Shown here: piece by piece, positions 1 to 56,809 of the stretch
Layout of the letters: each line of letters starts with the position of its first letter
How positions within the stretch are numbered: position 1 is the stretch's first letter
Origin: an uncultured Chlorobiaceae bacterium
GTDB taxonomy: Bacteria; Bacteroidota; Chlorobiia; Chlorobiales; Chlorobiaceae
Direction: 5' to 3'
DNA: 56,809 nucleotides
NCBI GenBank assembly: GCA_903824295.1
Contig: CAIJWE010000009.1
Coordinates: forward strand, 1 to 56,809
Translations under genes and position numbers: made by a program
The notes under the pieces: generated by a model
Told to the model about the DNA's origin: nothing
Database searches by the model: none
What the model saw: only the letters and a program-made list of their open reading frames with translations

Positions 1-600
1 ACCTTTACTCCGACGGCTGGTCTTGCTTCTGGTTCTGCGAGCATTACGGTGGCTAATGCCTCCTATGTTGACGCAGCAGGGAATAACGGCAGTGCCGGCA
101 CAACCCCTTCAATCACCATCGACACGCTTGCGCCGACGGTAGCGATCACGAGCGACAAGAGTGCCCTGAAAACTGGTGAGACAGCCACCATCACCTTTAC
201 CTTCAGCGAAAATCCTCTTGCAACCTTTGATGCATCCGACATTACTGTATCCGGTGGCACACTCAGTGGCTTGACTACTACCGGCCTGATCCGCACAGCG
301 ACCTTTACTCCGACGGCTGGTCTTGCTTCTGGTTCTGCGAGCATTACGGTGGCTAATGCCTCCTATGTTGACGCAGCAGGGAATGGCGGCAGTGCCGGCA
401 CAACCCCCTCAATCACCATTGATACGCTTGCCCCGACGGTAACCATTACGAGCGACAAGAGTGATCTTCTTGCCGGTCAGACCGCGACGATCAGCTTTAC
501 CTTCAGTGAAAATCCCGGTTCAAGCTTTACGTTGGGAGATACTCTGGTCGAAGGCGGTACTCTTGGCTCCCTGAGCGGCAGCGGCCTTGTCCGTACAGCG
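1..600 (+). repeat. 300-bp tandem coding repeat
   Basis: Bases 1-120 and 301-420 are almost identical, and the pattern continues with a 300-bp period through the Ig-like units. Third-codon positions are also conserved between the first two copies, suggesting recent duplication or ongoing gene conversion. More copies probably lie upstream of the window. Confidence 0.85.
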
Positions 601-2760
601 CTCTTTACTCCGACTACGGGACTGGCCGCCGGTACAGCGAGCATTACAGTTCTTGATGCGAGTTATACGGACACGGCTCTTAACTCAGGCAGTGCCGGTA
701 CGACACCTTCTCTTACGCTCCATACTCTTGCTCCAACGGTAACGATAAGCGGTCTTGATATCAGTGCCGATACAGGCATCAGTGACACCGACTTTACTAC
801 CGCGACTGCCGCACAGACCATAACCGGCACACTGAGTGCTCCGCTTGGCGCAGAAAAGCTCTTTGGATCGGTAGATAACGGCGCTTCGTGGATTGATATC
901 TCCACCAAGGTCAGTGGAACGGCGATTTCGTGGGACGGAGCAACCCTTTCAGGCAGCAGCACCATTAAGCTTGAGGTACGGGATGCTGCCGGTAATGCAG
1001 GTGCAGCAGCGACCCAGAGCTATGTGATTGATACGCTTGCCCCGACGGTAGCCATCAGCAGCAGTACAAGTGTGCTAACTGCAGGCCAGACCGCGACAAT
1101 TACCTTTACTTTCAGCGAAGATCCCGGTTCAAGTTTTTCGGAGGCAGACATTGCGACGGTTAACGGCACTCTCGGCGCCCTGAGCGGCACCGGTCTGACC
1201 CGTACGGCGCTCTTTACTCCGACGGCAGGTCTCGCCTCCGTCGCAGCGAGCATTACGGTTGCCAATGCGAGCTACAGCGATGCTGCTGGAAATAACGGCA
1301 GTGCCGGTATAACACCCGCACTAACTGTTGCCACATCAACATCAAGCGGCGATGATGACGACGATGATGATGGCCATGATGGCGGCGATGATGACGATGA
1401 TGATGGCCATGATGGCGGCGATGATGACAGCGATGATGACAGCGATGATGGCGAGGATATGCAGAATACAATTATTACTGGTACCAAGAAGGGCGACTCT
1501 CTTGATGGCAGAGGTGGAGATTACACCATGCAGGGTGGCGCAGGAAATGACACCTATATCGTCGATAGTGCCAGTGATCTTGTTCAGGAGTCGGCCAATC
1601 AAGGTACTGATACCGTAAGATCAAGTGTTACCAATACGCTGACAGAGAACGTTGAAAATCTGACGCTGACAGGCTCTGACGGAATCGATGGTACCGGTAA
1701 CTCTCTGGCGAATATCATCATTGGCAACAGCGCGGGCAATATCCTTGATGGTGGAGTCGGTAAGGATACGATGCAGGGCGGCGCGGGTAACGACACCTAT
1801 ATGGTCGATGAAATCGGTGACATTGTGACAGAGTCGGCAAATAAGGGTGTGGATGGTGTCGAGTCGAGTGTAACCTGGACGCTTGGAGCCAATGTTGAAA
1901 ACCTGAAGCTGACAGGCAGTAATGCAATAAATGGAACCGGTAATTCCCTTGCCAATACCATTATCGGTAACAGCGCGAGCAATATTCTTGATGGCAAGGC
2001 AGGCGTTGACAATTTGGATGGTGGCGAGGGTTCTGATCGTTATGTGGTTGGTTTGGCTACTGACCACCCGTCTCATGAGTTTGCCGACAGTGGACTGACC
2101 GGTATTGATGAGGTTCGATTCACCTCAACCACGGCGGGTACCCTCACCTTGTATTCGGAAGATACTGGTATTGAGAAAGTGGTCATCGGTACCGGGACAG
2201 CCGCATCGGCCGTTACTACGGGCACTACCGCGCTGAATGTGAATGCTTCTGCGGTGCTCAATGCCTTGTCAATAACCGGTAATGCTGGCGCAAACTCTCT
2301 GACAGGCACCGCTTTTGATGATATTCTTGATGGCGGCGCAGGAAATGATAAGCTGATTGGAGGCAAAGGCAATGATATCTTGTTTGGAGGCAAAGGTAAC
2401 GACATTCTGACCGGTGGTGCCGATAGTGACTCTTTTGTCTTTAACACAGCGCCCAATGCCAGTTCGAACAGAGATACCATTACTGATTTTGCATCAGGGA
2501 CGGATACCCTCCAGTTCAGCAAGAGTGTTTTTAAAGGTCTTGGCTCTACCGAGGGTGAGTTAACTCTGGATCAGTTCTGGTCAGATGCGGGAGTGACTAC
2601 TGCCCATGACAGCAGTGACCGCCTTATTTACAACACCACGTCAGGCGCACTCTACTATGATGCGGATGGTTTCGGCGGAGTTGCCGCGGTGCAAGTGGCA
2701 ATTATCGGGACATCTTCTCATCCCGGACTGCTTGCTTCGGACATCCATATTATTGCCTGA
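1..2760 (+). CDS. Giant RTX/Ig-like repeat secreted protein, 3' part only
   Basis: The frame is already open at base 1, so this is the last 919 residues of a larger protein; the GTG at 49 is internal. Residues 1 to about 450 are roughly 100-residue Ig-like repeats carrying the phrases [15 protein letters not shown] and VDAAGN, with one divergent Bap-type unit near 255-355. Next come an Asp/His/Gly-rich linker (about 451-486), then RTX-type calcium-binding units with GGAGNDTY motifs in two copies of about 89 residues, then [15 protein letters not shown]. The C-terminus has the FVFNT...DTITDF pattern and the [13 protein letters not shown] motif usual for type I secreted RTX proteins. The likely role is a surface adhesin or aggregation factor exported by a type I system, but no transporter genes lie in the window. 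Family assignment is secure; function and full length are not. Confidence 0.88.
1351..1458 (+). repeat. Asp-rich codon repeat (GAT/GAC tract)
   Basis: Units of 12, then 11 codons encode runs of Asp followed by GHDGG. A shorter third stretch has DDDS repeats. This in-frame linker joins the Ig-like repeats to the RTX repeats. It is strongly acidic and may bind calcium or act as a flexible spacer; that is inference. Confidence 0.85.
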
Positions 2761-2787
2761 AATGAGGTAACTGGGTGACAGATATTA

Positions 2788-2838
2788 TACCGGAAGGGAT
2801 ATGACGAGGGTGATATTCCTCCCGGTATTTGTCGTTTT
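2788..2838 (+). terminator. Probable terminator of the RTX gene
   Basis: An imperfect inverted repeat (TACCGG at 2788 pairing with CCGGTA ending at 2827, about 15 bp with one mismatch and one G-U) lies 28 bp after the stop and is followed by a T-rich stretch. Confidence 0.5.
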
Positions 2839-3095
2839 TGCAAGCTCTCCTTCACTTCTCACGCTTATACATCTCTTCCGGCTTTCACTCAGAAGGCATA
2901 TAAAAATATATCCCCTTGGAAGTGAGTGCATTATTTCGATTTTTTTAGCAAAATTTAAGCCTCCTTTAATAATGCTTTAAGCCATGAGAGGCTATCATGT
3001 TGGAGCGTTCACTGAGGGTTTTGCTATGAGACTTTAAGGTTTTAAGTTGGAAGTCGATAGCGGGAAGGTCTTTTTACAGCTTAAAAAGGTGGACA
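2839..3095. other. Intergenic region upstream of apbE
   Basis: With the terminator this makes a 335-bp gap. It is AT-rich with no convincing ORF. A promoter for apbE is expected here, but I see no box pair good enough to call. A weak ribosome site (AAGGTGG) precedes the apbE ATG. Confidence 0.4.
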
Positions 3096-3986
3096 ATGGA
3101 GATTTATCGTTTTGGATTTGATGCCATGGGGGGAAGTGGAGAGGTTGTTCTTGCATCAAAAAGCAAAGAAGAGGGGCTCTCCATAGCCAATCTTGTGCTT
3201 GAAGAGGTGGGGAGAATAGAGTTCAAGTACTCTCGTTATCGGCCCGAGAGCATTGTTTCCCGAATCAACGGAGCCGCAGGAAGTGACTTTGTCGAGTGTG
3301 ATGAGGAGACGGCGTCACTCTTCGGGTATGCTGATACTCTGTATAAGATGAGTGATGGTTTGTTCGATATGACATCAGGGATCTTGCGTCATGCCTGGGA
3401 TTTCAGCAAGGCTATCCTGCCTGAACCGGCAAAACTTTCTGAACTTCTTTCTCTTGTCGGCTGGAACAGGGTGGAGCGGCAGGGCAATGCCATTCGTCTG
3501 CCCGAGGCAGGTATGGAGATTGATTTTGGTGGAGTTGGCAAAGAGTATGCCGCTGACCGGGCTGCGGCAGTTGTTGCTGCAAAGGGGGGGCGGCATGGTT
3601 ATGTGAACCTGGCGGGTGACATCAGGCTTGTTGGTCCCAAGCCTGATGGTTCGCCATGGATTATCGGGATTCAGGATCCGCGCCACAAGGAGCTTACGAT
3701 TGCTTCGATTCCACTCCATAGCGGAGCGTTGGCGACAAGCGGTGACTATGAGCGTTTTTTTGAAGTGGAAGGCAATCGTTACTGCCACATTATCCACCCC
3801 CGGACGGGATATCCGGTGACTTACTGGCGATCAGTCACGGTTGTCGCTCCTTTGGCGATCACAGCCGGAAGTTGCACAACGATTGCAATGCTGAAAGGGG
3901 TTGATGCTTTGGCTTTTTTGGAGGATTCAGGGATGGGGTACCTCGCCGTTGACCAATCCGGCAAGATTTATCATAAAAACACGTAA
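3096..3986 (+). CDS. apbE: FAD:protein FMN transferase (ApbE family)
   Basis: This 296-residue protein belongs to the family that attaches FMN covalently to Thr or Ser of target flavoproteins, such as NqrB/RnfG-type subunits. Visible family motifs are DFGGVGKEYAADRA (about 148-161), the SGALATSGDYERFF block (about 209-222) and HPRTGYP (about 235-241), which holds the metal/flavin-binding residues. No lipobox or signal peptide is evident at the N-terminus, so a cytoplasmic location or an unrecognised upstream start is possible; most family members are exported lipoproteins. dsbD follows after 37 bp on the same strand, suggesting co-transcription and a shared envelope redox theme. Confidence 0.9.
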   Translation: MEIYRFGFDAMGGSGEVVLASKSKEEGLSIANLVLEEVGRIEFKYSRYRPESIVSRINGAAGSDFVECDEETASLFGYADTLYKMSDGLFDMTSGILRHAWDFSKAILPEPAKLSELLSLVGWNRVERQGNAIRLPEAGMEIDFGGVGKEYAADRAAAVVAAKGGRHGYVNLAGDIRLVGPKPDGSPWIIGIQDPRHKELTIASIPLHSGALATSGDYERFFEVEGNRYCHIIHPRTGYPVTYWRSVTVVAPLAITAGSCTTIAMLKGVDALAFLEDSGMGYLAVDQSGKIYHKNT

Positions 3987-4023
3987 TTTCTGCATCTGGC
4001 GTAACTTAATAACTTTTATTTTT

Positions 4024-5919
4024 ATGCGAACAAAGATGAACCATCCAGTACTGAGGCGCGCTGCCGCTCTTTTTGCTGTTATTCTGTCACTCTGTTTCAG
4101 GGTAAGCAGCGCTTCTTCGGCTGAATTTCTTGATCCTGAACAGGCGTTCAAGATCACGGCTGAGCTGAACAGTTCCCGTACGGTTTTGCTGCACTGGGAG
4201 ATTGCCAAAGGGTACAAACTCTATCGCGACAAGGTGACGGTCGGTGTCGAAAGCGGCAAGGCTGAAGTAAAGGCCCCTGTACTGCCGAAGGGGATCACCA
4301 TAACGGATCCTTCAACCAATGAAAAAATTGCCATCTATCATGACCGCCTGAACGTTGATGTGCCTCTTGTCAAAGCTGACGGCCCCTTTACGCTGAGTGT
4401 TGTCTATCAGGGGTGTTCTGAGGATGGCCTTTGTTATCCTCCTATAACAAAGCTTTTTAAGGTTAATCCTTCCACGCCGGGTCTGCTGGTGGCAGATGGT
4501 GGGCAGGCAGATGCTCCTGCTCCTGCGAGCGATGGTGCTGTTGAAGCCGGAAAACCGGCACCTGCGGCTCCTTTGGCTGTTGATGCTGCTGCTCCTTCGA
4601 AAGCGGGCGCTGCGGACAATGACCTCTCTCTGGCAACAGCCACCCTTGCCGGGGGAAGTTTATGGCAAATTGCTCTTGCGTTTCTTGCTTTCGGACTGTT
4701 GCTGTCGTTTACTCCCTGCGTTTTGCCGATGGTGCCGATTCTCTCTTCAATCATTGTGGGCGAGGGAGATGTTACCCGCCGTCGCAGTTTTCTGATGGCG
4801 CTCGCCTATTGTCTCGGTATGGCGTTGGTCTATACGTCGCTTGGTGTTGCTGCCGGGCTTGCTGGTGAAGGGCTTGCCGGAGCTTTGCAGAAACCATGGG
4901 TTCTGGTGCTCTTTGCGTTGCTGCTTGTTCTTCTCTCTCTCTCCATGTTTGATGTTTATCAGTTGCAGTTGCCAACCTCCCTGCAAAGCAAGCTTGGCAA
5001 GGCATCAGGTGGCTTGAAGCGTGGGCGTTTTTTTGGGGTCTTTTTTATGGGAGCCTTGTCGGCTCTTATTGTGGGCCCTTGTGTTGCTGCGCCGCTTGCC
5101 GGAACCCTTGTCTATATCAGCCAGACGCGTGACGTGCTTCTTGGTGGGTTGGCTCTCTTTTCGATGGCCATGGGAATGAGTGTGCCGTTGCTGCTTGTCG
5201 GCCTTTCTGCCGGCAGTTTGCTGCCCAAGGCCGGTGCATGGATGATCGGCGTGAAATATGTGTTCGGGCTTCTGTTGATAGCGGTTGCCATCTGGATGGT
5301 TTCACCAATTCTGCCGGCTCCGGCTGTCATGCTTGCCTGGGGTGCTTTTGCTATTCTCTGTGCAGTTTTTCTCGGTGTTTTCGATGCGTCAGCCGCTAAA
5401 CCGACGATTGCTCTCCGCTTTGGCAAAACCTTTGGTATTGTTCTTTTTGTTATCGGGTTACTCGAACTTGTAGGAGCTGCTGCCGGTGGAAGCAATCCGC
5501 TTGAACCGCTTGAACAGATTCGTGGTACATCGACGGCTGTTTCAGGAGAGGTGAAGGGAGTCAATTTTACCCGTATCCGAACGGTAGCGGAGCTCGATCA
5601 GGCACTGCTCTCCGCCAAAAAACCGGTCATGCTCGATTTCTATGCCGATTGGTGTGTTGCCTGCAAGGAGATGGATCGCTTTACCTTTCATGACCCCAAG
5701 GTTATTGAGCAGCTTGGGAACCTGACGCTGCTGCAGGTCGATGTGACCGCCAATAGTGAGGATGATCGTGCACTCATGAAGCGTTTCGGCCTTTTTGGCC
5801 CTCCAGGTATGATCTTTTTTGATTCTAAAGGACAGGAGATTGCGGAAAGCCGGGTCGTGGGTGTTCTTGAGGCTCGTGCGTTTTTTGATCATGTCAGCAA
5901 GTTTGTAACGGGCAAGTAA
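4024..5919 (+). CDS. dsbD: Thiol:disulfide interchange protein DsbD
   Basis: A 631-residue membrane protein that passes electrons from cytoplasmic thioredoxin to periplasmic thiol proteins. I chose the ATG at 4024 because a signal peptide (hydrophobic stretch about 13-30, then SSA) follows at once; 4036 is an alternative, and the frame open back to 3901 overlaps apbE. The periplasmic alpha domain carries the Cys pair C131/C137. After an Ala/Pro-rich linker (about 155-200) come eight membrane segments with the essential Cys in FTPCVLPM (C232) and GPCVAAPL (C353). The C-terminal thioredoxin-like domain has ADWCVACKEM (C544/C547). All six redox cysteines are present, so it should be active, for example in cytochrome c maturation. 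Confidence 0.93.
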   Translation: MRTKMNHPVLRRAAALFAVILSLCFRVSSASSAEFLDPEQAFKITAELNSSRTVLLHWEIAKGYKLYRDKVTVGVESGKAEVKAPVLPKGITITDPSTNEKIAIYHDRLNVDVPLVKADGPFTLSVVYQGCSEDGLCYPPITKLFKVNPSTPGLLVADGGQADAPAPASDGAVEAGKPAPAAPLAVDAAAPSKAGAADNDLSLATATLAGGSLWQIALAFLAFGLLLSFTPCVLPMVPILSSIIVGEGDVTRRRSFLMALAYCLGMALVYTSLGVAAGLAGEGLAGALQKPWVLVLFALLLVLLSLSMFDVYQLQLPTSLQSKLGKASGGLKRGRFFGVFFMGALSALIVGPCVAAPLAGTLVYISQTRDVLLGGLALFSMAMGMSVPLLLVGLSAGSLLPKAGAWMIGVKYVFGLLLIAVAIWMVSPILPAPAVMLAWGAFAILCAVFLGVFDASAAKPTIALRFGKTFGIVLFVIGLLELVGAAAGGSNPLEPLEQIRGTSTAVSGEVKGVNFTRIRTVAELDQALLSAKKPVMLDFYADWCVACKEMDRFTFHDPKVIEQLGNLTLLQVDVTANSEDDRALMKRFGLFGPPGMIFFDSKGQEIAESRVVGVLEARAFFDHVSKFVTGK

Positions 5920-5956
5920 GAAGGGCGCCCGTTAGACCATCGCTCCCCGCTCACTT

Positions 5957-6006
5957 CCAGCAGGTACTCCCGCAGTTTTGCATAAAGCTGCGGGAGTACC
6001 TGCTGG
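5957..6006. terminator. 19-bp perfect hairpin between convergent genes
   Basis: The arms 5957-5975 and 5988-6006 are perfectly complementary over 19 bp around a 12-nt loop. The element sits between the ends of dsbD (plus) and rlpA (minus), where a bidirectional terminator is expected, but neither side has a T-run. It may instead be a transcript-stabilising or REP-like palindrome. Confidence 0.55.
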
Positions 6007-6098
6007 AGTCCCGCTCCGCTCAATGGTTGCTACTGGATTTATCCGTAAAGAGAGGCTTAGCAGTGCACATGAATATCTTGCACGCTCAGCCCTCTCTT

Positions 6099-6626
6099 TT
6101 ACAGGATGGCCGCAGTTTCATTGTATGCCTCAATACGAACATTTGCCACTCCGCTTCTGACAAGTCCGATCTCTCTGGCTGCCGCTGGCGAAACGTCGAT
6201 AATTCTTCCATGCCGGTATGGACCCCGGTCGTTGATGCGTACGACAACAGTTTTGCCATTTTCAAGATTGATAACCTTGACCGTGGTTCCGAAAGGAAGG
6301 GTGCGGTGTGCCGCAGTGAAGTGGCTGAGGCTGAAATATTCGCCATTGGCTGTTTTTCTTCCCTGGAATTTGCGGGCATAGTATGAGGCTTTCCCTTCGT
6401 CAACAAGCGCACTCCTTTCCGGGAACGTTGTCTGTGCGCCTGTTGACGACGCTGGATTTGCATCGTTATTTTCGGGAAACCACTGTATCCCGGATGTAGC
6501 TGGATTACGAAGTGCTCCTGTTTCTTCCGCAGGGAGAATATCCGGATTCAGTGTGGCGCAAAGCATTATCGCAAAGAGCGCACGAAGAACCGTTCCGGAT
6601 TGAAATCGTTTTTTTTTCGTCATCAT
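6099..6626 (-). CDS. rlpA: RlpA-like double-psi beta-barrel protein, copy 1
   Basis: A 175-residue exported protein. The N-terminal hydrophobic segment (about 11-32) is a signal peptide. The rest is a double-psi beta-barrel of the RlpA family, with [19 protein letters not shown] (about 78-96), [10 protein letters not shown] and [18 protein letters not shown] (about 128-145). RlpA proteins act on glycan strands lacking stem peptides or support septal cell-wall processing. There is no SPOR domain, so septal targeting as in Pseudomonas RlpA is not evident. ATGAT at the start gives two adjacent in-frame ATG codons. It lies immediately downstream of a paralogue (6709-7224), probably from tandem duplication. 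Confidence 0.9.
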
Positions 6627-6666
6627 ACAAAAAAGGTTACGAGCGTTTTGTAAAACGTTGTCATCT

Positions 6667-6687
6667 CGACCGTTTCAGAAACGGTCG
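6667..6687. terminator. Hairpin between the two rlpA-like genes
   Basis: A perfect 9-bp stem (6667-6675 with 6679-6687) around a 3-nt loop lies in the 82-bp gap between the two minus-strand genes. No T-run follows on the minus strand, so it may attenuate or stabilise the transcript rather than end it. Confidence 0.4.
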
Positions 6688-6708
6688 TTGATCTTGTATT
6701 TTTGATGA

Positions 6709-7224
6709 TCAGCCAGCGATAAAAGCTGATTGGCCTGAAGTGAGTGCTTCGAGTTTTACTCTGGCAGTTCCGGATTTTATGAGTCCGATCTCTTTTGCTG
6801 CGCTTGTCGACAAATCAATGATTCGACCTTTAACAAACGGGCCCCGGTCGTTGATGCGAACAATGACATCCTTTCCATTTCGCAGATTGGTTACTCTTAC
6901 CCATGTGCCGAATGGCAGGGAGGGATGAGCCGCAGTCAGTTTGTCCATGTTGAATGTTTCGCCATTGGCGGTCTTGTGACCGTGAAACTGATGTGCGTAA
7001 AATGACGCCCGGCCTTCGGTAACGGCAAACCGAGCCTTTTTTTGCGTTTGAGGGGCCTCTTTTGAAAGAAAGGCGGGGCGGAGGGAGGCCTCAGCAGAGT
7101 TGTAGATTGGGTTATAGTGTGTGGCGATTCCCGAAAAACCGGCACGTCCCTGACTTGCACCGAGGGCGATGGTGATCAGGATTGCAACAAATGACAAGGA
7201 AAAAAATTGTGTTTCATGCTTCAT
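6709..7224 (-). CDS. RlpA-like double-psi beta-barrel protein, copy 2
   Basis: A 171-residue protein with a clear Sec signal peptide (hydrophobic about 8-24, cleavage expected near GRA). It has the same double-psi beta-barrel as its neighbour: [31 protein letters not shown] and [18 protein letters not shown], followed by AAKEIGL. The barrel is closely related to copy 1, whereas the region between signal peptide and barrel is unrelated in sequence, so the partners or exact sites may differ. No SPOR domain. It is upstream of copy 1 in the transcription direction; the two may share a transcript. Confidence 0.9.
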
Positions 7225-7699
7225 ACACTCATGGTTTAAATCCGCTGTTCCTGTAAAGGCTCGTTATTCAGGAACAGGTAAAAAATGAATTAAAATCATT
7301 ATGCTATTCAGTGATGCTTAGTCCTCCAATATAGAGAAAATATCACAAAGCAAGAAATATCTGCCTGAGAGCTTGTCTGTAAAAGGGTTATTGCGCTTTT
7401 TTGGCGTGTTTTATTTGTGATTGTGCCCGTTCTTATCGTTTATGCGGCTCACTCTCCTGTTTGATATATGGTGAGTTGTACCGTATGTTTTGACTCATTA
7501 TTGTGAATAAATATTCATTATGTTTTATGGGCGACGTTGTCCGGACTCTTTTATTTTGATGCGTCAAGCTCTTTTCCAGAAGCAGATCCACGGTTTCTTC
7601 GATTTAGAACTTATTGTCTATATTGACGGGTGTATTTTTCAGGTCAGACAACGACAACTTTTTTTGTTCAATACGGTTTTCATTTTCCCTCGTTGATTT
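7225..7699. other. 475-bp divergent intergenic region (rlpA-like / kup)
   Basis: AT-rich spacer between divergently transcribed genes, with no convincing ORF. It should contain promoters for both sides. The only strong sequence signal is the dyad at 7502-7519, listed separately. Confidence 0.5.
7502..7519. promoter_or_regulatory. ArgR-box-like palindrome
   Basis: TGTGAATAAATATTCATT contains TGAATA-AA-TATTCA, a perfect dyad, and fits the 18-bp ArgR operator consensus (TNTGAATWWWWATTCANW) at every fixed position. It lies about 180 bp before kup. Binding by ArgR is inference; another dimeric regulator could use it. Confidence 0.4.
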
Positions 7700-9613
7700 A
7701 TGTCAAAAATATCAGAAGAGGTCGGGTTAGAAAATAAATCAGGGCAATCAGGCATGAAACGGCTTGCAGGGCTCTCTCTTGCAGCTCTCGGAGTGGTGTT
7801 TGGCGATATCGGTACCAGTCCTCTGTATGCGGTGCGGGAGTGTTTTCATGGTGAGTATGGCATTCCCATCACACAGGGCAATGTTCTTGGTGTTCTCTCC
7901 CTGCTTGTTTGGTCACTTCTCTTGATTGTCAGTCTGAAATATCTAACCTTTATCATGAAAGCCGATAACGATGGGGAGGGTGGTATTCTTGCCCTTACAG
8001 CCCTCATTATTACGCAAAGCAAGAAAAAGGGTTATGAGCGCTGGTTTCTCGTGGTCATCGGCTTGTTTGGAGCAGCACTGCTCTATGGTGATGGTATGAT
8101 TACCCCGGCCATTTCTGTTCTCAGTGCGGTCGAGGGTGTGCAGATCATCGCTCCGGCATTCAAGGATCTTGTGATACCGGTTACCATTCTTGTTCTTTTT
8201 GGACTTTTTTTCTTTCAGCATCATGGAACTGCAAGAGTCGGCGCCCTGTTCGGCCCGATTATTTTTGTCTGGTTTGTGGTTATAGGGTTACTTGGTCTTG
8301 CTGAAATTATTCGCTTCCCGCAGATCCTGCAGGCCATTCTGCCCTGGTATGGGATCTCCTTTCTTTTAAGCAATCACCTTCAGGGTTTTATGGTTCTTGG
8401 AGCGGTTTTCCTCTCGGTTACGGGTGCTGAGGCGCTCTATGCCGACATGGGCCATTTTGGAAAAAAGCCGATCCGCCTTACCTGGGTTTTGCTGGTGCTG
8501 CCCGCATTGCTTCTGAACTATTTTGGACAGGGTGCGCTGCTGCTTGCTTTTCCTGGGCAGTCGCATCATCCCTTTTATGCTCTTGTGCCCTCCTGGGCAA
8601 TGATTCCGATGGTGATTCTTTCGACGTTGGCAACCATTATTGCATCGCAGGCGCTGATTACCGGCGTTTATTCACTGACCCAGCAGGCAATTCAGCTCGG
8701 CTATCTGCCCCGTTTGACTGTGACGCATACCTCAGCCAAGCATATCGGGCAGATTTATGTTCCTGCGGCAAACTGGGCATTGATGATCGCGACCATTACG
8801 TTGGTTGCCGGTTTCGGTTCGTCAAGCAAGCTTGCTGCGGCTTATGGTGTTGCGGTAACGGCAACCATGCTGATTTCGACGATCCTCTTCTATTATGTCG
8901 CACGCGATCTCTGGCAGTGGAACAAGATTGCCCTCAATGTGCTGATCGGCTTTTTTGCCATTATTGACCTCTCCTTTTTCGGAGCAAGTATAACCAAGCT
9001 TTTTCAGGGTGCATGGTTTCCATTGGCAATCGGCCTGGTGATCTTTACTCTTATGCTTACCTGGAAGCAGGGACGCAGCCTTCTGTTGCAGCAGTTGAAG
9101 GATCGTACCTTGACGGTCGAAGAGTTTATGCAGAGCCTTTCCTTGCAGCAGCCTTATCGGGTGAATGGTCAGGCGGTCTATCTGACGGCTAATCCGGACG
9201 TTGTTCCTGTTGCCATGCTCCATAATTTGCGTCATAACAAGGTTATGCATTCGGAGGTAGCCCTTTTTCATTTCAGTACGGAGCGGGTACCGAGGGTTCC
9301 CAACAGTCAGAAGGTGGAGGTGACCAAACTGGGTGATGGCTTTTTTAAGGTTGTTGCACGGTACGGATTTTTGGAATATCCCAATATCCGACAAGTCATA
9401 GCCCTCGCAAATCATCAGGGGCTTCATTTCAGGCCCGAGGCGATCAGCTTTTTCCTGAGTCGGGAGAAAATTGTTGCCGGGCTGAAGTCGAAAATGATTT
9501 TGTGGCGCAAAAAACTTTTTGCCTTGATGTCCCGTAATGCTCTCAGTGCAACGGCATACTACGATCTCCCCTCTGGTCAGGTGATTGAGATAGGGGTTCT
9601 GGTGCAGATATGA
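7700..9613 (+). CDS. kup: Low-affinity potassium transporter Kup
   Basis: A 637-residue KUP/HAK/KT family K+ uptake protein, full length for the family. The signature GVVFGDIGTSPLYA is at about 32-45, followed by some twelve membrane segments to about residue 455 and a soluble C-terminal domain (about 480-637). The motif LYGDGMITPAISVLSAVEG (about 127-145) is also typical. A TerC-family gene starts 45 bp downstream on the same strand. Transport is probably K+/H+ symport as in E. coli Kup. The long AT-rich upstream region suggests its own promoter. Confidence 0.95.
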   Translation: MSKISEEVGLENKSGQSGMKRLAGLSLAALGVVFGDIGTSPLYAVRECFHGEYGIPITQGNVLGVLSLLVWSLLLIVSLKYLTFIMKADNDGEGGILALTALIITQSKKKGYERWFLVVIGLFGAALLYGDGMITPAISVLSAVEGVQIIAPAFKDLVIPVTILVLFGLFFFQHHGTARVGALFGPIIFVWFVVIGLLGLAEIIRFPQILQAILPWYGISFLLSNHLQGFMVLGAVFLSVTGAEALYADMGHFGKKPIRLTWVLLVLPALLLNYFGQGALLLAFPGQSHHPFYALVPSWAMIPMVILSTLATIIASQALITGVYSLTQQAIQLGYLPRLTVTHTSAKHIGQIYVPAANWALMIATITLVAGFGSSSKLAAAYGVAVTATMLISTILFYYVARDLWQWNKIALNVLIGFFAIIDLSFFGASITKLFQGAWFPLAIGLVIFTLMLTWKQGRSLLLQQLKDRTLTVEEFMQSLSLQQPYRVNGQAVYLTANPDVVPVAMLHNLRHNKVMHSEVALFHFSTERVPRVPNSQKVEVTKLGDGFFKVVARYGFLEYPNIRQVIALANHQGLHFRPEAISFFLSREKIVAGLKSKMILWRKKLFALMSRNALSATAYYDLPSGQVIEIGVLVQI

Positions 9614-9658
9614 GCGATGGTGCAGTTGTTATGAGTCCAGCCAGCAGGGAGGTGATGG

Positions 9659-10426
9659 ATGTTTGATCTTTTGCAGCAAATTGTTCATAATCCGCTGCCG
9701 TCATTACTGATTATTGGCAATCTGATTATTATCGAGAGTCTTCTCTCGGTTGATAATGCGGCGGTGCTGGCCACCATGGTCATGGATTTACCGCCGAAAC
9801 AACGGGCAGCAGCATTAAAGTATGGCATTATAGGAGCTTATTTTTTTCGCGGAATCTGTCTCTTTTTCGCCTCTTTTCTGGTGCAAATCTGGTGGCTGAA
9901 GCCGATTGGTGGTATTTATCTTCTTTACCTCGTCTGGGCCTGGCTGAAGGGTCGAATGACACCTCAAAAGGAGGATGATTATTTCGACAAGCAGAGTAAC
10001 TGGTTTTATCGATTGGTATCAGGCCCGTTAGGGGTATTCTGGTCGACAGTACTTCTTATCGAAATGATGGATCTTGCATTTTCGATCGACAATATTTTTG
10101 CAGCGGTAGCATTTACCGACAATCTGGTACTGATCTGTATCGGGGTTTTTATTGGAATTCTTGCAATGCGATTTGTTGCTCAGTGGTTTGTCGGGCTTAT
10201 GGAACGCTATCCGTTTCTTGAAACGTGCGCATTTATGGTTATCGGCCTGCTTGGACTTAAACTGTCACTCTCGATTGTAGAGCACTTTTATCCTGGCGTC
10301 GCTTTTATCAGATTTATGGAGGGTACGGAGGGAGACATTATTACCTCAGGAGTGACGGTTGCCATTTTTGTTGTTCCTGTGCTTGCAAGCGTCCTGGTCA
10401 ACATTTCTCGAAAAGAGCGTTCCTGA
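9659..10426 (+). CDS. TerC family integral membrane protein
   Basis: A 255-residue TerC-type protein with about seven to eight membrane segments. The two acidic family motifs are visible: IIESLLSVDNAAVLA (about 23-37) and EMMDLAFSIDNIFAAVAF (about 134-151), whose Asp/Asn/Glu residues lie in the membrane and are thought to bind metal. Members have been linked to Mn2+ efflux and metallation of exported proteins. A good ribosome site (GGGAGGTGATGG) precedes the ATG. The 45-bp spacing from kup suggests an operon of ion-handling membrane proteins. The substrate cannot be read from the sequence. Confidence 0.9.
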   Translation: MFDLLQQIVHNPLPSLLIIGNLIIIESLLSVDNAAVLATMVMDLPPKQRAAALKYGIIGAYFFRGICLFFASFLVQIWWLKPIGGIYLLYLVWAWLKGRMTPQKEDDYFDKQSNWFYRLVSGPLGVFWSTVLLIEMMDLAFSIDNIFAAVAFTDNLVLICIGVFIGILAMRFVAQWFVGLMERYPFLETCAFMVIGLLGLKLSLSIVEHFYPGVAFIRFMEGTEGDIITSGVTVAIFVVPVLASVLVNISRKERS

Positions 10427-10587
10427 TTCGGTAAAATAAATGTTGTCCGTCACCGTATGGCTCGTTATATTTTGTATACTATGTATATATGGGTTATATA
10501 TATGCGTGTATCGGTTTGGCAGCGTACAAGTATATCTGATGGTGTGGCTTTTTTTTTATTGTTTTGATCAACGAACAGCGCTTATCG

Positions 10588-11238
10588 ATGTCTTCAAATA
10601 CCGGATTCAGTCAAAGGCTCAGGGAGTATATTCTGCAAAAGCATGGTTCAATCAACTCGTTTTGCAAAACAGTCGGGATAAAATATCCGGCACAGATGAC
10701 TCCTTATCTTCAGGGAAAATGCCGTCCCGGTAAAAAAATGCTTGAACGGCTCAAAAAAGATGGTGCGGATATACAGTGGTTGCAGAGCGGTCAGATGAAG
10801 GATTATCCATTGGCTTCGCTCAGCAGTGCAATGGCATTCTCCCGATCACGCATGGATATCGATAACTTGTTCCGCCAGGTACATCTGAATGTTGGGGGTG
10901 GCAGTGACCGCTACAAGCCTGTGATTGAGGCTTATGCACTTATTGATCATTCTGAACGTCTCGTTGATATGACCGGATCAATTGAAGCCTTTTTAGGGTA
11001 TGAACCCAATGCCTTGTCAGAGGTAAGACTGGAGTCGCTGATTCATCACGATGATTATCAGCTTGTCAAGAGCATGTTGCAGCGACAACGGCAGGATGAC
11101 AATATTGTGACCCTTCATTCGAGATTTAAAAATGGTGAAGGCCTCTATGTCGGGGTCGAGTGGTGCCTCTATATAAAATGCAAGCCGATGTCAGATTTGA
11201 GAGAGTATACCATGATTTTGAGGAGGTCGAGCAGTTAA
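10588..11238 (+). CDS. HTH-PAS protein, probable signal-responsive regulator
   Basis: 216 residues from the first ATG; the frame extends upstream to a TTG at 10564. Residues about 8-66 resemble an Xre-like helix-turn-helix fold (the INSFCKTVGI / YLQGKCRPGKKMLERL pattern). Residues about 112-214 look like a PAS fold: GSIEAFLGYEPNAL, then LIHHDDYQLVKSMLQR, then a final strand pair. I recognise no gene name. A one-component sensor that reads a small ligand or redox cue and binds DNA is a reasonable inference. No output partner is adjacent. Confidence 0.7.
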   Translation: MSSNTGFSQRLREYILQKHGSINSFCKTVGIKYPAQMTPYLQGKCRPGKKMLERLKKDGADIQWLQSGQMKDYPLASLSSAMAFSRSRMDIDNLFRQVHLNVGGGSDRYKPVIEAYALIDHSERLVDMTGSIEAFLGYEPNALSEVRLESLIHHDDYQLVKSMLQRQRQDDNIVTLHSRFKNGEGLYVGVEWCLYIKCKPMSDLREYTMILRRSSS

Positions 11239-11368
11239 CTGCTTGCTACTCCTTGCTTGTTTATTCTGTTGTTTTGCTGTCGAGGGGTATTGCATTGAGC
11301 CACCCTTGGGAAAATTTGTTTATTCCATTTTTATTTGTATTAACCAGAACAGGTAACAGTTGTTCATA

Positions 11369-11692
11369 ATGTCCGGTCAAACCGGAAAGGAGGTCATGGT
11401 GATACAGTTCAGGGTTGGAGACAAGATTATCTATCATAAGCCAAAAAGATCATTTCACCCGGGTCCGAGAGCAAAACAGGTCTATCCTCTTGAGCATGGG
11501 GAGGCCTATCATTATGTGGTTGACAAGTTCTGGACCGTTGACAAGGTTAATGATGACGGAACACTTGATGTGGTTACCAGAACAGGCAAAAAAAACAAGC
11601 TGCAGACCAGCGATCCGAATATCACAAAAGCTCATCTGTTTCAGCATATTCTCTATCGCAAGCGCTTTCTCTGTTTGAACGAAGTGTCATGA
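11369..11692 (+). CDS. Conserved small protein of unknown function
   Basis: 107 residues from the ATG at 11369. A strong ribosome site (AGGAGG, 11388-11393) sits inside this frame, five bases before a GTG at 11399, so translation may really start at GTG-ATA-CAG and give 97 residues. The body is beta-rich and basic (FRVGDKIIYHKPKRS, FWTVDKVNDDGTLDVVTRTGKK), like a small SH3-type barrel, and ends in a basic helix. It has no signal peptide or membrane segment. Nucleic-acid or protein binding is conceivable but unproven. Confidence 0.65.
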   Translation: MSGQTGKEVMVIQFRVGDKIIYHKPKRSFHPGPRAKQVYPLEHGEAYHYVVDKFWTVDKVNDDGTLDVVTRTGKKNKLQTSDPNITKAHLFQHILYRKRFLCLNEVS

Positions 11693-11755
11693 CCGGCTTG
11701 GCCCTTGTGCCGGTTTGGAAAGCGTTTCGTGAACTGCCATATTACAGCTTGATTG

Positions 11756-12982
11756 TTACTCTTGAGTTATCTTCAAAAATTTTGCACCTCTCAGGGTCGC
11801 CCAACTTGACGTTGCCTGTTGGCCGGACGGAAGAGTTGTTTGGGAAGAGAGTGCTGCATTGGTGAAATTGGCATCCATGATGTTGGCGCCTTTCATGTTT
11901 GCTCCTTCAAGATTTGCCCCTTCAAGATCTGCTTCAAAGAGGGAGGCTCCTTCAAGATTTGCTCCGCTCAGGTTTGCATTGGTGAGCGTAGCCCGGTAAA
12001 GAACGGCGTTGGAGAGATTGCTTTTGCTGAGATCGGCACCTTTGAGAAATGCTCGATCAAGGTTAGCGCCCTGAAGGTTCGCTCCCTGCATTCGTGCAGA
12101 TTTCATATCCGCTCTGTGGAAATTGGCATTGTGGAGATCGGCTCCGGCCATGTCGGCATTGTTGAGAGCACGGTTTTCAAAGTTTGGCTTGCCGGAAACC
12201 TTCGATTGCTTTTTTCTCTTTGTGACCGTTTTTTCTGTTATTCCGCTATTTGGTGTACCGATACCATTTTCATGAACAGAAGGGTTCGCAGAAAGTGGTG
12301 TTTCATAGGTTATTGGTGCGCTTTCGGCTTCCCTGACAAATTGCGCGTTGTGCAGAGCACTCCATTGTGCGGTTGCTTTTTCTCCTGATGGCAGAATGGT
12401 GTTGTTTGAGAGCGTGGCCCCATTGAGATTTGCCTGTTGCACAAAGAGTGCCCCTTTCAGGTTTGCTCCACTCAGGTTAGCCCCCGTAAAATTTGCTTCG
12501 AAAAGAGTGGTGTTTGCCAGGTTGGCTCTCGAAAAATCCACATTTTCAGCCATAACCCATCGTAGATTTGCATCCTGAAGGTTTGCTCCGGTGAACATTG
12601 CGCCTTTCATGAATGATCCATTAAGATTGGTCTGAACAAGGCATGCTCCCGAGAGGTTACTCTTTTTGAGATTGGCCTTTTTTATCAACGCCATCATAAG
12701 GTTTGCTCCTTTCAGGTCAGCCAGGTCAAGCGTGGCTCCGCTGAGTTCCGCATTGATTAAAACAGTTTTGCTGAGATCAGCTCCCGTCAGGTTGGCATCT
12801 TCAAGTTCCGCCTCTTCGAGGTCAAAAGTTTCACCGGGTCTGGCCATACGCATGGAATTCCATTCTGAAACACTTTTTTTCAGCGTATTGAGAGCCTCCT
12901 GATCGTAAGCTGAGGCCGTCTGGCAGGTAGAGAGTGCCAAACCAAGAAAGAGTGCGACCACCTTATGCTCTATCTGTTTCAT
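11756..12982 (-). CDS. Exported pentapeptide-repeat protein
   Basis: 408 residues from the ATG at 12982. The frame runs on to 13057, but the signal peptide (about 8-25, ending TASA) fixes this start. Two blocks of A(N/D)LxG pentapeptide repeats, about 54-192 and 266-378, should each fold as a right-handed quadrilateral beta-helix. Each block ends in the same capping motif, LPSGxxATxxWxxLxxAxF (197-215 and 384-402), so the protein is an internal duplication joined by a polar, basic linker (about 216-265). Periplasmic or surface location is inferred from the signal peptide. No function is known; it may be structural or shield a partner. Confidence 0.88.
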   Translation of the reverse strand: MKQIEHKVVALFLGLALSTCQTASAYDQEALNTLKKSVSEWNSMRMARPGETFDLEEAELEDANLTGADLSKTVLINAELSGATLDLADLKGANLMMALIKKANLKKSNLSGACLVQTNLNGSFMKGAMFTGANLQDANLRWVMAENVDFSRANLANTTLFEANFTGANLSGANLKGALFVQQANLNGATLSNNTILPSGEKATAQWSALHNAQFVREAESAPITYETPLSANPSVHENGIGTPNSGITEKTVTKRKKQSKVSGKPNFENRALNNADMAGADLHNANFHRADMKSARMQGANLQGANLDRAFLKGADLSKSNLSNAVLYRATLTNANLSGANLEGASLFEADLEGANLEGANMKGANIMDANFTNAALSSQTTLPSGQQATSSWATLRGAKFLKITQE

Positions 12983-13166
12983 GATGTTGTTGATGATTGA
13001 TGATTTGCAGGCCCTCTCCCGGCAGTCTGCCCAGCAGGGGCGCAATGTTATACCCAAAAGTTATGAAATTTTGGCTCCATAAAGAAACTTTATTGCAATC
13101 ATAAGTGGTTGATATAGTAATATGTTATTAAGGTATCTCGGTTTCATTTTTTTTTAGGAGTGTTTG

Positions 13167-13868
13167 ATGGAGCGCCAAAGTGTATACAGTGGAAAAGTCC
13201 TTGTGGCCGGTGCGACGGGCAAAACAGGGCAGTGGGTGGTGAGACGTCTTCTGTATTACGGTGTTGCCGTAAGAGTTTTTTCGAGGCAGAGCGACAAGGC
13301 GCTTGCTCTTTTTGGCGAGAATGTTGAAATCGTGACGGGCAAGATACAAAGCACTGTTGATGTCGCTCGTGCGGTTGAGGGGTGTGATGCGGTGATTTCT
13401 GCGCTTGGTTCGAGCTCATACTCTGGAGAGTCTTCACCCGCCAGTGTCGACCGGGATGGGGTGATAAGGCTTGTTGATGAGGCTGCCAAAGCGGGGGTAA
13501 AGCATTTCGGGCTTGTCAGCTCTCTTGCTGTTACCAGATGGTATCATCCGTTGAATCTTTTTGCTGGTGTGCTGCTGAAAAAATGGGAAGCTGAAGAGCA
13601 GGTAAGGAAGGTGTTTTCACAGGAATCACACTCTTATACTATTGTCCGGCCCGGTGGGTTGAAGGATGGAGAACCTTTGCGTCACAAGCTTCTCGTAGAT
13701 AGTGGTGACCGGTTGTGGAGCGGTTGGATCAACCGATCGGATGTTGCAGAGTTGCTTGTGCTCTCTTTGTGGGTTGAAAGTGCAAAAAACAAAACCTTCG
13801 AAGTGGTCAACGACATTGAGCAAGAGCAGTCGACTCTTGCTCAATACTATGATCAGCTTCCGAAGTAG
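13167..13868 (+). CDS. NmrA/SDR-like NAD(P)-binding protein
   Basis: 233 residues from the ATG at 13167, which follows TTAGGAG with 7-nt spacing; a TTG three bases earlier is unlikely. The N-terminal VLVAGATGKTGQWVVRRLL is a typical dinucleotide-binding glycine motif (GATGxTG) of atypical short-chain dehydrogenases. Later elements are AVISALGSSSYSGE, GVKHFGLVSSLAVT and YTIVRPGGLKDGEP. The YxxxK pair is not evident, as in NmrA-like or complex I assembly-type members, so it may bind NAD(P)H without classical dehydrogenase chemistry. Plant and cyanobacterial relatives act in photosystem or quinone biology, but nothing here fixes the substrate. Confidence 0.8.
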   Translation: MERQSVYSGKVLVAGATGKTGQWVVRRLLYYGVAVRVFSRQSDKALALFGENVEIVTGKIQSTVDVARAVEGCDAVISALGSSSYSGESSPASVDRDGVIRLVDEAAKAGVKHFGLVSSLAVTRWYHPLNLFAGVLLKKWEAEEQVRKVFSQESHSYTIVRPGGLKDGEPLRHKLLVDSGDRLWSGWINRSDVAELLVLSLWVESAKNKTFEVVNDIEQEQSTLAQYYDQLPK

Positions 13869-13906
13869 CCGGTTCTTTTGACGCATTTTGCCGGTCTGCG
13901 ATTTTG

Positions 13907-14266
13907 TTACAGATTCTCGATCGCCTGGATCAGTTCCTGGCCGCTGAAAGGTTTTTTGAGTGTGGTGTTTGCCCCGAGAGCATCGGCTATGACGAGATAG
14001 TTTTCGGGGCTCACTTTTCCGCCGCCTGAGATTGCAATGATTTTTATTGCCGGGTACTGTTGCCGGACTTCAATAATGGTTTCAATTCCTTCCTTTTCGG
14101 GCATGATGAGGTCGGTAATCATCACGGATACGTCACGGTGCTCCTGTAAAAGCTGCAGGCCGCTCATGCCGTTATCAGCCTCTATAACACTGTATTTTTT
14201 TCTCTGCAGCGTCATGCTGATAAATTTTCTGACGGCAGCGTCATCGTCGATAACAAGAATTTTCAT
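13907..14266 (-). CDS. Single-domain response regulator (CheY-like)
   Basis: 119 residues making up one receiver domain and no output domain. The acidic pocket (VIDDD, 5-9), phosphoacceptor D52 in MITDLIMPE and the KP motif (K105-P106) are all present, so it should be phosphorylatable. It starts 20 bp after the stop of the hybrid kinase on the same strand. The pair is probably co-transcribed, with this protein acting as a shuttle receiver or as a decoy for the kinase. An effect through protein-protein contact is inferred from the missing effector domain. Confidence 0.9.
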   Translation of the reverse strand: MKILVIDDDAAVRKFISMTLQRKKYSVIEADNGMSGLQLLQEHRDVSVMITDLIMPEKEGIETIIEVRQQYPAIKIIAISGGGKVSPENYLVIADALGANTTLKKPFSGQELIQAIENL

Positions 14267-14286
14267 AAGGGTTTGTTTGAATGGGT

Positions 14287-17200
14287 TTAAAGAATTACGT
14301 CATTAATTGCCGTGGCCAGTTGTGTCATAGTCACTGGTTTTTTCAGGAATTGTGAGATTCCATACTTGGAGAGAGTAGAGGTTTCCTCAATATCCTTTTC
14401 GTAGCCCGTCATCATAAGCACTGGCAGGTGCGGGCTGATTTTGTGCAGCTCTTCGGCAAGCTCAATACCGGTCATTTCAGGCATGGTCAAATCAGTAATG
14501 AGAAGGTTGAACTGTTCCGGGTTTTTCCGGAACAGTTCAAGGGCCTGCAAGGGTGAACTCATTGCCTGAATTTTGAAACCGAGTTTTGTAATCATTATCG
14601 TCATGATCCTGAGTACTGCAGTCTCGTCATCAACAAAGAGGATGCTGCCATATCCTTTTGTACAGATTTTCGTTACGGTTGCCGTCTCGGCTTGTTTGCC
14701 GGCTATGGGAAGATAAACGTGAAAGGTGGTGCCTTTTTCTAAACGACTCTCAACAGCAACTTCTCCGCCAAAACTTGTGACAATACCATGGACGACTGAA
14801 AGGCCGAGGCCACTTCCTTTATCGACAGATTTTGTGGTAAAGAATGGCTCGAAAATACGCTCTATGGTGCGCTCATCCATTCCTGTTCCTGTATCGGAGA
14901 TGCTCAGTTTTACATAGCTCTCTGCGTGAAGTTTCGGAATCAGTTTTTTCAGGCTGTTGCTGGGAATAATCTCTTTGAGTTGAATCGTCAGCAGGCCGCC
15001 CGATGTTTCCATGGCATGGAATGCATTGGTGCAAAGATTGATAATGACCTGGTGGATTTGCGATGAATCGGCAAGGATATTGCGGCAGGTGCTGTCGAGA
15101 TGCTTTTCGATGGTGATCGTCGACGGTATTGATGGCCGGAGAAGTTTCAGCGCCTCATCGACAATGTCCTGAACGCTGACAATAGCCGGTGTACTATCCT
15201 GTACCTTGCTAAATGTCAGGATTTGTGCAACAAGATTTTTTGCACGCTCGGCCGCCTTGAAAATTTCGTTAAAATATTCTTGCTGGAATTCATCGCTGCC
15301 CTCAATGAGCATGCCCATTTCAGCATAGCCAAGGATAGGGGTGAGAATATTGTTGAAATCATGCGCTATACCGCCCGCCAGTGTTCCTATGGTTTCAAGA
15401 CGCTGCGTTCTTCGGAGATTTAATTCGAGTATCTGGTGCTCTTTTTGTGCCATGATGCGTTCAGTAACATCAAACAGTATGCCGTCTATCCCGGTGAATT
15501 TGCCGCTTGGTAAAAAAACAGAGGTTTTTCGGTCTTCCACCCATTTGACGGAACCGTTTTTCAGGATGATGCGGTAAAGAAGAGTTTTGGATGATCTTGC
15601 CGCCTTCAGACTCCTGTTTGATGCAATAACCATATCCCGCTCTTCCGGATGAACCATTCTGGCTGTTGCAAACATTTCACGCTCAAACTCTTCATTGGTA
15701 TAATCGCTCAAAAAATCACTGATGAGTGAGAGCAGTGTTGTTTTGCCCTCTTCATTGGTTTGATAGACAGCTCCCGGAATATTGTTGATCACGGCTTGAA
15801 ACTCCTCGATGATCCTTTTTTGCACTTCAGCGCGTCTTAAGGCCTCTTCCGTTTTTTTCAGTTCAGTAAGGTCAACGACGAGGCCGCGCATTCCCTTGAC
15901 CAGATCGTTCTCAATGATTGGCAGACTGTAGACCTGGCAAGGAAAGGTACTTCCATCTTTTCTGAGGGCAGTGTATATCTCGGAAACATGGGCTCCCTTT
16001 TTTATCGCATCAAAATGACGCATTGCTTTTTCAGCATCCTCTGGAATACAGAAATTAATGGCGTACACTTTTTTGTCGCTGCTCTCGGGGGTGTAGCCGA
16101 AAACGTCGAAACTTTTGGCGTTCGAATAGTTCAAGGCGCCCTTTTCATCAGTCTCGAAGAGGGTGAGTGGCAAGAGTTCGGTCAACTCCCTGAACCGTTT
16201 TTCGCTCTCCCGCAAGGTTTTTTCCGACAGTATCCGCTCAGAAAAATCGCGGCTGATGCCGAAGAGAACAGGCTTGTTGTTCCATATCCCCCTTGTAATT
16301 ATTGTTTCGACAGGTATAAGGTTTCCTGAACTGGTTTTTAACGGAACAAAACAGGATTTGCAGGTTCCTGCAAGCATCCCCTCAATACTTGCCCTTGCCT
16401 TGTCCCACTGCTCTTCCGGGTGAAAATCGAGCACATGTTTTTTGAGAACAGCTTCTGCAGAATAGCCCAATTTTTTTCCGACAGCGGCATTTGTGTGAAT
16501 GATGTTGCCCTCCATGTTGACAATGAAGAGCAAGTCGTCAATGGTGTCGAAGAGCGATTCAAGGTTGCTTTTTGCTTCAGCAATTGCCTCTTCCTGACGA
16601 GCCTGCATGATGGCCGATCCGATATGCGAGGTAATGGTTTCGAGCCCTTTTCGGGAAAATTCCGGAACCTGGTTCAGCGTGTGCGAAGCGACGTTGAGGC
16701 TGGCAATAACCTCGCCGCGATAGGTTATCGGGAGAATGGCAATGGCCCTCAGTTGTTCCTTCTCAAGTCTGGTGCTACTTTTCAGACCAAGTTCGTTAAA
16801 TCGGTGATAAATTGGTTTTCCTTTCAAAATCAGTCGGGCATTTTCGGAGTCGAAGCTGTATGATTCCGAATGATCAACGAACGATTGCGGTAACCCTTCA
16901 TGAATGGTAAGGGAGATTGTTTCATCATTGCGGTTGACCAGATAAATCCCTCCGCAATCCAGCCCGGAGGCAAAAATGGCGGCCTGAAGACAGGTTTGCA
17001 GAGTTTCCCTGACAGTGGATGAGCGGTTGAGTTTGATGGCAAGATCAAGTTCCGCCTGGAAAAAGTGTTCAATAGTTTTGCGTTGCAGTGCATTGGCAAT
17101 GATACCTCCGGCAAGCCTCAGGATGGAAATCGTTTCGGGATGCCACTCCCGCTCTTGTGTTACGGCATCAAAACCGATATAACCGAAAGAGAGTGAGCCT

Positions 17201-18069
17201 GCGACAAGTGGAATGACAATCAGCGATTTGATACCCTGCGATTCAAGGATCTCTTTTTCAGCCGATGCTTCCTTCTCCATATCGGCGATTCGGGGAAGAT
17301 GGATGATGTGGTTGTTTCTGATTTGTTCCATCCACCAGGGAAAGTTGCTTGTTTCAATCTTTTTCAGTTCGTCGATTGCCGGTTTAATGCCTTCTGCACA
17401 CCATTCATGGGTGTTGTCCATCAGGCGAAGATCGTCATGGAACTGGAAGATGTAGCTTCGGTCGGCCTTGACAAATCCACCGATGAGCTTGAGCGTGTCA
17501 GAAATCACCTCATCAATATGGTCGAAGGGAAGGTTGATGAAATGATTCGCGAGTGATGTTACCAGACGTTCGAATTTGCGACTGTGGGCAAGTGCCTCAT
17601 CCGCATGTTTTCGTATGGAGATATCCTGATGGGAGCCGACCATGCGGAGCGCATTGCCGGCAGTGTCGCGTTCGAAGACCTTTCCCCGGTCGAGCAGCCA
17701 GACCCAGTGGCCCAGTTTGTGGCGCATCCGGAGTTCTATTTCATAAAAAGTGCTTTTTCTGGCAAAATGCTCTTCAAGCAGTTGGGTTGAACGGGGCAGA
17801 TCATCTGGATGACAGAGCGATATCCAGGTGTTGATCGTGATCGGTTGAAGCTCATCAAGGCTGTAGCCGACAATCGAGGCCCACTTATCATTGATGATCA
17901 GCTCTCCGGTCTTCACATTCCAGTCCCAGTATGCGGCCTGCGTTCCTTCCACAACCATGCCGAGCATCATGTTTTGTGCTTCAAGAGCGTGGAGCTTTTT
18001 TTTGAGAGCAGCATTTTCCGTTAGCAGTTGCTCTTGTCGCGATTGTAATTCTGGGCTTTCTTTTTGCAT
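14287..18069 (-). CDS. Hybrid sensor histidine kinase with PAS/GAF array
   Basis: 1260 residues, with no membrane segments, so a cytoplasmic sensor. Domains in order: coiled coil (about 6-33), PAS (38-157), GAF (165-330), GAF (345-492), PAS (503-614), PAS (624-738), PAS (755-873), HisKA with phospho-His H903 in GGIAHDFNN, HATPase_c with N-box N1015 and G1 box DTGTGM (1059-1064), then FFTTK and GSGLGLSVV, and a C-terminal receiver domain with phospho-Asp D1193. All catalytic residues are intact. The architecture suggests phosphorelay or self-regulation. No heme or bilin site could be identified, so the signal is unknown. The likely partner is the CheY-like gene 20 bp downstream. Confidence 0.93.
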   Translation of the reverse strand: MQKESPELQSRQEQLLTENAALKKKLHALEAQNMMLGMVVEGTQAAYWDWNVKTGELIINDKWASIVGYSLDELQPITINTWISLCHPDDLPRSTQLLEEHFARKSTFYEIELRMRHKLGHWVWLLDRGKVFERDTAGNALRMVGSHQDISIRKHADEALAHSRKFERLVTSLANHFINLPFDHIDEVISDTLKLIGGFVKADRSYIFQFHDDLRLMDNTHEWCAEGIKPAIDELKKIETSNFPWWMEQIRNNHIIHLPRIADMEKEASAEKEILESQGIKSLIVIPLVAGSLSFGYIGFDAVTQEREWHPETISILRLAGGIIANALQRKTIEHFFQAELDLAIKLNRSSTVRETLQTCLQAAIFASGLDCGGIYLVNRNDETISLTIHEGLPQSFVDHSESYSFDSENARLILKGKPIYHRFNELGLKSSTRLEKEQLRAIAILPITYRGEVIASLNVASHTLNQVPEFSRKGLETITSHIGSAIMQARQEEAIAEAKSNLESLFDTIDDLLFIVNMEGNIIHTNAAVGKKLGYSAEAVLKKHVLDFHPEEQWDKARASIEGMLAGTCKSCFVPLKTSSGNLIPVETIITRGIWNNKPVLFGISRDFSERILSEKTLRESEKRFRELTELLPLTLFETDEKGALNYSNAKSFDVFGYTPESSDKKVYAINFCIPEDAEKAMRHFDAIKKGAHVSEIYTALRKDGSTFPCQVYSLPIIENDLVKGMRGLVVDLTELKKTEEALRRAEVQKRIIEEFQAVINNIPGAVYQTNEEGKTTLLSLISDFLSDYTNEEFEREMFATARMVHPEERDMVIASNRSLKAARSSKTLLYRIILKNGSVKWVEDRKTSVFLPSGKFTGIDGILFDVTERIMAQKEHQILELNLRRTQRLETIGTLAGGIAHDFNNILTPILGYAEMGMLIEGSDEFQQEYFNEIFKAAERAKNLVAQILTFSKVQDSTPAIVSVQDIVDEALKLLRPSIPSTITIEKHLDSTCRNILADSSQIHQVIINLCTNAFHAMETSGGLLTIQLKEIIPSNSLKKLIPKLHAESYVKLSISDTGTGMDERTIERIFEPFFTTKSVDKGSGLGLSVVHGIVTSFGGEVAVESRLEKGTTFHVYLPIAGKQAETATVTKICTKGYGSILFVDDETAVLRIMTIMITKLGFKIQAMSSPLQALELFRKNPEQFNLLITDLTMPEMTGIELAEELHKISPHLPVLMMTGYEKDIEETSTLSKYGISQFLKKPVTMTQLATAINDVIL

Positions 18070-18154
18070 GATGCGTTACCGATTCACTCCTCCTGCCGAA
18101 CAAGCTCTTTTTATCATTGTTTGTTGTTCTTTGTGCGGCACTGTAAAATTTCGT

Positions 18155-18202
18155 TTTTTCCGGGCAACTCCTTTTTTAACAGAGAAGAGTTGCCCGGAAA
18201 AA
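18155..18202. other. 16-bp perfect hairpin with reversed T/A flanks
   Basis: Arms 18155-18170 and 18187-18202 match perfectly around a 16-nt loop, in the gap between the SSS symporter and the hybrid kinase (both minus strand). On either strand the stem reads T5-CCGGG...CCCGG-A5, the opposite polarity to a normal terminator. It could be a leader structure of the kinase mRNA (85 bp before its ATG) or a transcript-end stabiliser. Confidence 0.5.
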
Positions 18203-18281
18203 TATCGGTCAAAGCAAGGCTTTTGCTCTATTCGTTGTTCTTTGCCCTCTGGAAGATAGGGTGGTTTTTTTCATAATAAAG

Positions 18282-19691
18282 TTATTTCCTCTGGATCACC
18301 TTTTTTTTGAAGAAGCTCATATCAATACCGGTGGTCACCACAATATTTACCAGAACAGAGACGGTGATGTACCAGGTCCATGCAAGTCCAAAAAATTTAA
18401 GCAGAAAGACGATGCCCATGCTTGCAACAAGTCCTATGCCGAGACTTGCAGGATGAAATGCCCTTTTGCTTTTTGAGAGGAGAAAGAGTCCCAGCAGGCC
18501 ACCATAGGTGAATGATGCGATTTCAAGGCCAACCATGATAATTGCCTTGTCTCCTGCATCAAACATGAGTGCAATGATGATAAGCAGGATCGCCCAGAAG
18601 AGGCTGATCAGCCGTGACATGCCAAGAGAGCTCTTTCCGCCCAGAATATCATTTACTGTGGAGGAGGCAAGGGCGTTGATGGCCGAACTGTGTGTAGACA
18701 TGGCTGCTGACAGGACGCCAGCAATCAGCAATCCTTTCAAGCCAGTCGGAAGATAGTGGACAATAAAAAAGGCAAATTCCCGGTCTTTTTCCATGGGTGC
18801 TCCATGCATGAATATCGAGAGCAGGGAGCCTACGAGAAGAAATACTGAAAACTGGAAAAAAACAAAAATGCCGCTTCCTATCATCGCTTTTTTGGCTGAT
18901 TTCAGATTTTTGCAGCCGAGAACGCGCTGTACCATCATGTGGTCGACTCCGTGCGATGAGAGCGAAAGCAGAATGCCGCCTATAAATGCGCTGAAAAAGG
19001 CAAATGGGTTCGTTAAAATATGCGGATCCGGACTTATGATGGTGAGTTTGCCGGAGTTGGCAAGCGAGGTCACGATATCGGGAATACCCATGTTTATGCT
19101 TTGAAGCAGGAAGTGGATGGAGAGGATGCCTCCGAGAAGGTAAAGGGCAAACTGAAAGCTTTCAAGCCAGACCACAGCCTTGATGCCTCCTGAAAGAGTG
19201 TAGACCAGAGTGACAACACCGATGATCATGACTGAGAGAGGTAACGACCAGCCAGTGACCACCTGTACAACCACGCCAGCGGCCAGAAACCTGATGGCAT
19301 CGCCAAGGGTTCTGGTAACGAGAAAAATCACGGCAGCAAGTTTCTGCATGCCGGGGCCAAAACGGATACCGATGATTTCATAGATAGAGCTGACACCATG
19401 TTTGAAATACATGGGCAGGAGTATGAAACTGACCAAAATTCTTCCGATGATATAGCCCATGGCAAGTTGCAGGAAACTCCAGTCACCGCGAAAAGCAAGA
19501 CCGGGAACGCTGACGAAGGTGAGTACCGAGGTTTCTGAAGCGACTATGGAGAGCATTGAGACTATCCATGGCAGAGTATGACCACCGACAAAATAGTCAC
19601 GGTTATTTTTGTTGCTTTTACCATGCCAGAGACCGAACAGGGTATTGCCGGCAAGAAACAGAATGATAATGGCAAGATCGATAGTCTGCAT
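18282..19691 (-). CDS. Sodium:solute symporter (SSS family)
   Basis: A 469-residue protein with about twelve to thirteen membrane segments and SSS features: RDYFVGGHTLPWIVSMLSIVASETS (about 31-55), GDAIRFLAAGVVVQVVTGWSLPLS, and YTLSGGIKAVVWLESFQFALYL (about 163-184). Family members carry sugars, amino acids or vitamins with Na+. The neighbouring genes upstream (namZ, murU-like, amgK-like) suggest an amino sugar such as MurNAc as substrate; this is inferred from context. It lies 81 bp downstream of namZ on the same strand and may be the last gene of that operon. Confidence 0.88.
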   Translation of the reverse strand: MQTIDLAIIILFLAGNTLFGLWHGKSNKNNRDYFVGGHTLPWIVSMLSIVASETSVLTFVSVPGLAFRGDWSFLQLAMGYIIGRILVSFILLPMYFKHGVSSIYEIIGIRFGPGMQKLAAVIFLVTRTLGDAIRFLAAGVVVQVVTGWSLPLSVMIIGVVTLVYTLSGGIKAVVWLESFQFALYLLGGILSIHFLLQSINMGIPDIVTSLANSGKLTIISPDPHILTNPFAFFSAFIGGILLSLSSHGVDHMMVQRVLGCKNLKSAKKAMIGSGIFVFFQFSVFLLVGSLLSIFMHGAPMEKDREFAFFIVHYLPTGLKGLLIAGVLSAAMSTHSSAINALASSTVNDILGGKSSLGMSRLISLFWAILLIIIALMFDAGDKAIIMVGLEIASFTYGGLLGLFLLSKSKRAFHPASLGIGLVASMGIVFLLKFFGLAWTWYITVSVLVNIVVTTGIDMSFFKKKVIQRK

Positions 19692-19772
19692 GAGCTTTTC
19701 CAGGGAGATTAATAAAACGGTCTTATTGAGATATTCTTTGATTCGCTGTATTTGCTTGATCTCTGGACTCTG

Positions 19773-20936
19773 TTATTCGTAAAGGTGAAAATCGGCCTTG
19801 ACTCTCAAAAATTCAGCTTCGTCACCTCTCCATGAGCTGAGGAGAAGGTCGGTATCGCACCCCTTCAGTATGGAGGTGCGGATGGTGGAACTTCCAGCCA
19901 GAAGATCGAATGCCGGTATGGTATCGTTGAATTCGTAAACGCCGTTTAAGAATTCCAACTCTTCAGGATAGAGTTCATTGAGTGCAGCAGTCATGGCCAC
20001 GCCGGTGGCGAAGGAGCGAAAGCGGGAGTGGTCGGTGACCTGAAGCCAGATACCGCCGATAACAGAGCCGCAGAACTTGTGAAATGTCGGTTTGAACCAT
20101 ACCGGGCGAAAAAGAACCCCTTCGAGGTCGTATTCCCGGCATCGAAGGGCAAGGTCGTCAGGCTTTATGAAGGGAGCTCCGGAGAGCTGGAAGGGGGTTG
20201 TTGTCCCTCTTCCTTCAGAGGCGTTTATTCCTTCAAAAAGGCACATACCGGGATACACCTCTGCTGTGGCAAAGGTCGGCATGTTCGGGGAGGGTGGAAT
20301 CCAGGGGAGGCCTGTTTCAGGAAAAAGCATTGAGCGTTGCCATCCCTCCATTTTGATGACGCTGAGATTGATATCGAGTTTTTTTATGTCTTGGTAGAAC
20401 AGAGCCAGTTCACCAGCGGTCAAGCCATGCCGTACCGGTACTGGAAAAATTCCGACAAATGAGCGGAATGCCGGGTCGAGCAGTGGTCCTTCAACGATGG
20501 AGCCTCCCAGCGGATTCGGGCGGTCGAGCACCATGATTTCGAGATCCATGCCGGAGACCGCTTCCATGAAGAGCGCAAGAGTATTGATGTAGGTGTAATA
20601 GCGGGAGCCGACATCCTGAATATCAAAGAGGATAAGGTCAAGATCGTCGAGCAGGGCCTTGTCGGGAAGGAGTGACTCTGCCGAGTCGCCGTAAAGACTG
20701 ACCATTTCACAGCCCAATTCCGGCTGGTAGTTTACGGCAATCTGGTCCTGTTCGGTCGCAAAGAGGCCGTGTTCGGGAGAAAAAATCATTTTGACCTGGA
20801 CTCCCCTCTCTTTCAGTGCGTTCCATGAGTATTGCAGGTCAGGGGTTACGGAGCTCTGATTGACGATCAGTCCGATCTTCCTGTTTTGAAAACGCTCACT
20901 CATCCTGAGCAGGATATCCAGTCCTGTTGCGATCAG
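19773..20936 (-). CDS. namZ: DUF1343 / NamZ-type exo-beta-N-acetylmuramidase
   Basis: The DUF1343 family includes NamZ, which releases terminal MurNAc from peptidoglycan fragments. The first ATG is at 20903 (376 residues), but the conserved family opening (G-L/I-D-x-LL, about 10 residues before the KIGLIVNQSS block) is encoded upstream of it as TGLDILLR. The only plausible initiator there is CTG at 20936, which overlaps the murU stop as CTGA and has AGGAAA just upstream; this gives 387 residues. FSPEHGLFA, DIQDVGSRYYTY and LDRPNPLGG are typical of the family. There is no signal peptide, so it may act on imported disaccharides in the cytoplasm. Family is secure; start and location are inferred. 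Confidence 0.85.
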   Translation of the reverse strand: MIATGLDILLRMSERFQNRKIGLIVNQSSVTPDLQYSWNALKERGVQVKMIFSPEHGLFATEQDQIAVNYQPELGCEMVSLYGDSAESLLPDKALLDDLDLILFDIQDVGSRYYTYINTLALFMEAVSGMDLEIMVLDRPNPLGGSIVEGPLLDPAFRSFVGIFPVPVRHGLTAGELALFYQDIKKLDINLSVIKMEGWQRSMLFPETGLPWIPPSPNMPTFATAEVYPGMCLFEGINASEGRGTTTPFQLSGAPFIKPDDLALRCREYDLEGVLFRPVWFKPTFHKFCGSVIGGIWLQVTDHSRFRSFATGVAMTAALNELYPEELEFLNGVYEFNDTIPAFDLLAGSSTIRTSILKGCDTDLLLSSWRGDEAEFLRVKADFHLYE

Positions 20937-20944
20937 CTCTGTTT
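20933..20944 (-). promoter_or_regulatory. Overlapping murU stop / namZ CTG start (CTGA)
   Basis: On the minus strand CTG (20936-20934) shares two bases with the TGA stop of the upstream gene (20935-20933), an arrangement like the common ATGA coupling junction. An AGGAAA lies just upstream. This favours translational coupling with a rare CTG initiator, but no experimental support is visible. Confidence 0.45.
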
Positions 20945-21892
20945 CCTGTTTTGTTTCGTTTTTTCCATGATGGTGATAGTCCAGGGGTCAACAATGGCAT
21001 TCAGAATGGTGCTTCCGGGTTTGATCGTTACTCCCGGAAGAAGTACGGAGTTTGTGATGGTACACCCCGCTCCGATGGTGCATCCCTTGCCGATGACGGA
21101 GCCTGAGAGCGTGGCATCGGGGCTGATGAGCGCATCCGGAGAGATCGAATGCGGAGCATGGCCAATTGCAAGTTGCATTGGTTTTGCAAGGCCGGTCACT
21201 CTGGAGTTTGGATAAATATTTGCAAGCCAGTAGTTCTGCATAGTTCCGATGTCCATCCAAAGGCCCTCGTGCCGATAAAAGCTTAATCCTCCGTTATCAA
21301 TAAGTCCTGTGAAGCCGGTGTCAACAATTCCCGAAAATTCGGCTTTCAAAAAACGGAATATTTTGGGACTCAGTATTGCGGCTCCTGTATAGATAAACGA
21401 CGAAAGAAGGCCGGTATGGCGCAGGTTTCTGAAGTCTTTTACCAATCCATCCTCAACGCCGACATATCCTATGCTGGTTGCTTCAGGTGTTTCAAAAAGG
21501 GTCAGTGTCCCGCCGCATCCTGAGAGCCGATGCTGTTGCATGAGTGCCTTGAAGTCAATATCGGTAATAATATCGCTGTTGACCAGTATAAAGTCGTCAT
21601 CATTGAGCAGCTTTTCACATTTTTTCAGTCCTCCCCCGGTGCCGAGAATAACGGGCTCCTCTGAAAAAATGAAGGTCAGCCCTGCAAATTCGCGGGATTC
21701 AATGCATTGCCTGATAGCCTGACCGTGATGATGGATGTTGCAGATAATTTCGGTTATTCCTGCCTGTTTTAATAGAAAAAAAGTATAGAAGAGGCTCGGA
21801 ATATTGAGAACAGGAATCAGTGGTTTTGGAGTGTGATCGGTCAAAGGGGTCAGACGGGTACCAAGACCTGCGGCCAGAACAAATGCTTTCAT
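20933..21892 (-). CDS. MurU-like sugar-1-phosphate nucleotidyltransferase
   Basis: 319 residues. The N-terminal nucleotidyltransferase domain (about 1-235) has LAAGLGTRLTPLTDHTPKPLIPV, the GTGGGLKK signature and VNSDIITDID. The C-terminal part (about 250-310) is a hexapeptide-repeat left-handed beta-helix (ISPDALISPDATLSGSVIGKG). The family includes MurNAc-1-P uridylyltransferase MurU, HddC and mannose-1-P guanylyltransferases. MurU is favoured because the gene overlaps an AmgK-type kinase by ATGA and is followed by namZ. It is longer than Pseudomonas MurU because of the beta-helix, so a different sugar is possible. The product would be UDP-MurNAc, feeding peptidoglycan synthesis without the fosfomycin-sensitive MurA step. 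Confidence 0.8.
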   Translation of the reverse strand: MKAFVLAAGLGTRLTPLTDHTPKPLIPVLNIPSLFYTFFLLKQAGITEIICNIHHHGQAIRQCIESREFAGLTFIFSEEPVILGTGGGLKKCEKLLNDDDFILVNSDIITDIDFKALMQQHRLSGCGGTLTLFETPEATSIGYVGVEDGLVKDFRNLRHTGLLSSFIYTGAAILSPKIFRFLKAEFSGIVDTGFTGLIDNGGLSFYRHEGLWMDIGTMQNYWLANIYPNSRVTGLAKPMQLAIGHAPHSISPDALISPDATLSGSVIGKGCTIGAGCTITNSVLLPGVTIKPGSTILNAIVDPWTITIMEKTKQNRKQS

Positions 21893-22893
21893 TGTCCGAT
21901 TCCTTCAAAAAGTATCTGCATGAGTTGTCCTGCTTTTTTGAGTTCGACTCTTGCTTCAATATAATCAGGGAGATAGGCCAACGTCGGCGCAATCGAGTGC
22001 TCGAAGCTCCTGTTTTTTGCGATTCTGGTCTGGTAGCAAAAGGTTCCAATCGCCTTGACATTTCGCTGAAAGGCCATGATATCAAAATAGAAGAGGTTTT
22101 CGTCGAAGCTCATCGTGGTTAATTCGTTGTTCAAGAGTGCCTGATAGTGGTATGCTTTTAATTCATCAGTCAACGACGGATCAAGCTGAACATAGGAATC
22201 TTTTATCAGGGAGACTGCGTCGTATTGAGGCAGACCCATGCGGGCATCCTGAAAGTCAATAATTACGGGCTTGTTCTGGTGAATAAGGATATTTCGGCTG
22301 TGAAAATCCCGGTGGTTAAGGACAAAGTGTTGTGGCTTGACAAGGAGCTCTGCAATGAGTTCAAACTCATATCGTAATTTCCCGATCAATTCCTTGTCAA
22401 ATGTTGGAGCAAAGTAGTCGAGCAGACCGTACTTGATAAAGAAATCAAATTCAAACATGAGCTTTTTTTTATCAAAACTGATGCTGAAAGGAATCTTGTT
22501 GTTGTGCCCGCTTATTGCCTGAAGCTGGACAAGAATATCAATAATCTCCCTGTAACGGTCAGGAATAGTCTGCTCTCTTGATGAATTGAAGAGGTTCTGC
22601 AAGAGCAGATCACCGCAGTCTTCAAGAAGCAGGATGTTTTTTTCAGCATCAACGGCCATGATTGCCGGCACAGGAAGAGCGTGTCGGGATAGCAGTGCGT
22701 GTACGACCAGAAAGGGATAGGTGTCAACCGATGAGCTGTTCAGTGCCTGATCATAACAGGCCACGGCAGAGTTATTGATTCCTGTAACGCGGAAATATTG
22801 ACGACTTGAAGCATCGCCCTGTATTTTTGTAATGGAAAGTGGCTTGCTGCAACAGGTACTGAAGAGAGCCGCGATATTTTTTTGGATGGTCAT
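21889..22893 (-). CDS. AmgK-like amino-sugar kinase (APH fold)
   Basis: 334 residues of the aminoglycoside phosphotransferase fold. The catalytic loop LNHRDFHSRNILI (about 198-210) has the HxDxxxxN pattern, and IIDFQDARMGLPQYDAVSLIKD carries the Mg-binding Asp; this DFQDA/YD arrangement matches AmgK-type anomeric MurNAc/GlcNAc kinases. N-terminal ATP-binding features are GDASSRQYFRV and LLLEDCGD. It overlaps the following nucleotidyltransferase by four bases (ATGA), so the two are translationally coupled, as in known amgK-murU pairs. It is likely the first gene of the salvage operon, and csmB lies upstream with its own terminator. Confidence 0.82.
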   Translation of the reverse strand: MTIQKNIAALFSTCCSKPLSITKIQGDASSRQYFRVTGINNSAVACYDQALNSSSVDTYPFLVVHALLSRHALPVPAIMAVDAEKNILLLEDCGDLLLQNLFNSSREQTIPDRYREIIDILVQLQAISGHNNKIPFSISFDKKKLMFEFDFFIKYGLLDYFAPTFDKELIGKLRYEFELIAELLVKPQHFVLNHRDFHSRNILIHQNKPVIIDFQDARMGLPQYDAVSLIKDSYVQLDPSLTDELKAYHYQALLNNELTTMSFDENLFYFDIMAFQRNVKAIGTFCYQTRIAKNRSFEHSIAPTLAYLPDYIEARVELKKAGQLMQILFEGIGQ

Positions 22894-22921
22894 ACGGCAA
22901 CTTCGAAAAATCTTTTGCGGA

Positions 22922-22965
22922 AAACAAAAAAGGCACCCTATACAGAAGGTATAAGGTGCCTTTCG
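22922..22965 (-). terminator. Rho-independent terminator of csmB
   Basis: AAAGGCACC pairs with GGTGCCTTT, extended by TATAC/GTATA around a 5-nt loop. On the minus strand the stem runs into a T-tract just after csmB, separating it from the downstream amgK-like gene. Confidence 0.85.
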
Positions 22966-22977
22966 CGTAAAAAACGC

Positions 22978-23205
22978 TTACTTTTTAGGAGCAAAAGCTG
23001 CTGAAACGCTCTGTAACACCTGATTCAGCGTACCTACCAGGTTGCTGACAAGATCGATCGCTGTTTTGCTAAGAGGCTCAATAAGCCCGGTGGCAGTTTT
23101 GATTCCGCCGGTCAGTAATTCAACCTGCTGCTGGGCAAGCTTCCCCAAGGTCTCCAAAAGGTTGGTGATTGCGCCAGATACGTCATTGCTTGTTCCGTTT
23201 GACAT
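22978..23205 (-). CDS. csmB: Chlorosome envelope protein B family (CsmB/CsmF)
   Basis: A 75-residue protein of the CsmB/CsmF family: opening MSNGT, an amphipathic helical stretch LGKLAQQQVELLTGGIKTATGLIEPLSKTAIDL, and the ending APKK. These small proteins coat the chlorosome, the bacteriochlorophyll c/d/e antenna organelle of green sulfur bacteria, within its lipid monolayer. It has no signal peptide. A ribosome site (AAGGA, 6-nt spacing) precedes the ATG and a strong terminator follows, so it is a single-gene, probably highly expressed unit. CsmB is favoured over its paralogue CsmF by overall look only. Its presence is the main evidence for the organism. Confidence 0.85.
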   Translation of the reverse strand: MSNGTSNDVSGAITNLLETLGKLAQQQVELLTGGIKTATGLIEPLSKTAIDLVSNLVGTLNQVLQSVSAAFAPKK

Positions 23206-23574
23206 GGCTATCCTTGTTTAACGTTATTGGAAAGGAGTGTTATTGATAAACTGTCATTCCACCATTTTCCTGCACAAATTCTTCCGCAATTTAAAATATT
23301 TTCAATTGCAGAGCAAATAGAAAAAAGATAGGCGGGTTGGGGAGTGTTCAGACTGTTGCTGTGCTGGTTAACAGGAGTTGGCGTCGTCCTGGTATCTAAA
23401 AAACTCTTATATTGGGTTCGTAGGTGTGTGGCTTTCTGTGCGCTACGATTAAGTTTTCCCCAATTCAGGTAATTTTGTGATTTTTTTCATCAATCGACAC
23501 TGTAGCTCAAAACGAAAATAATCAAGAACGGTGGTGGTTTTTGTGAGTTGCGGTGATTTTTACAGTATAAAAAT
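23206..23574. other. 369-bp divergent spacer (csmB / flavodoxin-like gene)
   Basis: AT-rich, with no convincing ORF or RNA gene. It must contain the csmB promoter on the minus strand and probably that of the flavodoxin-PCP_red gene. I could not pick reliable promoter boxes. Confidence 0.4.
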
Positions 23575-24201
23575 ATGAAAGCTATCATTTTATATGACAG
23601 TAAATCCTCAAATGGTTCTACTGAGGCAGTCATCGATGCTATCGGACTCGAGCTGGTGGATGCCGGGTTTTATGTGGAAAAAGCAAAATGCAGGGCGATG
23701 GCTGACTACAGTTTTGTTCAGGATTTTGATCTTGTCATTCTTGGTGCGCCGGTTTACTATTTTATTGTTGCTTCACAGCTTTTGGGGGCGTTGATTCATG
23801 GTAACCTGAAAAAAAATCTTAAGAGGAAAAAAATTGCACTCTTCCTGACATGCGGAAGCACTCCGTCTACGGCCGCGGTGCTTTATCTGCCGCAGTTGAA
23901 AATTCATTTGATCCGCAATAAAATTCTTGCTGAAACAATTTTTCCGCCTGATGTTCTTTCAGATGGCGATGCTATTGAGCTGTTTGTTGAGGATGTGCTT
24001 TATCAATATAATAAACGCCCGAAATCCAGAGCTCTGTCTGCGAAGTGGACCGATGAGGCTCAGGAATGGTTTCAGTCCATGCCCTCCTTTATGCAGGGGA
24101 AATTCAGAACCATGGCTGAAGAGTATGCCGAGGAGAGGGGATACAAGGAGATTACCCTTGCCGTGCTTGAAGAGGCAAGGGATAACCTTGGCGGCACATA
24201 G
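23575..24201 (+). CDS. Flavodoxin domain fused to PCP_red domain
   Basis: 208 residues in two parts. Residues 1 to about 147 are a flavodoxin-like FMN domain with phosphate loop LYDSKSSNGSTEAV (6-19), VILGAPVYYFIVA (54-66) and LFLTCGSTPS. Residues about 157-205 (W158...FQSMPSFMQGKFRTMAEEYA...GYKEITLAVLEEARDNL) match the small domain (PCP_red) found at the C-terminus of the BchB/ChlB subunit of dark protochlorophyllide reductase. It is not BchB itself, because the nitrogenase-like part is absent. An electron carrier or assembly factor in bacteriochlorophyll metabolism is inferred, supported by csmB and cyclase neighbours. The terminator directly after the stop suggests a single-gene unit. Confidence 0.8.
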   Translation: MKAIILYDSKSSNGSTEAVIDAIGLELVDAGFYVEKAKCRAMADYSFVQDFDLVILGAPVYYFIVASQLLGALIHGNLKKNLKRKKIALFLTCGSTPSTAAVLYLPQLKIHLIRNKILAETIFPPDVLSDGDAIELFVEDVLYQYNKRPKSRALSAKWTDEAQEWFQSMPSFMQGKFRTMAEEYAEERGYKEITLAVLEEARDNLGGT

Positions 24202-24202
24202 T

Positions 24203-24264
24203 GCTAAGCCAACTGGGCCGATAATGATGCTGAGCCAGAATGCTCGGCTTAGTTTGTTTTTTTA
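24203..24264 (+). terminator. Terminator after the flavodoxin-PCP_red gene
   Basis: GCTAAGCC (24203-24210) pairs with GGCTTAGT (24246-24253), with further pairing of CTGG and CCAG inside, followed by TTGTTTTTTTATT. The stem also covers the stop codon of the small minus-strand ORF. Confidence 0.75.
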
Positions 24265-24374
24265 TTGGCAGAGTGCTTTCCGATAAACTTGTTCAGGAGG
24301 ATGACTATGGTAATGCCTGAAAAAAAAAAGAGGACAGGAGCGAAGAGGGAGGTGTATTGCGTGAGTTCTTGCAT
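24249..24374 (-). CDS. Possible 41-residue single-pass membrane peptide
   Basis: An ATG-initiated frame on the minus strand encodes a polar N-terminus (MQELTQYTS), one strongly hydrophobic segment of about 20 residues (LFAPVLFFFSGITIVILL), and a basic tail (NKFIGKHSANKKTN). This has the look of small photosynthetic or respiratory complex subunits: positive-inside topology and a single helix. There is no good ribosome site. It would converge on the flavodoxin gene and share its terminator stem. I do not recognise a family; the composition is the main support. Confidence 0.4.
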   Translation of the reverse strand: MQELTQYTSLFAPVLFFFSGITIVILLNKFIGKHSANKKTN

Positions 24375-24717
24375 GGTTGTTCGAATGGATAGTTTCAGGA
24401 TAGTTCTTTTCTGATGTTGTGATGGCGTTCAAAGGTGTCAGGCTTCAATCAACAGTGCTTGTGGCTTAAGAGCTTCGCGATGAGTTCCCCTTGGCTGGTC
24501 AGAGTCTCTCATCACGTGAAATTACAAAATTCACCCTGCTTTAAAAGCTTTTTCATGATGGGTAAACTCCTGGAGTTTTTCTTTTTGCTTATATTAACGC
24601 CGTTGCGGAATCAGCGTCTTGAACGTTCACGAAGCTTCTGGCGCTTTGACGGTGACTAAAGAAGGTGTAAATTTCTTTTTTATTTACAACGGTTCTATTA
24701 AATGGTAGTTGCGGCTT
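24375..24717. other. 343-bp region upstream of the lycopene cyclase gene
   Basis: AT-rich spacer with a 74-codon open frame (24435-24659) whose composition does not look coding. It should hold the cyclase promoter and possibly that of the small minus-strand ORF. No clear promoter or operator was found. Confidence 0.35.
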
Positions 24718-26262
24718 ATGGGACTGGAACAGGTACGGGAGACGCATCCGCTTGTTTATAAGCACTTTAGTCTGATCGCTGATGGTCAAAAGTATTTTGA
24801 GCAAATCCTTGAAATAGATCGGTATTGGGATCTGGCCAACAGTTGCGTATCTCTGGACGTGGTTTTTGACGGTGAGATGATGCCGACAGGTGTTGAGATC
24901 AGCGGAGAGTATGATGTCGTTTACGCAGGAGGAACTCTGGCTCTTTTTCATGCCGCGGTTATGGCTGAAAAGTACCATCGTTCAGTTCTTGTTTTTGACA
25001 GAAATGTTCCCGGAAAGTCAACGCGTGACTGGAATATATCAAGGAGTGAGCTGAAAAACCTGGAAGAGACGGGTGTTTTTTCAGCAGATGAAATAGAACG
25101 CAGTATCGTATGCCGTTATAAAACGGGCTGGGCCGAGTTTTTTGTAGAGGATGGCCGAAAAAAACGACTCTATCTTGACAGTGTGCTTGATTGTGCGGTT
25201 GATGCCGATGCACTGCTGGATCTTGCGAAACAAAAAATTTTTGCAGTAGCGGGCAATCAGGTAGTAAGTTGCCTTACCTTTAAACGCTGCTTTCAGTTTC
25301 CGGGTCATGTTGTTGTTGAAGTTGAAGATCGGAAACATGAAAAATTCTACTATAAAGCTCGACTTTTTGCTGATGCCATGGGGGTTTCTTCCCCTGTTGC
25401 CAGGCAGTTGAACAACGGACAGCCACAAACTCATGTTTGCCCTACGGTTGGCACTCTTGCTTCCGGTCTGGAGGGGGTTAATGAAGAGATTGGTGAAATA
25501 CTTGTCAGCCTTGAGCCTGCAGATCACAGTTCCGGAAATGGGCGCCAGTTAATATGGGAAGGGTTTCCTGCAGGAAAAAAGCAGTACACGACCTACCTTT
25601 TTTTTTATGACACTCTTGATTCGTGTAACGATAAGAGTCTTCTTGGATTGTTTGAAACCTATTTCACAAAACTTCCCTCCTATAAAAATCCGGGAGCTGA
25701 TTTTGTGATTCACCGACCTGTTTTTGGCATTATACCGGCATATTTTCATGATGGTTTTACCTTGGCTCGCGAAGTTGCCGACGACAATATTCTTATGATC
25801 GGCGATGCTGCTGCTCTTGGTTCTCCCTTGACTTTTTGTGGCTTTGGTTCATTTGTTCGTAATATCAAGTTATTGACTGCCGGGGTGGAGCGTCTTTTGC
25901 AGAATGGTCAACTGCAGAAAGCCACTCTTGAGCGGGTGAACGCCTACGAGCCCAATGTGGCCACCATGGCAAACCTCATGAAGTATATGTGCTACAGCAA
26001 AGAGACTGATAGCCGTAACTTTGTCAATGAAATGATGAATGAAGTGATGATCGTGCTTGACCGTCTTCCACCCCGTTATCGTGAATCACTGTTCCGCGAT
26101 ACGATGGATCTTGCTGATCTTTTTGTTGTCGGAGTTCATGTTGCCTGCAGCTATCCTGGAATTTTAAGGGCAACGGCGAGCAAGCTTGGTTTGAATGGAT
26201 CGATTGGTATGATAAAAAATATGATTGGCTGGGCTCTCTCGTCGAAATCCATGAGAAATTAA
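24718..26262 (+). CDS. cruA: Lycopene cyclase, CruA/CruB type
   Basis: 514 residues from the ATG at 24718; the TTG three codons earlier is less likely. This is the FAD-dependent CruA-family cyclase. The nucleotide-binding segment is YDVVYAGGTLALFHAAVMAE (about 65-84), with the GGTLA form of the glycine motif seen in this family, followed by VLVFDR. The C-terminal FAD contact NILMIGDAAALGSPLTFCGFGSF lies near residue 365. CruA adds a beta-ring to lycopene to give gamma-carotene, the precursor of chlorobactene; the paralogue CruB converts gamma- to beta-carotene in brown-coloured species. I cannot tell the two apart without alignment. The next gene follows within about 30 bp, so it probably heads a four-gene unit. 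Confidence 0.82.
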   Translation: MGLEQVRETHPLVYKHFSLIADGQKYFEQILEIDRYWDLANSCVSLDVVFDGEMMPTGVEISGEYDVVYAGGTLALFHAAVMAEKYHRSVLVFDRNVPGKSTRDWNISRSELKNLEETGVFSADEIERSIVCRYKTGWAEFFVEDGRKKRLYLDSVLDCAVDADALLDLAKQKIFAVAGNQVVSCLTFKRCFQFPGHVVVEVEDRKHEKFYYKARLFADAMGVSSPVARQLNNGQPQTHVCPTVGTLASGLEGVNEEIGEILVSLEPADHSSGNGRQLIWEGFPAGKKQYTTYLFFYDTLDSCNDKSLLGLFETYFTKLPSYKNPGADFVIHRPVFGIIPAYFHDGFTLAREVADDNILMIGDAAALGSPLTFCGFGSFVRNIKLLTAGVERLLQNGQLQKATLERVNAYEPNVATMANLMKYMCYSKETDSRNFVNEMMNEVMIVLDRLPPRYRESLFRDTMDLADLFVVGVHVACSYPGILRATASKLGLNGSIGMIKNMIGWALSSKSMRN

Positions 26263-26289
26263 TACTTTTTTAAACCTCTTAATTGCGTA

Positions 26290-26640
26290 ATGATCATGGC
26301 AAAAGATGAAAAAAACGGCGGATTTTTTTCCAAATTCAAAAAAAGTGAAGCATCTTCTGAAGCCACCCCATCAACGGCGCCAAGCCGTGGAGTTGCTTCG
26401 ACACCTGAAAGCAGGAACTCCGTGGTGAGCGGTGCGTTGTCCAAAACTGCTGCTGCTCCTGAGCCTGTTGAGGATTCGTCATTGTCTGAGCCCCTTATTG
26501 ATACGGTTGAAGCCTTCAATGTTTACTGCCGATCTCTGGTTGAAATTGGCACCTCGCAGTTGATGGTTGTTGATCAGGTACTTGGTATGCTTTCCAATTC
26601 GCTCAATAAAATTATTGATGGCTCTGGAACAAAAGAGTAG
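26290..26640 (+). CDS. Small protein with low-complexity N-terminus, unknown
   Basis: 116 residues (114 if the second ATG at 26296 is used). A basic start (MAKDEKNGGFFSKFKKSE) is followed by a Ser/Ala/Pro/Thr-rich disordered stretch (about 20-75), then an amphipathic helical region with VEAFNVYCRSLVEIGTSQLMVVDQVL and LSNSLNKIID. The C-terminal helix is loosely reminiscent of chlorosome envelope proteins, but I cannot assign it to a Csm family. No signal peptide or membrane segment. It lies 27 bp after the cyclase gene and 82 bp before another small gene, probably in one operon. Confidence 0.65.
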   Translation: MIMAKDEKNGGFFSKFKKSEASSEATPSTAPSRGVASTPESRNSVVSGALSKTAAAPEPVEDSSLSEPLIDTVEAFNVYCRSLVEIGTSQLMVVDQVLGMLSNSLNKIIDGSGTKE

Positions 26641-26722
26641 GTCGTCTCTTTCAGTTTTTTTTCGAGAAAAGGTTAATGGTTCAGCCACCATTTCCTTGCT
26701 AATACGGTAAGCCATAGATCTT

Positions 26723-26959
26723 ATGATGGATAATCAACAGTATCTGGTACCGGAGAGAGCTGTCAAGCCTGCGGCAGCAATTATCAGCGGAGCATTTCTC
26801 CTCTCACCATTGGGGATACCTTTTTTTGTTCGCGGAGTACCGCGGATATTGCTTGCTGGCCTTGGCGGATTTCTGGCTGGAAATGTTGTGGACAAGGTTT
26901 CTTGTAAGTTTGCTGAAAATTTGGGGCAGGTTATGCAGCAAAGGTCGACCAAGAGTTGA
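26723..26959 (+). CDS. Small hydrophobic protein, unknown
   Basis: 78 residues. After a polar start (MMDNQQYLVPERAV) there is a Gly/Ala-rich hydrophobic hairpin (about 15-58: AAAIISGAFLLSPLGIPFF, then ILLAGLGGFLAGNVV) and a polar C-terminus. It could be a two-helix membrane protein or a lipid-monolayer protein. Adjacent ATG codons at 26723 and 26726 are both possible starts. It lies 9 bp before the DUF1997-like gene. No family recognised; the location suggests a role with the carotenoid cyclase or the chlorosome. Confidence 0.6.
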   Translation: MMDNQQYLVPERAVKPAAAIISGAFLLSPLGIPFFVRGVPRILLAGLGGFLAGNVVDKVSCKFAENLGQVMQQRSTKS

Positions 26960-26968
26960 TCGCTGATA

Positions 26969-27721
26969 GTGGCAAATAGCTCATTGATCCATAGTCAACT
27001 TGCCATTGAATCAGGAACTCTCAATCCGTGCCGAATGTTTGAAAGCTTTATAAATATTCGTCCGGATTCAGGTTCTTCAATTTTTTTTCGTACATCAATG
27101 GAAGTTGTTGGCAAAAGTAAAGCGCATGTTGTGCTTGATTCATGTTTTCATGAGTCGATCCTTTATTTCTCTGATCATGAAAAGCTGCTGAAGTGTAATC
27201 CTTATTGCAGTCACGTCAAGTATTTAATGGATCGCGATATTTTTCAGTGGATTTTTCAGGTGGATGATCCCCGAAACAATCCGATTACTGCGGTGTTTTT
27301 TGTCCGCCAATTGGAGGAGGTTTTTTCGTTTGATGACAGTTACGGACAGCAGATGGCCGCCAGAGTGAAAAACAGAGCGCATCTCAATGGCAATGGAAAG
27401 CGGATTCGCTGGGAGGCGGTTCACGATCATCCCGAAATTGAACTTATCTCTCCCAACTCCTTTATCGGGCAGGCAAGTTCTGAAATATGCCTGCTGCATC
27501 AGCATGATGGTCGGACATCGGTCTATTTTGATACCAATATTGCTCTTGATTTTGATCTGTCGTTTCCTCTCAACCTTATGCCGGAAGGTCTTTTGAAGTT
27601 TATGAGTGAGGCGGTCATGTCGCAAATCATGCAGCAGGCAACAGAAAGTATGCTTTGCCAGATTCAGTCGGATATCTGCTGTACGTCGGCTGAACTTGCT
27701 GTAGAGGGTGGTAAAAAATAG
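26969..27721 (+). CDS. DUF1997-like protein (SRPBCC-type fold expected)
   Basis: 250 residues with a GTG start 9 bp after the previous stop. The layout resembles DUF1997, a family best known from cyanobacteria and plastids: an early LYFSDHEKLLKCNPYCSHVKYL element, a central beta-rich part (FQWIFQVDDPRN), then the closing segment FDLSFPLNLMPEGLLKFMSEAVMSQIMQQATESML, which matches the proline-containing C-terminal helix of such proteins. The fold could bind a hydrophobic ligand. It has no signal peptide. Being the last gene of the cyclase cluster, handling of a carotenoid or quinone is a testable idea, not a demonstrated function. Confidence 0.65.
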   Translation: MANSSLIHSQLAIESGTLNPCRMFESFINIRPDSGSSIFFRTSMEVVGKSKAHVVLDSCFHESILYFSDHEKLLKCNPYCSHVKYLMDRDIFQWIFQVDDPRNNPITAVFFVRQLEEVFSFDDSYGQQMAARVKNRAHLNGNGKRIRWEAVHDHPEIELISPNSFIGQASSEICLLHQHDGRTSVYFDTNIALDFDLSFPLNLMPEGLLKFMSEAVMSQIMQQATESMLCQIQSDICCTSAELAVEGGKK

Positions 27722-27806
27722 GGTCGAGTTTCGTGCGGTTGTTTTTGCATCACGCTCTGTGTCGCATTGAAAAAAGTTGCGAGCATTATTTTTTTTTATA
27801 TTTTAT

Positions 27807-27823
27807 ATACCTGTAGGGGGTAT
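27807..27823. promoter_or_regulatory. CsoR/CstR-type operator
   Basis: ATACCTGTAGGGGGTAT has ATACC/GGTAT half-sites separated by seven bases, with the G-run typical of operators for this repressor family. It lies 31 bp before the repressor gene and fits autoregulation of the whole efflux operon. Confidence 0.65.
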
Positions 27824-27853
27824 AGGTATTGTGGGCCATTAGATCCGATTATT

Positions 27854-28105
27854 ATGATTAAAACTGAACGGGACATGCAAGATGTGATTCTGAGGTTGAA
27901 ACGGGTTGCCGGTCAGGTTGAGGGACTGGTCAGGATGATTGAAAGGGAAGAGGAGTGTTCCCAGATTATTACGCAGTTTCAGGCGGCAAAGGCTGCTTTG
28001 GACAACACCTTTTCATTGGTACTTCACCGAAACCTTAAGGAGTGCGTGAGTAATGATGACTCAAAAAGTGTTGAAAAGATTTTGAAGCTCATCTCTAAAC
28101 AATAA
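27854..28105 (+). CDS. CsoR/CstR family repressor (DUF156)
   Basis: 83 residues from the ATG at 27854; the upstream open frame runs through the operator. It is an all-helical tetrameric repressor family with RLKRVAGQVEGLVRMIE (14-30) and the sensing core C35 ... N60 ... C64. Copper-sensing CsoR has Cys-His-Cys at these positions; here the His is Asn. Loss of that His is reported for the persulfide sensor CstR, which uses two cysteines at the same spacing, so sensing of sulfane sulfur is favoured over copper. It heads the RND operon: tolC starts 6 bp later. Repression relieved by persulfide would make sense in a sulfide-oxidising phototroph. Confidence 0.88.
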   Translation: MIKTERDMQDVILRLKRVAGQVEGLVRMIEREEECSQIITQFQAAKAALDNTFSLVLHRNLKECVSNDDSKSVEKILKLISKQ

Positions 28106-28111
28106 AAGAAC

Positions 28112-29437
28112 ATGAAAATATACAAGGCGTTGATCGGTTTCTGTGTGGCAGGCGCTCTTGCCTCACCGCTTCAGGCAAAAACTGGTGACAGAACAATGCG
28201 GCTCTCGCTTGCTGACGCCATTACTATGGCTCGTCAAAACAACTTCACGGTAAAGGCCGCCAAAAGCAGGGTTGATCAGGCTCAGGCGAGGGTGGTTCAG
28301 ACCCGGCAGTCATATTTGCCGAAAGTGACGTTGTCGGAGACGCTTGTTGTGACCAATGACCCCGGGGCAGCACTGGTTTTCAAGTTGCAGCAGAACGTCG
28401 TGCAGCAGAGTGATTTTATGCCTGAAAAGCTTAATAATGCTGATGTTATCAATGATTTTACTACATCTCTCCAGGTAATGCAGCCGGTTTACAATGCGGA
28501 TGCTTCAATAGGCAGGACTATGGCCTTAACCGCCAGAAAAGGTCAGGAGCTTATGGCCCTGCGCACTGAAGAGAGTGTTGGACTTCAGGTCAGCAAAGTC
28601 TATTACGGGCTTATTCTTGCCCGAAAAAACATAGCGGCAGTTGATCAGTCGATAAAAACCATGCAGGCGCACAGCAATGATGCGGCCAAAGGTTATCGAG
28701 CCGGGTTGCTGACAAAATCTGATAAGCTTTCAACGGATGTGAGGCTTGCTGAGCTTCAGGAGCAGAAACTTCTGCTGCATGACGAGATAAAAAATGGAAC
28801 AGAGGTTCTGGCTGTGCTGCTGAATCTTGAGCCGGGCGTAAACATTGTGCCGACAGGTGATTTTGTTGTTGATAATCAGTTGCCAGACGGAGATAAAAAT
28901 TACGTGTCGGAAAACCGCGCTGATCTCAAGGCTCTTGAAGCTTTTCGACAGGTTGCTGCCAACCAGGAAGAAATTGTTCACGCATCAAGGCTTCCGCGCC
29001 TGAACGCCTTCGTGCAGACCAACCTGCACAGTAACAATATTTTTGGCGGTGGTTCCAGTTGGGCGCTTGGCATGAATATGCAGTGGAATATTTATGATGG
29101 TATGGCCACGGCGGGTCGTGCTCAGGAGGCCAAAGCTCAGGTGCGTGAGGCGATGTACAACTATGAGGCGGCAAAGAGCAACAGTCTGGCTGAGGTGAGC
29201 CGGTCGCTCAGGTCGCTCAAAACCGCTAAAGCAAGAATAGCTGTTGCCCGAAAATCTCTGGAGGCGGCAAAGGTAAGTCTTGATTTTATCGGTGAGCAGT
29301 TTAAGACAGGCATGGCGATGACCTTTGAGCTTTTGATGAGGGAGCAGGCCTATACCTACGCCAGAATGAGGTTGAACCAGGCCTCCTATGATTATTGCGT
29401 TTCAAGAAGTGAGTTTGAATATTACGGTGGGAACTGA
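28112..29437 (+). CDS. TolC-like outer-membrane efflux protein
   Basis: 441 residues with a signal peptide (about 5-23, SPLQAKT). It has the duplicated outer-membrane efflux protein pattern: LSLADAITMARQNNFTVKAAKSRVDQAQARVVQTR (about 31-65), and a second half with NRADLKALEAFRQVAANQEEIVHASRLPRL. Homotrimers of this family form the outer-membrane channel and periplasmic tunnel. It is second in the operon (6 bp after the repressor) and is followed by the shortened adaptor and the RND pump, so it should be the exit duct of a tripartite exporter. Confidence 0.9.
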   Translation: MKIYKALIGFCVAGALASPLQAKTGDRTMRLSLADAITMARQNNFTVKAAKSRVDQAQARVVQTRQSYLPKVTLSETLVVTNDPGAALVFKLQQNVVQQSDFMPEKLNNADVINDFTTSLQVMQPVYNADASIGRTMALTARKGQELMALRTEESVGLQVSKVYYGLILARKNIAAVDQSIKTMQAHSNDAAKGYRAGLLTKSDKLSTDVRLAELQEQKLLLHDEIKNGTEVLAVLLNLEPGVNIVPTGDFVVDNQLPDGDKNYVSENRADLKALEAFRQVAANQEEIVHASRLPRLNAFVQTNLHSNNIFGGGSSWALGMNMQWNIYDGMATAGRAQEAKAQVREAMYNYEAAKSNSLAEVSRSLRSLKTAKARIAVARKSLEAAKVSLDFIGEQFKTGMAMTFELLMREQAYTYARMRLNQASYDYCVSRSEFEYYGGN

Positions 29438-29468
29438 CAGGCTTTTTTAACTGAAGCAGAATAATGCT

Positions 29469-29885
29469 ATGCGTGTGGATATAAAAAAGATTTTTTTTCC
29501 TCTTCTGGTTGCTCTTCCCTTGCTGTTTGCAGGGTGTGGCAATCGTGAGCCGGAGTCGATAAAGAGCGGGCAAAAGGTATCTCTTGCTGCTGCCGTGAGT
29601 GTTGTTGCCGTTCGTAGTGCGTTTGTGGCCGGGGGCAACGAGGTGCTGCTGGTGCCTGCATCGGCAATTTTCCGTAAAGGGGAGCTTACCGCTGTTTTTG
29701 TTGTCGGGGCTGATAACCGCCTCTCGGTACGATGGATCAGTACAGGGCGTTTCATGCAGGGCTATCTTGTTGTTCTTGGCGGTCTGGATAAAGGAGAGTT
29801 TGTGGTGGGAGTTTATAGTCCTGAGCTTGTTGAAGGTGTAACGGTAATAAAAAGTGTGACTGCGGAGGATCAAACCAATGAATGA
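29469..29885 (+). CDS. RND periplasmic adaptor, internally deleted
   Basis: Only 138 residues, whereas adaptors are usually 350-400. A lipoprotein signal (LLFAGC, Cys23) and the usual start of the mature protein (GQKVSLAAAVSVVAVRS) are followed directly, near residue 50, by the C-terminal membrane-proximal domain (VLLVPASAIFRKGELTAVFVVGADNRLSVRWISTGR). The lipoyl domain, alpha-hairpin and most of the beta-barrel are missing without a frameshift. It may be a non-functional remnant or a minimal adaptor. Its stop overlaps the start of the pump gene (29878-29885), so coupling has been kept. Confidence 0.82.
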   Translation: MRVDIKKIFFPLLVALPLLFAGCGNREPESIKSGQKVSLAAAVSVVAVRSAFVAGGNEVLLVPASAIFRKGELTAVFVVGADNRLSVRWISTGRFMQGYLVVLGGLDKGEFVVGVYSPELVEGVTVIKSVTAEDQTNE

Positions 29886-32800
29886 AGGTATTGCTGGTAA
29901 ACTTGCCAAACAGTTTATCAATTCAAAGATTACGCCACTTTTGATGGTGGCCTCTCTCTTGGTGGGTATTATGGCGACATTCATGACGCCGAGAGAGGAA
30001 GAGCCACAGATTGTGGTGCCGATGGTTGATCTCTATATCCCCTATCCGGGAGCAACTCCCGCCGAGGTGGAATCACGTGTTGCCAAGTCGGTTGAGCGTA
30101 CCTTGACTGAAATTCCCGGAGTTGATTATGTCTATTCAACCTCTATGCCCGACTTTGCGGTGGTGACTGTCCGTTATAAGGTAGGTGAGGATGCTGAAAA
30201 AAGTATGGTCAAATTGTGGTCGACACTGATGAAAAATATGGACAAGATGCCGCCAGGTGTCCAGTTTCCTTTGATGAAAAAGGTGTCGATAGACGATGTT
30301 CCTGTGCTTAATCTCACTTTTTGGAGCAAGACGAAAGATCCTTTTGAGCTTCGTAAAACCGCAGTCGGGGTGGCTGATGAGTTAAAAAAAATCAAGAGTA
30401 TTGGTGATGTTGACATAAAGGGAGGGTTGAAACGTCAGGTGAAGATTGTGCTTGACAAGGAAAAACTGCGGCAGTTCAATGTCAGCCCCCTGCAGATTGC
30501 CCGCCAGGTACAGATGGCCAACAGCCAGATGACCTCCGGTGATTTCAAGCAGATGAACCAGGAGATCATTGTCCGATCAGGAAGGTTTCTTGAAAGTGCC
30601 AGTGATGTTGGCAATATCGTTGTCGGAATCTATGGTGCATCACCGGTTTATCTGCGCGATGTTGCGAGCGTTGTTGACGGGCCTGAAGAGGTAAATAATT
30701 ATAACTTTTTCGGATGGGCGGCTGCGGCTCCGAAAGGTTCCGTGTCAGGAGAGTACCCTGCGGTGACGCTGACGGTGGCCAAGCGCCAGGGAAGTGACGC
30801 CTCCAAGCTTGCCGACAAGGTGCTTGCAAGGGTTGAAGAGCTGAAGAAAAGTTCTATTCCTGCCGGAGTGACGGTGTCCGAAACGAGGAACTATGGAGCA
30901 ACGGCAACCGACAAGGTCACGACCCTTCTGGAGCATCTGCTTATGGCCGTTGTTGCGGTAACGATCGTTGTTGGCTTTTTTCTTGGATGGCGCGGGGCTC
31001 TTGTGGTACTTGCCTCGGTACCGATCACCTTTGCCCTTACTCTGTTAATCTACTATCTGCTCGATTATTCACTCAACAGGGTGACTCTGTTTGCCCTGAT
31101 CTTTGTGACCGGTATTGTTGTTGATGACTCGATCATCATTGCCGAGAACATTCATCGTCACTTCGCCATGAAGCGGCAACCCAAATTGCAGGCCGCAATC
31201 ACCGCCATTAATGAGGTGGGTAACCCGACTATTCTGGCAACTTTTACGGTTATTGCCGCCGTCTTGCCGATGGTCTTTGTTTCTGGTCTCATGGGTCCCT
31301 ACATGAGCCCGATGCCGATCGGTGCTTCGCTGGCAATGATTTTTTCGCTTCTCGTTGCCTTGATTGCAACTCCGTGGCTCTCTTTCCGTCTTCTTAAAAC
31401 TGAGGCGGGACATCACGAAGAGTATGATATTACCAAGACCGGCTATTACAAGATTTTCAACACGATTCTCAGTCCATTCATCGAGAGCAGTTTCAAGCGC
31501 TGGGTTGCGTTTGGTGTGGTCGGGCTCATGCTTGTCGGAGCCATTGCGCTGGTGCCGCTTAAGGCTGTACAGATGAAGATGCTTCCGTTTGACAACAAGA
31601 ATGAGTTCCAGGTGATTGTTGACATGCCCGAAGGCACCGCACTTGAGCAGACGGCAAGGGTGACCAAGGAGATTTCAGCCTATCTGAAAACAGTGCCGGA
31701 AGTTCTCAGTTATCAGTACTATGTGGGTACCAATGCGCCCATCAATTTCAACGGTCTTGTGCGCCATTACTACCTGCGTCAGGCAAAGAACATGGGCGAT
31801 ATTCAGGTTAACCTCATTCCAAAGGATGAACGCAAGTCGCAGAGTCATGATATTGCCAAAAAGGTAAGGGCTGGAGTACAGCAGATTGCCATGCGCTATA
31901 ACGCGAATGCCAAGATTGTTGAAATTCCACCGGGCCCGCCGGTTCTTTCTACGCTTGTTGCTGAAATTTATGGTCCGTCGCAGGAGCAGCAGATTGCTTT
32001 GGCCAAACAGGTCAAAAAGGTTTTTGAGGAGACTCCCGGGGTGGTCGATGTTGACTGGATGGTGGAGGCTGACCAGAAGGTCTACAATCTGGTTGTCAAC
32101 AAAGAGCGCGCCGCATTCCGCGGTGTCACAGCCGAACAGATTGCCCAGACGCTGCGCATGTCGCTCGCGGGCATGGATGTTGGGGTACTGCATACGGACA
32201 AGGAACTTGAACCGGTCATGATTCAAGTGCGTTTACCGCAGTCCGGCAGGACTTCCCTGCAGGATCTTTCCGGTATTTTTGTGCAGTCACAGGGTATGGG
32301 AACCTTGACAACCCGTTTGCGTGCCGGTGAGATGATTCCACTTTCAGAACTGGTGACGGTTGAGGAAAAAATTCAGGACAAAAGCATTTTCCGCAAGGAT
32401 CTTCGCCGGGTGGTCTATGTAACGGCTGATGTTGCCGGGGCGACGGAGAGCCCGGTCTATGCCATGCTCGATATGGATAAAAAGATCGAATCGCTTAAGG
32501 TTCCGGGAGGATACCGTGTCACTCCTCTGTATACGGCAAACCCGACATCAGAGGAGAAGTTGTCGATGAAATGGGATGGGGAGTGGCAGATTACCTTTGA
32601 AGTTTTCAGGGATCTTGGCACCGCTTTTGCTGTTGTTCTTGTGATTATTTATCTCTTGATCATCGGATGGTTCCAATCCTTCAAGACTCCGCTGATCATG
32701 ATGATTGCCATTCCTCTCAGTCTTGTAGGCATTATTCCCGGTCATCTGCTGCATGGCGCTTTTTTTACAGCAACAAGCATGATCGGCATGATTGCCCTTG

Positions 32801-33090
32801 CTGGTATTATGGTGCGCAACTCGGTACTGCTGATTGATTTTATCCAGATTCGCAGGGCGGAAGGCGCTGATCTCAAGCAGGCGGTCATTGAGTCCGCTGC
32901 GGTTCGTACCCGGCCGATTATTCTGACCTCAGGTGCCGTTGTGATCGGCTCAATAGTCATGCTTTTTGATCCGATTTTTCAGGGTCTTGCCATTTCGCTG
33001 ATCTGGGGTGGTGTTCTTTCAACCATTCTCACGCTCGTCGTTGTGCCGATTGTTTATTATATGGTTGAGAAGAAATCGGCAAAACTGTAG
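29878..33090 (+). CDS. RND family efflux pump, inner-membrane subunit
   Basis: 1070 residues, full length, with the twelve-helix RND layout and two large periplasmic loops. The proton-relay helix contains FVTGIVVDDSIIIAENIHRHF (about 411-431): the paired Asp is typical of hydrophobe/drug-type pumps, unlike the DGA or DAA form of heavy-metal CzcA/CusA pumps. The N-terminus (FINSKITPLLMVASLLVGI) and LIYYLLDYSLNRVTLFALI are typical. The start overlaps the adaptor stop by 8 bases. Regulated with its neighbours by a CsoR/CstR-type repressor; the substrate is unknown, a reactive sulfur or quinone-like compound being conceivable. Confidence 0.93.
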   Translation: MNEGIAGKLAKQFINSKITPLLMVASLLVGIMATFMTPREEEPQIVVPMVDLYIPYPGATPAEVESRVAKSVERTLTEIPGVDYVYSTSMPDFAVVTVRYKVGEDAEKSMVKLWSTLMKNMDKMPPGVQFPLMKKVSIDDVPVLNLTFWSKTKDPFELRKTAVGVADELKKIKSIGDVDIKGGLKRQVKIVLDKEKLRQFNVSPLQIARQVQMANSQMTSGDFKQMNQEIIVRSGRFLESASDVGNIVVGIYGASPVYLRDVASVVDGPEEVNNYNFFGWAAAAPKGSVSGEYPAVTLTVAKRQGSDASKLADKVLARVEELKKSSIPAGVTVSETRNYGATATDKVTTLLEHLLMAVVAVTIVVGFFLGWRGALVVLASVPITFALTLLIYYLLDYSLNRVTLFALIFVTGIVVDDSIIIAENIHRHFAMKRQPKLQAAITAINEVGNPTILATFTVIAAVLPMVFVSGLMGPYMSPMPIGASLAMIFSLLVALIATPWLSFRLLKTEAGHHEEYDITKTGYYKIFNTILSPFIESSFKRWVAFGVVGLMLVGAIALVPLKAVQMKMLPFDNKNEFQVIVDMPEGTALEQTARVTKEISAYLKTVPEVLSYQYYVGTNAPINFNGLVRHYYLRQAKNMGDIQVNLIPKDERKSQSHDIAKKVRAGVQQIAMRYNANAKIVEIPPGPPVLSTLVAEIYGPSQEQQIALAKQVKKVFEETPGVVDVDWMVEADQKVYNLVVNKERAAFRGVTAEQIAQTLRMSLAGMDVGVLHTDKELEPVMIQVRLPQSGRTSLQDLSGIFVQSQGMGTLTTRLRAGEMIPLSELVTVEEKIQDKSIFRKDLRRVVYVTADVAGATESPVYAMLDMDKKIESLKVPGGYRVTPLYTANPTSEEKLSMKWDGEWQITFEVFRDLGTAFAVVLVIIYLLIIGWFQSFKTPLIMMIAIPLSLVGIIPGHLLHGAFFTATSMIGMIALAGIMVRNSVLLIDFIQIRRAEGADLKQAVIESAAVRTRPIILTSGAVVIGSIVMLFDPIFQGLAISLIWGGVLSTILTLVVVPIVYYMVEKKSAKL

Positions 33091-33104
33091 AGGAGGCACA
33101 TCAC

Positions 33105-33743
33105 ATGATCGTTGAACAATTTCGTACCGGTGGCGACAGGAACTTCGGTTATCTTGTCGCCGATGAGCTTTCCCGGGAAGCTCTGGTTATTGACGCCTCA
33201 TTCAATCCTGACATGATTGTGCGGTTTGCCGTTGAAAGGGGTTTTGTGATTCGTTACATATTTTCATCACATGGCCATGACGATCACACCAATGGCAACG
33301 CCGCCATAAGGCTGTTGACCGCAGTTTCCCCTTTGCTCTATGGCGATACCTGTCCCCGGACTGGTATTACCGTAGAGGATGGGGCCCTTTTTCCTCTTGG
33401 CTCTCTTCAGGCGCGTATTTTCCATACTCCCGGCCATACCCGGGATTCCATCTGCATCCATATCGGGAAAGCTCTTTTTACCGGTGATACCCTCTTTACG
33501 GGAAAGGTGGGGGGCACGAGCACTGAAGAGCAGGCACGTGATGAATATCTCTCGCTGCAAAAGCTGATGCTGCTGCCCGGCGAGACAAAAATTTATCCCG
33601 GACATGATTACGGTACCTCGCCCATCTCAACCGTCAGCACAGAGCGAGTTTCCAACCCTTTTCTGCTTCAGGGTGATTTCAATGCTTTTTTTGCCTTGAA
33701 ACAGAACTGGATAACGTATAAAAAAATGCATGGAATTGTATGA
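33105..33743 (+). CDS. Metallo-beta-lactamase-fold hydrolase (GloB/ETHE1-like)
   Basis: 212 residues with the complete metal site: SSHGHDDH (H56, H58, D60, H61), FHTPGHT (H111), FTGDTLF (D128) and YPGHDYG (H167). Overall it resembles glyoxalase II and persulfide-dioxygenase-like proteins. It lies 14 bp after the RND pump with a good ribosome site (GAGGAGG), so it is the last gene of the repressor-led operon. CstR-type regulators commonly control persulfide dioxygenases of this fold, which supports a sulfur-detoxification role, but the sequence alone cannot exclude a thioesterase such as hydroxyacylglutathione hydrolase. Confidence 0.85.
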   Translation: MIVEQFRTGGDRNFGYLVADELSREALVIDASFNPDMIVRFAVERGFVIRYIFSSHGHDDHTNGNAAIRLLTAVSPLLYGDTCPRTGITVEDGALFPLGSLQARIFHTPGHTRDSICIHIGKALFTGDTLFTGKVGGTSTEEQARDEYLSLQKLMLLPGETKIYPGHDYGTSPISTVSTERVSNPFLLQGDFNAFFALKQNWITYKKMHGIV

Positions 33744-33939
33744 TTTCTCTTTTTGAGAGAGGAGTTTTTGCAATTATGTTGTTTTTTTTTATAAATTAAT
33801 TTATCACGTCAATTTTAGGGATTACACTCTGGCTTCCCTCCCTTTTTCTGCTTTATGATATAAAATCGGTAGCTCGTTGTTTTGTGTGCCGAACGATAAA
33901 AAATCGGTATTATCTGTTTTTTTAATCTTTAGTAACCTG

Positions 33940-34392
33940 ATGACTATGGATCAGCTTATAACATTACGTACCCTGCCGGTATCTGCTCTTATGCAGAAAG
34001 AGTTTCACATAATCAAGGGAAGCTGTACGGTAGCCGAGGCTTTGCAGATTATGAAACGGAGCAAAGAGAGCGGCCTTATCGTTGAGCCTCGTAATGAGGA
34101 CGATTGCTACGGCATTGTGACCGAGAAAGATATTCTTGAAAAAGTGATTGATCCGGGGGAGGATGTTCATCGCGATCCATGGAATACTCCTGTTTTTCAG
34201 ATTATGAGTAAGCCGGTTATCAGTGTCAATCCAAGCCTTCGCATCAAGTATGCTCTTCGCCTGATGAAGCGGAGCAATATCAGGCGTCTTACTGTCATGG
34301 AAAACAATAAAATTCTTGGTCTCCTCAATATGACGGATGTGCTTCATGCTGTTGAGGAACTTCCTGTTCATGATGATCATGTAGCCCTTTAG
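33940..34392 (+). CDS. CBS-domain pair protein
   Basis: 150 residues from the ATG at 33940; the frame continues upstream to 33877 but that part is unlike the family, and 33946 is an alternative start. Two CBS domains make up the whole protein: [35 protein letters not shown] (about 11-46), then [13 protein letters not shown], and a second copy with [34 protein letters not shown] and [15 protein letters not shown] pairs bind adenosine nucleotides and act as energy or ionic-strength sensors. No catalytic domain is fused, so the target protein is unknown. Confidence 0.85.
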
Positions 34393-34530
34393 CAGTCAGG
34401 GTACCTTTTCCTGCTTTCCTTAGTATTACCAGAAAGACCAATTTCAATGAGCGGGGCGCTTGCCGGTTGCAGTGCCCTGCCATTTAATCAGTGAGGCTCC
34501 CTCAATAGCGTCACAAGGAGATTTGAGCGT

Positions 34531-36234
34531 ATGAAACCATTTGATATCGTTATTGTCGGAGGCGGTGGGGCCGGGCTCTATGCCGCCATGGAGGCAATGA
34601 AAACCAATCCGGCACTGAATATCGCCGTTCTCTCCAAAGTCTATCCCAACCGTTCACATACTTCTGCAGCTCAGGGCGGCGCCAACGCTGCGCTTGGTAA
34701 CAAGGCCAAGGATGATACGGTTGAGATGCACATTTTTGATACCATCAAGGGGAGTGATTACCTTGCCGATCAGGATGCTGTTGATGTGCTTTGCTCGGAA
34801 GCGCCAAAAATCATTCGTGAACTTGAAAATATGGGGACGCCGTGGTCAAGGCTTGAGGACAGCACCATAGCCCAGAGACCTTTCGGCGGAGCCGGGCGTC
34901 CACGCTGTTGTTACTGTTCGGATAAAACGGGCCATACCATTCTGCAGACGCTCTATGAACAGTGTTTGAGAAAAGGTGTCCTTTTTTTCAATGAGTATTT
35001 TGCTTTGAACCTTTCGGTCAGCGGAAGCTGTTCGAACGGGCTGATTGCTATGAATATGAAGAGCGGCAAGGTTGAAGCTTTTCCGGCCAAAACGGTGATT
35101 TTTGCTACCGGCGGTTATGCCAAAATGTACTGGAACCGGTCAAGCAATGCTGCTGGTAATACTGGTGACGGTCAGGCCATCGCCTACCGGGCAGGCATAC
35201 CAATGAAAGATATGGAGTTTGTACAGTTTCATCCCACTGGCTTGAGAAAGAGCGGTCTGCTTGTGACTGAAGGTGCAAGAGGTGAGGGTGGTTACCTGTT
35301 GAACAAGGATGGCGAGCGTTTCATGGCACGCTACGCGCCTGAAAAGATGGAGCTTGGCCCCCGTGATCTCGTCTCTCGATCGCTTGAAACGGAAATTCTC
35401 CAGGGAAGGGGATTTGACAGTCCTGCAGGTAAATATCTTCATCTTGATCTGACTCATCTCGGAGCGGATCTTATCAAATCGCGGTTGCCCCAGATTCGGG
35501 AAATGTCGATGAACTTTGAAGGTGTTGACCCTATTGAGGAGCCAATTCCTGTCAGACCGACTGCTCATTACTCAATGGGAGGAATTGATACCGATAACCA
35601 GACCCGGACGGTCATGGGTGGCGTCTATGCTGCTGGTGAGTGTGGCTGTGTCTCGGTTCATGGCGCAAATCGCCTTGGCGGAAATTCGCTGCTTGATATT
35701 CTGGTGTTTGGTCGTATTGCCGGTCGCACGGCGGCTGAGGAGGCTGGGAGATTTACACCTGGTACGATATCGGAAGCCGAGCTGCATGCGCAGTTGCAAG
35801 AGGTCAGGGGAGGAATGCAGTCTGCTGGTCGCTATGAACGGTATGGCGAGTTGCGTGAAGAGCTTGGCCAGACGCTGGCACTCAACGTCGGTATTTTCAG
35901 GGAATCCTCCCTGTTGCAGAAAGGGATCGAGGATATTGCGGAGCTGAAAGAGCGGTTCAAAAAAGTCCGTATTTTTGATACAAGTGATGTATTCAATACG
36001 AACCTTATGCAGGTGCTTGAACTGAAAAATATGCTTGATCTGGCTGAAACTGTTGCAGCGGGTGCTTTTGCCCGTGAGGAAAGCCGTGGCTCTCATACCC
36101 GGATCGATTTTCCGGTACGGGATGATGCGAAGTGGCACAAGCATACGTTGACTACCCTGGTCAATGGTAAAGTCACTCTTGGTGAAAAACCTGTGACTAT
36201 GGGTCGTTATGAACTCCAGGAAAGAACTTATTAA
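34531..36234 (+). CDS. sdhA: Fumarate reductase/succinate dehydrogenase flavoprotein subunit
   Basis: 567 residues. FAD-binding VIVGGGGAGLYAAMEAM (about 7-23), SHTSAAQGGANAALG (about 43-57; the His of HTSAAQGG is the usual covalent FAD site), the active-site region FHPTG and GARGEGGYLLN, and the substrate Arg region RPTAHYSMGGI are all visible. The protein interconverts fumarate and succinate. With sdhB and the CCG-type subunit downstream it forms a non-classical (type E) complex. In a green sulfur bacterium it would work as a fumarate reductase in the reductive TCA cycle. AAGGAG precedes the ATG. Confidence 0.95.
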   Translation: MKPFDIVIVGGGGAGLYAAMEAMKTNPALNIAVLSKVYPNRSHTSAAQGGANAALGNKAKDDTVEMHIFDTIKGSDYLADQDAVDVLCSEAPKIIRELENMGTPWSRLEDSTIAQRPFGGAGRPRCCYCSDKTGHTILQTLYEQCLRKGVLFFNEYFALNLSVSGSCSNGLIAMNMKSGKVEAFPAKTVIFATGGYAKMYWNRSSNAAGNTGDGQAIAYRAGIPMKDMEFVQFHPTGLRKSGLLVTEGARGEGGYLLNKDGERFMARYAPEKMELGPRDLVSRSLETEILQGRGFDSPAGKYLHLDLTHLGADLIKSRLPQIREMSMNFEGVDPIEEPIPVRPTAHYSMGGIDTDNQTRTVMGGVYAAGECGCVSVHGANRLGGNSLLDILVFGRIAGRTAAEEAGRFTPGTISEAELHAQLQEVRGGMQSAGRYERYGELREELGQTLALNVGIFRESSLLQKGIEDIAELKERFKKVRIFDTSDVFNTNLMQVLELKNMLDLAETVAAGAFAREESRGSHTRIDFPVRDDAKWHKHTLTTLVNGKVTLGEKPVTMGRYELQERTY

Positions 36235-36245
36235 CTATTTCGCTT

Positions 36246-37280
36246 ATGACGTTGCCAGCAGCTCAGCATACAGAAGGGAAAAAAAATGTAACCTTCCGGG
36301 TTTTTCGTTTCAATCCACAGGTTGACAGCAAGCCATATTTTGATGATTATACTATTCCTGTAGAGAGGGGTATTACGGTGCTCAGGTCGTTGAATTATAT
36401 CAAGGAGCATATTGATGGATCGGTCAGCTTCAGAGCCTTCTGTCAGGCAGGAATCTGTGGATCCTGCAGTATGAGGGTGAATGGACTTTCCCAGCTTGCC
36501 TGTACGACGCAGGTATGGGATGTGCTTGCCAAAAGCAGGGAGCCTGGTATCATCAAGGTTGAGCCGTTGCGTAACCTGCCGCTCATCAAAGACCTGATAG
36601 TTGATATGGATCCGCTTGTCGGCAAGATGGTGCACTACTCGAATTGGATCGACTCAACTATGCCTGAGGCCAAGATGGGTATAAAGGAGTTTCTGATTTC
36701 CGAAGAGGAGTTCCTTCGTTATGATAAGGCGACCGACTGTATTCTTTGCGCTTCATGTGTTTCTGAATGCAGCATTTTACGGGCGAACAAGGAGTATGTC
36801 TCTCCTGCCGTATTGCTGAAATCATACCGTATGAGTGTAGACAGTCGCGACTCCATGCATGAGCAGCGTCTTGCTGAACTGGTGAAGGACCATGGTGTCT
36901 GGGATTGTACGCACTGTTATCGCTGTCAGGAGTCGTGTGTGAAGAGTATTCCGATCATGGATGCCATTCATGGGCTACGTGAAGATGCCATTGAGAGCAG
37001 GGGCAAGCATGACACCAGTGGCTCCAAACATGCGGAAGCCTTTATGACGGATATTGAAAAGAAAGGCAAGTTGATTGAGGCGACCCTTCCCATACGCACC
37101 AATGGCGTGGTCTGGACGTTGCAGAACCTTTTGCCGATGGCCATGAAAATGATCATGAAGCGCCGTACGCCGCCGCCGCCACCGCTGGTAAAGTCGGTCA
37201 AAGGAATAAAGATATTCAGGACGATGTTCAGGGAGATGACCGAACATGTAAAGCAGGATCAGAAATCTCATAAAAAATAA
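36246..37280 (+). CDS. sdhB: Fumarate reductase/succinate dehydrogenase iron-sulfur subunit
   Basis: 344 residues, longer than the usual 230-260. The plant-type ferredoxin part has C66, C71, C74 and C86 for a [2Fe-2S] cluster (FCQAGICGSCSMRVNG). The first bacterial-type motif is CILCASCVSEC (C165, C168, C171, C175) and the second CTHCYRCQESC (C221, C224, C227, C231), the latter with four cysteines instead of the pattern typical of a [3Fe-4S] centre. A C-terminal extension (about 250-344) contains a run of five prolines and basic residues and may contact the CCG subunit. It starts 11 bp after sdhA. Confidence 0.93.
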   Translation: MTLPAAQHTEGKKNVTFRVFRFNPQVDSKPYFDDYTIPVERGITVLRSLNYIKEHIDGSVSFRAFCQAGICGSCSMRVNGLSQLACTTQVWDVLAKSREPGIIKVEPLRNLPLIKDLIVDMDPLVGKMVHYSNWIDSTMPEAKMGIKEFLISEEEFLRYDKATDCILCASCVSECSILRANKEYVSPAVLLKSYRMSVDSRDSMHEQRLAELVKDHGVWDCTHCYRCQESCVKSIPIMDAIHGLREDAIESRGKHDTSGSKHAEAFMTDIEKKGKLIEATLPIRTNGVVWTLQNLLPMAMKMIMKRRTPPPPPLVKSVKGIKIFRTMFREMTEHVKQDQKSHKK

Positions 37281-37297
37281 CAGGGGAGAACTGCTCG

Positions 37298-38146
37298 ATG
37301 AAGCGATATGCATATTACCTGAGCTGTATCAATGAGTCCATGACCAAAGAGGTGGATCGTTCGATTGAACTCTGGCAGAAAGATCTTGGAATCGAGCTTG
37401 TCAAGCTCCACGAGGGTACCTGCTGCGGGGGAAGTAACCTTGAGTATGTCAGTCCAAAACATTTTGCGTTGGTCAATGGACGCAATATTGCCCTTGCCGA
37501 AAAGATGGGGCTTGACCTTATTGTCTCCTGCAATACCTGCCTGATGACGATTCGTACGGCAAAGAAAAAGCTTGATGAAACACCGGAACTGAAGCGTGAG
37601 ATCAATGAGATTTTGAAAAAGGAGGGGCTCGAATACCGAGGCACTGCAGAGGTGCGCCATCTGCTCTGGGTACTGGTCGATGATGTCGGGCTTGATACCA
37701 TTCGTGAGAAGGTGAAGGTGCCGTTGAAAAACTATCGGATAGCCCCTTTTTATGGTTGTCACATCCTTCGGCCATCGACGGTTCTTGGTCACGACAACCC
37801 TCGTGATCCATCCTCGCTTGACCAGTTGATTGAGGCGTTAGGCGGTCAAACCATTCCCTATACTCACAAAAATCGTTGTTGCGGATTTCATACACTGCTG
37901 GTTGCTGAGCAAGAGTCACTTAATGTGGCGGCAGAGGCACTTCAGGAAGCCATTGATTCGAAAGCCGATTTTATTGTGACCCCCTGCCCGCTCTGCCACA
38001 CGTCACTTGACGGCTATCAGGCCAAGGCACTCAAAAATGCAGGTGTTGAGAACTCTATTCCTGTTTTTCATATTTCCGAAATGATCGGTCTTGCACTGGG
38101 ATACAGTGCCAAACAGCTTGGTATTAAACGCCACATTGTCTGCTGA
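37298..38146 (+). CDS. sdhE: CCG-domain fumarate reductase subunit (SdhE/HdrB-like)
   Basis: 282 residues with two complete CCG motifs: C10...C42-C43-G...C78-x2-C81 and C154...C194-C195-G...C230-x2-C233. This is the heterodisulfide reductase B-like subunit that replaces the cytochrome b anchor in type E succinate:quinone oxidoreductases; the motifs can hold unusual iron-sulfur clusters. No transmembrane helix is evident, so association with the membrane would be through amphipathic surfaces. It is the third gene of the sdhA-sdhB-sdhE operon, 17 bp after sdhB. Electron donor (menaquinol or other) cannot be read from the sequence. Confidence 0.9.
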   Translation: MKRYAYYLSCINESMTKEVDRSIELWQKDLGIELVKLHEGTCCGGSNLEYVSPKHFALVNGRNIALAEKMGLDLIVSCNTCLMTIRTAKKKLDETPELKREINEILKKEGLEYRGTAEVRHLLWVLVDDVGLDTIREKVKVPLKNYRIAPFYGCHILRPSTVLGHDNPRDPSSLDQLIEALGGQTIPYTHKNRCCGFHTLLVAEQESLNVAAEALQEAIDSKADFIVTPCPLCHTSLDGYQAKALKNAGVENSIPVFHISEMIGLALGYSAKQLGIKRHIVC

Positions 38147-38317
38147 GTATGCTTCAGGGAGTCGAGGGGCTGATTTTTTGGTGGACGATCTTTCGGGAAA
38201 GTTTTAAAAAAGGCTGAAAAAACGTAACTTTGCACTTTTACTTTGCTCTCAGCCGGGGAATTACCGGATGATCTGACAGGCCTCTTGTTTTGTTAACCCA
38301 TCAAATTATTGCATTGC

Positions 38318-39373
38318 ATGCTCAAAAATGATCTTTTTCTTCGGGCACTAAAACGCCAGCCATGTTCCAGAACACCAATCTGGGTGATGCGTCAGGCCGG
38401 TCGTTATTTGCCGGAGTACCGTGCTGTGAGAGAAAAAACCGATTTTTTAACCCTCTGTAAAACCCCGGAACTGGCAACCGAGGTAACCATTCAGCCTGTT
38501 GAACTGATGGGTGTGGATGCGGCTATTATTTTTTCAGATATTCTTGTGATCAATGAAGCCATGGGCATGAATGTCGAGATTATCGAATCCAAAGGGATTA
38601 AGCTCACCCCGCCGATTCGCTGCCAGGCTGATATCGACAAGCTGATTGTTCCGGACATTGATGAAAAGCTCGGTTATGTGATGGATGCGCTCAGAATGAC
38701 CAAAAGAGAGCTCGATAACCGTGTCCCTCTTATCGGATTTACCGGTGCTGCATGGACTCTCTTTACCTATGCTGTTGAAGGCGGCGGATCGAAAAACTAT
38801 GCCTACGCCAAGAAGATGATGTATCGTGAACCGGCGATGGCCCACTCACTGCTCAGAAAGATCTCCAGTGTTATCACTGCCTACGTGCTGAAGCAGATCG
38901 AAGCTGGGGCTGATGCCATCCAGATTTTTGACTCATGGGCAAGCGCTCTTTCTGAAGATGATTACCGTGTATACGCTCTTCCTTACATCAAGGAGACGGT
39001 GCAGGCAATCAAGGCAAAATATCCTGATACTCCGGTAATTGTTTTCTCAAAAGATTGCAACACCATTCTTTCCGAAATTGCCGATACCGGCTGCGATGCC
39101 ATGGGTCTTGGCTGGGGCATCGATATTGGCAAGGCACGCACTGAACTCGGTGATCGTGTTGCCCTGCAGGGTAACCTTGATCCGACGGTGCTCTATGGTA
39201 CACCTGAACTGATCAAGTCCGAAGCCTCCAAGATTCTTCGCTCTTTCGGTCAGCATACCGAACATTCCGGTCATGTTTTTAACCTCGGTCATGGCATTCT
39301 GCCTGATATGGATCCGGAAAACCTGAAACTGCTTGTTGAATTTGTCAAGGAAGAGAGCGCCCAGTACCACTAA
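38318..39373 (+). CDS. hemE: Uroporphyrinogen decarboxylase
   Basis: 351 residues from the ATG at 38318; a TTG at 38309 is less likely. It removes four acetate carboxyl groups from uroporphyrinogen III to give coproporphyrinogen III, on the way to heme and bacteriochlorophyll. Family signatures are TPIWVMRQAGRYLPEYR (about 19-35, with substrate-binding Arg residues) and GFTGAAWTLFTYAVEGGG (about 138-155). The strong terminator after the stop makes it a single-gene or last-gene unit. In a phototroph this step carries high flux to chlorosome pigments. Confidence 0.97.
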   Translation: MLKNDLFLRALKRQPCSRTPIWVMRQAGRYLPEYRAVREKTDFLTLCKTPELATEVTIQPVELMGVDAAIIFSDILVINEAMGMNVEIIESKGIKLTPPIRCQADIDKLIVPDIDEKLGYVMDALRMTKRELDNRVPLIGFTGAAWTLFTYAVEGGGSKNYAYAKKMMYREPAMAHSLLRKISSVITAYVLKQIEAGADAIQIFDSWASALSEDDYRVYALPYIKETVQAIKAKYPDTPVIVFSKDCNTILSEIADTGCDAMGLGWGIDIGKARTELGDRVALQGNLDPTVLYGTPELIKSEASKILRSFGQHTEHSGHVFNLGHGILPDMDPENLKLLVEFVKEESAQYH

Positions 39374-39397
39374 GCGCCTTTTTTTTATTGCTTCTTG

Positions 39398-39437
39398 ACT
39401 CCGTCTTATGTTTTGCATGAGGCGGAGTTTTTTTTTG
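39398..39437 (+). terminator. Rho-independent terminator of hemE
   Basis: A 13-bp stem with two G-U pairs (ACTCCGTCTTATG with CATGAGGCGGAGT) around TTTTG is followed by a run of T, 24 bp after hemE. Confidence 0.92.
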
Positions 39438-39572
39438 GAAAGGATTTTTTCTGAATCGAACGAAGAAGTATCGTGGTTGACAGGACGTGATACCGTCATC
39501 CACAGACAGTAGTTCCGCTTTTTCATTATATTGGAGAAAGGGAATTCGTTACGGGTTTTAAAATTTATTGTT

Positions 39573-40208
39573 ATGATCAAGGAATGTGGCTGTTCCGACG
39601 GGCTTTGTGACCGTACCCGTTATGAGGAGGTGGTGCTCGATACCATGCTTTACAGTGCACAGCTCAAGGAGAGGGTTGCGCGGCAGAACAGTGCTGTGAT
39701 TGTTGCCATGGCGCGTATGATTGCCGGTACTTTTGAGGATGGCGGAAAGGTGCTGCTTTGTGGCAATGGAGGCAGTGCGGCTGATGCCCAGCATCTGGCA
39801 ACGGAGTTGACTATCCGTTATCGCAGCAGTGTGGAGCGTCCGGCACTTCCGGCAATAGCGCTCTCTACCGATACCTCTGCTCTGACGGCGGGGGCCAATG
39901 ACCTCGGCTATGATGCCGTATTTGCTCGGCTTGTGGAGGCTTATGGCCGGGAAGGTGATATTTTGCTGGGTCTCTCAACCAGCGGGAACAGCCAGAGTGT
40001 GGTCAATGCCCTCACCTTCGCGCAGCAGCAGGGGATGAAAACGATTGCTTTGCTTGGGGGGAGTGGTGGCCGGCTGAAAGGGTTGGCCGATCTTGAAATT
40101 ATTGTGCCCCATTCAGGTTCTGCTGACCGGGTGCAGGAGTGCCATATCACGATTGGCCATGTTCTTATTGATCTTGTGGAGCGGATGCTCGGCTATTGTC
40201 GTTCGTAA
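39573..40208 (+). CDS. gmhA: Phosphoheptose isomerase (SIS domain)
   Basis: 211 residues from the ATG at 39573; the frame runs on upstream to a TTG at 39531. A single SIS domain: [19 protein letters not shown] (about 61-79), [18 protein letters not shown] and [15 protein letters not shown]. GmhA converts sedoheptulose 7-phosphate to D-glycero-D-manno-heptose 7-phosphate for lipopolysaccharide core synthesis. A Cys-rich N-terminal tail ([13 protein letters not shown], about 3-15) precedes the usual start and is odd for the family; a later start at about residue 25 would remove it. ribH follows 24 bp later. Confidence 0.9.
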
Positions 40209-40232
40209 AAATAATTCAAACAGATAATTGTT

Positions 40233-40700
40233 ATGCAAGTGAAGCAGATTGAAGGAGTATTGAGCGCTGGTGATATCCGTTTTGCGCTTGTGGTTGCACG
40301 TTTTAACGATTTTATAGGGCAGAAGCTTGTTGAGGGTGCGGTTGATTGTATCCGCCGCCATGGAGGTTCGGAGGAGCAGATTGCCATCTATCGTTGCCCG
40401 GGCGCATTTGAGCTGCCGATGGTGGCCAAAAAGGTAGCTCTGAGTGGCAAGTATGATGCCATTATTACGCTTGGAGTCATTATCAGGGGTTCCACGCCCC
40501 ATTTTGATGTCCTTGCCGCCGAAGCGACCAAAGGGATTGCTCAGGTCGCCCTTGATACCATGATTCCAATTGCTTTTGGAGTTTTGACCACGGAAAATCT
40601 TGAGCAGGCCATAGAGCGTGCAGGAACGAAAGCGGGCAATAAAGGCTTCGATGCTGCCATGACGGCCATCGAGATGGTAAATCTTTACCGCCAGATTTAG
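40233..40700 (+). CDS. ribH: 6,7-dimethyl-8-ribityllumazine synthase
   Basis: 155 residues, the normal length. RibH joins 5-amino-6-ribitylaminouracil with dihydroxybutanone phosphate in riboflavin synthesis. Family motifs: ARFNDFIGQKLVEGA (about 24-38), PGAFELPMVAKK and GVIIRGSTPHFDVLAAEATKGIA, including the active-site His. It starts 24 bp after gmhA. Its stop overlaps the stop of the convergent plsC by two bases (TTAG), so there is no room for a terminator between them. Confidence 0.96.
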   Translation: MQVKQIEGVLSAGDIRFALVVARFNDFIGQKLVEGAVDCIRRHGGSEEQIAIYRCPGAFELPMVAKKVALSGKYDAIITLGVIIRGSTPHFDVLAAEATKGIAQVALDTMIPIAFGVLTTENLEQAIERAGTKAGNKGFDAAMTAIEMVNLYRQI

Positions 40701-41407
40701 TTGTTCTGGTAGCGGTTAAAATTGGTTTTGATCACTTCGGAGCAGGTGGCCATAAGCTCTTCAACAGTGTCGAACTGAGATGGCAGGATCGGTTTGTCGA
40801 TAATGATCTTTATTGTTCCCCTGTTGATTTTCAGGCTCTTTTTTGGCGTGATCAGATGGCTGCCGATAATGGTAACAGGCAGTACGGGAGCACCTCCTAT
40901 ACGAGCAACGCGGAATGCTCCGCGCTTGAACGGGAGGAGTTCTCCGGTTGCAGAGCGGGTACCTTCGGGGAAAATATGGAGCGAGTGGCCGCTTTTCAGT
41001 ACCTCTGCTGCCGCAAAGAGGCTTTTCAGCGCGGCCCTGTTTTGTCCCCGTTTGATCATGACGTAGCCAGCCTGCCTGAGTGCCCGGCCCAACAATGGTA
41101 TTTTTCCAAGCTCCTCTTTTGCCATAAAGCGCAGGTCGAGGTTCATGGCGCCGAGAAGCAGAGGGATATCGGCCATGCCGGCATGATTGCTGATGACAAG
41201 ATAGTTCTGTTTCATGTTGTAATTTTCACGGCCGGTTACCTCGATGGTGATACCAAAAATTTTTGCGCTGAGTCGGCCCCACCATGCGGCTATTCTATGA
41301 AAGCTGCTGCCTGATGGGTCGAAGAGATTGATCAGCAGGGCAATGAGTATCCCGAAAAACATGATCGGTATCAGGATAAAAAGGAACAAGAGTGTTCTGT
41401 AGTTCAT
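40697..41407 (-). CDS. plsC: 1-acyl-sn-glycerol-3-phosphate acyltransferase
   Basis: 236 residues. An N-terminal membrane segment (about 4-27) anchors a PlsC domain with the catalytic HX4D motif SNHAGMADIPLL (about 73-84) and the acyl-acceptor motif FPEGTRSATGEL (about 143-154). It acylates lysophosphatidic acid to phosphatidic acid in phospholipid synthesis. It starts 18 bp after thrC on the same strand and is probably the third gene of thrB-thrC-plsC, although the functions are unrelated. Confidence 0.92.
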   Translation of the reverse strand: MNYRTLLFLFILIPIMFFGILIALLINLFDPSGSSFHRIAAWWGRLSAKIFGITIEVTGRENYNMKQNYLVISNHAGMADIPLLLGAMNLDLRFMAKEELGKIPLLGRALRQAGYVMIKRGQNRAALKSLFAAAEVLKSGHSLHIFPEGTRSATGELLPFKRGAFRVARIGGAPVLPVTIIGSHLITPKKSLKINRGTIKIIIDKPILPSQFDTVEELMATCSEVIKTNFNRYQNN

Positions 41408-41425
41408 TCCGTACTCAGTAAAGGG

Positions 41426-42742
41426 TTACTGGTCGAGTCCGTTGAGAAAAGAGGCAAGCTCTTTATACTCGGAACTGATCAGGGTGGCACATTTCTTTTT
41501 TTCCATGAGCTCCTGAAGGTTTTCGGGGATACCGATCTTCTGGCCCAGAGCGCTCTCTATTGCATCAAGAAATTTTACTGGATGGGCGGTCGAAAGCGCT
41601 ATACCAGCATGCTCCGTATTGCTTTCAATGTCCCTGAAGCGTTCAAGGGCACGATATGCTACGGCGGTATGCGGATCTATGACATAGTTAAAACGTTTAT
41701 GGACTGACTGGATTGTGGCAATGGTCTCTTCATCCGAAACAGCAATGCCGGTGATATCCTTTGCCATGGAGTCATGGTCGTTGTGGTAGAAATATCTCAG
41801 TCGGGCAAAATTGCTCGGGTTGCCGACGTCCATTGCTGTTGAAAGGGTGGTGATGGTTGGACGTGGCTCGTAGCGCCCTTCGTCAATATAACGGGTCACG
41901 CTGTCGTTGGCGTTTGACGCGGCAATAAAGTGACCTATGGGGAAGCCCATCCGTTTTGCAAGCACGCCCGCAGTGAGGTTTCCGTAGTTGCCGCTTGGGA
42001 CGGAAAAGAGAGGGTTGTGGAAGCCGAATCGCTCCTTGAGCTGCATGGTTGCCCATGCGTAATAGAAAGATTGGGGAATCAGCCGTGAGATATTGATCGA
42101 GTTGGCCGAGGTGAGCGTCAGGGATTTGTTCAGGCATGGATCGACAAAGGCCTGTTTTACCATGCGCTGGCAGTCGTCGAAATCGCCCTCTACTTCAAGG
42201 GCGTAAACATTACCTCCGGCGGTGGTGAGTTGCTGTTCCTGCAGGCGGCTTACCTTTCCCGAGGGATAGAGCAGCACAACCCTTGTGTTGGCAATACCCT
42301 GAAAGCCGTAAGCGACGGCACTTCCCGTATCTCCTGATGTGGCAACAAGGATGGTAATCAACTTCTCCTCCTCTGCGGCAAAATAACCGGTCAGCCGGGC
42401 CAGAAAGCGTGCGCCGTAATCCTTGAAGGCGAGTGTCGGTCCGCAGAAAAGCTCTTCGATAAAGGTATTTTGGTCGAGCTGGACAATCGGCGTGTCGAAG
42501 GTATAGCAGCTTTCGATGATATCGCTGAGCTGGTCGGGGGGGACGCTGCCGTCGACAAATTTCTTTGCGATGGCAAAGGCGATGTTATTGAAGCTTGCCC
42601 CTTCGAGGAGCGCGATTTCATCCGGCGAGAAGCGGGGAATTTCGGAGGGGATATAGAGCCCGCCATCGGGCGCAAGCCCTTCAAGCGTTGCTTTTTTTAT
42701 GGAAACAGGTATTGATGATTTATTGGTGCTGAAGTAGATCAT
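41426..42742 (-). CDS. thrC: Threonine synthase
   Basis: 438 residues of the fold-type II PLP family. N-terminal YFSTNKSSIPVSIKKATLEGLAPDGGLYIP is typical of the long thrC form; the PLP lysine lies in LAFKDYGARFLAR (about 108-120), and the phosphate loop is SVPSGNYGNLTAG (about 243-255). It converts O-phosphohomoserine to threonine. It lies 28 bp after thrB on the same strand; the fused aspartokinase/homoserine dehydrogenase of the same pathway is about 3.9 kb away on the other strand. Confidence 0.96.
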   Translation of the reverse strand: MIYFSTNKSSIPVSIKKATLEGLAPDGGLYIPSEIPRFSPDEIALLEGASFNNIAFAIAKKFVDGSVPPDQLSDIIESCYTFDTPIVQLDQNTFIEELFCGPTLAFKDYGARFLARLTGYFAAEEEKLITILVATSGDTGSAVAYGFQGIANTRVVLLYPSGKVSRLQEQQLTTAGGNVYALEVEGDFDDCQRMVKQAFVDPCLNKSLTLTSANSINISRLIPQSFYYAWATMQLKERFGFHNPLFSVPSGNYGNLTAGVLAKRMGFPIGHFIAASNANDSVTRYIDEGRYEPRPTITTLSTAMDVGNPSNFARLRYFYHNDHDSMAKDITGIAVSDEETIATIQSVHKRFNYVIDPHTAVAYRALERFRDIESNTEHAGIALSTAHPVKFLDAIESALGQKIGIPENLQELMEKKKCATLISSEYKELASFLNGLDQ

Positions 42743-42770
42743 TGGTCGTACGGTTCCTGATTAATGGCTG

Positions 42771-43733
42771 TTACACTATTCTGGCGCCTTCTTTGCAGAT
42801 CGGCGATACCCACAGGTCTGACTTAAGGCGGGCTTTGCAGTGAAGGAATGCCTCTTTCATGGCCAGTCCAACTGCAAGGGCCGTTTTTTCAGAGGATGAA
42901 AAGGCAAAAATTGAGGGGCCGGAGCCTGCAATGCTGCATCCAAGGGCGCCGCTGTCAAGAGCGGCCTGCTTTACTTCAAAAAAACCAGGGATGAGCGGAG
43001 CACGTTTCGGCTCGGCGATAACATCTACCAGAGAGCGTCCGATAAGATCATAGTCGGAAGTGAGCAGGCCGGCAACAAGAGCGCCGACATTGCCCCATTG
43101 CTCAGTTGCGGTTTTGAGCGAAATCTCCTTGGGCAGCACCGAACGGGCGTAGGCCGTACGCAGTTCCGTATGCGGGTGAACCAGGGAGCAGTAGAGGTGT
43201 TCGGGTGAGGGAATCGTAATGAGATCAAGAGGAGTGTAGCTTCGAATCAGCACGAAGTTGCCAAGAATTGCCGGCGCGGCGTTGTCGGCATGGGCAGAGC
43301 CGCAGGCGACCCGCTCGCCTTCAATAGCAAAGTGTACCAGTTCCATTTTCGAACAGGGGTTGCCCATCAGTTCGTTTGCGGCGATCAGTGCGGCTGCAGC
43401 GCTTGCGGCGCTGCTACCCATACCGCTGCTGAGCGGCAAATGTTTTTTGAGCTCAAGAGAAATATGACCGGTAAAATCGATCTGTTTGTGGGTGCGGATA
43501 TATTCGAGAAATTTCAGAACAACAAAGCTTGATGTGTTTTTTTTTGGGTCAAGCGGCAGCGCCCCACCATCGCCCGTGATGCAGGCAATTGAAACCGGAG
43601 AACCGGTGTTTGGTTGATCGGAAAGCGTCAGAAATACTTCATCACCGGGTTCGGTAATGGCAAATCCCAAGACATCAAAGCCACATGCAACGTTTCCGAC
43701 GGTTGCTGAAGCGAATCCTCTGACAGTTTTCAT
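42771..43733 (-). CDS. thrB: Homoserine kinase
   Basis: 320 residues from the ATG at 43733; the frame continues six codons to a TTG. It is a GHMP kinase: FASATVGNVACGFDVLGFA near the N-terminus, ATP-binding PLSSGMGSSAASAAAAL (about 94-110), and C-terminal GALGCSIAGSGPSIFAF (about 266-282). It phosphorylates homoserine for threonine synthase. First gene of thrB-thrC-plsC and divergent from atpA across a 216-bp spacer that should contain both promoters. Confidence 0.95.
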   Translation of the reverse strand: MKTVRGFASATVGNVACGFDVLGFAITEPGDEVFLTLSDQPNTGSPVSIACITGDGGALPLDPKKNTSSFVVLKFLEYIRTHKQIDFTGHISLELKKHLPLSSGMGSSAASAAAALIAANELMGNPCSKMELVHFAIEGERVACGSAHADNAAPAILGNFVLIRSYTPLDLITIPSPEHLYCSLVHPHTELRTAYARSVLPKEISLKTATEQWGNVGALVAGLLTSDYDLIGRSLVDVIAEPKRAPLIPGFFEVKQAALDSGALGCSIAGSGPSIFAFSSSEKTALAVGLAMKEAFLHCKARLKSDLWVSPICKEGARIV

Positions 43734-43949
43734 ACTGTTTTCTTCGGGCAAAATTCCTGTAGGTGTTGGTGCAGGGTTAAAGTCAGGAAAAGGAAGCTAT
43801 CCAAATGAGAGAGAGAATTTGAATAACTAAAAGCTTTTCATTAAATTCAGGTTTTATCTTTTGGAATGGAAAACAGCCCGAGTTGGACTTAAAAAGAAGG
43901 TAAGCAGAATCTTTCTCTTTTCTTAACAAATAACCAAGCGGAATAAGAT

Positions 43950-45530
43950 ATGTCTACAACAGTCAGGCCTGATGAGGTTTCATCCATACTTCGCAAGCAG
44001 CTTGCCGGTTTTGAGTCTGAAGCAGAGGTATATGATGTGGGAACAGTGCTGCAGGTCGGTGACGGTATTGCTCGTGTGTATGGTTTATCGAAGGTTGCTG
44101 CAGGCGAACTTCTGGAGTTTCCCAACAAAGTGATGGGAATGGCTTTAAACCTTGAAGAGGACAATGTCGGCGCTGTATTATTTGGTGAATCAAATCTGGT
44201 AAAAGAGGGTGACAGGGTTAAAAGAACCAGTATTCTGGCCTCAATCCCTGTTGGTGAAGCCATGCTTGGCCGGGTCATCAATCCTCTTGGTGAGCCAATT
44301 GATGGCAAGGGAACCATCGAGACCGATATTCGTCTTCCTCTCGAACGCCGTGCTCCCGGAGTCATTTACCGTAAATCAGTGCATGAGCCGCTGCAGACAG
44401 GTCTCAAGGCCATCGACTCCATGATTCCGATTGGCCGTGGACAGCGCGAACTGATCATTGGTGATCGTCAGACAGGAAAGACGGCTGTGGCGATTGATAC
44501 CATCATCAACCAGAAGGGCAAGGGCGTTTTTTGTATCTATGTCGCTATCGGCCTGAAAGGTTCGACTGTGGCTCAGGTCGTCAATACCCTGGAGAAGTAT
44601 GATGCGATGTCGTACACCACCGTTATTTCAGCAACGGCATCCGATCCTGCACCGTTGCAGTTTATCGCTCCGTTTGCCGGTGCTACCCTTGGTGAATATT
44701 TCCGCGATACGGGTCGTCATGCACTTGTTGTTTATGATGATCTTTCCAAACAGGCTGTTGCCTACCGTCAGGTCTCTCTGCTCCTTCGCCGTCCGCCGGG
44801 ACGTGAAGCCTATCCTGGCGACGTTTTTTACTTACACTCCCGTCTGCTTGAAAGAGCTGCGAAGATAACGGATGATATTGAGGTCGCAAGAAGAATGAAC
44901 GATCTTCCTGATGTTCTCAAACCGCTGGTCAAGGGAGGCGGAAGTCTTACGGCATTGCCGGTTATTGAAACCCAGGCTGGTGACGTTTCGGCCTATATTC
45001 CGACCAATGTGATCTCCATCACTGATGGTCAGATCTTTCTTGAATCGAACCTCTTCAACTCTGGTCAGAGACCGGCTATCAACGTCGGTATCTCGGTCTC
45101 CCGTGTTGGTGGAAGTGCCCAGATCAAGGCTATGAAGAAGGTTGCGGGTACCTTGCGTCTCGACCTTGCGCAGTTCCGTGAACTTGAGGCCTTCTCAAAA
45201 TTCGGTTCCGATCTTGATAAAACCACCAAGGCACAGCTCGACAGGGGTGCAAGACTTGTTGAAATCCTCAAGCAGGGGCAGTATATTCCGATGCCGGTTG
45301 AAAAACAGGTTGCCATTATTTTCCTTGGTACCCAGGGGCTGCTTGACTCGGTTGATTTGCGTTTTATCCGTAAGTTCGAGGAAGAGTTCCTCAGTATGCT
45401 TGAGATCAAGCACAATGACATGCTCGCAAAAATTGCAGAGAGTGGTGCGCTTGAAGCTGATGCTGCCGGGAAGCTCAAGGAGATTGCAGTCAAATTTGTG
45501 ACAGCTTTCAAGGAAAAGAACAAGGCGTAA
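43950..45530 (+). CDS. atpA: F1 ATP synthase alpha subunit
   Basis: 526 residues. Walker A motif [11 protein letters not shown] (about 171-181), the arginine-finger region [10 protein letters not shown] (about 375-384) and a normal length identify the alpha subunit, the non-catalytic nucleotide-binding partner of beta. The delta gene, which usually precedes atpA, is absent: thrB lies upstream on the other strand. Only gamma follows. The remaining F1 and Fo subunits must be elsewhere, so the operon is split in this genome. Confidence 0.97.
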
Positions 45531-45579
45531 GAGAGAGGTGACGCAGGTTTTTCAAGCAATTTTAACAGTCCCGTAATAC

Positions 45580-46455
45580 ATGCCTACATTAAAGGATATA
45601 CGTGTACGAATCAAGGGGGTAAAGTCGACACAGCAGGTCACCAAGGCAATGAAGATGGTGGCCGCTGCGAAGCTCAGAAGGGCCCAGGAACGGGCTGTCA
45701 TGGCCCGGCCTTATGCCAAGAAGCTGAAGGAGATGCTTGGTTCCCTCTCTGCTAAGGTCGATACTTCACTCAACCCTCTGCTTTCCCCTCGTCCGGAGGT
45801 TAACAGGGTTCTTGTGATTCTTGTTACTGCCGACAGGGGTTTGTGCGGTGCGTTCAATACCAATGCCATCAAGCTTGCGCATAAAATCATTCATGAGGAT
45901 TATGCCGCCATTCACAGCAAGGGCGGAGTCAGCCTTATTTGTGCCGGCAGTCGCGGGTTTGATTTTTACAGGAAGAGGGAGTACAAGATTGTCAAGGGTT
46001 ACACGGCCGTTTTCCAACACCTTGATTTCAGTACGGCAAAAGAGATTGCCGATATCGCCTCGGGGATGTATCTGCGTGGCGAGGTTGACAGGGTGGTCGT
46101 TGCCTATAATGAATTCAAGTCAGTGCTTGCGCCGAACTTGAGAGAAGAGGTGATTCTGCCTATTGCTCCTGAAGTTTCAGACAAGGAGAGCAGCAGTGAT
46201 TATATTTATGAGCCTTCACCGGCAGCTATTGTCGACGTTCTGGTACCCAAGCATCTCAATACACAGATATGGAGAATGATGCTTGAGTCGAATGCTGCAG
46301 AGCAGGCGGCCCGTATGTCGGCGATGGATTCGGCTACTGAAAATGCCAAAGAGCTTATGCGGACGCTCAATATCAGTTACAACCGTGCACGGCAGGCGGC
46401 GATCACGACTGAGTTGAGTGAAATCGTTTCAGGTGCTGATGCCTTGACAAACTGA
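45580..46455 (+). CDS. atpG: F1 ATP synthase gamma subunit
   Basis: 291 residues. The long N-terminal coiled-coil helix begins [47 protein letters not shown] (about 83-96) is the Rossmann-like centre, and the C-terminal helix [24 protein letters not shown] is the family signature. This is the rotating central stalk. It starts 49 bp after atpA and ends in a strong terminator, so atpA-atpG is a two-gene unit. Confidence 0.97.
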
Positions 46456-46482
46456 TTGTTTTTTTGCTGTTATTTTTTACGT

Positions 46483-46510
46483 AAAGCGCCTGCAAGGGCG
46501 CTTTTTTTTT
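46483..46510 (+). terminator. Rho-independent terminator of atpA-atpG
   Basis: AAAGCGCC pairs with GGGCGCTTT around a short loop (TGCAA) and runs into nine or more T, 28 bp after atpG. Confidence 0.93.
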
Positions 46511-46604
46511 GCTGCACTCATTACCACTCATTCGGGAAATGATTTATATTTTATAAGTTGTTGGCGTTGGTTGTTCACTCTCTTTTCATATTCAATTCAC
46601 AGGC

Positions 46605-49076
46605 ATGGGCAGGAGCATGAAGATATACAAGTTTGGAGGTACTTCTCTGGGGTCAGCCGGGCGAATTAAAAAAGTTGCTGATATTATTGCCGGTGCGCTG
46701 CATGAAGGCAAGTTGATTGTGGTGGTTTCGGCTATCCATCGCGTTACGGATCTTTTGCTTGAGTCAGTCACAAAAGCTTGCAGCGGCGAGAGTGATTATC
46801 GCAGCACACTCGAAGAAGTTGACCACCTTCATTTCTCAATAGCCCGTGATCTTTTTGCGGGTACGCTGCTTGACGATGTCACTCTCTCCCTTCGTTCAGA
46901 ACTTTCAGAGCTGAATGATATCGTGCAGGGCGTTTTTCTGCTCAGGGAGCTCTCTGAAAAAAGCCAGGCGGCGGTGCTTGGTTTTGGTGAACGACTTTCC
47001 GCCATTATGGTCAGCCGTTACCTGCAGGAGCGAGGTCTTGCATCATTTTCTCTTGATGCCCGCAAACTGATTGTTACCGATGCCAATTATGCAGATGCCC
47101 GTGTCGATATTCATGCCTCCGAACTGCACATCAAAAAAAATCTTGCCTCTTTTGATGGCGTGCCTGTCGTGACCGGATTTATCGCCGCAGCGCCAGATGG
47201 TTCATCGACGACGCTGGGTCGTGGCGGTTCTGATTATACCGCATCTCTTCTTGGTGCAGCACTTGGTGCCAAAGAAATCTGGATATGGAGTGATGTCGAT
47301 GGCTTTTTCAGTGCGGATCCAAAACGGGTTCGGGATGCCCAGATTTTACCCCATATCAGTTATTCGGAGGCAATGGAGCTCTCTCATGCCGGAGCGCGGG
47401 TGCTTCATCCTCTTGCGGTTCAACCTGCCATGAAAGCGGGTATCCCCCTGCTGATCAAAAACTCTTTCAACCCGGAGGCAAAAGGTACACGCATTGAGTC
47501 TGCAACTCATACCGGTTTCAACCGTACACTGCCGGTAACAGGATTGACCTCAATTAACAAAGTTGTGCTTTTGAACCTGTCGGGCAGTGGTATGGCTGGT
47601 GTTCCTGGTGTTGCGTCACGCCTGTTCAGTTGCCTGGCCCGCCACAGAATCAATATCATATTTATATCACAAGCCTCTTCTGAGCAGTCCATCACCCTTG
47701 CCATCAACCCTTCCCAGGCGGTAAAAGCAAAAAAAATACTTGAGGAGGTGTTCAGTGCGGAGATCGCATCCCGTCAGATTGAGCCTCTTGTGATTCGTCG
47801 CAATCTCGCCCTTATCGCTGTGGTTGGTAATAATATGTCGGGCCATCCGGGCGTCTCCGCCCAACTGTTTGAAACGCTTGGCAAAAACGGTATCAATGTC
47901 ATTGCGGTTGCGCAGGGTGCCAATGAGATGAATATCTCTCTGGTTATTGATGCCCATGATGAGGACAAGGCGCTGAATTGCATTCATGAATCGTTTTTTC
48001 TTTCACAGCGCAAGGTGCATCTTTTTATTGCCGGCACCGGTACGATTGCAAAAAGCCTGATTGGCCAGATCAGTGCCCATCGACTCAATCTGCAGGAGGA
48101 TAATGACCTCGATGTGGTGGTTTGCGGGATGGCCAATACGCGCGAAATTGCCATCGACAGTAACGGTATCGACCTTCAGAACTGGCAGGCGGCCCTTTTA
48201 CCAAGAGCTGATCATCCGGGCATTGAAGGCTATCTGCAGCTCATCAGGGAGAGAAATCTTCATAATACCATTTTTGTTGACTGCACGGCCAGTGCAAGGG
48301 TTGCTGAAATTTATCCGGATCTGCTGCTTGCCAATATTTCTGTGGTGACGGCCAACAAACTCGGTATGGCTGGCCCCTGGCCCCTTTACCGGAGCATACG
48401 GGATGCCCAGAAGAAAAGTAATGCCCGTTTTCTCTATGAAACCAATGTTGGCGCCGGATTGCCGATCATTAACACGCTGAATGACTTGAAAAACAGCGGT
48501 GACAAGATTATCAGTATTGAGGGTGTTCTGTCGGGTACGTTGAGCTTCATTTTCAATGAACTGCGCAAAGGGGGGCGTTTCAGTGAAATTGTCCGTCGTG
48601 CCCAGGAGGCGGGCTATACCGAGCCTGATCCGCGGGATGATCTTTCCGGGGCTGATTTTGCGCGGAAATTTCTTATTCTTGGTCGTGAACTTGGCTTTAC
48701 GCTTGAGTATGGTGATGTTGTCTGTGAGAGCCTTGTGCCACCGGAGTATCAAGGTGAAATGACGGTTACGGAGTTTCTTGACCGCTTGTCGGGTGTAGAC
48801 GGGTGGTATGCCGACGCAATGAAAGAGGCCGCAAAAGAGGGGATGACGATTGCCTATGCCGGTGAAATCAGGGATGGCAAAGCTTCCATCGGGGTGAAGA
48901 GGGTTTCGCTGGCAAGTCCAATCGCCGGCCTCAGCGGATCTGAAAATATGGTGGTTTTTACTACTGAGCGTTATCGGGCAACTCCGCTTGTTGTACGCGG
49001 TCCAGGTGCAGGCGGGGAGGTGACAGCAGGCGGTGTTTTTGCCGATATCCTGCGAATTGCAAGTTATCTTGTTTGA
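46605..49076 (+). CDS. thrA: Bifunctional aspartokinase / homoserine dehydrogenase
   Basis: 823 residues; the ATG at 46617 (MKIYKFGGTS) is also possible. Residues about 5-290 are the aspartokinase domain (KFGGTSLGSAGRIKKVA, then LGRGGSDYTASLLGAALGA). Two ACT regulatory units follow (about 310-460; LLNLSGSGMAGVPGVASRLF and LIAVVGNNMSGHPGVSAQLF). From about 465 comes homoserine dehydrogenase with an NAD(P) motif HLFIAGTGTIAKSLIGQI, VTANKLGMAGPW, and the GVLSGTLSFIF and AGYTEPDPRDDLSGADFARKFLIL signatures. It supplies aspartyl phosphate and homoserine for Thr, Met, Lys and diaminopimelate. cinA starts 12 bp later. Confidence 0.96.
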   Translation: MGRSMKIYKFGGTSLGSAGRIKKVADIIAGALHEGKLIVVVSAIHRVTDLLLESVTKACSGESDYRSTLEEVDHLHFSIARDLFAGTLLDDVTLSLRSELSELNDIVQGVFLLRELSEKSQAAVLGFGERLSAIMVSRYLQERGLASFSLDARKLIVTDANYADARVDIHASELHIKKNLASFDGVPVVTGFIAAAPDGSSTTLGRGGSDYTASLLGAALGAKEIWIWSDVDGFFSADPKRVRDAQILPHISYSEAMELSHAGARVLHPLAVQPAMKAGIPLLIKNSFNPEAKGTRIESATHTGFNRTLPVTGLTSINKVVLLNLSGSGMAGVPGVASRLFSCLARHRINIIFISQASSEQSITLAINPSQAVKAKKILEEVFSAEIASRQIEPLVIRRNLALIAVVGNNMSGHPGVSAQLFETLGKNGINVIAVAQGANEMNISLVIDAHDEDKALNCIHESFFLSQRKVHLFIAGTGTIAKSLIGQISAHRLNLQEDNDLDVVVCGMANTREIAIDSNGIDLQNWQAALLPRADHPGIEGYLQLIRERNLHNTIFVDCTASARVAEIYPDLLLANISVVTANKLGMAGPWPLYRSIRDAQKKSNARFLYETNVGAGLPIINTLNDLKNSGDKIISIEGVLSGTLSFIFNELRKGGRFSEIVRRAQEAGYTEPDPRDDLSGADFARKFLILGRELGFTLEYGDVVCESLVPPEYQGEMTVTEFLDRLSGVDGWYADAMKEAAKEGMTIAYAGEIRDGKASIGVKRVSLASPIAGLSGSENMVVFTTERYRATPLVVRGPGAGGEVTAGGVFADILRIASYLV

Positions 49077-49088
49077 GGAGAAGAGACC

Positions 49089-50345
49089 ATGCGTGCAGAG
49101 ATTGTTTCTGTCGGAGATGAGTTGCTGAAAGGGCAGAGGGTCAATACTAATGCAGCATTTATGGCCGCAGCTCTTGCCGGTATTGGTGTGCCGGTTGGCC
49201 GGGTTGTTGCCTGTTCCGATGGTGAAGAGGATATTGCCGCGGTGTTTGCCGAATCGCTTGAACGGGCAGACATGGTGCTTGTTACAGGAGGTCTCGGGCC
49301 GACACGCGATGATCGAACCAAACAGGCGGTTCAGCAACTCCTCGGAAGAGGGCTTGAGCTGAGCGAGGAGGCTTTTGCCAATCTTACCGCCCGGTTAGAC
49401 CAGAGAGGAATTGAGATGACGGCGACACTCCGAGATCAGGCAATGGTGATTGAAGGCTCTCATGTTATTGTCAACACGAAGGGAACTGCTGCGGGGATGA
49501 TTCTTTGTTGCCCGGATCGCTTTCAGAACCACTACCTGGTACTTATGCCCGGTGTGCCGTCCGAAATGAAGGCCATGATGGAACTCACGGTTCTTCCATG
49601 GTTTGCGGCACTTTCAGATACCGTTATTCGTCATACACCAATTAAAACACTTGGTATCGGTGAAACGACGCTTGCCGAAATGATTGTCGATATTGAAGAT
49701 GCCCTTCCCGCCGGGACAACTCTCGCCTATCTGCCTCATGCTGCGGGGGTCACCCTGATGATCAGCAGCATTGGCCAAGAGCGGGAGGTGGTTGAGCGTG
49801 ATAACTGCATGGTTGTTGATGCCATTGCCCTGAGGGCCGGAAAATGTATCTATGCTACCAGTGAGGTGTCGCTTGAAGCCACAATTGGCGCGATGCTTGC
49901 CACCAGAGGGCTGACGGTTGCTGTTGCTGAGTCATGCACTGGCGGCCTTGTTGCAAGCCGCTTGACCGATGTGCCGGGTTCGTCATCATATTTTCTTCAG
50001 GGTTTTGTGGTCTACAGCAATCAGGCAAAAGAGAGAACTCTCGGAGTGCCTGAGGAGGTCATTGACAGGTTCGGAGCGGTGAGTGAAGAGGTTGCGCGGG
50101 CAATGGCCGTTGGGTGCCTTGAAAAAAGCGGGGCCGATTTTGCCCTTTCGACCACGGGTATTGCCGGCCCTTCGGGGGGCTCCTTGGAAAAGCCGGTTGG
50201 CACACTTTGCCTGGCCATTGCCAAAAAAACTTCAGGTATTTTGTACTCCAAAACACTTCGGATGCATGGAGATCGGGAGTTGAACAAGCTCCGTTTCAGC
50301 GAAGCGGTTCTTCGTGAACTTTGGGAATGTTTGCAACAGGATTAA
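49089..50345 (+). CDS. cinA: CinA-like protein
   Basis: 418 residues with the complete two-domain form. The N-terminal MoaB/MogA-like COG1058 domain has EIVSVGDELLKGQRVNTN and VLVTGGLGPTRDD (about 60-72). The C-terminal amidase-type domain has VAVAESCTGGLVASRLTDVPGSS (about 278-300) and TTGIAGPSGGS. Members hydrolyse ADP-ribose and deamidate nicotinamide mononucleotide in NAD recycling; the competence name is historical. A good ribosome site (GAGGAG) precedes the start and it lies 12 bp after thrA, so the two are probably co-transcribed. Confidence 0.93.
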   Translation: MRAEIVSVGDELLKGQRVNTNAAFMAAALAGIGVPVGRVVACSDGEEDIAAVFAESLERADMVLVTGGLGPTRDDRTKQAVQQLLGRGLELSEEAFANLTARLDQRGIEMTATLRDQAMVIEGSHVIVNTKGTAAGMILCCPDRFQNHYLVLMPGVPSEMKAMMELTVLPWFAALSDTVIRHTPIKTLGIGETTLAEMIVDIEDALPAGTTLAYLPHAAGVTLMISSIGQEREVVERDNCMVVDAIALRAGKCIYATSEVSLEATIGAMLATRGLTVAVAESCTGGLVASRLTDVPGSSSYFLQGFVVYSNQAKERTLGVPEEVIDRFGAVSEEVARAMAVGCLEKSGADFALSTTGIAGPSGGSLEKPVGTLCLAIAKKTSGILYSKTLRMHGDRELNKLRFSEAVLRELWECLQQD

Positions 50346-50483
50346 CTCCTGTTCTTCTCGCAGGTGCTTACCAATAGCAAGATTTCTCATCATTTTTATA
50401 AAAGGCATTTGTTTTATCGATACCTTGACTTGACAGAAAAAATAGTAGGGTCTTTTGCGAATAAATCGGATGTATGAGGGCGA

Positions 50484-52352
50484 ATGGCAAGAATAGCAAG
50501 GTTACCGGATAGAGTTGCGAACAAAATTTCCGCAGGTGAGGTTGTTCAGCGCCCGGCATCGGTTGTCAAGGAGCTTCTTGAAAATTCCATTGATGCCGGA
50601 GCCAGTCGCATAACGGTTGCCATCAAGGATGCCGGCAAAGAGCTGATCCGGATTGTGGATAATGGTGCGGGAATGGTGCGGGAAGATGCTCTTTTGTGTG
50701 TTGAACGTTTTGCAACCAGCAAAATTACCGGGGTTGAGGATCTCGAATCGTTGCAAAGCCTCGGCTTCAGGGGAGAAGCGCTTGCGAGTATCTCTTCGGT
50801 TTCGCATTTCGAACTGAAAACCCGCACGGAAAAAGAGACGCTCGGTTTGAGGTTTCGCTATGAGGGAGGAGTGCTCGTTGAGGAGTCAGGGGTACAAGGG
50901 GAGCAGGGTACGACCATCAGTGTCAGAAATCTCTTTTATAATGTTCCCGCCCGCCGCAAGTTTTTGAAGTCGAACGCGACCGAGTACAACCATATTTTTG
51001 AGATTGTCAAGTCCTTTGCGCTTGCCTACCCTGAAATTGAGTGGCGGATGTATAGTGATGACGAGGAGCTTTTTCATCTGAAGCGGCCTGATATTCTGGA
51101 GCGGCTCAATGTGTTTTATGGTGATGATTTTGCTGCGGGCATGATTGAGCTTTCAGAGGAGAATGATTACCTCTCCATCAAGGGTTTTTTGGGCAAGCCT
51201 GCAATGCAGAAACGCAGGAAACTCGATCAGTATTTTTTTATCAATCGTCGTCTTGTTCAGAACAGGATGCTCTCACAGGCTGTTCAGCAGGCTTATGGTG
51301 ATTTGCTCGTTGAGCGCCAAACCCCTTTTGTACTGCTTTTTCTTGCCATAGACCCTTCACGGGTTGATGTGAATATGCATCCTGCAAAGCTTGAAATCCG
51401 TTTTGATGATGAGCGCAATGTGCGTAACATGTTTTATCCGGTTGTCAAGCGGGCCATTCAGTTGCACGATTTCTCTCCTGATCTGGCCGTTACAGAGCGT
51501 GACCAGCTCCGTCCCGGTCAGAATCTGGATTCGCCGCTCAGAACCTTCTCATTCCCTGATATTCCGCATCGTTCTATTACAACAGGTGCTCTCTACCAGA
51601 ATTACCGTGAAGGGGCATTTGCTGAATCGGCCACATCACGCCACTCACCAGAACTGTTTTCGCACCCGGTGAGTGCCGGACACGCTTTACCGACAGGCGG
51701 GTTTCGGGAAGCAGATGAGGTGCTTTCATCTATTCTGCTTGCTCCTCTCTATGATGACGATGAGGTTCCAAACCCGAAAAATTCTGAACCCAAAATATGG
51801 CAACTGCATAACAAGTATCTGATTTGCCAGATCAAGACCGGTCTGATGATTATTGATCAGCATGTGGCACATGAACGGGTGCTTTATGAACGTGCCGTTG
51901 ATGTCATGACTCAGAATGTACCAAACTCACAGCAACTGCTTTTTCCCCAGAAAGTTGAGTTTCGTCCGTGGGAGTATGAAATCTTTGATGAGATCCGTGA
52001 AGATCTCTACAGGCTTGGTTTTAATCTGAGGCTCTTTGGCAATAAAACCATCATGATTGAGGGGGTACCCCAGGATGTCAAACCGGGCACCGAAGTGACG
52101 ATTTTGCAGGATATGATTGCCGAATATCAGGACAATGCATCAAAACTCAAGCTCGAAAAGCGTGATAATCTCGCCAAGTCCTATTCGTGCCGAAATGCCA
52201 TTATGGCGGGGCAGAAACTTTCACTTGAAGAGATGCGCTCCCTCATCGACAACCTTTTTGCTACCAGAGAACCCTACTCTTGCCCGCATGGAAGACCGGT
52301 CATTATCAAGCTTTCACTCGACCAGCTTGACAAGATGTTTGGAAGAAAATAA
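50484..52352 (+). CDS. mutL: DNA mismatch repair protein MutL
   Basis: 622 residues. The N-terminal GHKL ATPase has LLENSIDAGASRI (about 31-43), IVDNGAGM, FATSKI and the GFRGEALASISSVSHFEL loop. The C-terminal domain carries the endonuclease motif DQHVAHERVLYE (about 460-471), SCRNAIMAGQKL and CPHGRPV, so this is the endonuclease-competent type of MutL, as expected for bacteria without MutH. It nicks the new strand after MutS recognition. The motif has V where A is usual (DQHA), probably harmless. Confidence 0.96.
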   Translation: MARIARLPDRVANKISAGEVVQRPASVVKELLENSIDAGASRITVAIKDAGKELIRIVDNGAGMVREDALLCVERFATSKITGVEDLESLQSLGFRGEALASISSVSHFELKTRTEKETLGLRFRYEGGVLVEESGVQGEQGTTISVRNLFYNVPARRKFLKSNATEYNHIFEIVKSFALAYPEIEWRMYSDDEELFHLKRPDILERLNVFYGDDFAAGMIELSEENDYLSIKGFLGKPAMQKRRKLDQYFFINRRLVQNRMLSQAVQQAYGDLLVERQTPFVLLFLAIDPSRVDVNMHPAKLEIRFDDERNVRNMFYPVVKRAIQLHDFSPDLAVTERDQLRPGQNLDSPLRTFSFPDIPHRSITTGALYQNYREGAFAESATSRHSPELFSHPVSAGHALPTGGFREADEVLSSILLAPLYDDDEVPNPKNSEPKIWQLHNKYLICQIKTGLMIIDQHVAHERVLYERAVDVMTQNVPNSQQLLFPQKVEFRPWEYEIFDEIREDLYRLGFNLRLFGNKTIMIEGVPQDVKPGTEVTILQDMIAEYQDNASKLKLEKRDNLAKSYSCRNAIMAGQKLSLEEMRSLIDNLFATREPYSCPHGRPVIIKLSLDQLDKMFGRK

Positions 52353-52400
52353 GGGAGAGGTGGTTGCATGTTTGCCTAAAAAGAGTAAATTCACAACCAT

Positions 52401-52473
52401 GCCCTTGTAGCTCAGTGGATAGAGCAACAGTTTCCTAAACTGTAGGTCGGCGGTTCGAGTCTGCCCGAGGGCA
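52401..52473 (+). tRNA. tRNA-Arg (anticodon CCU)
   Basis: A full cloverleaf: acceptor arm GCCCTTG with CGAGGGC (one G-U), D arm GCTC...GAGC, anticodon stem ACAGT/ACTGT enclosing TTCCTAA (anticodon CCT), and T arm GGCGG-TTCGAGT-CTGCC. The discriminator base is A. No CCA is encoded. It reads AGG codons. Confidence 0.96.
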
Positions 52474-52546
52474 CTTATCTTTAAGCTGCCTCTGTTTCAA
52501 GAACATCTCTCGTCTCCCTTTTATTTGCCGTTAAAGCTTGTCAGCC

Positions 52547-53461
52547 ATGAGTATGAAGCGTTTCAGAACTCTTTTCACCATTCTGTTGCTGCTCTTTGTT
52601 GCCGATATCGCGCGCTATCTGGTTTATCCTGATGTCGGTCAGCTTGTGGAGAAAAATCCCGTAAAAACGGCTTTTATGGAGTCGCGTGAAGCCCAGTGGC
52701 AACGTGACGGGCTCAAGGATAAAAAAATTCAGCAGAAATGGGTCTCTCTCGGTCAGGTTTCCCAGAATCTTATCAAGGCAGTTTTGATTGGTGAGGACGA
52801 CAAGTTCTGGCATCATGAGGGGTTTGATTATCAGGCGATTGAGCGGGCTATAGAGAAAAACATTATGGCGAAGAAATTCAAGATGGGTGGCAGTACCATC
52901 AGCCAGCAGCTTGCCAAAAATCTCTACCTCTCTCCCTCAAAAAATCCGGTACGCAAAATCAAGGAGGCTATTCTTACCTGGAGACTGGAAAAAACGCTCT
53001 CCAAACGCCGGATTCTTGAACTCTATGTCAATGTTGCCGAATGGGGTGACGGTATTTTCGGTATTGGTCAGGCAGCTCGTCATTACTACGGTGTCAGTGC
53101 GGCCAGATTGACGGCACGACAGGCATCAAAACTTGCGGCGATACTTCCGAACCCGATTCTTTACTCCCCAACAGGTTCATCCCGCTACGTCCGCAATCGT
53201 TCCAATATCATCTATGCCATCATGCGAAAGAGAGGAGTTGTTGTGCCTGATTACAGGGAGGTTATGACTCTTACTCCCGATACCACAGCGGTTGTTGATT
53301 CTGTTGTGATTGGCGTTCCTGAGTATCTGCTTGAGCAGGCAGCTTCATCAGACAGCAGTGCAAGCAAGGGCTCAGGTGGTGATGGAAATTTTCAAGAAGG
53401 GCAGGGAGGTGAAACAATGCCTGAAAAAACTTCAGAGAGCGGAAGTCAGGGTGCGCCCTGA
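52547..53461 (+). CDS. mtgA: Monofunctional peptidoglycan glycosyltransferase
   Basis: 304 residues from the ATG at 52547. An N-terminal membrane anchor (about 8-24) is followed by a family 51 glycosyltransferase domain with GEDDKFWHHEGFDYQAIE (about 80-97; the first Glu is catalytic), GGSTISQQLAKNLYL (about 113-127) and RRILELYVNVAEWG (about 149-162). It polymerises lipid II into glycan strands and has no transpeptidase domain. A Ser/Gly/Glu-rich tail (about 262-304) is probably disordered and periplasmic. Confidence 0.94.
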   Translation: MSMKRFRTLFTILLLLFVADIARYLVYPDVGQLVEKNPVKTAFMESREAQWQRDGLKDKKIQQKWVSLGQVSQNLIKAVLIGEDDKFWHHEGFDYQAIERAIEKNIMAKKFKMGGSTISQQLAKNLYLSPSKNPVRKIKEAILTWRLEKTLSKRRILELYVNVAEWGDGIFGIGQAARHYYGVSAARLTARQASKLAAILPNPILYSPTGSSRYVRNRSNIIYAIMRKRGVVVPDYREVMTLTPDTTAVVDSVVIGVPEYLLEQAASSDSSASKGSGGDGNFQEGQGGETMPEKTSESGSQGAP

Positions 53462-53481
53462 TTGTACTCGTGGGGCGCACC
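53450..53481. terminator. Hairpin at the end of mtgA
   Basis: GGTGCGCCC (53450-53458) pairs perfectly with GGGCGCACC (53473-53481), spanning the mtgA stop. A run of seven T follows about 13 bp later. It lies between convergent mtgA and the rubredoxin gene and could serve both. Confidence 0.4.
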
Positions 53482-53534
53482 GCCGCTTCATCCAGTTTTT
53501 TTGCAGAAGGGTATGAAGCCCCTACAGAAGTCAG

Positions 53535-53693
53535 TTACTCCAGTTCAAACAGAGACTTGTCAACTCCGCATACGGGGCAGACCCAGTCGTCGGGAATCTC
53601 TTCGAAGGGGGTTCCCGGTGCTACACCGCCGTCAGGATCACCGACTTCGGGATCATAAACATAACCACATGGTACACAGATCCACTTTTTCAT
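53535..53693 (-). CDS. Rubredoxin
   Basis: A 52-residue protein. Two CxxC knuckles, CVPCGY (C6, C9) and CPVCGV (C39, C42), bind a single Fe; [12 protein letters not shown] and PFEEIPDDW are classic rubredoxin signatures. The start ATG at 53693 is unambiguous from family alignment, although the ribosome site is weak. It carries single electrons at low potential, for example to oxygen- or superoxide-detoxifying enzymes or for pyruvate:ferredoxin reactions in green sulfur bacteria. It is convergent with mtgA and divergent from the DUF202 gene. Confidence 0.96.
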
Positions 53694-53834
53694 TGATAAT
53701 TTTCCGTTTTAAATGAAGAAGATATAAAGCATAAATATTTACGGGCGATAAAACGCCATGATGACAGTACAAAGCGATATGGACGGTTAAACGTTCATTG
53801 ACCAACTTTAAAAAGCTACAAGAGATAAACCAGC

Positions 53835-54137
53835 ATGGCACAATCACCCTATTCGAAATTTGACAATTCTGAACTGATTCTGCGTGATGAACTTGCCATC
53901 GACCGGACAATCCTCGCAAATGAACGAACCCTGCTTGCCTACCTGCGCTCAGGTGTTTCATTGGTCATCGCAGGAGTTTCCATGATGCACTTCTCACAGA
54001 CTGGCTGGTTTCAGGCTGTCGGAGTTGCATGTATCCCGCTCGGTATCGTCACCGCCATTTTCGGCGGTGCCCGCTACCGTATCATTAACCGCTCCATTTC
54101 TGCTGTCAGGCGGCAGTTACCAAAGCGCAACGATTAA
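53835..54137 (+). CDS. DUF202 membrane protein
   Basis: 100 residues. The family motif [32 protein letters not shown] (about 20-51) opens into two or three membrane helices, ending with a basic tail ([16 protein letters not shown]). DUF202 (YidH-type) proteins are small inner-membrane proteins of unknown function. The stop region overlaps the end of the convergent gdhA gene by four bases. Confidence 0.88.
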
Positions 54138-55408
54138 TACCATCCCCTTAACTTCATCGCTTCGGCTACCCGCTCGATGGCGACGATGTAGGCTCCAAGC
54201 CGGTTATGGACATCATACTTGCGGGATGCTTTGTGTACCGCACTGAAGGCAGTTTTCATCTTTTTTTCAAGGCGTTTGTGTACCTCATCCTCTTCCCAGT
54301 AGTATCCATAAGAGTTTTGTACCATTTCGAACCAGGAGACGGTTACACCACCGGCATTACAGAGAAAATCAGGAATCACGTAGCATCCATTTTTGTATAG
54401 AATATCGTCTGCTTCAGGTGTTGTCGGGCCGTTGGCCAGTTCAGCGATAATTTTGGCCTTGACTCTCTGTGCGTTATTTCCGGTGATAACTTCTTCAAGC
54501 GCAGAGGGAAAAAGCACGTCAACGTCAAGTTCAAGCAGCGCTTCATTGGAGATGTACTCAGCTTCCGGAAAACCGGCGACAGAGCCGGTCTGCTCTTTGT
54601 GGGCCAGAACGTTCTCGTACCATAATCCATCAGGATTGTAGATGCCCCCTTTTGAGTCTGAAACGGCGACAACTTTCATGCCGAGCAGCTCTACGGCAAG
54701 CTTGTGGGCAAACGAACCTGCGTTGCCATATCCCTGAATAGCCGCGGTTTTGCCTTTAATATCGATGCCAAGTTCATCGGCAGCATCACGAACACAATAG
54801 ATGCCGCCTCTTGCTGTGGCGTCACCTCTGCCGGCAGAACCGCCAAGTGCAAGCGGTTTTCCGGTGATGACACCAAACTCATTGTTTCCCTGCATCATGG
54901 AATATTCGTCGGCCATCCATGCCATGATTTGCGGTGTCGTGTAGACATCAGGGGCCGGGATATCCTTTTTCGGGCCAAGAATGCCGCCGACCTGGCGGAT
55001 ATAGGCGCGTGATAACCGTTCCAGTTCACCAGCAGACATGCTTTTCGGATCGCAGATAATGCCGCCTTTGCCACCGCCGAGGGGAATATCCAGGACAGAG
55101 GTTTTCCAGGTCATCCAGGCACCAAGTGCCCTTACCGTATCAATTGTTTCATCAGGGTGAAAGCGAATTCCCCCTTTATTCGGTCCACGGGCATCGTTAT
55201 ACTGAACCCGAAAGCCATGAAAGATTTTTGTTTTTCCGTTGTCCATTTTTACTGGCAGGGTAACATGAAGTTCCCGTAAAGGCCAGCGGAGAAGTTCATG
55301 CGCTGCCGGGTCAAGCTCCATGACGGCCGCAGCCTCATCAAGTTGACGTTGCGCTGTTTTGAAAGGGTTTACTCCTGATTGTGGTTCGTTCTCTTTTCTT
55401 TGACTCAT
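54134..55408 (-). CDS. gdhA: Glutamate dehydrogenase
   Basis: 424 residues of the Glu/Leu/Phe/Val dehydrogenase family. The substrate site [17 protein letters not shown] (about 107-123), the early [22 protein letters not shown] (about 45-66), and a Rossmann domain with [20 protein letters not shown] (about 218-237) are visible. It interconverts 2-oxoglutarate plus ammonia and glutamate; the hexameric ~420-residue form is usual for NAD-specific or dual-specificity enzymes. Cofactor preference cannot be settled here. Convergent with the DUF202 gene, overlapping by four bases. Confidence 0.94.
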
Positions 55409-55629
55409 GGCGATGTTCTGTTAGTTGATGAATCGAACGGCGCAAAGATACGTTGGCAGACTCCCGGTGAAAAGCGTACGGTGCGATCAGCGGAAGTTAC
55501 AAAAAGGTATGAAATTTTTTTCGACCTGTTTTTAATTATTCGATAACGGACCTGTGTCTCAATTGGGAGAATGGCATTCAACGTTGGTTCATTCCTTGTG
55601 GCAGAATTGACGGGTGCGTATGCCAAATT

Positions 55630-56430
55630 TCAGTCAAGAGTGATGCTGCCCTCGTAGATGATTTTTGCCGGGCCGGCAAGAAAAATATCTTGCATATCTT
55701 CGCTGAAGTGCACTTCAAGGGTGTCTCCGCTTTTTACGGTAACCTGCACGGTGGTGGCGCTGATTTTTCCGAGGCGATAGCTCATCAGGGCTGCGGCAAC
55801 TGCGCCTGTCCCGCAGGCAAGGGTCTCCTCTTCGACACCTCGTTCAAAGGTACGGAGAACAAGAGAGCTCGGGGAGGTGATTTCGATAAAGTTGACATTG
55901 GTGCCTCCCGGAAAGATGTCGGTTCTGTGGCGGATGCTCTTCCCGGCTTCGTTCACATTGACGGCGTCCAGATTGGATGTATAAATAATGGCATGGGGAG
56001 AGCCGGTATTGACCGCATGGCAGCACTCACCGTCAATATCAAGCTCACTCATGAATCCTTCGGGTGGAAGCATTTTCAGTTTGACACGTTCTGACCCGAT
56101 AACCCAGCCGTCGTAGCGGTTGCCGTTTGCCTCAAAGGTATAAGCGTTGCCGGAAGCCGCAGGAATTCCGATGGCGGATGCGAAATAGACGGCACACCTG
56201 CCTCCGTTACCGCACATTGAGCCAAGAAAACCATCTGCATTATGGTATTTCATGCTGAACGAATACTCTGCGGAGGGTTCGATGAGGATAAGCCCATCCG
56301 CCCCTATCCCTGTTCTTCTGGTGCAGAGCTTTTGAATCTGTAATGGAGAAAGGTGGATAGATTGGTGCATGTTGTCAATGATAATAAAATCATTGCCTGC
56401 TCCGGAAAGTTTGCTGAACGTGATCTTCAT
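55630..56430 (-). CDS. dapF: Diaminopimelate epimerase
   Basis: 266 residues from the ATG at 56430; the open frame extends to 56511 but the family begins at MKITFSKLSGAGNDFIIID. The two catalytic Cys are in MCGNGGRCAVYF (near residue 75) and ETLACGTGAVAAAL (near residue 210). It converts LL- to meso-diaminopimelate for lysine and peptidoglycan. A 221-bp spacer separates it from gdhA on the same strand; a 73-codon frame in that spacer does not look coding. Confidence 0.95.
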   Translation of the reverse strand: MKITFSKLSGAGNDFIIIDNMHQSIHLSPLQIQKLCTRRTGIGADGLILIEPSAEYSFSMKYHNADGFLGSMCGNGGRCAVYFASAIGIPAASGNAYTFEANGNRYDGWVIGSERVKLKMLPPEGFMSELDIDGECCHAVNTGSPHAIIYTSNLDAVNVNEAGKSIRHRTDIFPGGTNVNFIEITSPSSLVLRTFERGVEEETLACGTGAVAAALMSYRLGKISATTVQVTVKSGDTLEVHFSEDMQDIFLAGPAKIIYEGSITLD

Positions 56431-56502
56431 GCGGTTAAACGTATTCGTGATTGAAGGGTTCCCGGTTGTTGCAACTTGCTGGATGAAGGGGTGAATCATG
56501 GG

Positions 56503-56531
56503 TTGCAACACGTGCTTTCATGCACTATAAT
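56503..56531 (+). promoter_or_regulatory. Sigma70-like promoter pointing out of the window
   Basis: TTGCAA at 56503-56508 and TATAAT at 56526-56531 are separated by 17 bp, the ideal spacing. It faces right, so it should drive a gene or RNA beyond the window edge; no ORF starts in the remaining 270 bp. Confidence 0.5.
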
Positions 56532-56809
56532 AGAACAATAGCGCATCAATGCGGATGTAAAAAATTTATTATTAAATAATTTTTCTTATTTTATTCACTG
56601 TTGTACGTGGTGGTTTGTCTGGGAAAATATCTGAATCAAGCTTATTTTTATCTGTTTTTCTATAGATTTTGAGCCTGTCGCTCGTCTCTTATTGCGTTTT
56701 GAACTGCAAAAAAGCTTACAGGTTCATATGTGATTTTTCCGCTGAAGTCGTTATTTATTTATTTTATAGTAATTTATAACGCGACAGTGTTCTTTTTGGT
56801 TTCTTCAAC
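56532..56809. other. AT-rich tail without a gene
   Basis: From the dapF start to the window edge (about 380 bp) I find no convincing ORF or RNA gene other than the promoter above. The stretch could be the leader of a transcript starting near 56538. Confidence 0.4.

Follow-up and report, generated by a model that had tools for sequence, protein, structure and literature searches.

The window, that is, the whole stretch of DNA analysed here (56,809 nucleotides), derives from an uncultured Chlorobiaceae bacterium (genome G000). The four plus-strand open reading frames described in the initial annotation, namely a cyclase (24709 or 24718 to 26262), proteins of 116 and 78 aa and a DUF1997-like protein ending at 27721, were found where that annotation had placed them, as was the flavodoxin-PCP_red fusion upstream. 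The features discussed below are as follows.

22978–23205, minus strand: csmB-like chlorosome envelope protein gene (75 aa), its position kept in nearly every Chlorobiaceae locus examined
23575–24201, plus strand: flavodoxin-PCP_red fusion gene (PF08369, 60.1 bits; PF12724, 31.5 bits)
24229–24248, no strand assigned: terminator-like hairpin where the flavodoxin gene and the 41-aa ORF converge (7-bp stem, five GC pairs)
24252–24374, minus strand: 41-aa ORF with a single membrane span (MQELTQYTSLFAPVLFFFSGITIVILLNKFIGKHSANKKTN), missed earlier and found by tblastn in almost all loci, including those of Chlorobaculum
24407–24484, minus strand: scar corresponding to the 3′ end of a B12-type radical-SAM gene (28.1 bits against a best score of 22.7 in 500 shuffles)
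24517–24595, plus strand: promoter-like element of the cruB/116-aa-protein operon (approximately 79 bp, 73–80% identical among species)
24718–26262, plus strand: cruB, putative gamma-carotene cyclase orthologue placed in the CruB clade (possible TTG start at 24709)
26290–26640, plus strand: SM1, 116 aa (the start may be the ATG at 26296)
26723–26959, plus strand: SM2, a Gly-rich hydrophobic protein of 78 aa, delineated by alignment with relatives
27098–27721, plus strand: DUF1997-family protein with a predicted START/SRPBCC fold (alignments, predicted model and fold matches)
27854–28105, plus strand: CsoR/RcnR-type metal-sensing repressor, the right core neighbour (PF02583, 75.8 bits; conserved order)

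The comparison of gene order covered 75 loci taken from named genome records together with further loci from whole genomes, and it bore out the earlier view of a pigment locus beside csmB whose order is conserved across the Chlorobiaceae. A constant frame is formed by left-pointing genes (a kinase-like gene, csmB and the 41-aa ORF) and right-pointing genes (DUF1997, csoR and, 3′ of csoR, the tolC and RND efflux genes), while the set of pigment genes that lies between the 41-aa ORF and DUF1997, or near by, is variable and lineage-specific. This interval is empty in Chlorobaculum-type green strains. Most Chlorobium have flavodoxin-PCP_red, SM1 and SM2 there, some other Chlorobiaceae loci carry bchU and genes of the B12-type radical-SAM and ArsA/Get3 kinds, and brown strains have bchF3, c45, bciD, nif11 and cruB. 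The whole brown cluster in Chlorobaculum (locus L252) reads csmB-41aa-rSAM-bchF3-c45-bciD-nif11-cruB-DUF1997, and a sister species of the window organism (locus L249) has the order csmB-flavodoxin-41aa-rSAM-cruB-SM1-SM2-DUF1997; the position between csmB and DUF1997 is the same in the window, L252 and L254. The constant parts of the locus are csmB, the 41-aa ORF and DUF1997, and cruB is one losable tenant. All genes of the window locus are under purifying selection as judged from dN/dS against relatives and are therefore more than chance ORFs; the locus is genuine and conserved, a pigment locus of an ordinary kind.

On the left side of the frame, the gene at 22978–23205 is presumably csmB, a name based on size and sequence; its size and position are as expected, its dN/dS is 0.20–0.33, and family scans returned no supporting model for its product in Pfam or NCBIfam. 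The flavodoxin-PCP_red gene occurs in the Chlorobium group of loci and is missing from Chlorobaculum-type loci; the terminator-like hairpin lies just 3′ of it, and it reads as a separate transcript. The 41-aa ORF has a dN/dS of 0.03–0.13. Its identity as a known reaction-centre subunit was considered and rejected, a PDB sequence search giving no match at E ≤ 1.

The gene that had been called ‘the lycopene cyclase’ was misidentified. A maximum-likelihood tree with 58 rows places it inside the CruB clade (support 100/98), together with the copies of Pelodictyon luteolum CIII, G047, G085 and two Chlorobaculum-side genomes; the G085 locus (L251) matches that of C. phaeovibrioides BrKhr17 (L176) in content. 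A second, stop-free cyclase on another contig (G000:C51:57753-59273) falls inside the CruA clade (99/96), and the two CruA-type cyclases of the window genome are 58% identical to each other. By orthology, the window enzyme is CruB-type and a putative gamma-carotene cyclase, CruB being the gamma-carotene cyclase of brown green sulfur bacteria (GSB) (PMC2889829, PMC10158934). A CruB orthologue alongside CruA is the arrangement of brown GSB (PMC2889829, PMC10158934), but the window host differs from these in being devoid of the BChl e genes.

Family searches with the three proteins encoded downstream of the cyclase, as the initial annotation had proposed, were productive for DUF1997 only, and weakly so. 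SM1 comprises a conserved basic N-terminus (MAKDEKKGGFFSRFKK), a variable Pro/Ala/Ser linker and a conserved C-terminal helix, as seen in the alignment; it is present in 28 of the 61 genomes searched, all of one genus, with a dN/dS of 0.28–0.39, and yielded no match in family and PDB searches. A comparison of SM1 with CsmB by hhalign gave a probability of 1.5% over 21 columns, both profiles being shallow. For SM2, matches were likewise found in 28 of 61 genomes (18 of them strong), dN/dS is 0.15–0.30, and the family and PDB searches returned no Pfam or PDB relatives. The earlier reading of this protein as a hydrophobic hairpin was not confirmed, as the predicted structure contains two helices but is of low confidence (pLDDT 56). 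In five genomes or more (G003, G005, G007, G009 and G015), distant SM2 paralogues are located within a few kb of a BchQ/R-like radical-SAM gene of the B12 type. Only a minority of the 61 genomes carry cruB, and in Chlorobaculum and C. phaeovibrioides BrKhr17 cruB adjoins DUF1997 in the absence of SM1 and SM2. Since many genomes that lack cruB encode the two small proteins, and Chlorobaculum has cruB without them alongside, they are not cruB partners; from their position, one might guess at a role in the envelope or chlorosome.

The DUF1997 protein starts at ATG 27098 (MEVVGKSKAH, conserved in the family) and not, as annotated initially, at GTG 26969, because all homologues open with MEVVGKS or similar. 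Its PF09366 score of 24.9 bits is under the gathering score of 27, and an homologue in locus L120 reaches 32.1 bits; dN/dS is 0.06–0.12. The fold with a possible hydrophobic ligand that had been suggested for it held up in an AlphaFold2 model built from 25 sequences (pLDDT 84.9, pTM 0.78), in which residues 1–201 are predicted to adopt a START/SRPBCC helix-grip topology around a cavity. The best structural match is 3p9v_B (Z 16.8, rmsd 2.8 over 152 residues), and the matches also include lutein-binding STARD3 (5i9j, Z 12.7) and the carotenoid-binding protein (CBP) of Bombyx (7zvr, Z 11.9), which stand level with numerous other START domains that bind lipids. The predicted helix-grip fold is thus shared with START/SRPBCC proteins such as STARD3 and Bombyx CBP, but sequence identity is approximately 10% and the best match, 3p9v, is an uncharacterised protein; what the modelled fold would indicate is the type of cavity and not the identity of the ligand.

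Genomic context provides further information on this protein. In other Chlorobiales families a DUF1997 homologue lies directly 3′ of a phytoene/squalene synthase gene in nine of nine genomes, the best NCBIfam model for that synthase being cyanobacterial CrtB, below cut-off. In CIII-type brown loci, DUF1997 is followed 3′ by a 7-hydroxymethyl chlorophyll a reductase-related gene and a short-chain dehydrogenase gene. As the gene follows phytoene synthase in related families, its product is a candidate carotenoid-handling protein; our best guess, a plausible one, is that it would handle carotenoids or isoprenoids.

Traces of gene loss are found at both window and related loci. The radical-SAM scar in the window retains the residues DTFERHHNIRK, and the corresponding gene is intact in the sister species, between the 41-aa ORF and cruB. 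By blastn, two segments of the sister sequence are joined across a deletion of approximately 1.4 kb, with the junction near 24430–24444, which is common to the window and G106. Two cruB-less genomes (G009 and G012) carry cruB fragments: 5′ of SM1, locus L132 has a fragment covering residues 10–55 with an in-frame stop (E 2e-8), and locus L126 has one covering residues 366–386 (34.3 bits with CruB of CIII, 28.5 with CruA and 26.6 for the best shuffle). All of these scars are short. The 79-bp element lies 5′ of cruB in species that possess this gene and directly 5′ of SM1 in those that do not. The genome contains its core motif a single time, and a regulon based on it was rejected. The scar, the cruB fragments and the promoter-like element speak for a single operon and for earlier losses of cruB.

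To place cruB in relation to bciD, the presence of pigment genes was surveyed in 86 Chlorobiaceae genomes. The gene family taken as bciD (c46) is confirmed as such since both inverse primers published for the bciD gene of Cba. limnaeum, with sequences from PMC3613366, match the gene at 11127–12329 of L252 with zero mismatches. Another radical-SAM gene (c12) was rejected as bciD, being B12-type and present in nearly all Chlorobiales searched. A CruB-type second cyclase occurs in 13 of the 86 genomes and bciD in nine (one of them partial at a contig end), with five genomes carrying both. The association is positive (Fisher odds ratio 10.8, p 0.003, ignoring relatedness) and is broken in both directions, eight genomes having cruB without bciD and four bciD without cruB. 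Among genomes with bciD, the sole cyclase of G098 and G018 belongs to the CruA clade, and G109 and G046 (partial bciD in the latter) have a single cyclase that is 56% identical to the window copy.

The window clade comprises G000, with a completeness of 99.98%, and six sister genomes; bciD is absent genome-wide from all seven, four of which are at least 99% complete, and cruB is present. Three BchF-type genes were found in all bciD genomes except G063, a fragmented draft with none, as against two in G000 and at most two in the window-clade genomes and in G047; the third such gene, bchF3, is absent genome-wide in G000. The G047 genome resembles the window clade (cruB present, no bciD), but its cruB contig ends near by. 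The window genome encodes BchU, which makes BChl c its likely chlorosome pigment, and no BchU match was found in two sister genomes (G010 and G020). A CrtU-like protein with amino oxidase and Rieske domains is encoded at G000:C27. In brown GSB, cruB has been reported together with bciD (PMC3613366, PMC6639628, PMC10158934). The window shares with the brown BChl e/isorenieratene cluster the csmB/DUF1997 interval, the cruB clade and, in the sister species, the neighbouring radical-SAM gene; unlike that cluster (bciD, bchF2/bchF3, cruB), it keeps only cruB, with bciD and bchF3 gone genome-wide. In the open literature examined, there is no report of cruB being retained where bciD and bchF3 are absent.

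We consider it probable that the window carries a csmB-DUF1997 pigment locus of a lineage which has kept cruB but not the BChl e genes bchF3 and bciD, and we prefer differential loss from a complete ‘brown’ locus to independent gains. It is rather doubtful that cruB instead arrived by itself, through transfer or duplication, and came to lie behind the promoter that serves the small-protein operon in a lineage that never had bciD. The promoter-like element 5′ of SM1 in cruB-less species makes insertion of cruB between promoter and SM1 possible, and the long internal branches in the CruB clade are consistent with such an arrival; against it, the sister order 41aa-rSAM-cruB is that of the Chlorobaculum brown cluster minus bchF3-bciD-nif11, cruB-less genomes harbour the cruB fragments described above, and related genomes such as G098 retain bciD in the same interval. 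That bciD exists in the organism and escaped assembly is very improbable: although the genomes are drafts, all seven agree, including the four most complete, the locus is contiguous from the kinase gene to tolC in several of them, and bchF3 is missing as well.

Two further explanations concern function rather than history. Window-clade CruB may have acquired a new specificity, for example as a second lycopene cyclase, in which case no isorenieratene would be made. Its long branch in the cyclase tree (0.31) and its identity of 62–66% to CruB of bciD-bearing strains point in this direction, but the gene is under strong purifying selection in this clade (dN/dS 0.10–0.13) and CruA is intact, so that a second lycopene monocyclase would be redundant; this makes a new specificity unlikely. 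Less likely again is the reading of the initial annotation, in which the cyclase, SM1, SM2 and DUF1997 constitute a single functional module for placing or finishing carotenoids in the chlorosome. These genes are adjacent, co-directional and probably co-transcribed, csmB is next door and the predicted START fold has carotenoid-binding structural relatives; the distribution of SM1 and SM2, which is out of step with that of cruB in both directions, and the presence of DUF1997 whether or not cruB is there argue against such a unit.

Under the preferred explanation, a lineage that retained cruB and not the BChl e genes, the window organism is predicted to possess the two-ringed ‘brown’ carotenoid without the ‘brown’ chlorophyll (BChl e), although these traits have so far been reported as a pair. 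In this scheme, CruA would convert lycopene to gamma-carotene, CruB, by orthology, would close the second ring, and the CrtU-like enzyme would aromatise the rings to give beta-isorenieratene/isorenieratene, in chlorosomes that would contain BChl c, given the presence of bchU, and not BChl e. The cruB gene, the two small genes and DUF1997 probably form one transcript, and in species that lack cruB the promoter found 5′ of it would drive just the small genes. Most likely, the DUF1997 protein would use its START-like cavity to bind or pass on a long hydrophobic molecule, either a carotenoid or an isoprenoid precursor.

Tentatively, a GSB clade may have uncoupled isorenieratene-type carotenoids from BChl e, and the csmB-DUF1997 locus may encode unrecognised pigment proteins, namely a START-type carotenoid carrier, the 41-aa membrane protein and the two small proteins; isorenieratene-derived fossils would therefore not necessarily signify brown, BChl e-bearing GSB. 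In DUF1997, the locus offers a concrete candidate for a carotenoid-handling protein. If the pigments follow the genes, the light-harvesting chlorophyll and the photoprotective carotenoid evolve separately, lake populations may be green in their chlorophyll and brown in their carotenoids, and sedimentary isorenieratane alone would not be a sign of BChl e-bearing strains.

Two features of the window are considered here:

23575-24201, + strand, fusion gene combining Flavodoxin_5 (HemG-like) and PCP_red domains
24252-24374, - strand, conserved 41-aa single-span membrane ORF adjoining csmB

The 41-aa ORF was found in almost all Chlorobiaceae loci and is under strong constraint. A PDB sequence search with it returned no match. 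The PCP_red domain occurs at the end of BchB, and the fusion protein could be a tetrapyrrole redox protein; Chlorobaculum-type loci lack the fusion gene.

In several Chlorobium genomes (loci L094, L098, L100 and others) the interval between the 41-aa ORF and the DUF1997 gene, or its close surroundings, holds bchU together with genes for a B12-type radical-SAM protein and an ArsA/Get3 ATPase; some of these loci also have a small paralogue of SM2, the window's Gly-rich hydrophobic protein. The brown cluster regularly includes, between bciD and cruB, a gene for a Nif11-like leader peptide (PF07862, TIGR03798; L105:180-401, L168, L252). In CIII-type brown loci (L105:4057-6194, L168, L250) two genes adjoin the DUF1997 gene: one closely related in sequence to 7-hydroxymethyl chlorophyll a reductase (5dqr, E 1.7e-66), the other for a short-chain dehydrogenase that resembles NOL; jointly, their products could reverse C-7 formylation.

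Loci L254, L255, L256 and L088 (genomes G098, G109, G046 and G018) carry the bciD-bchF3 cluster without cruB, the converse of the window, which has cruB without bciD, and their gene content predicts BChl e together with a monocyclic carotenoid.
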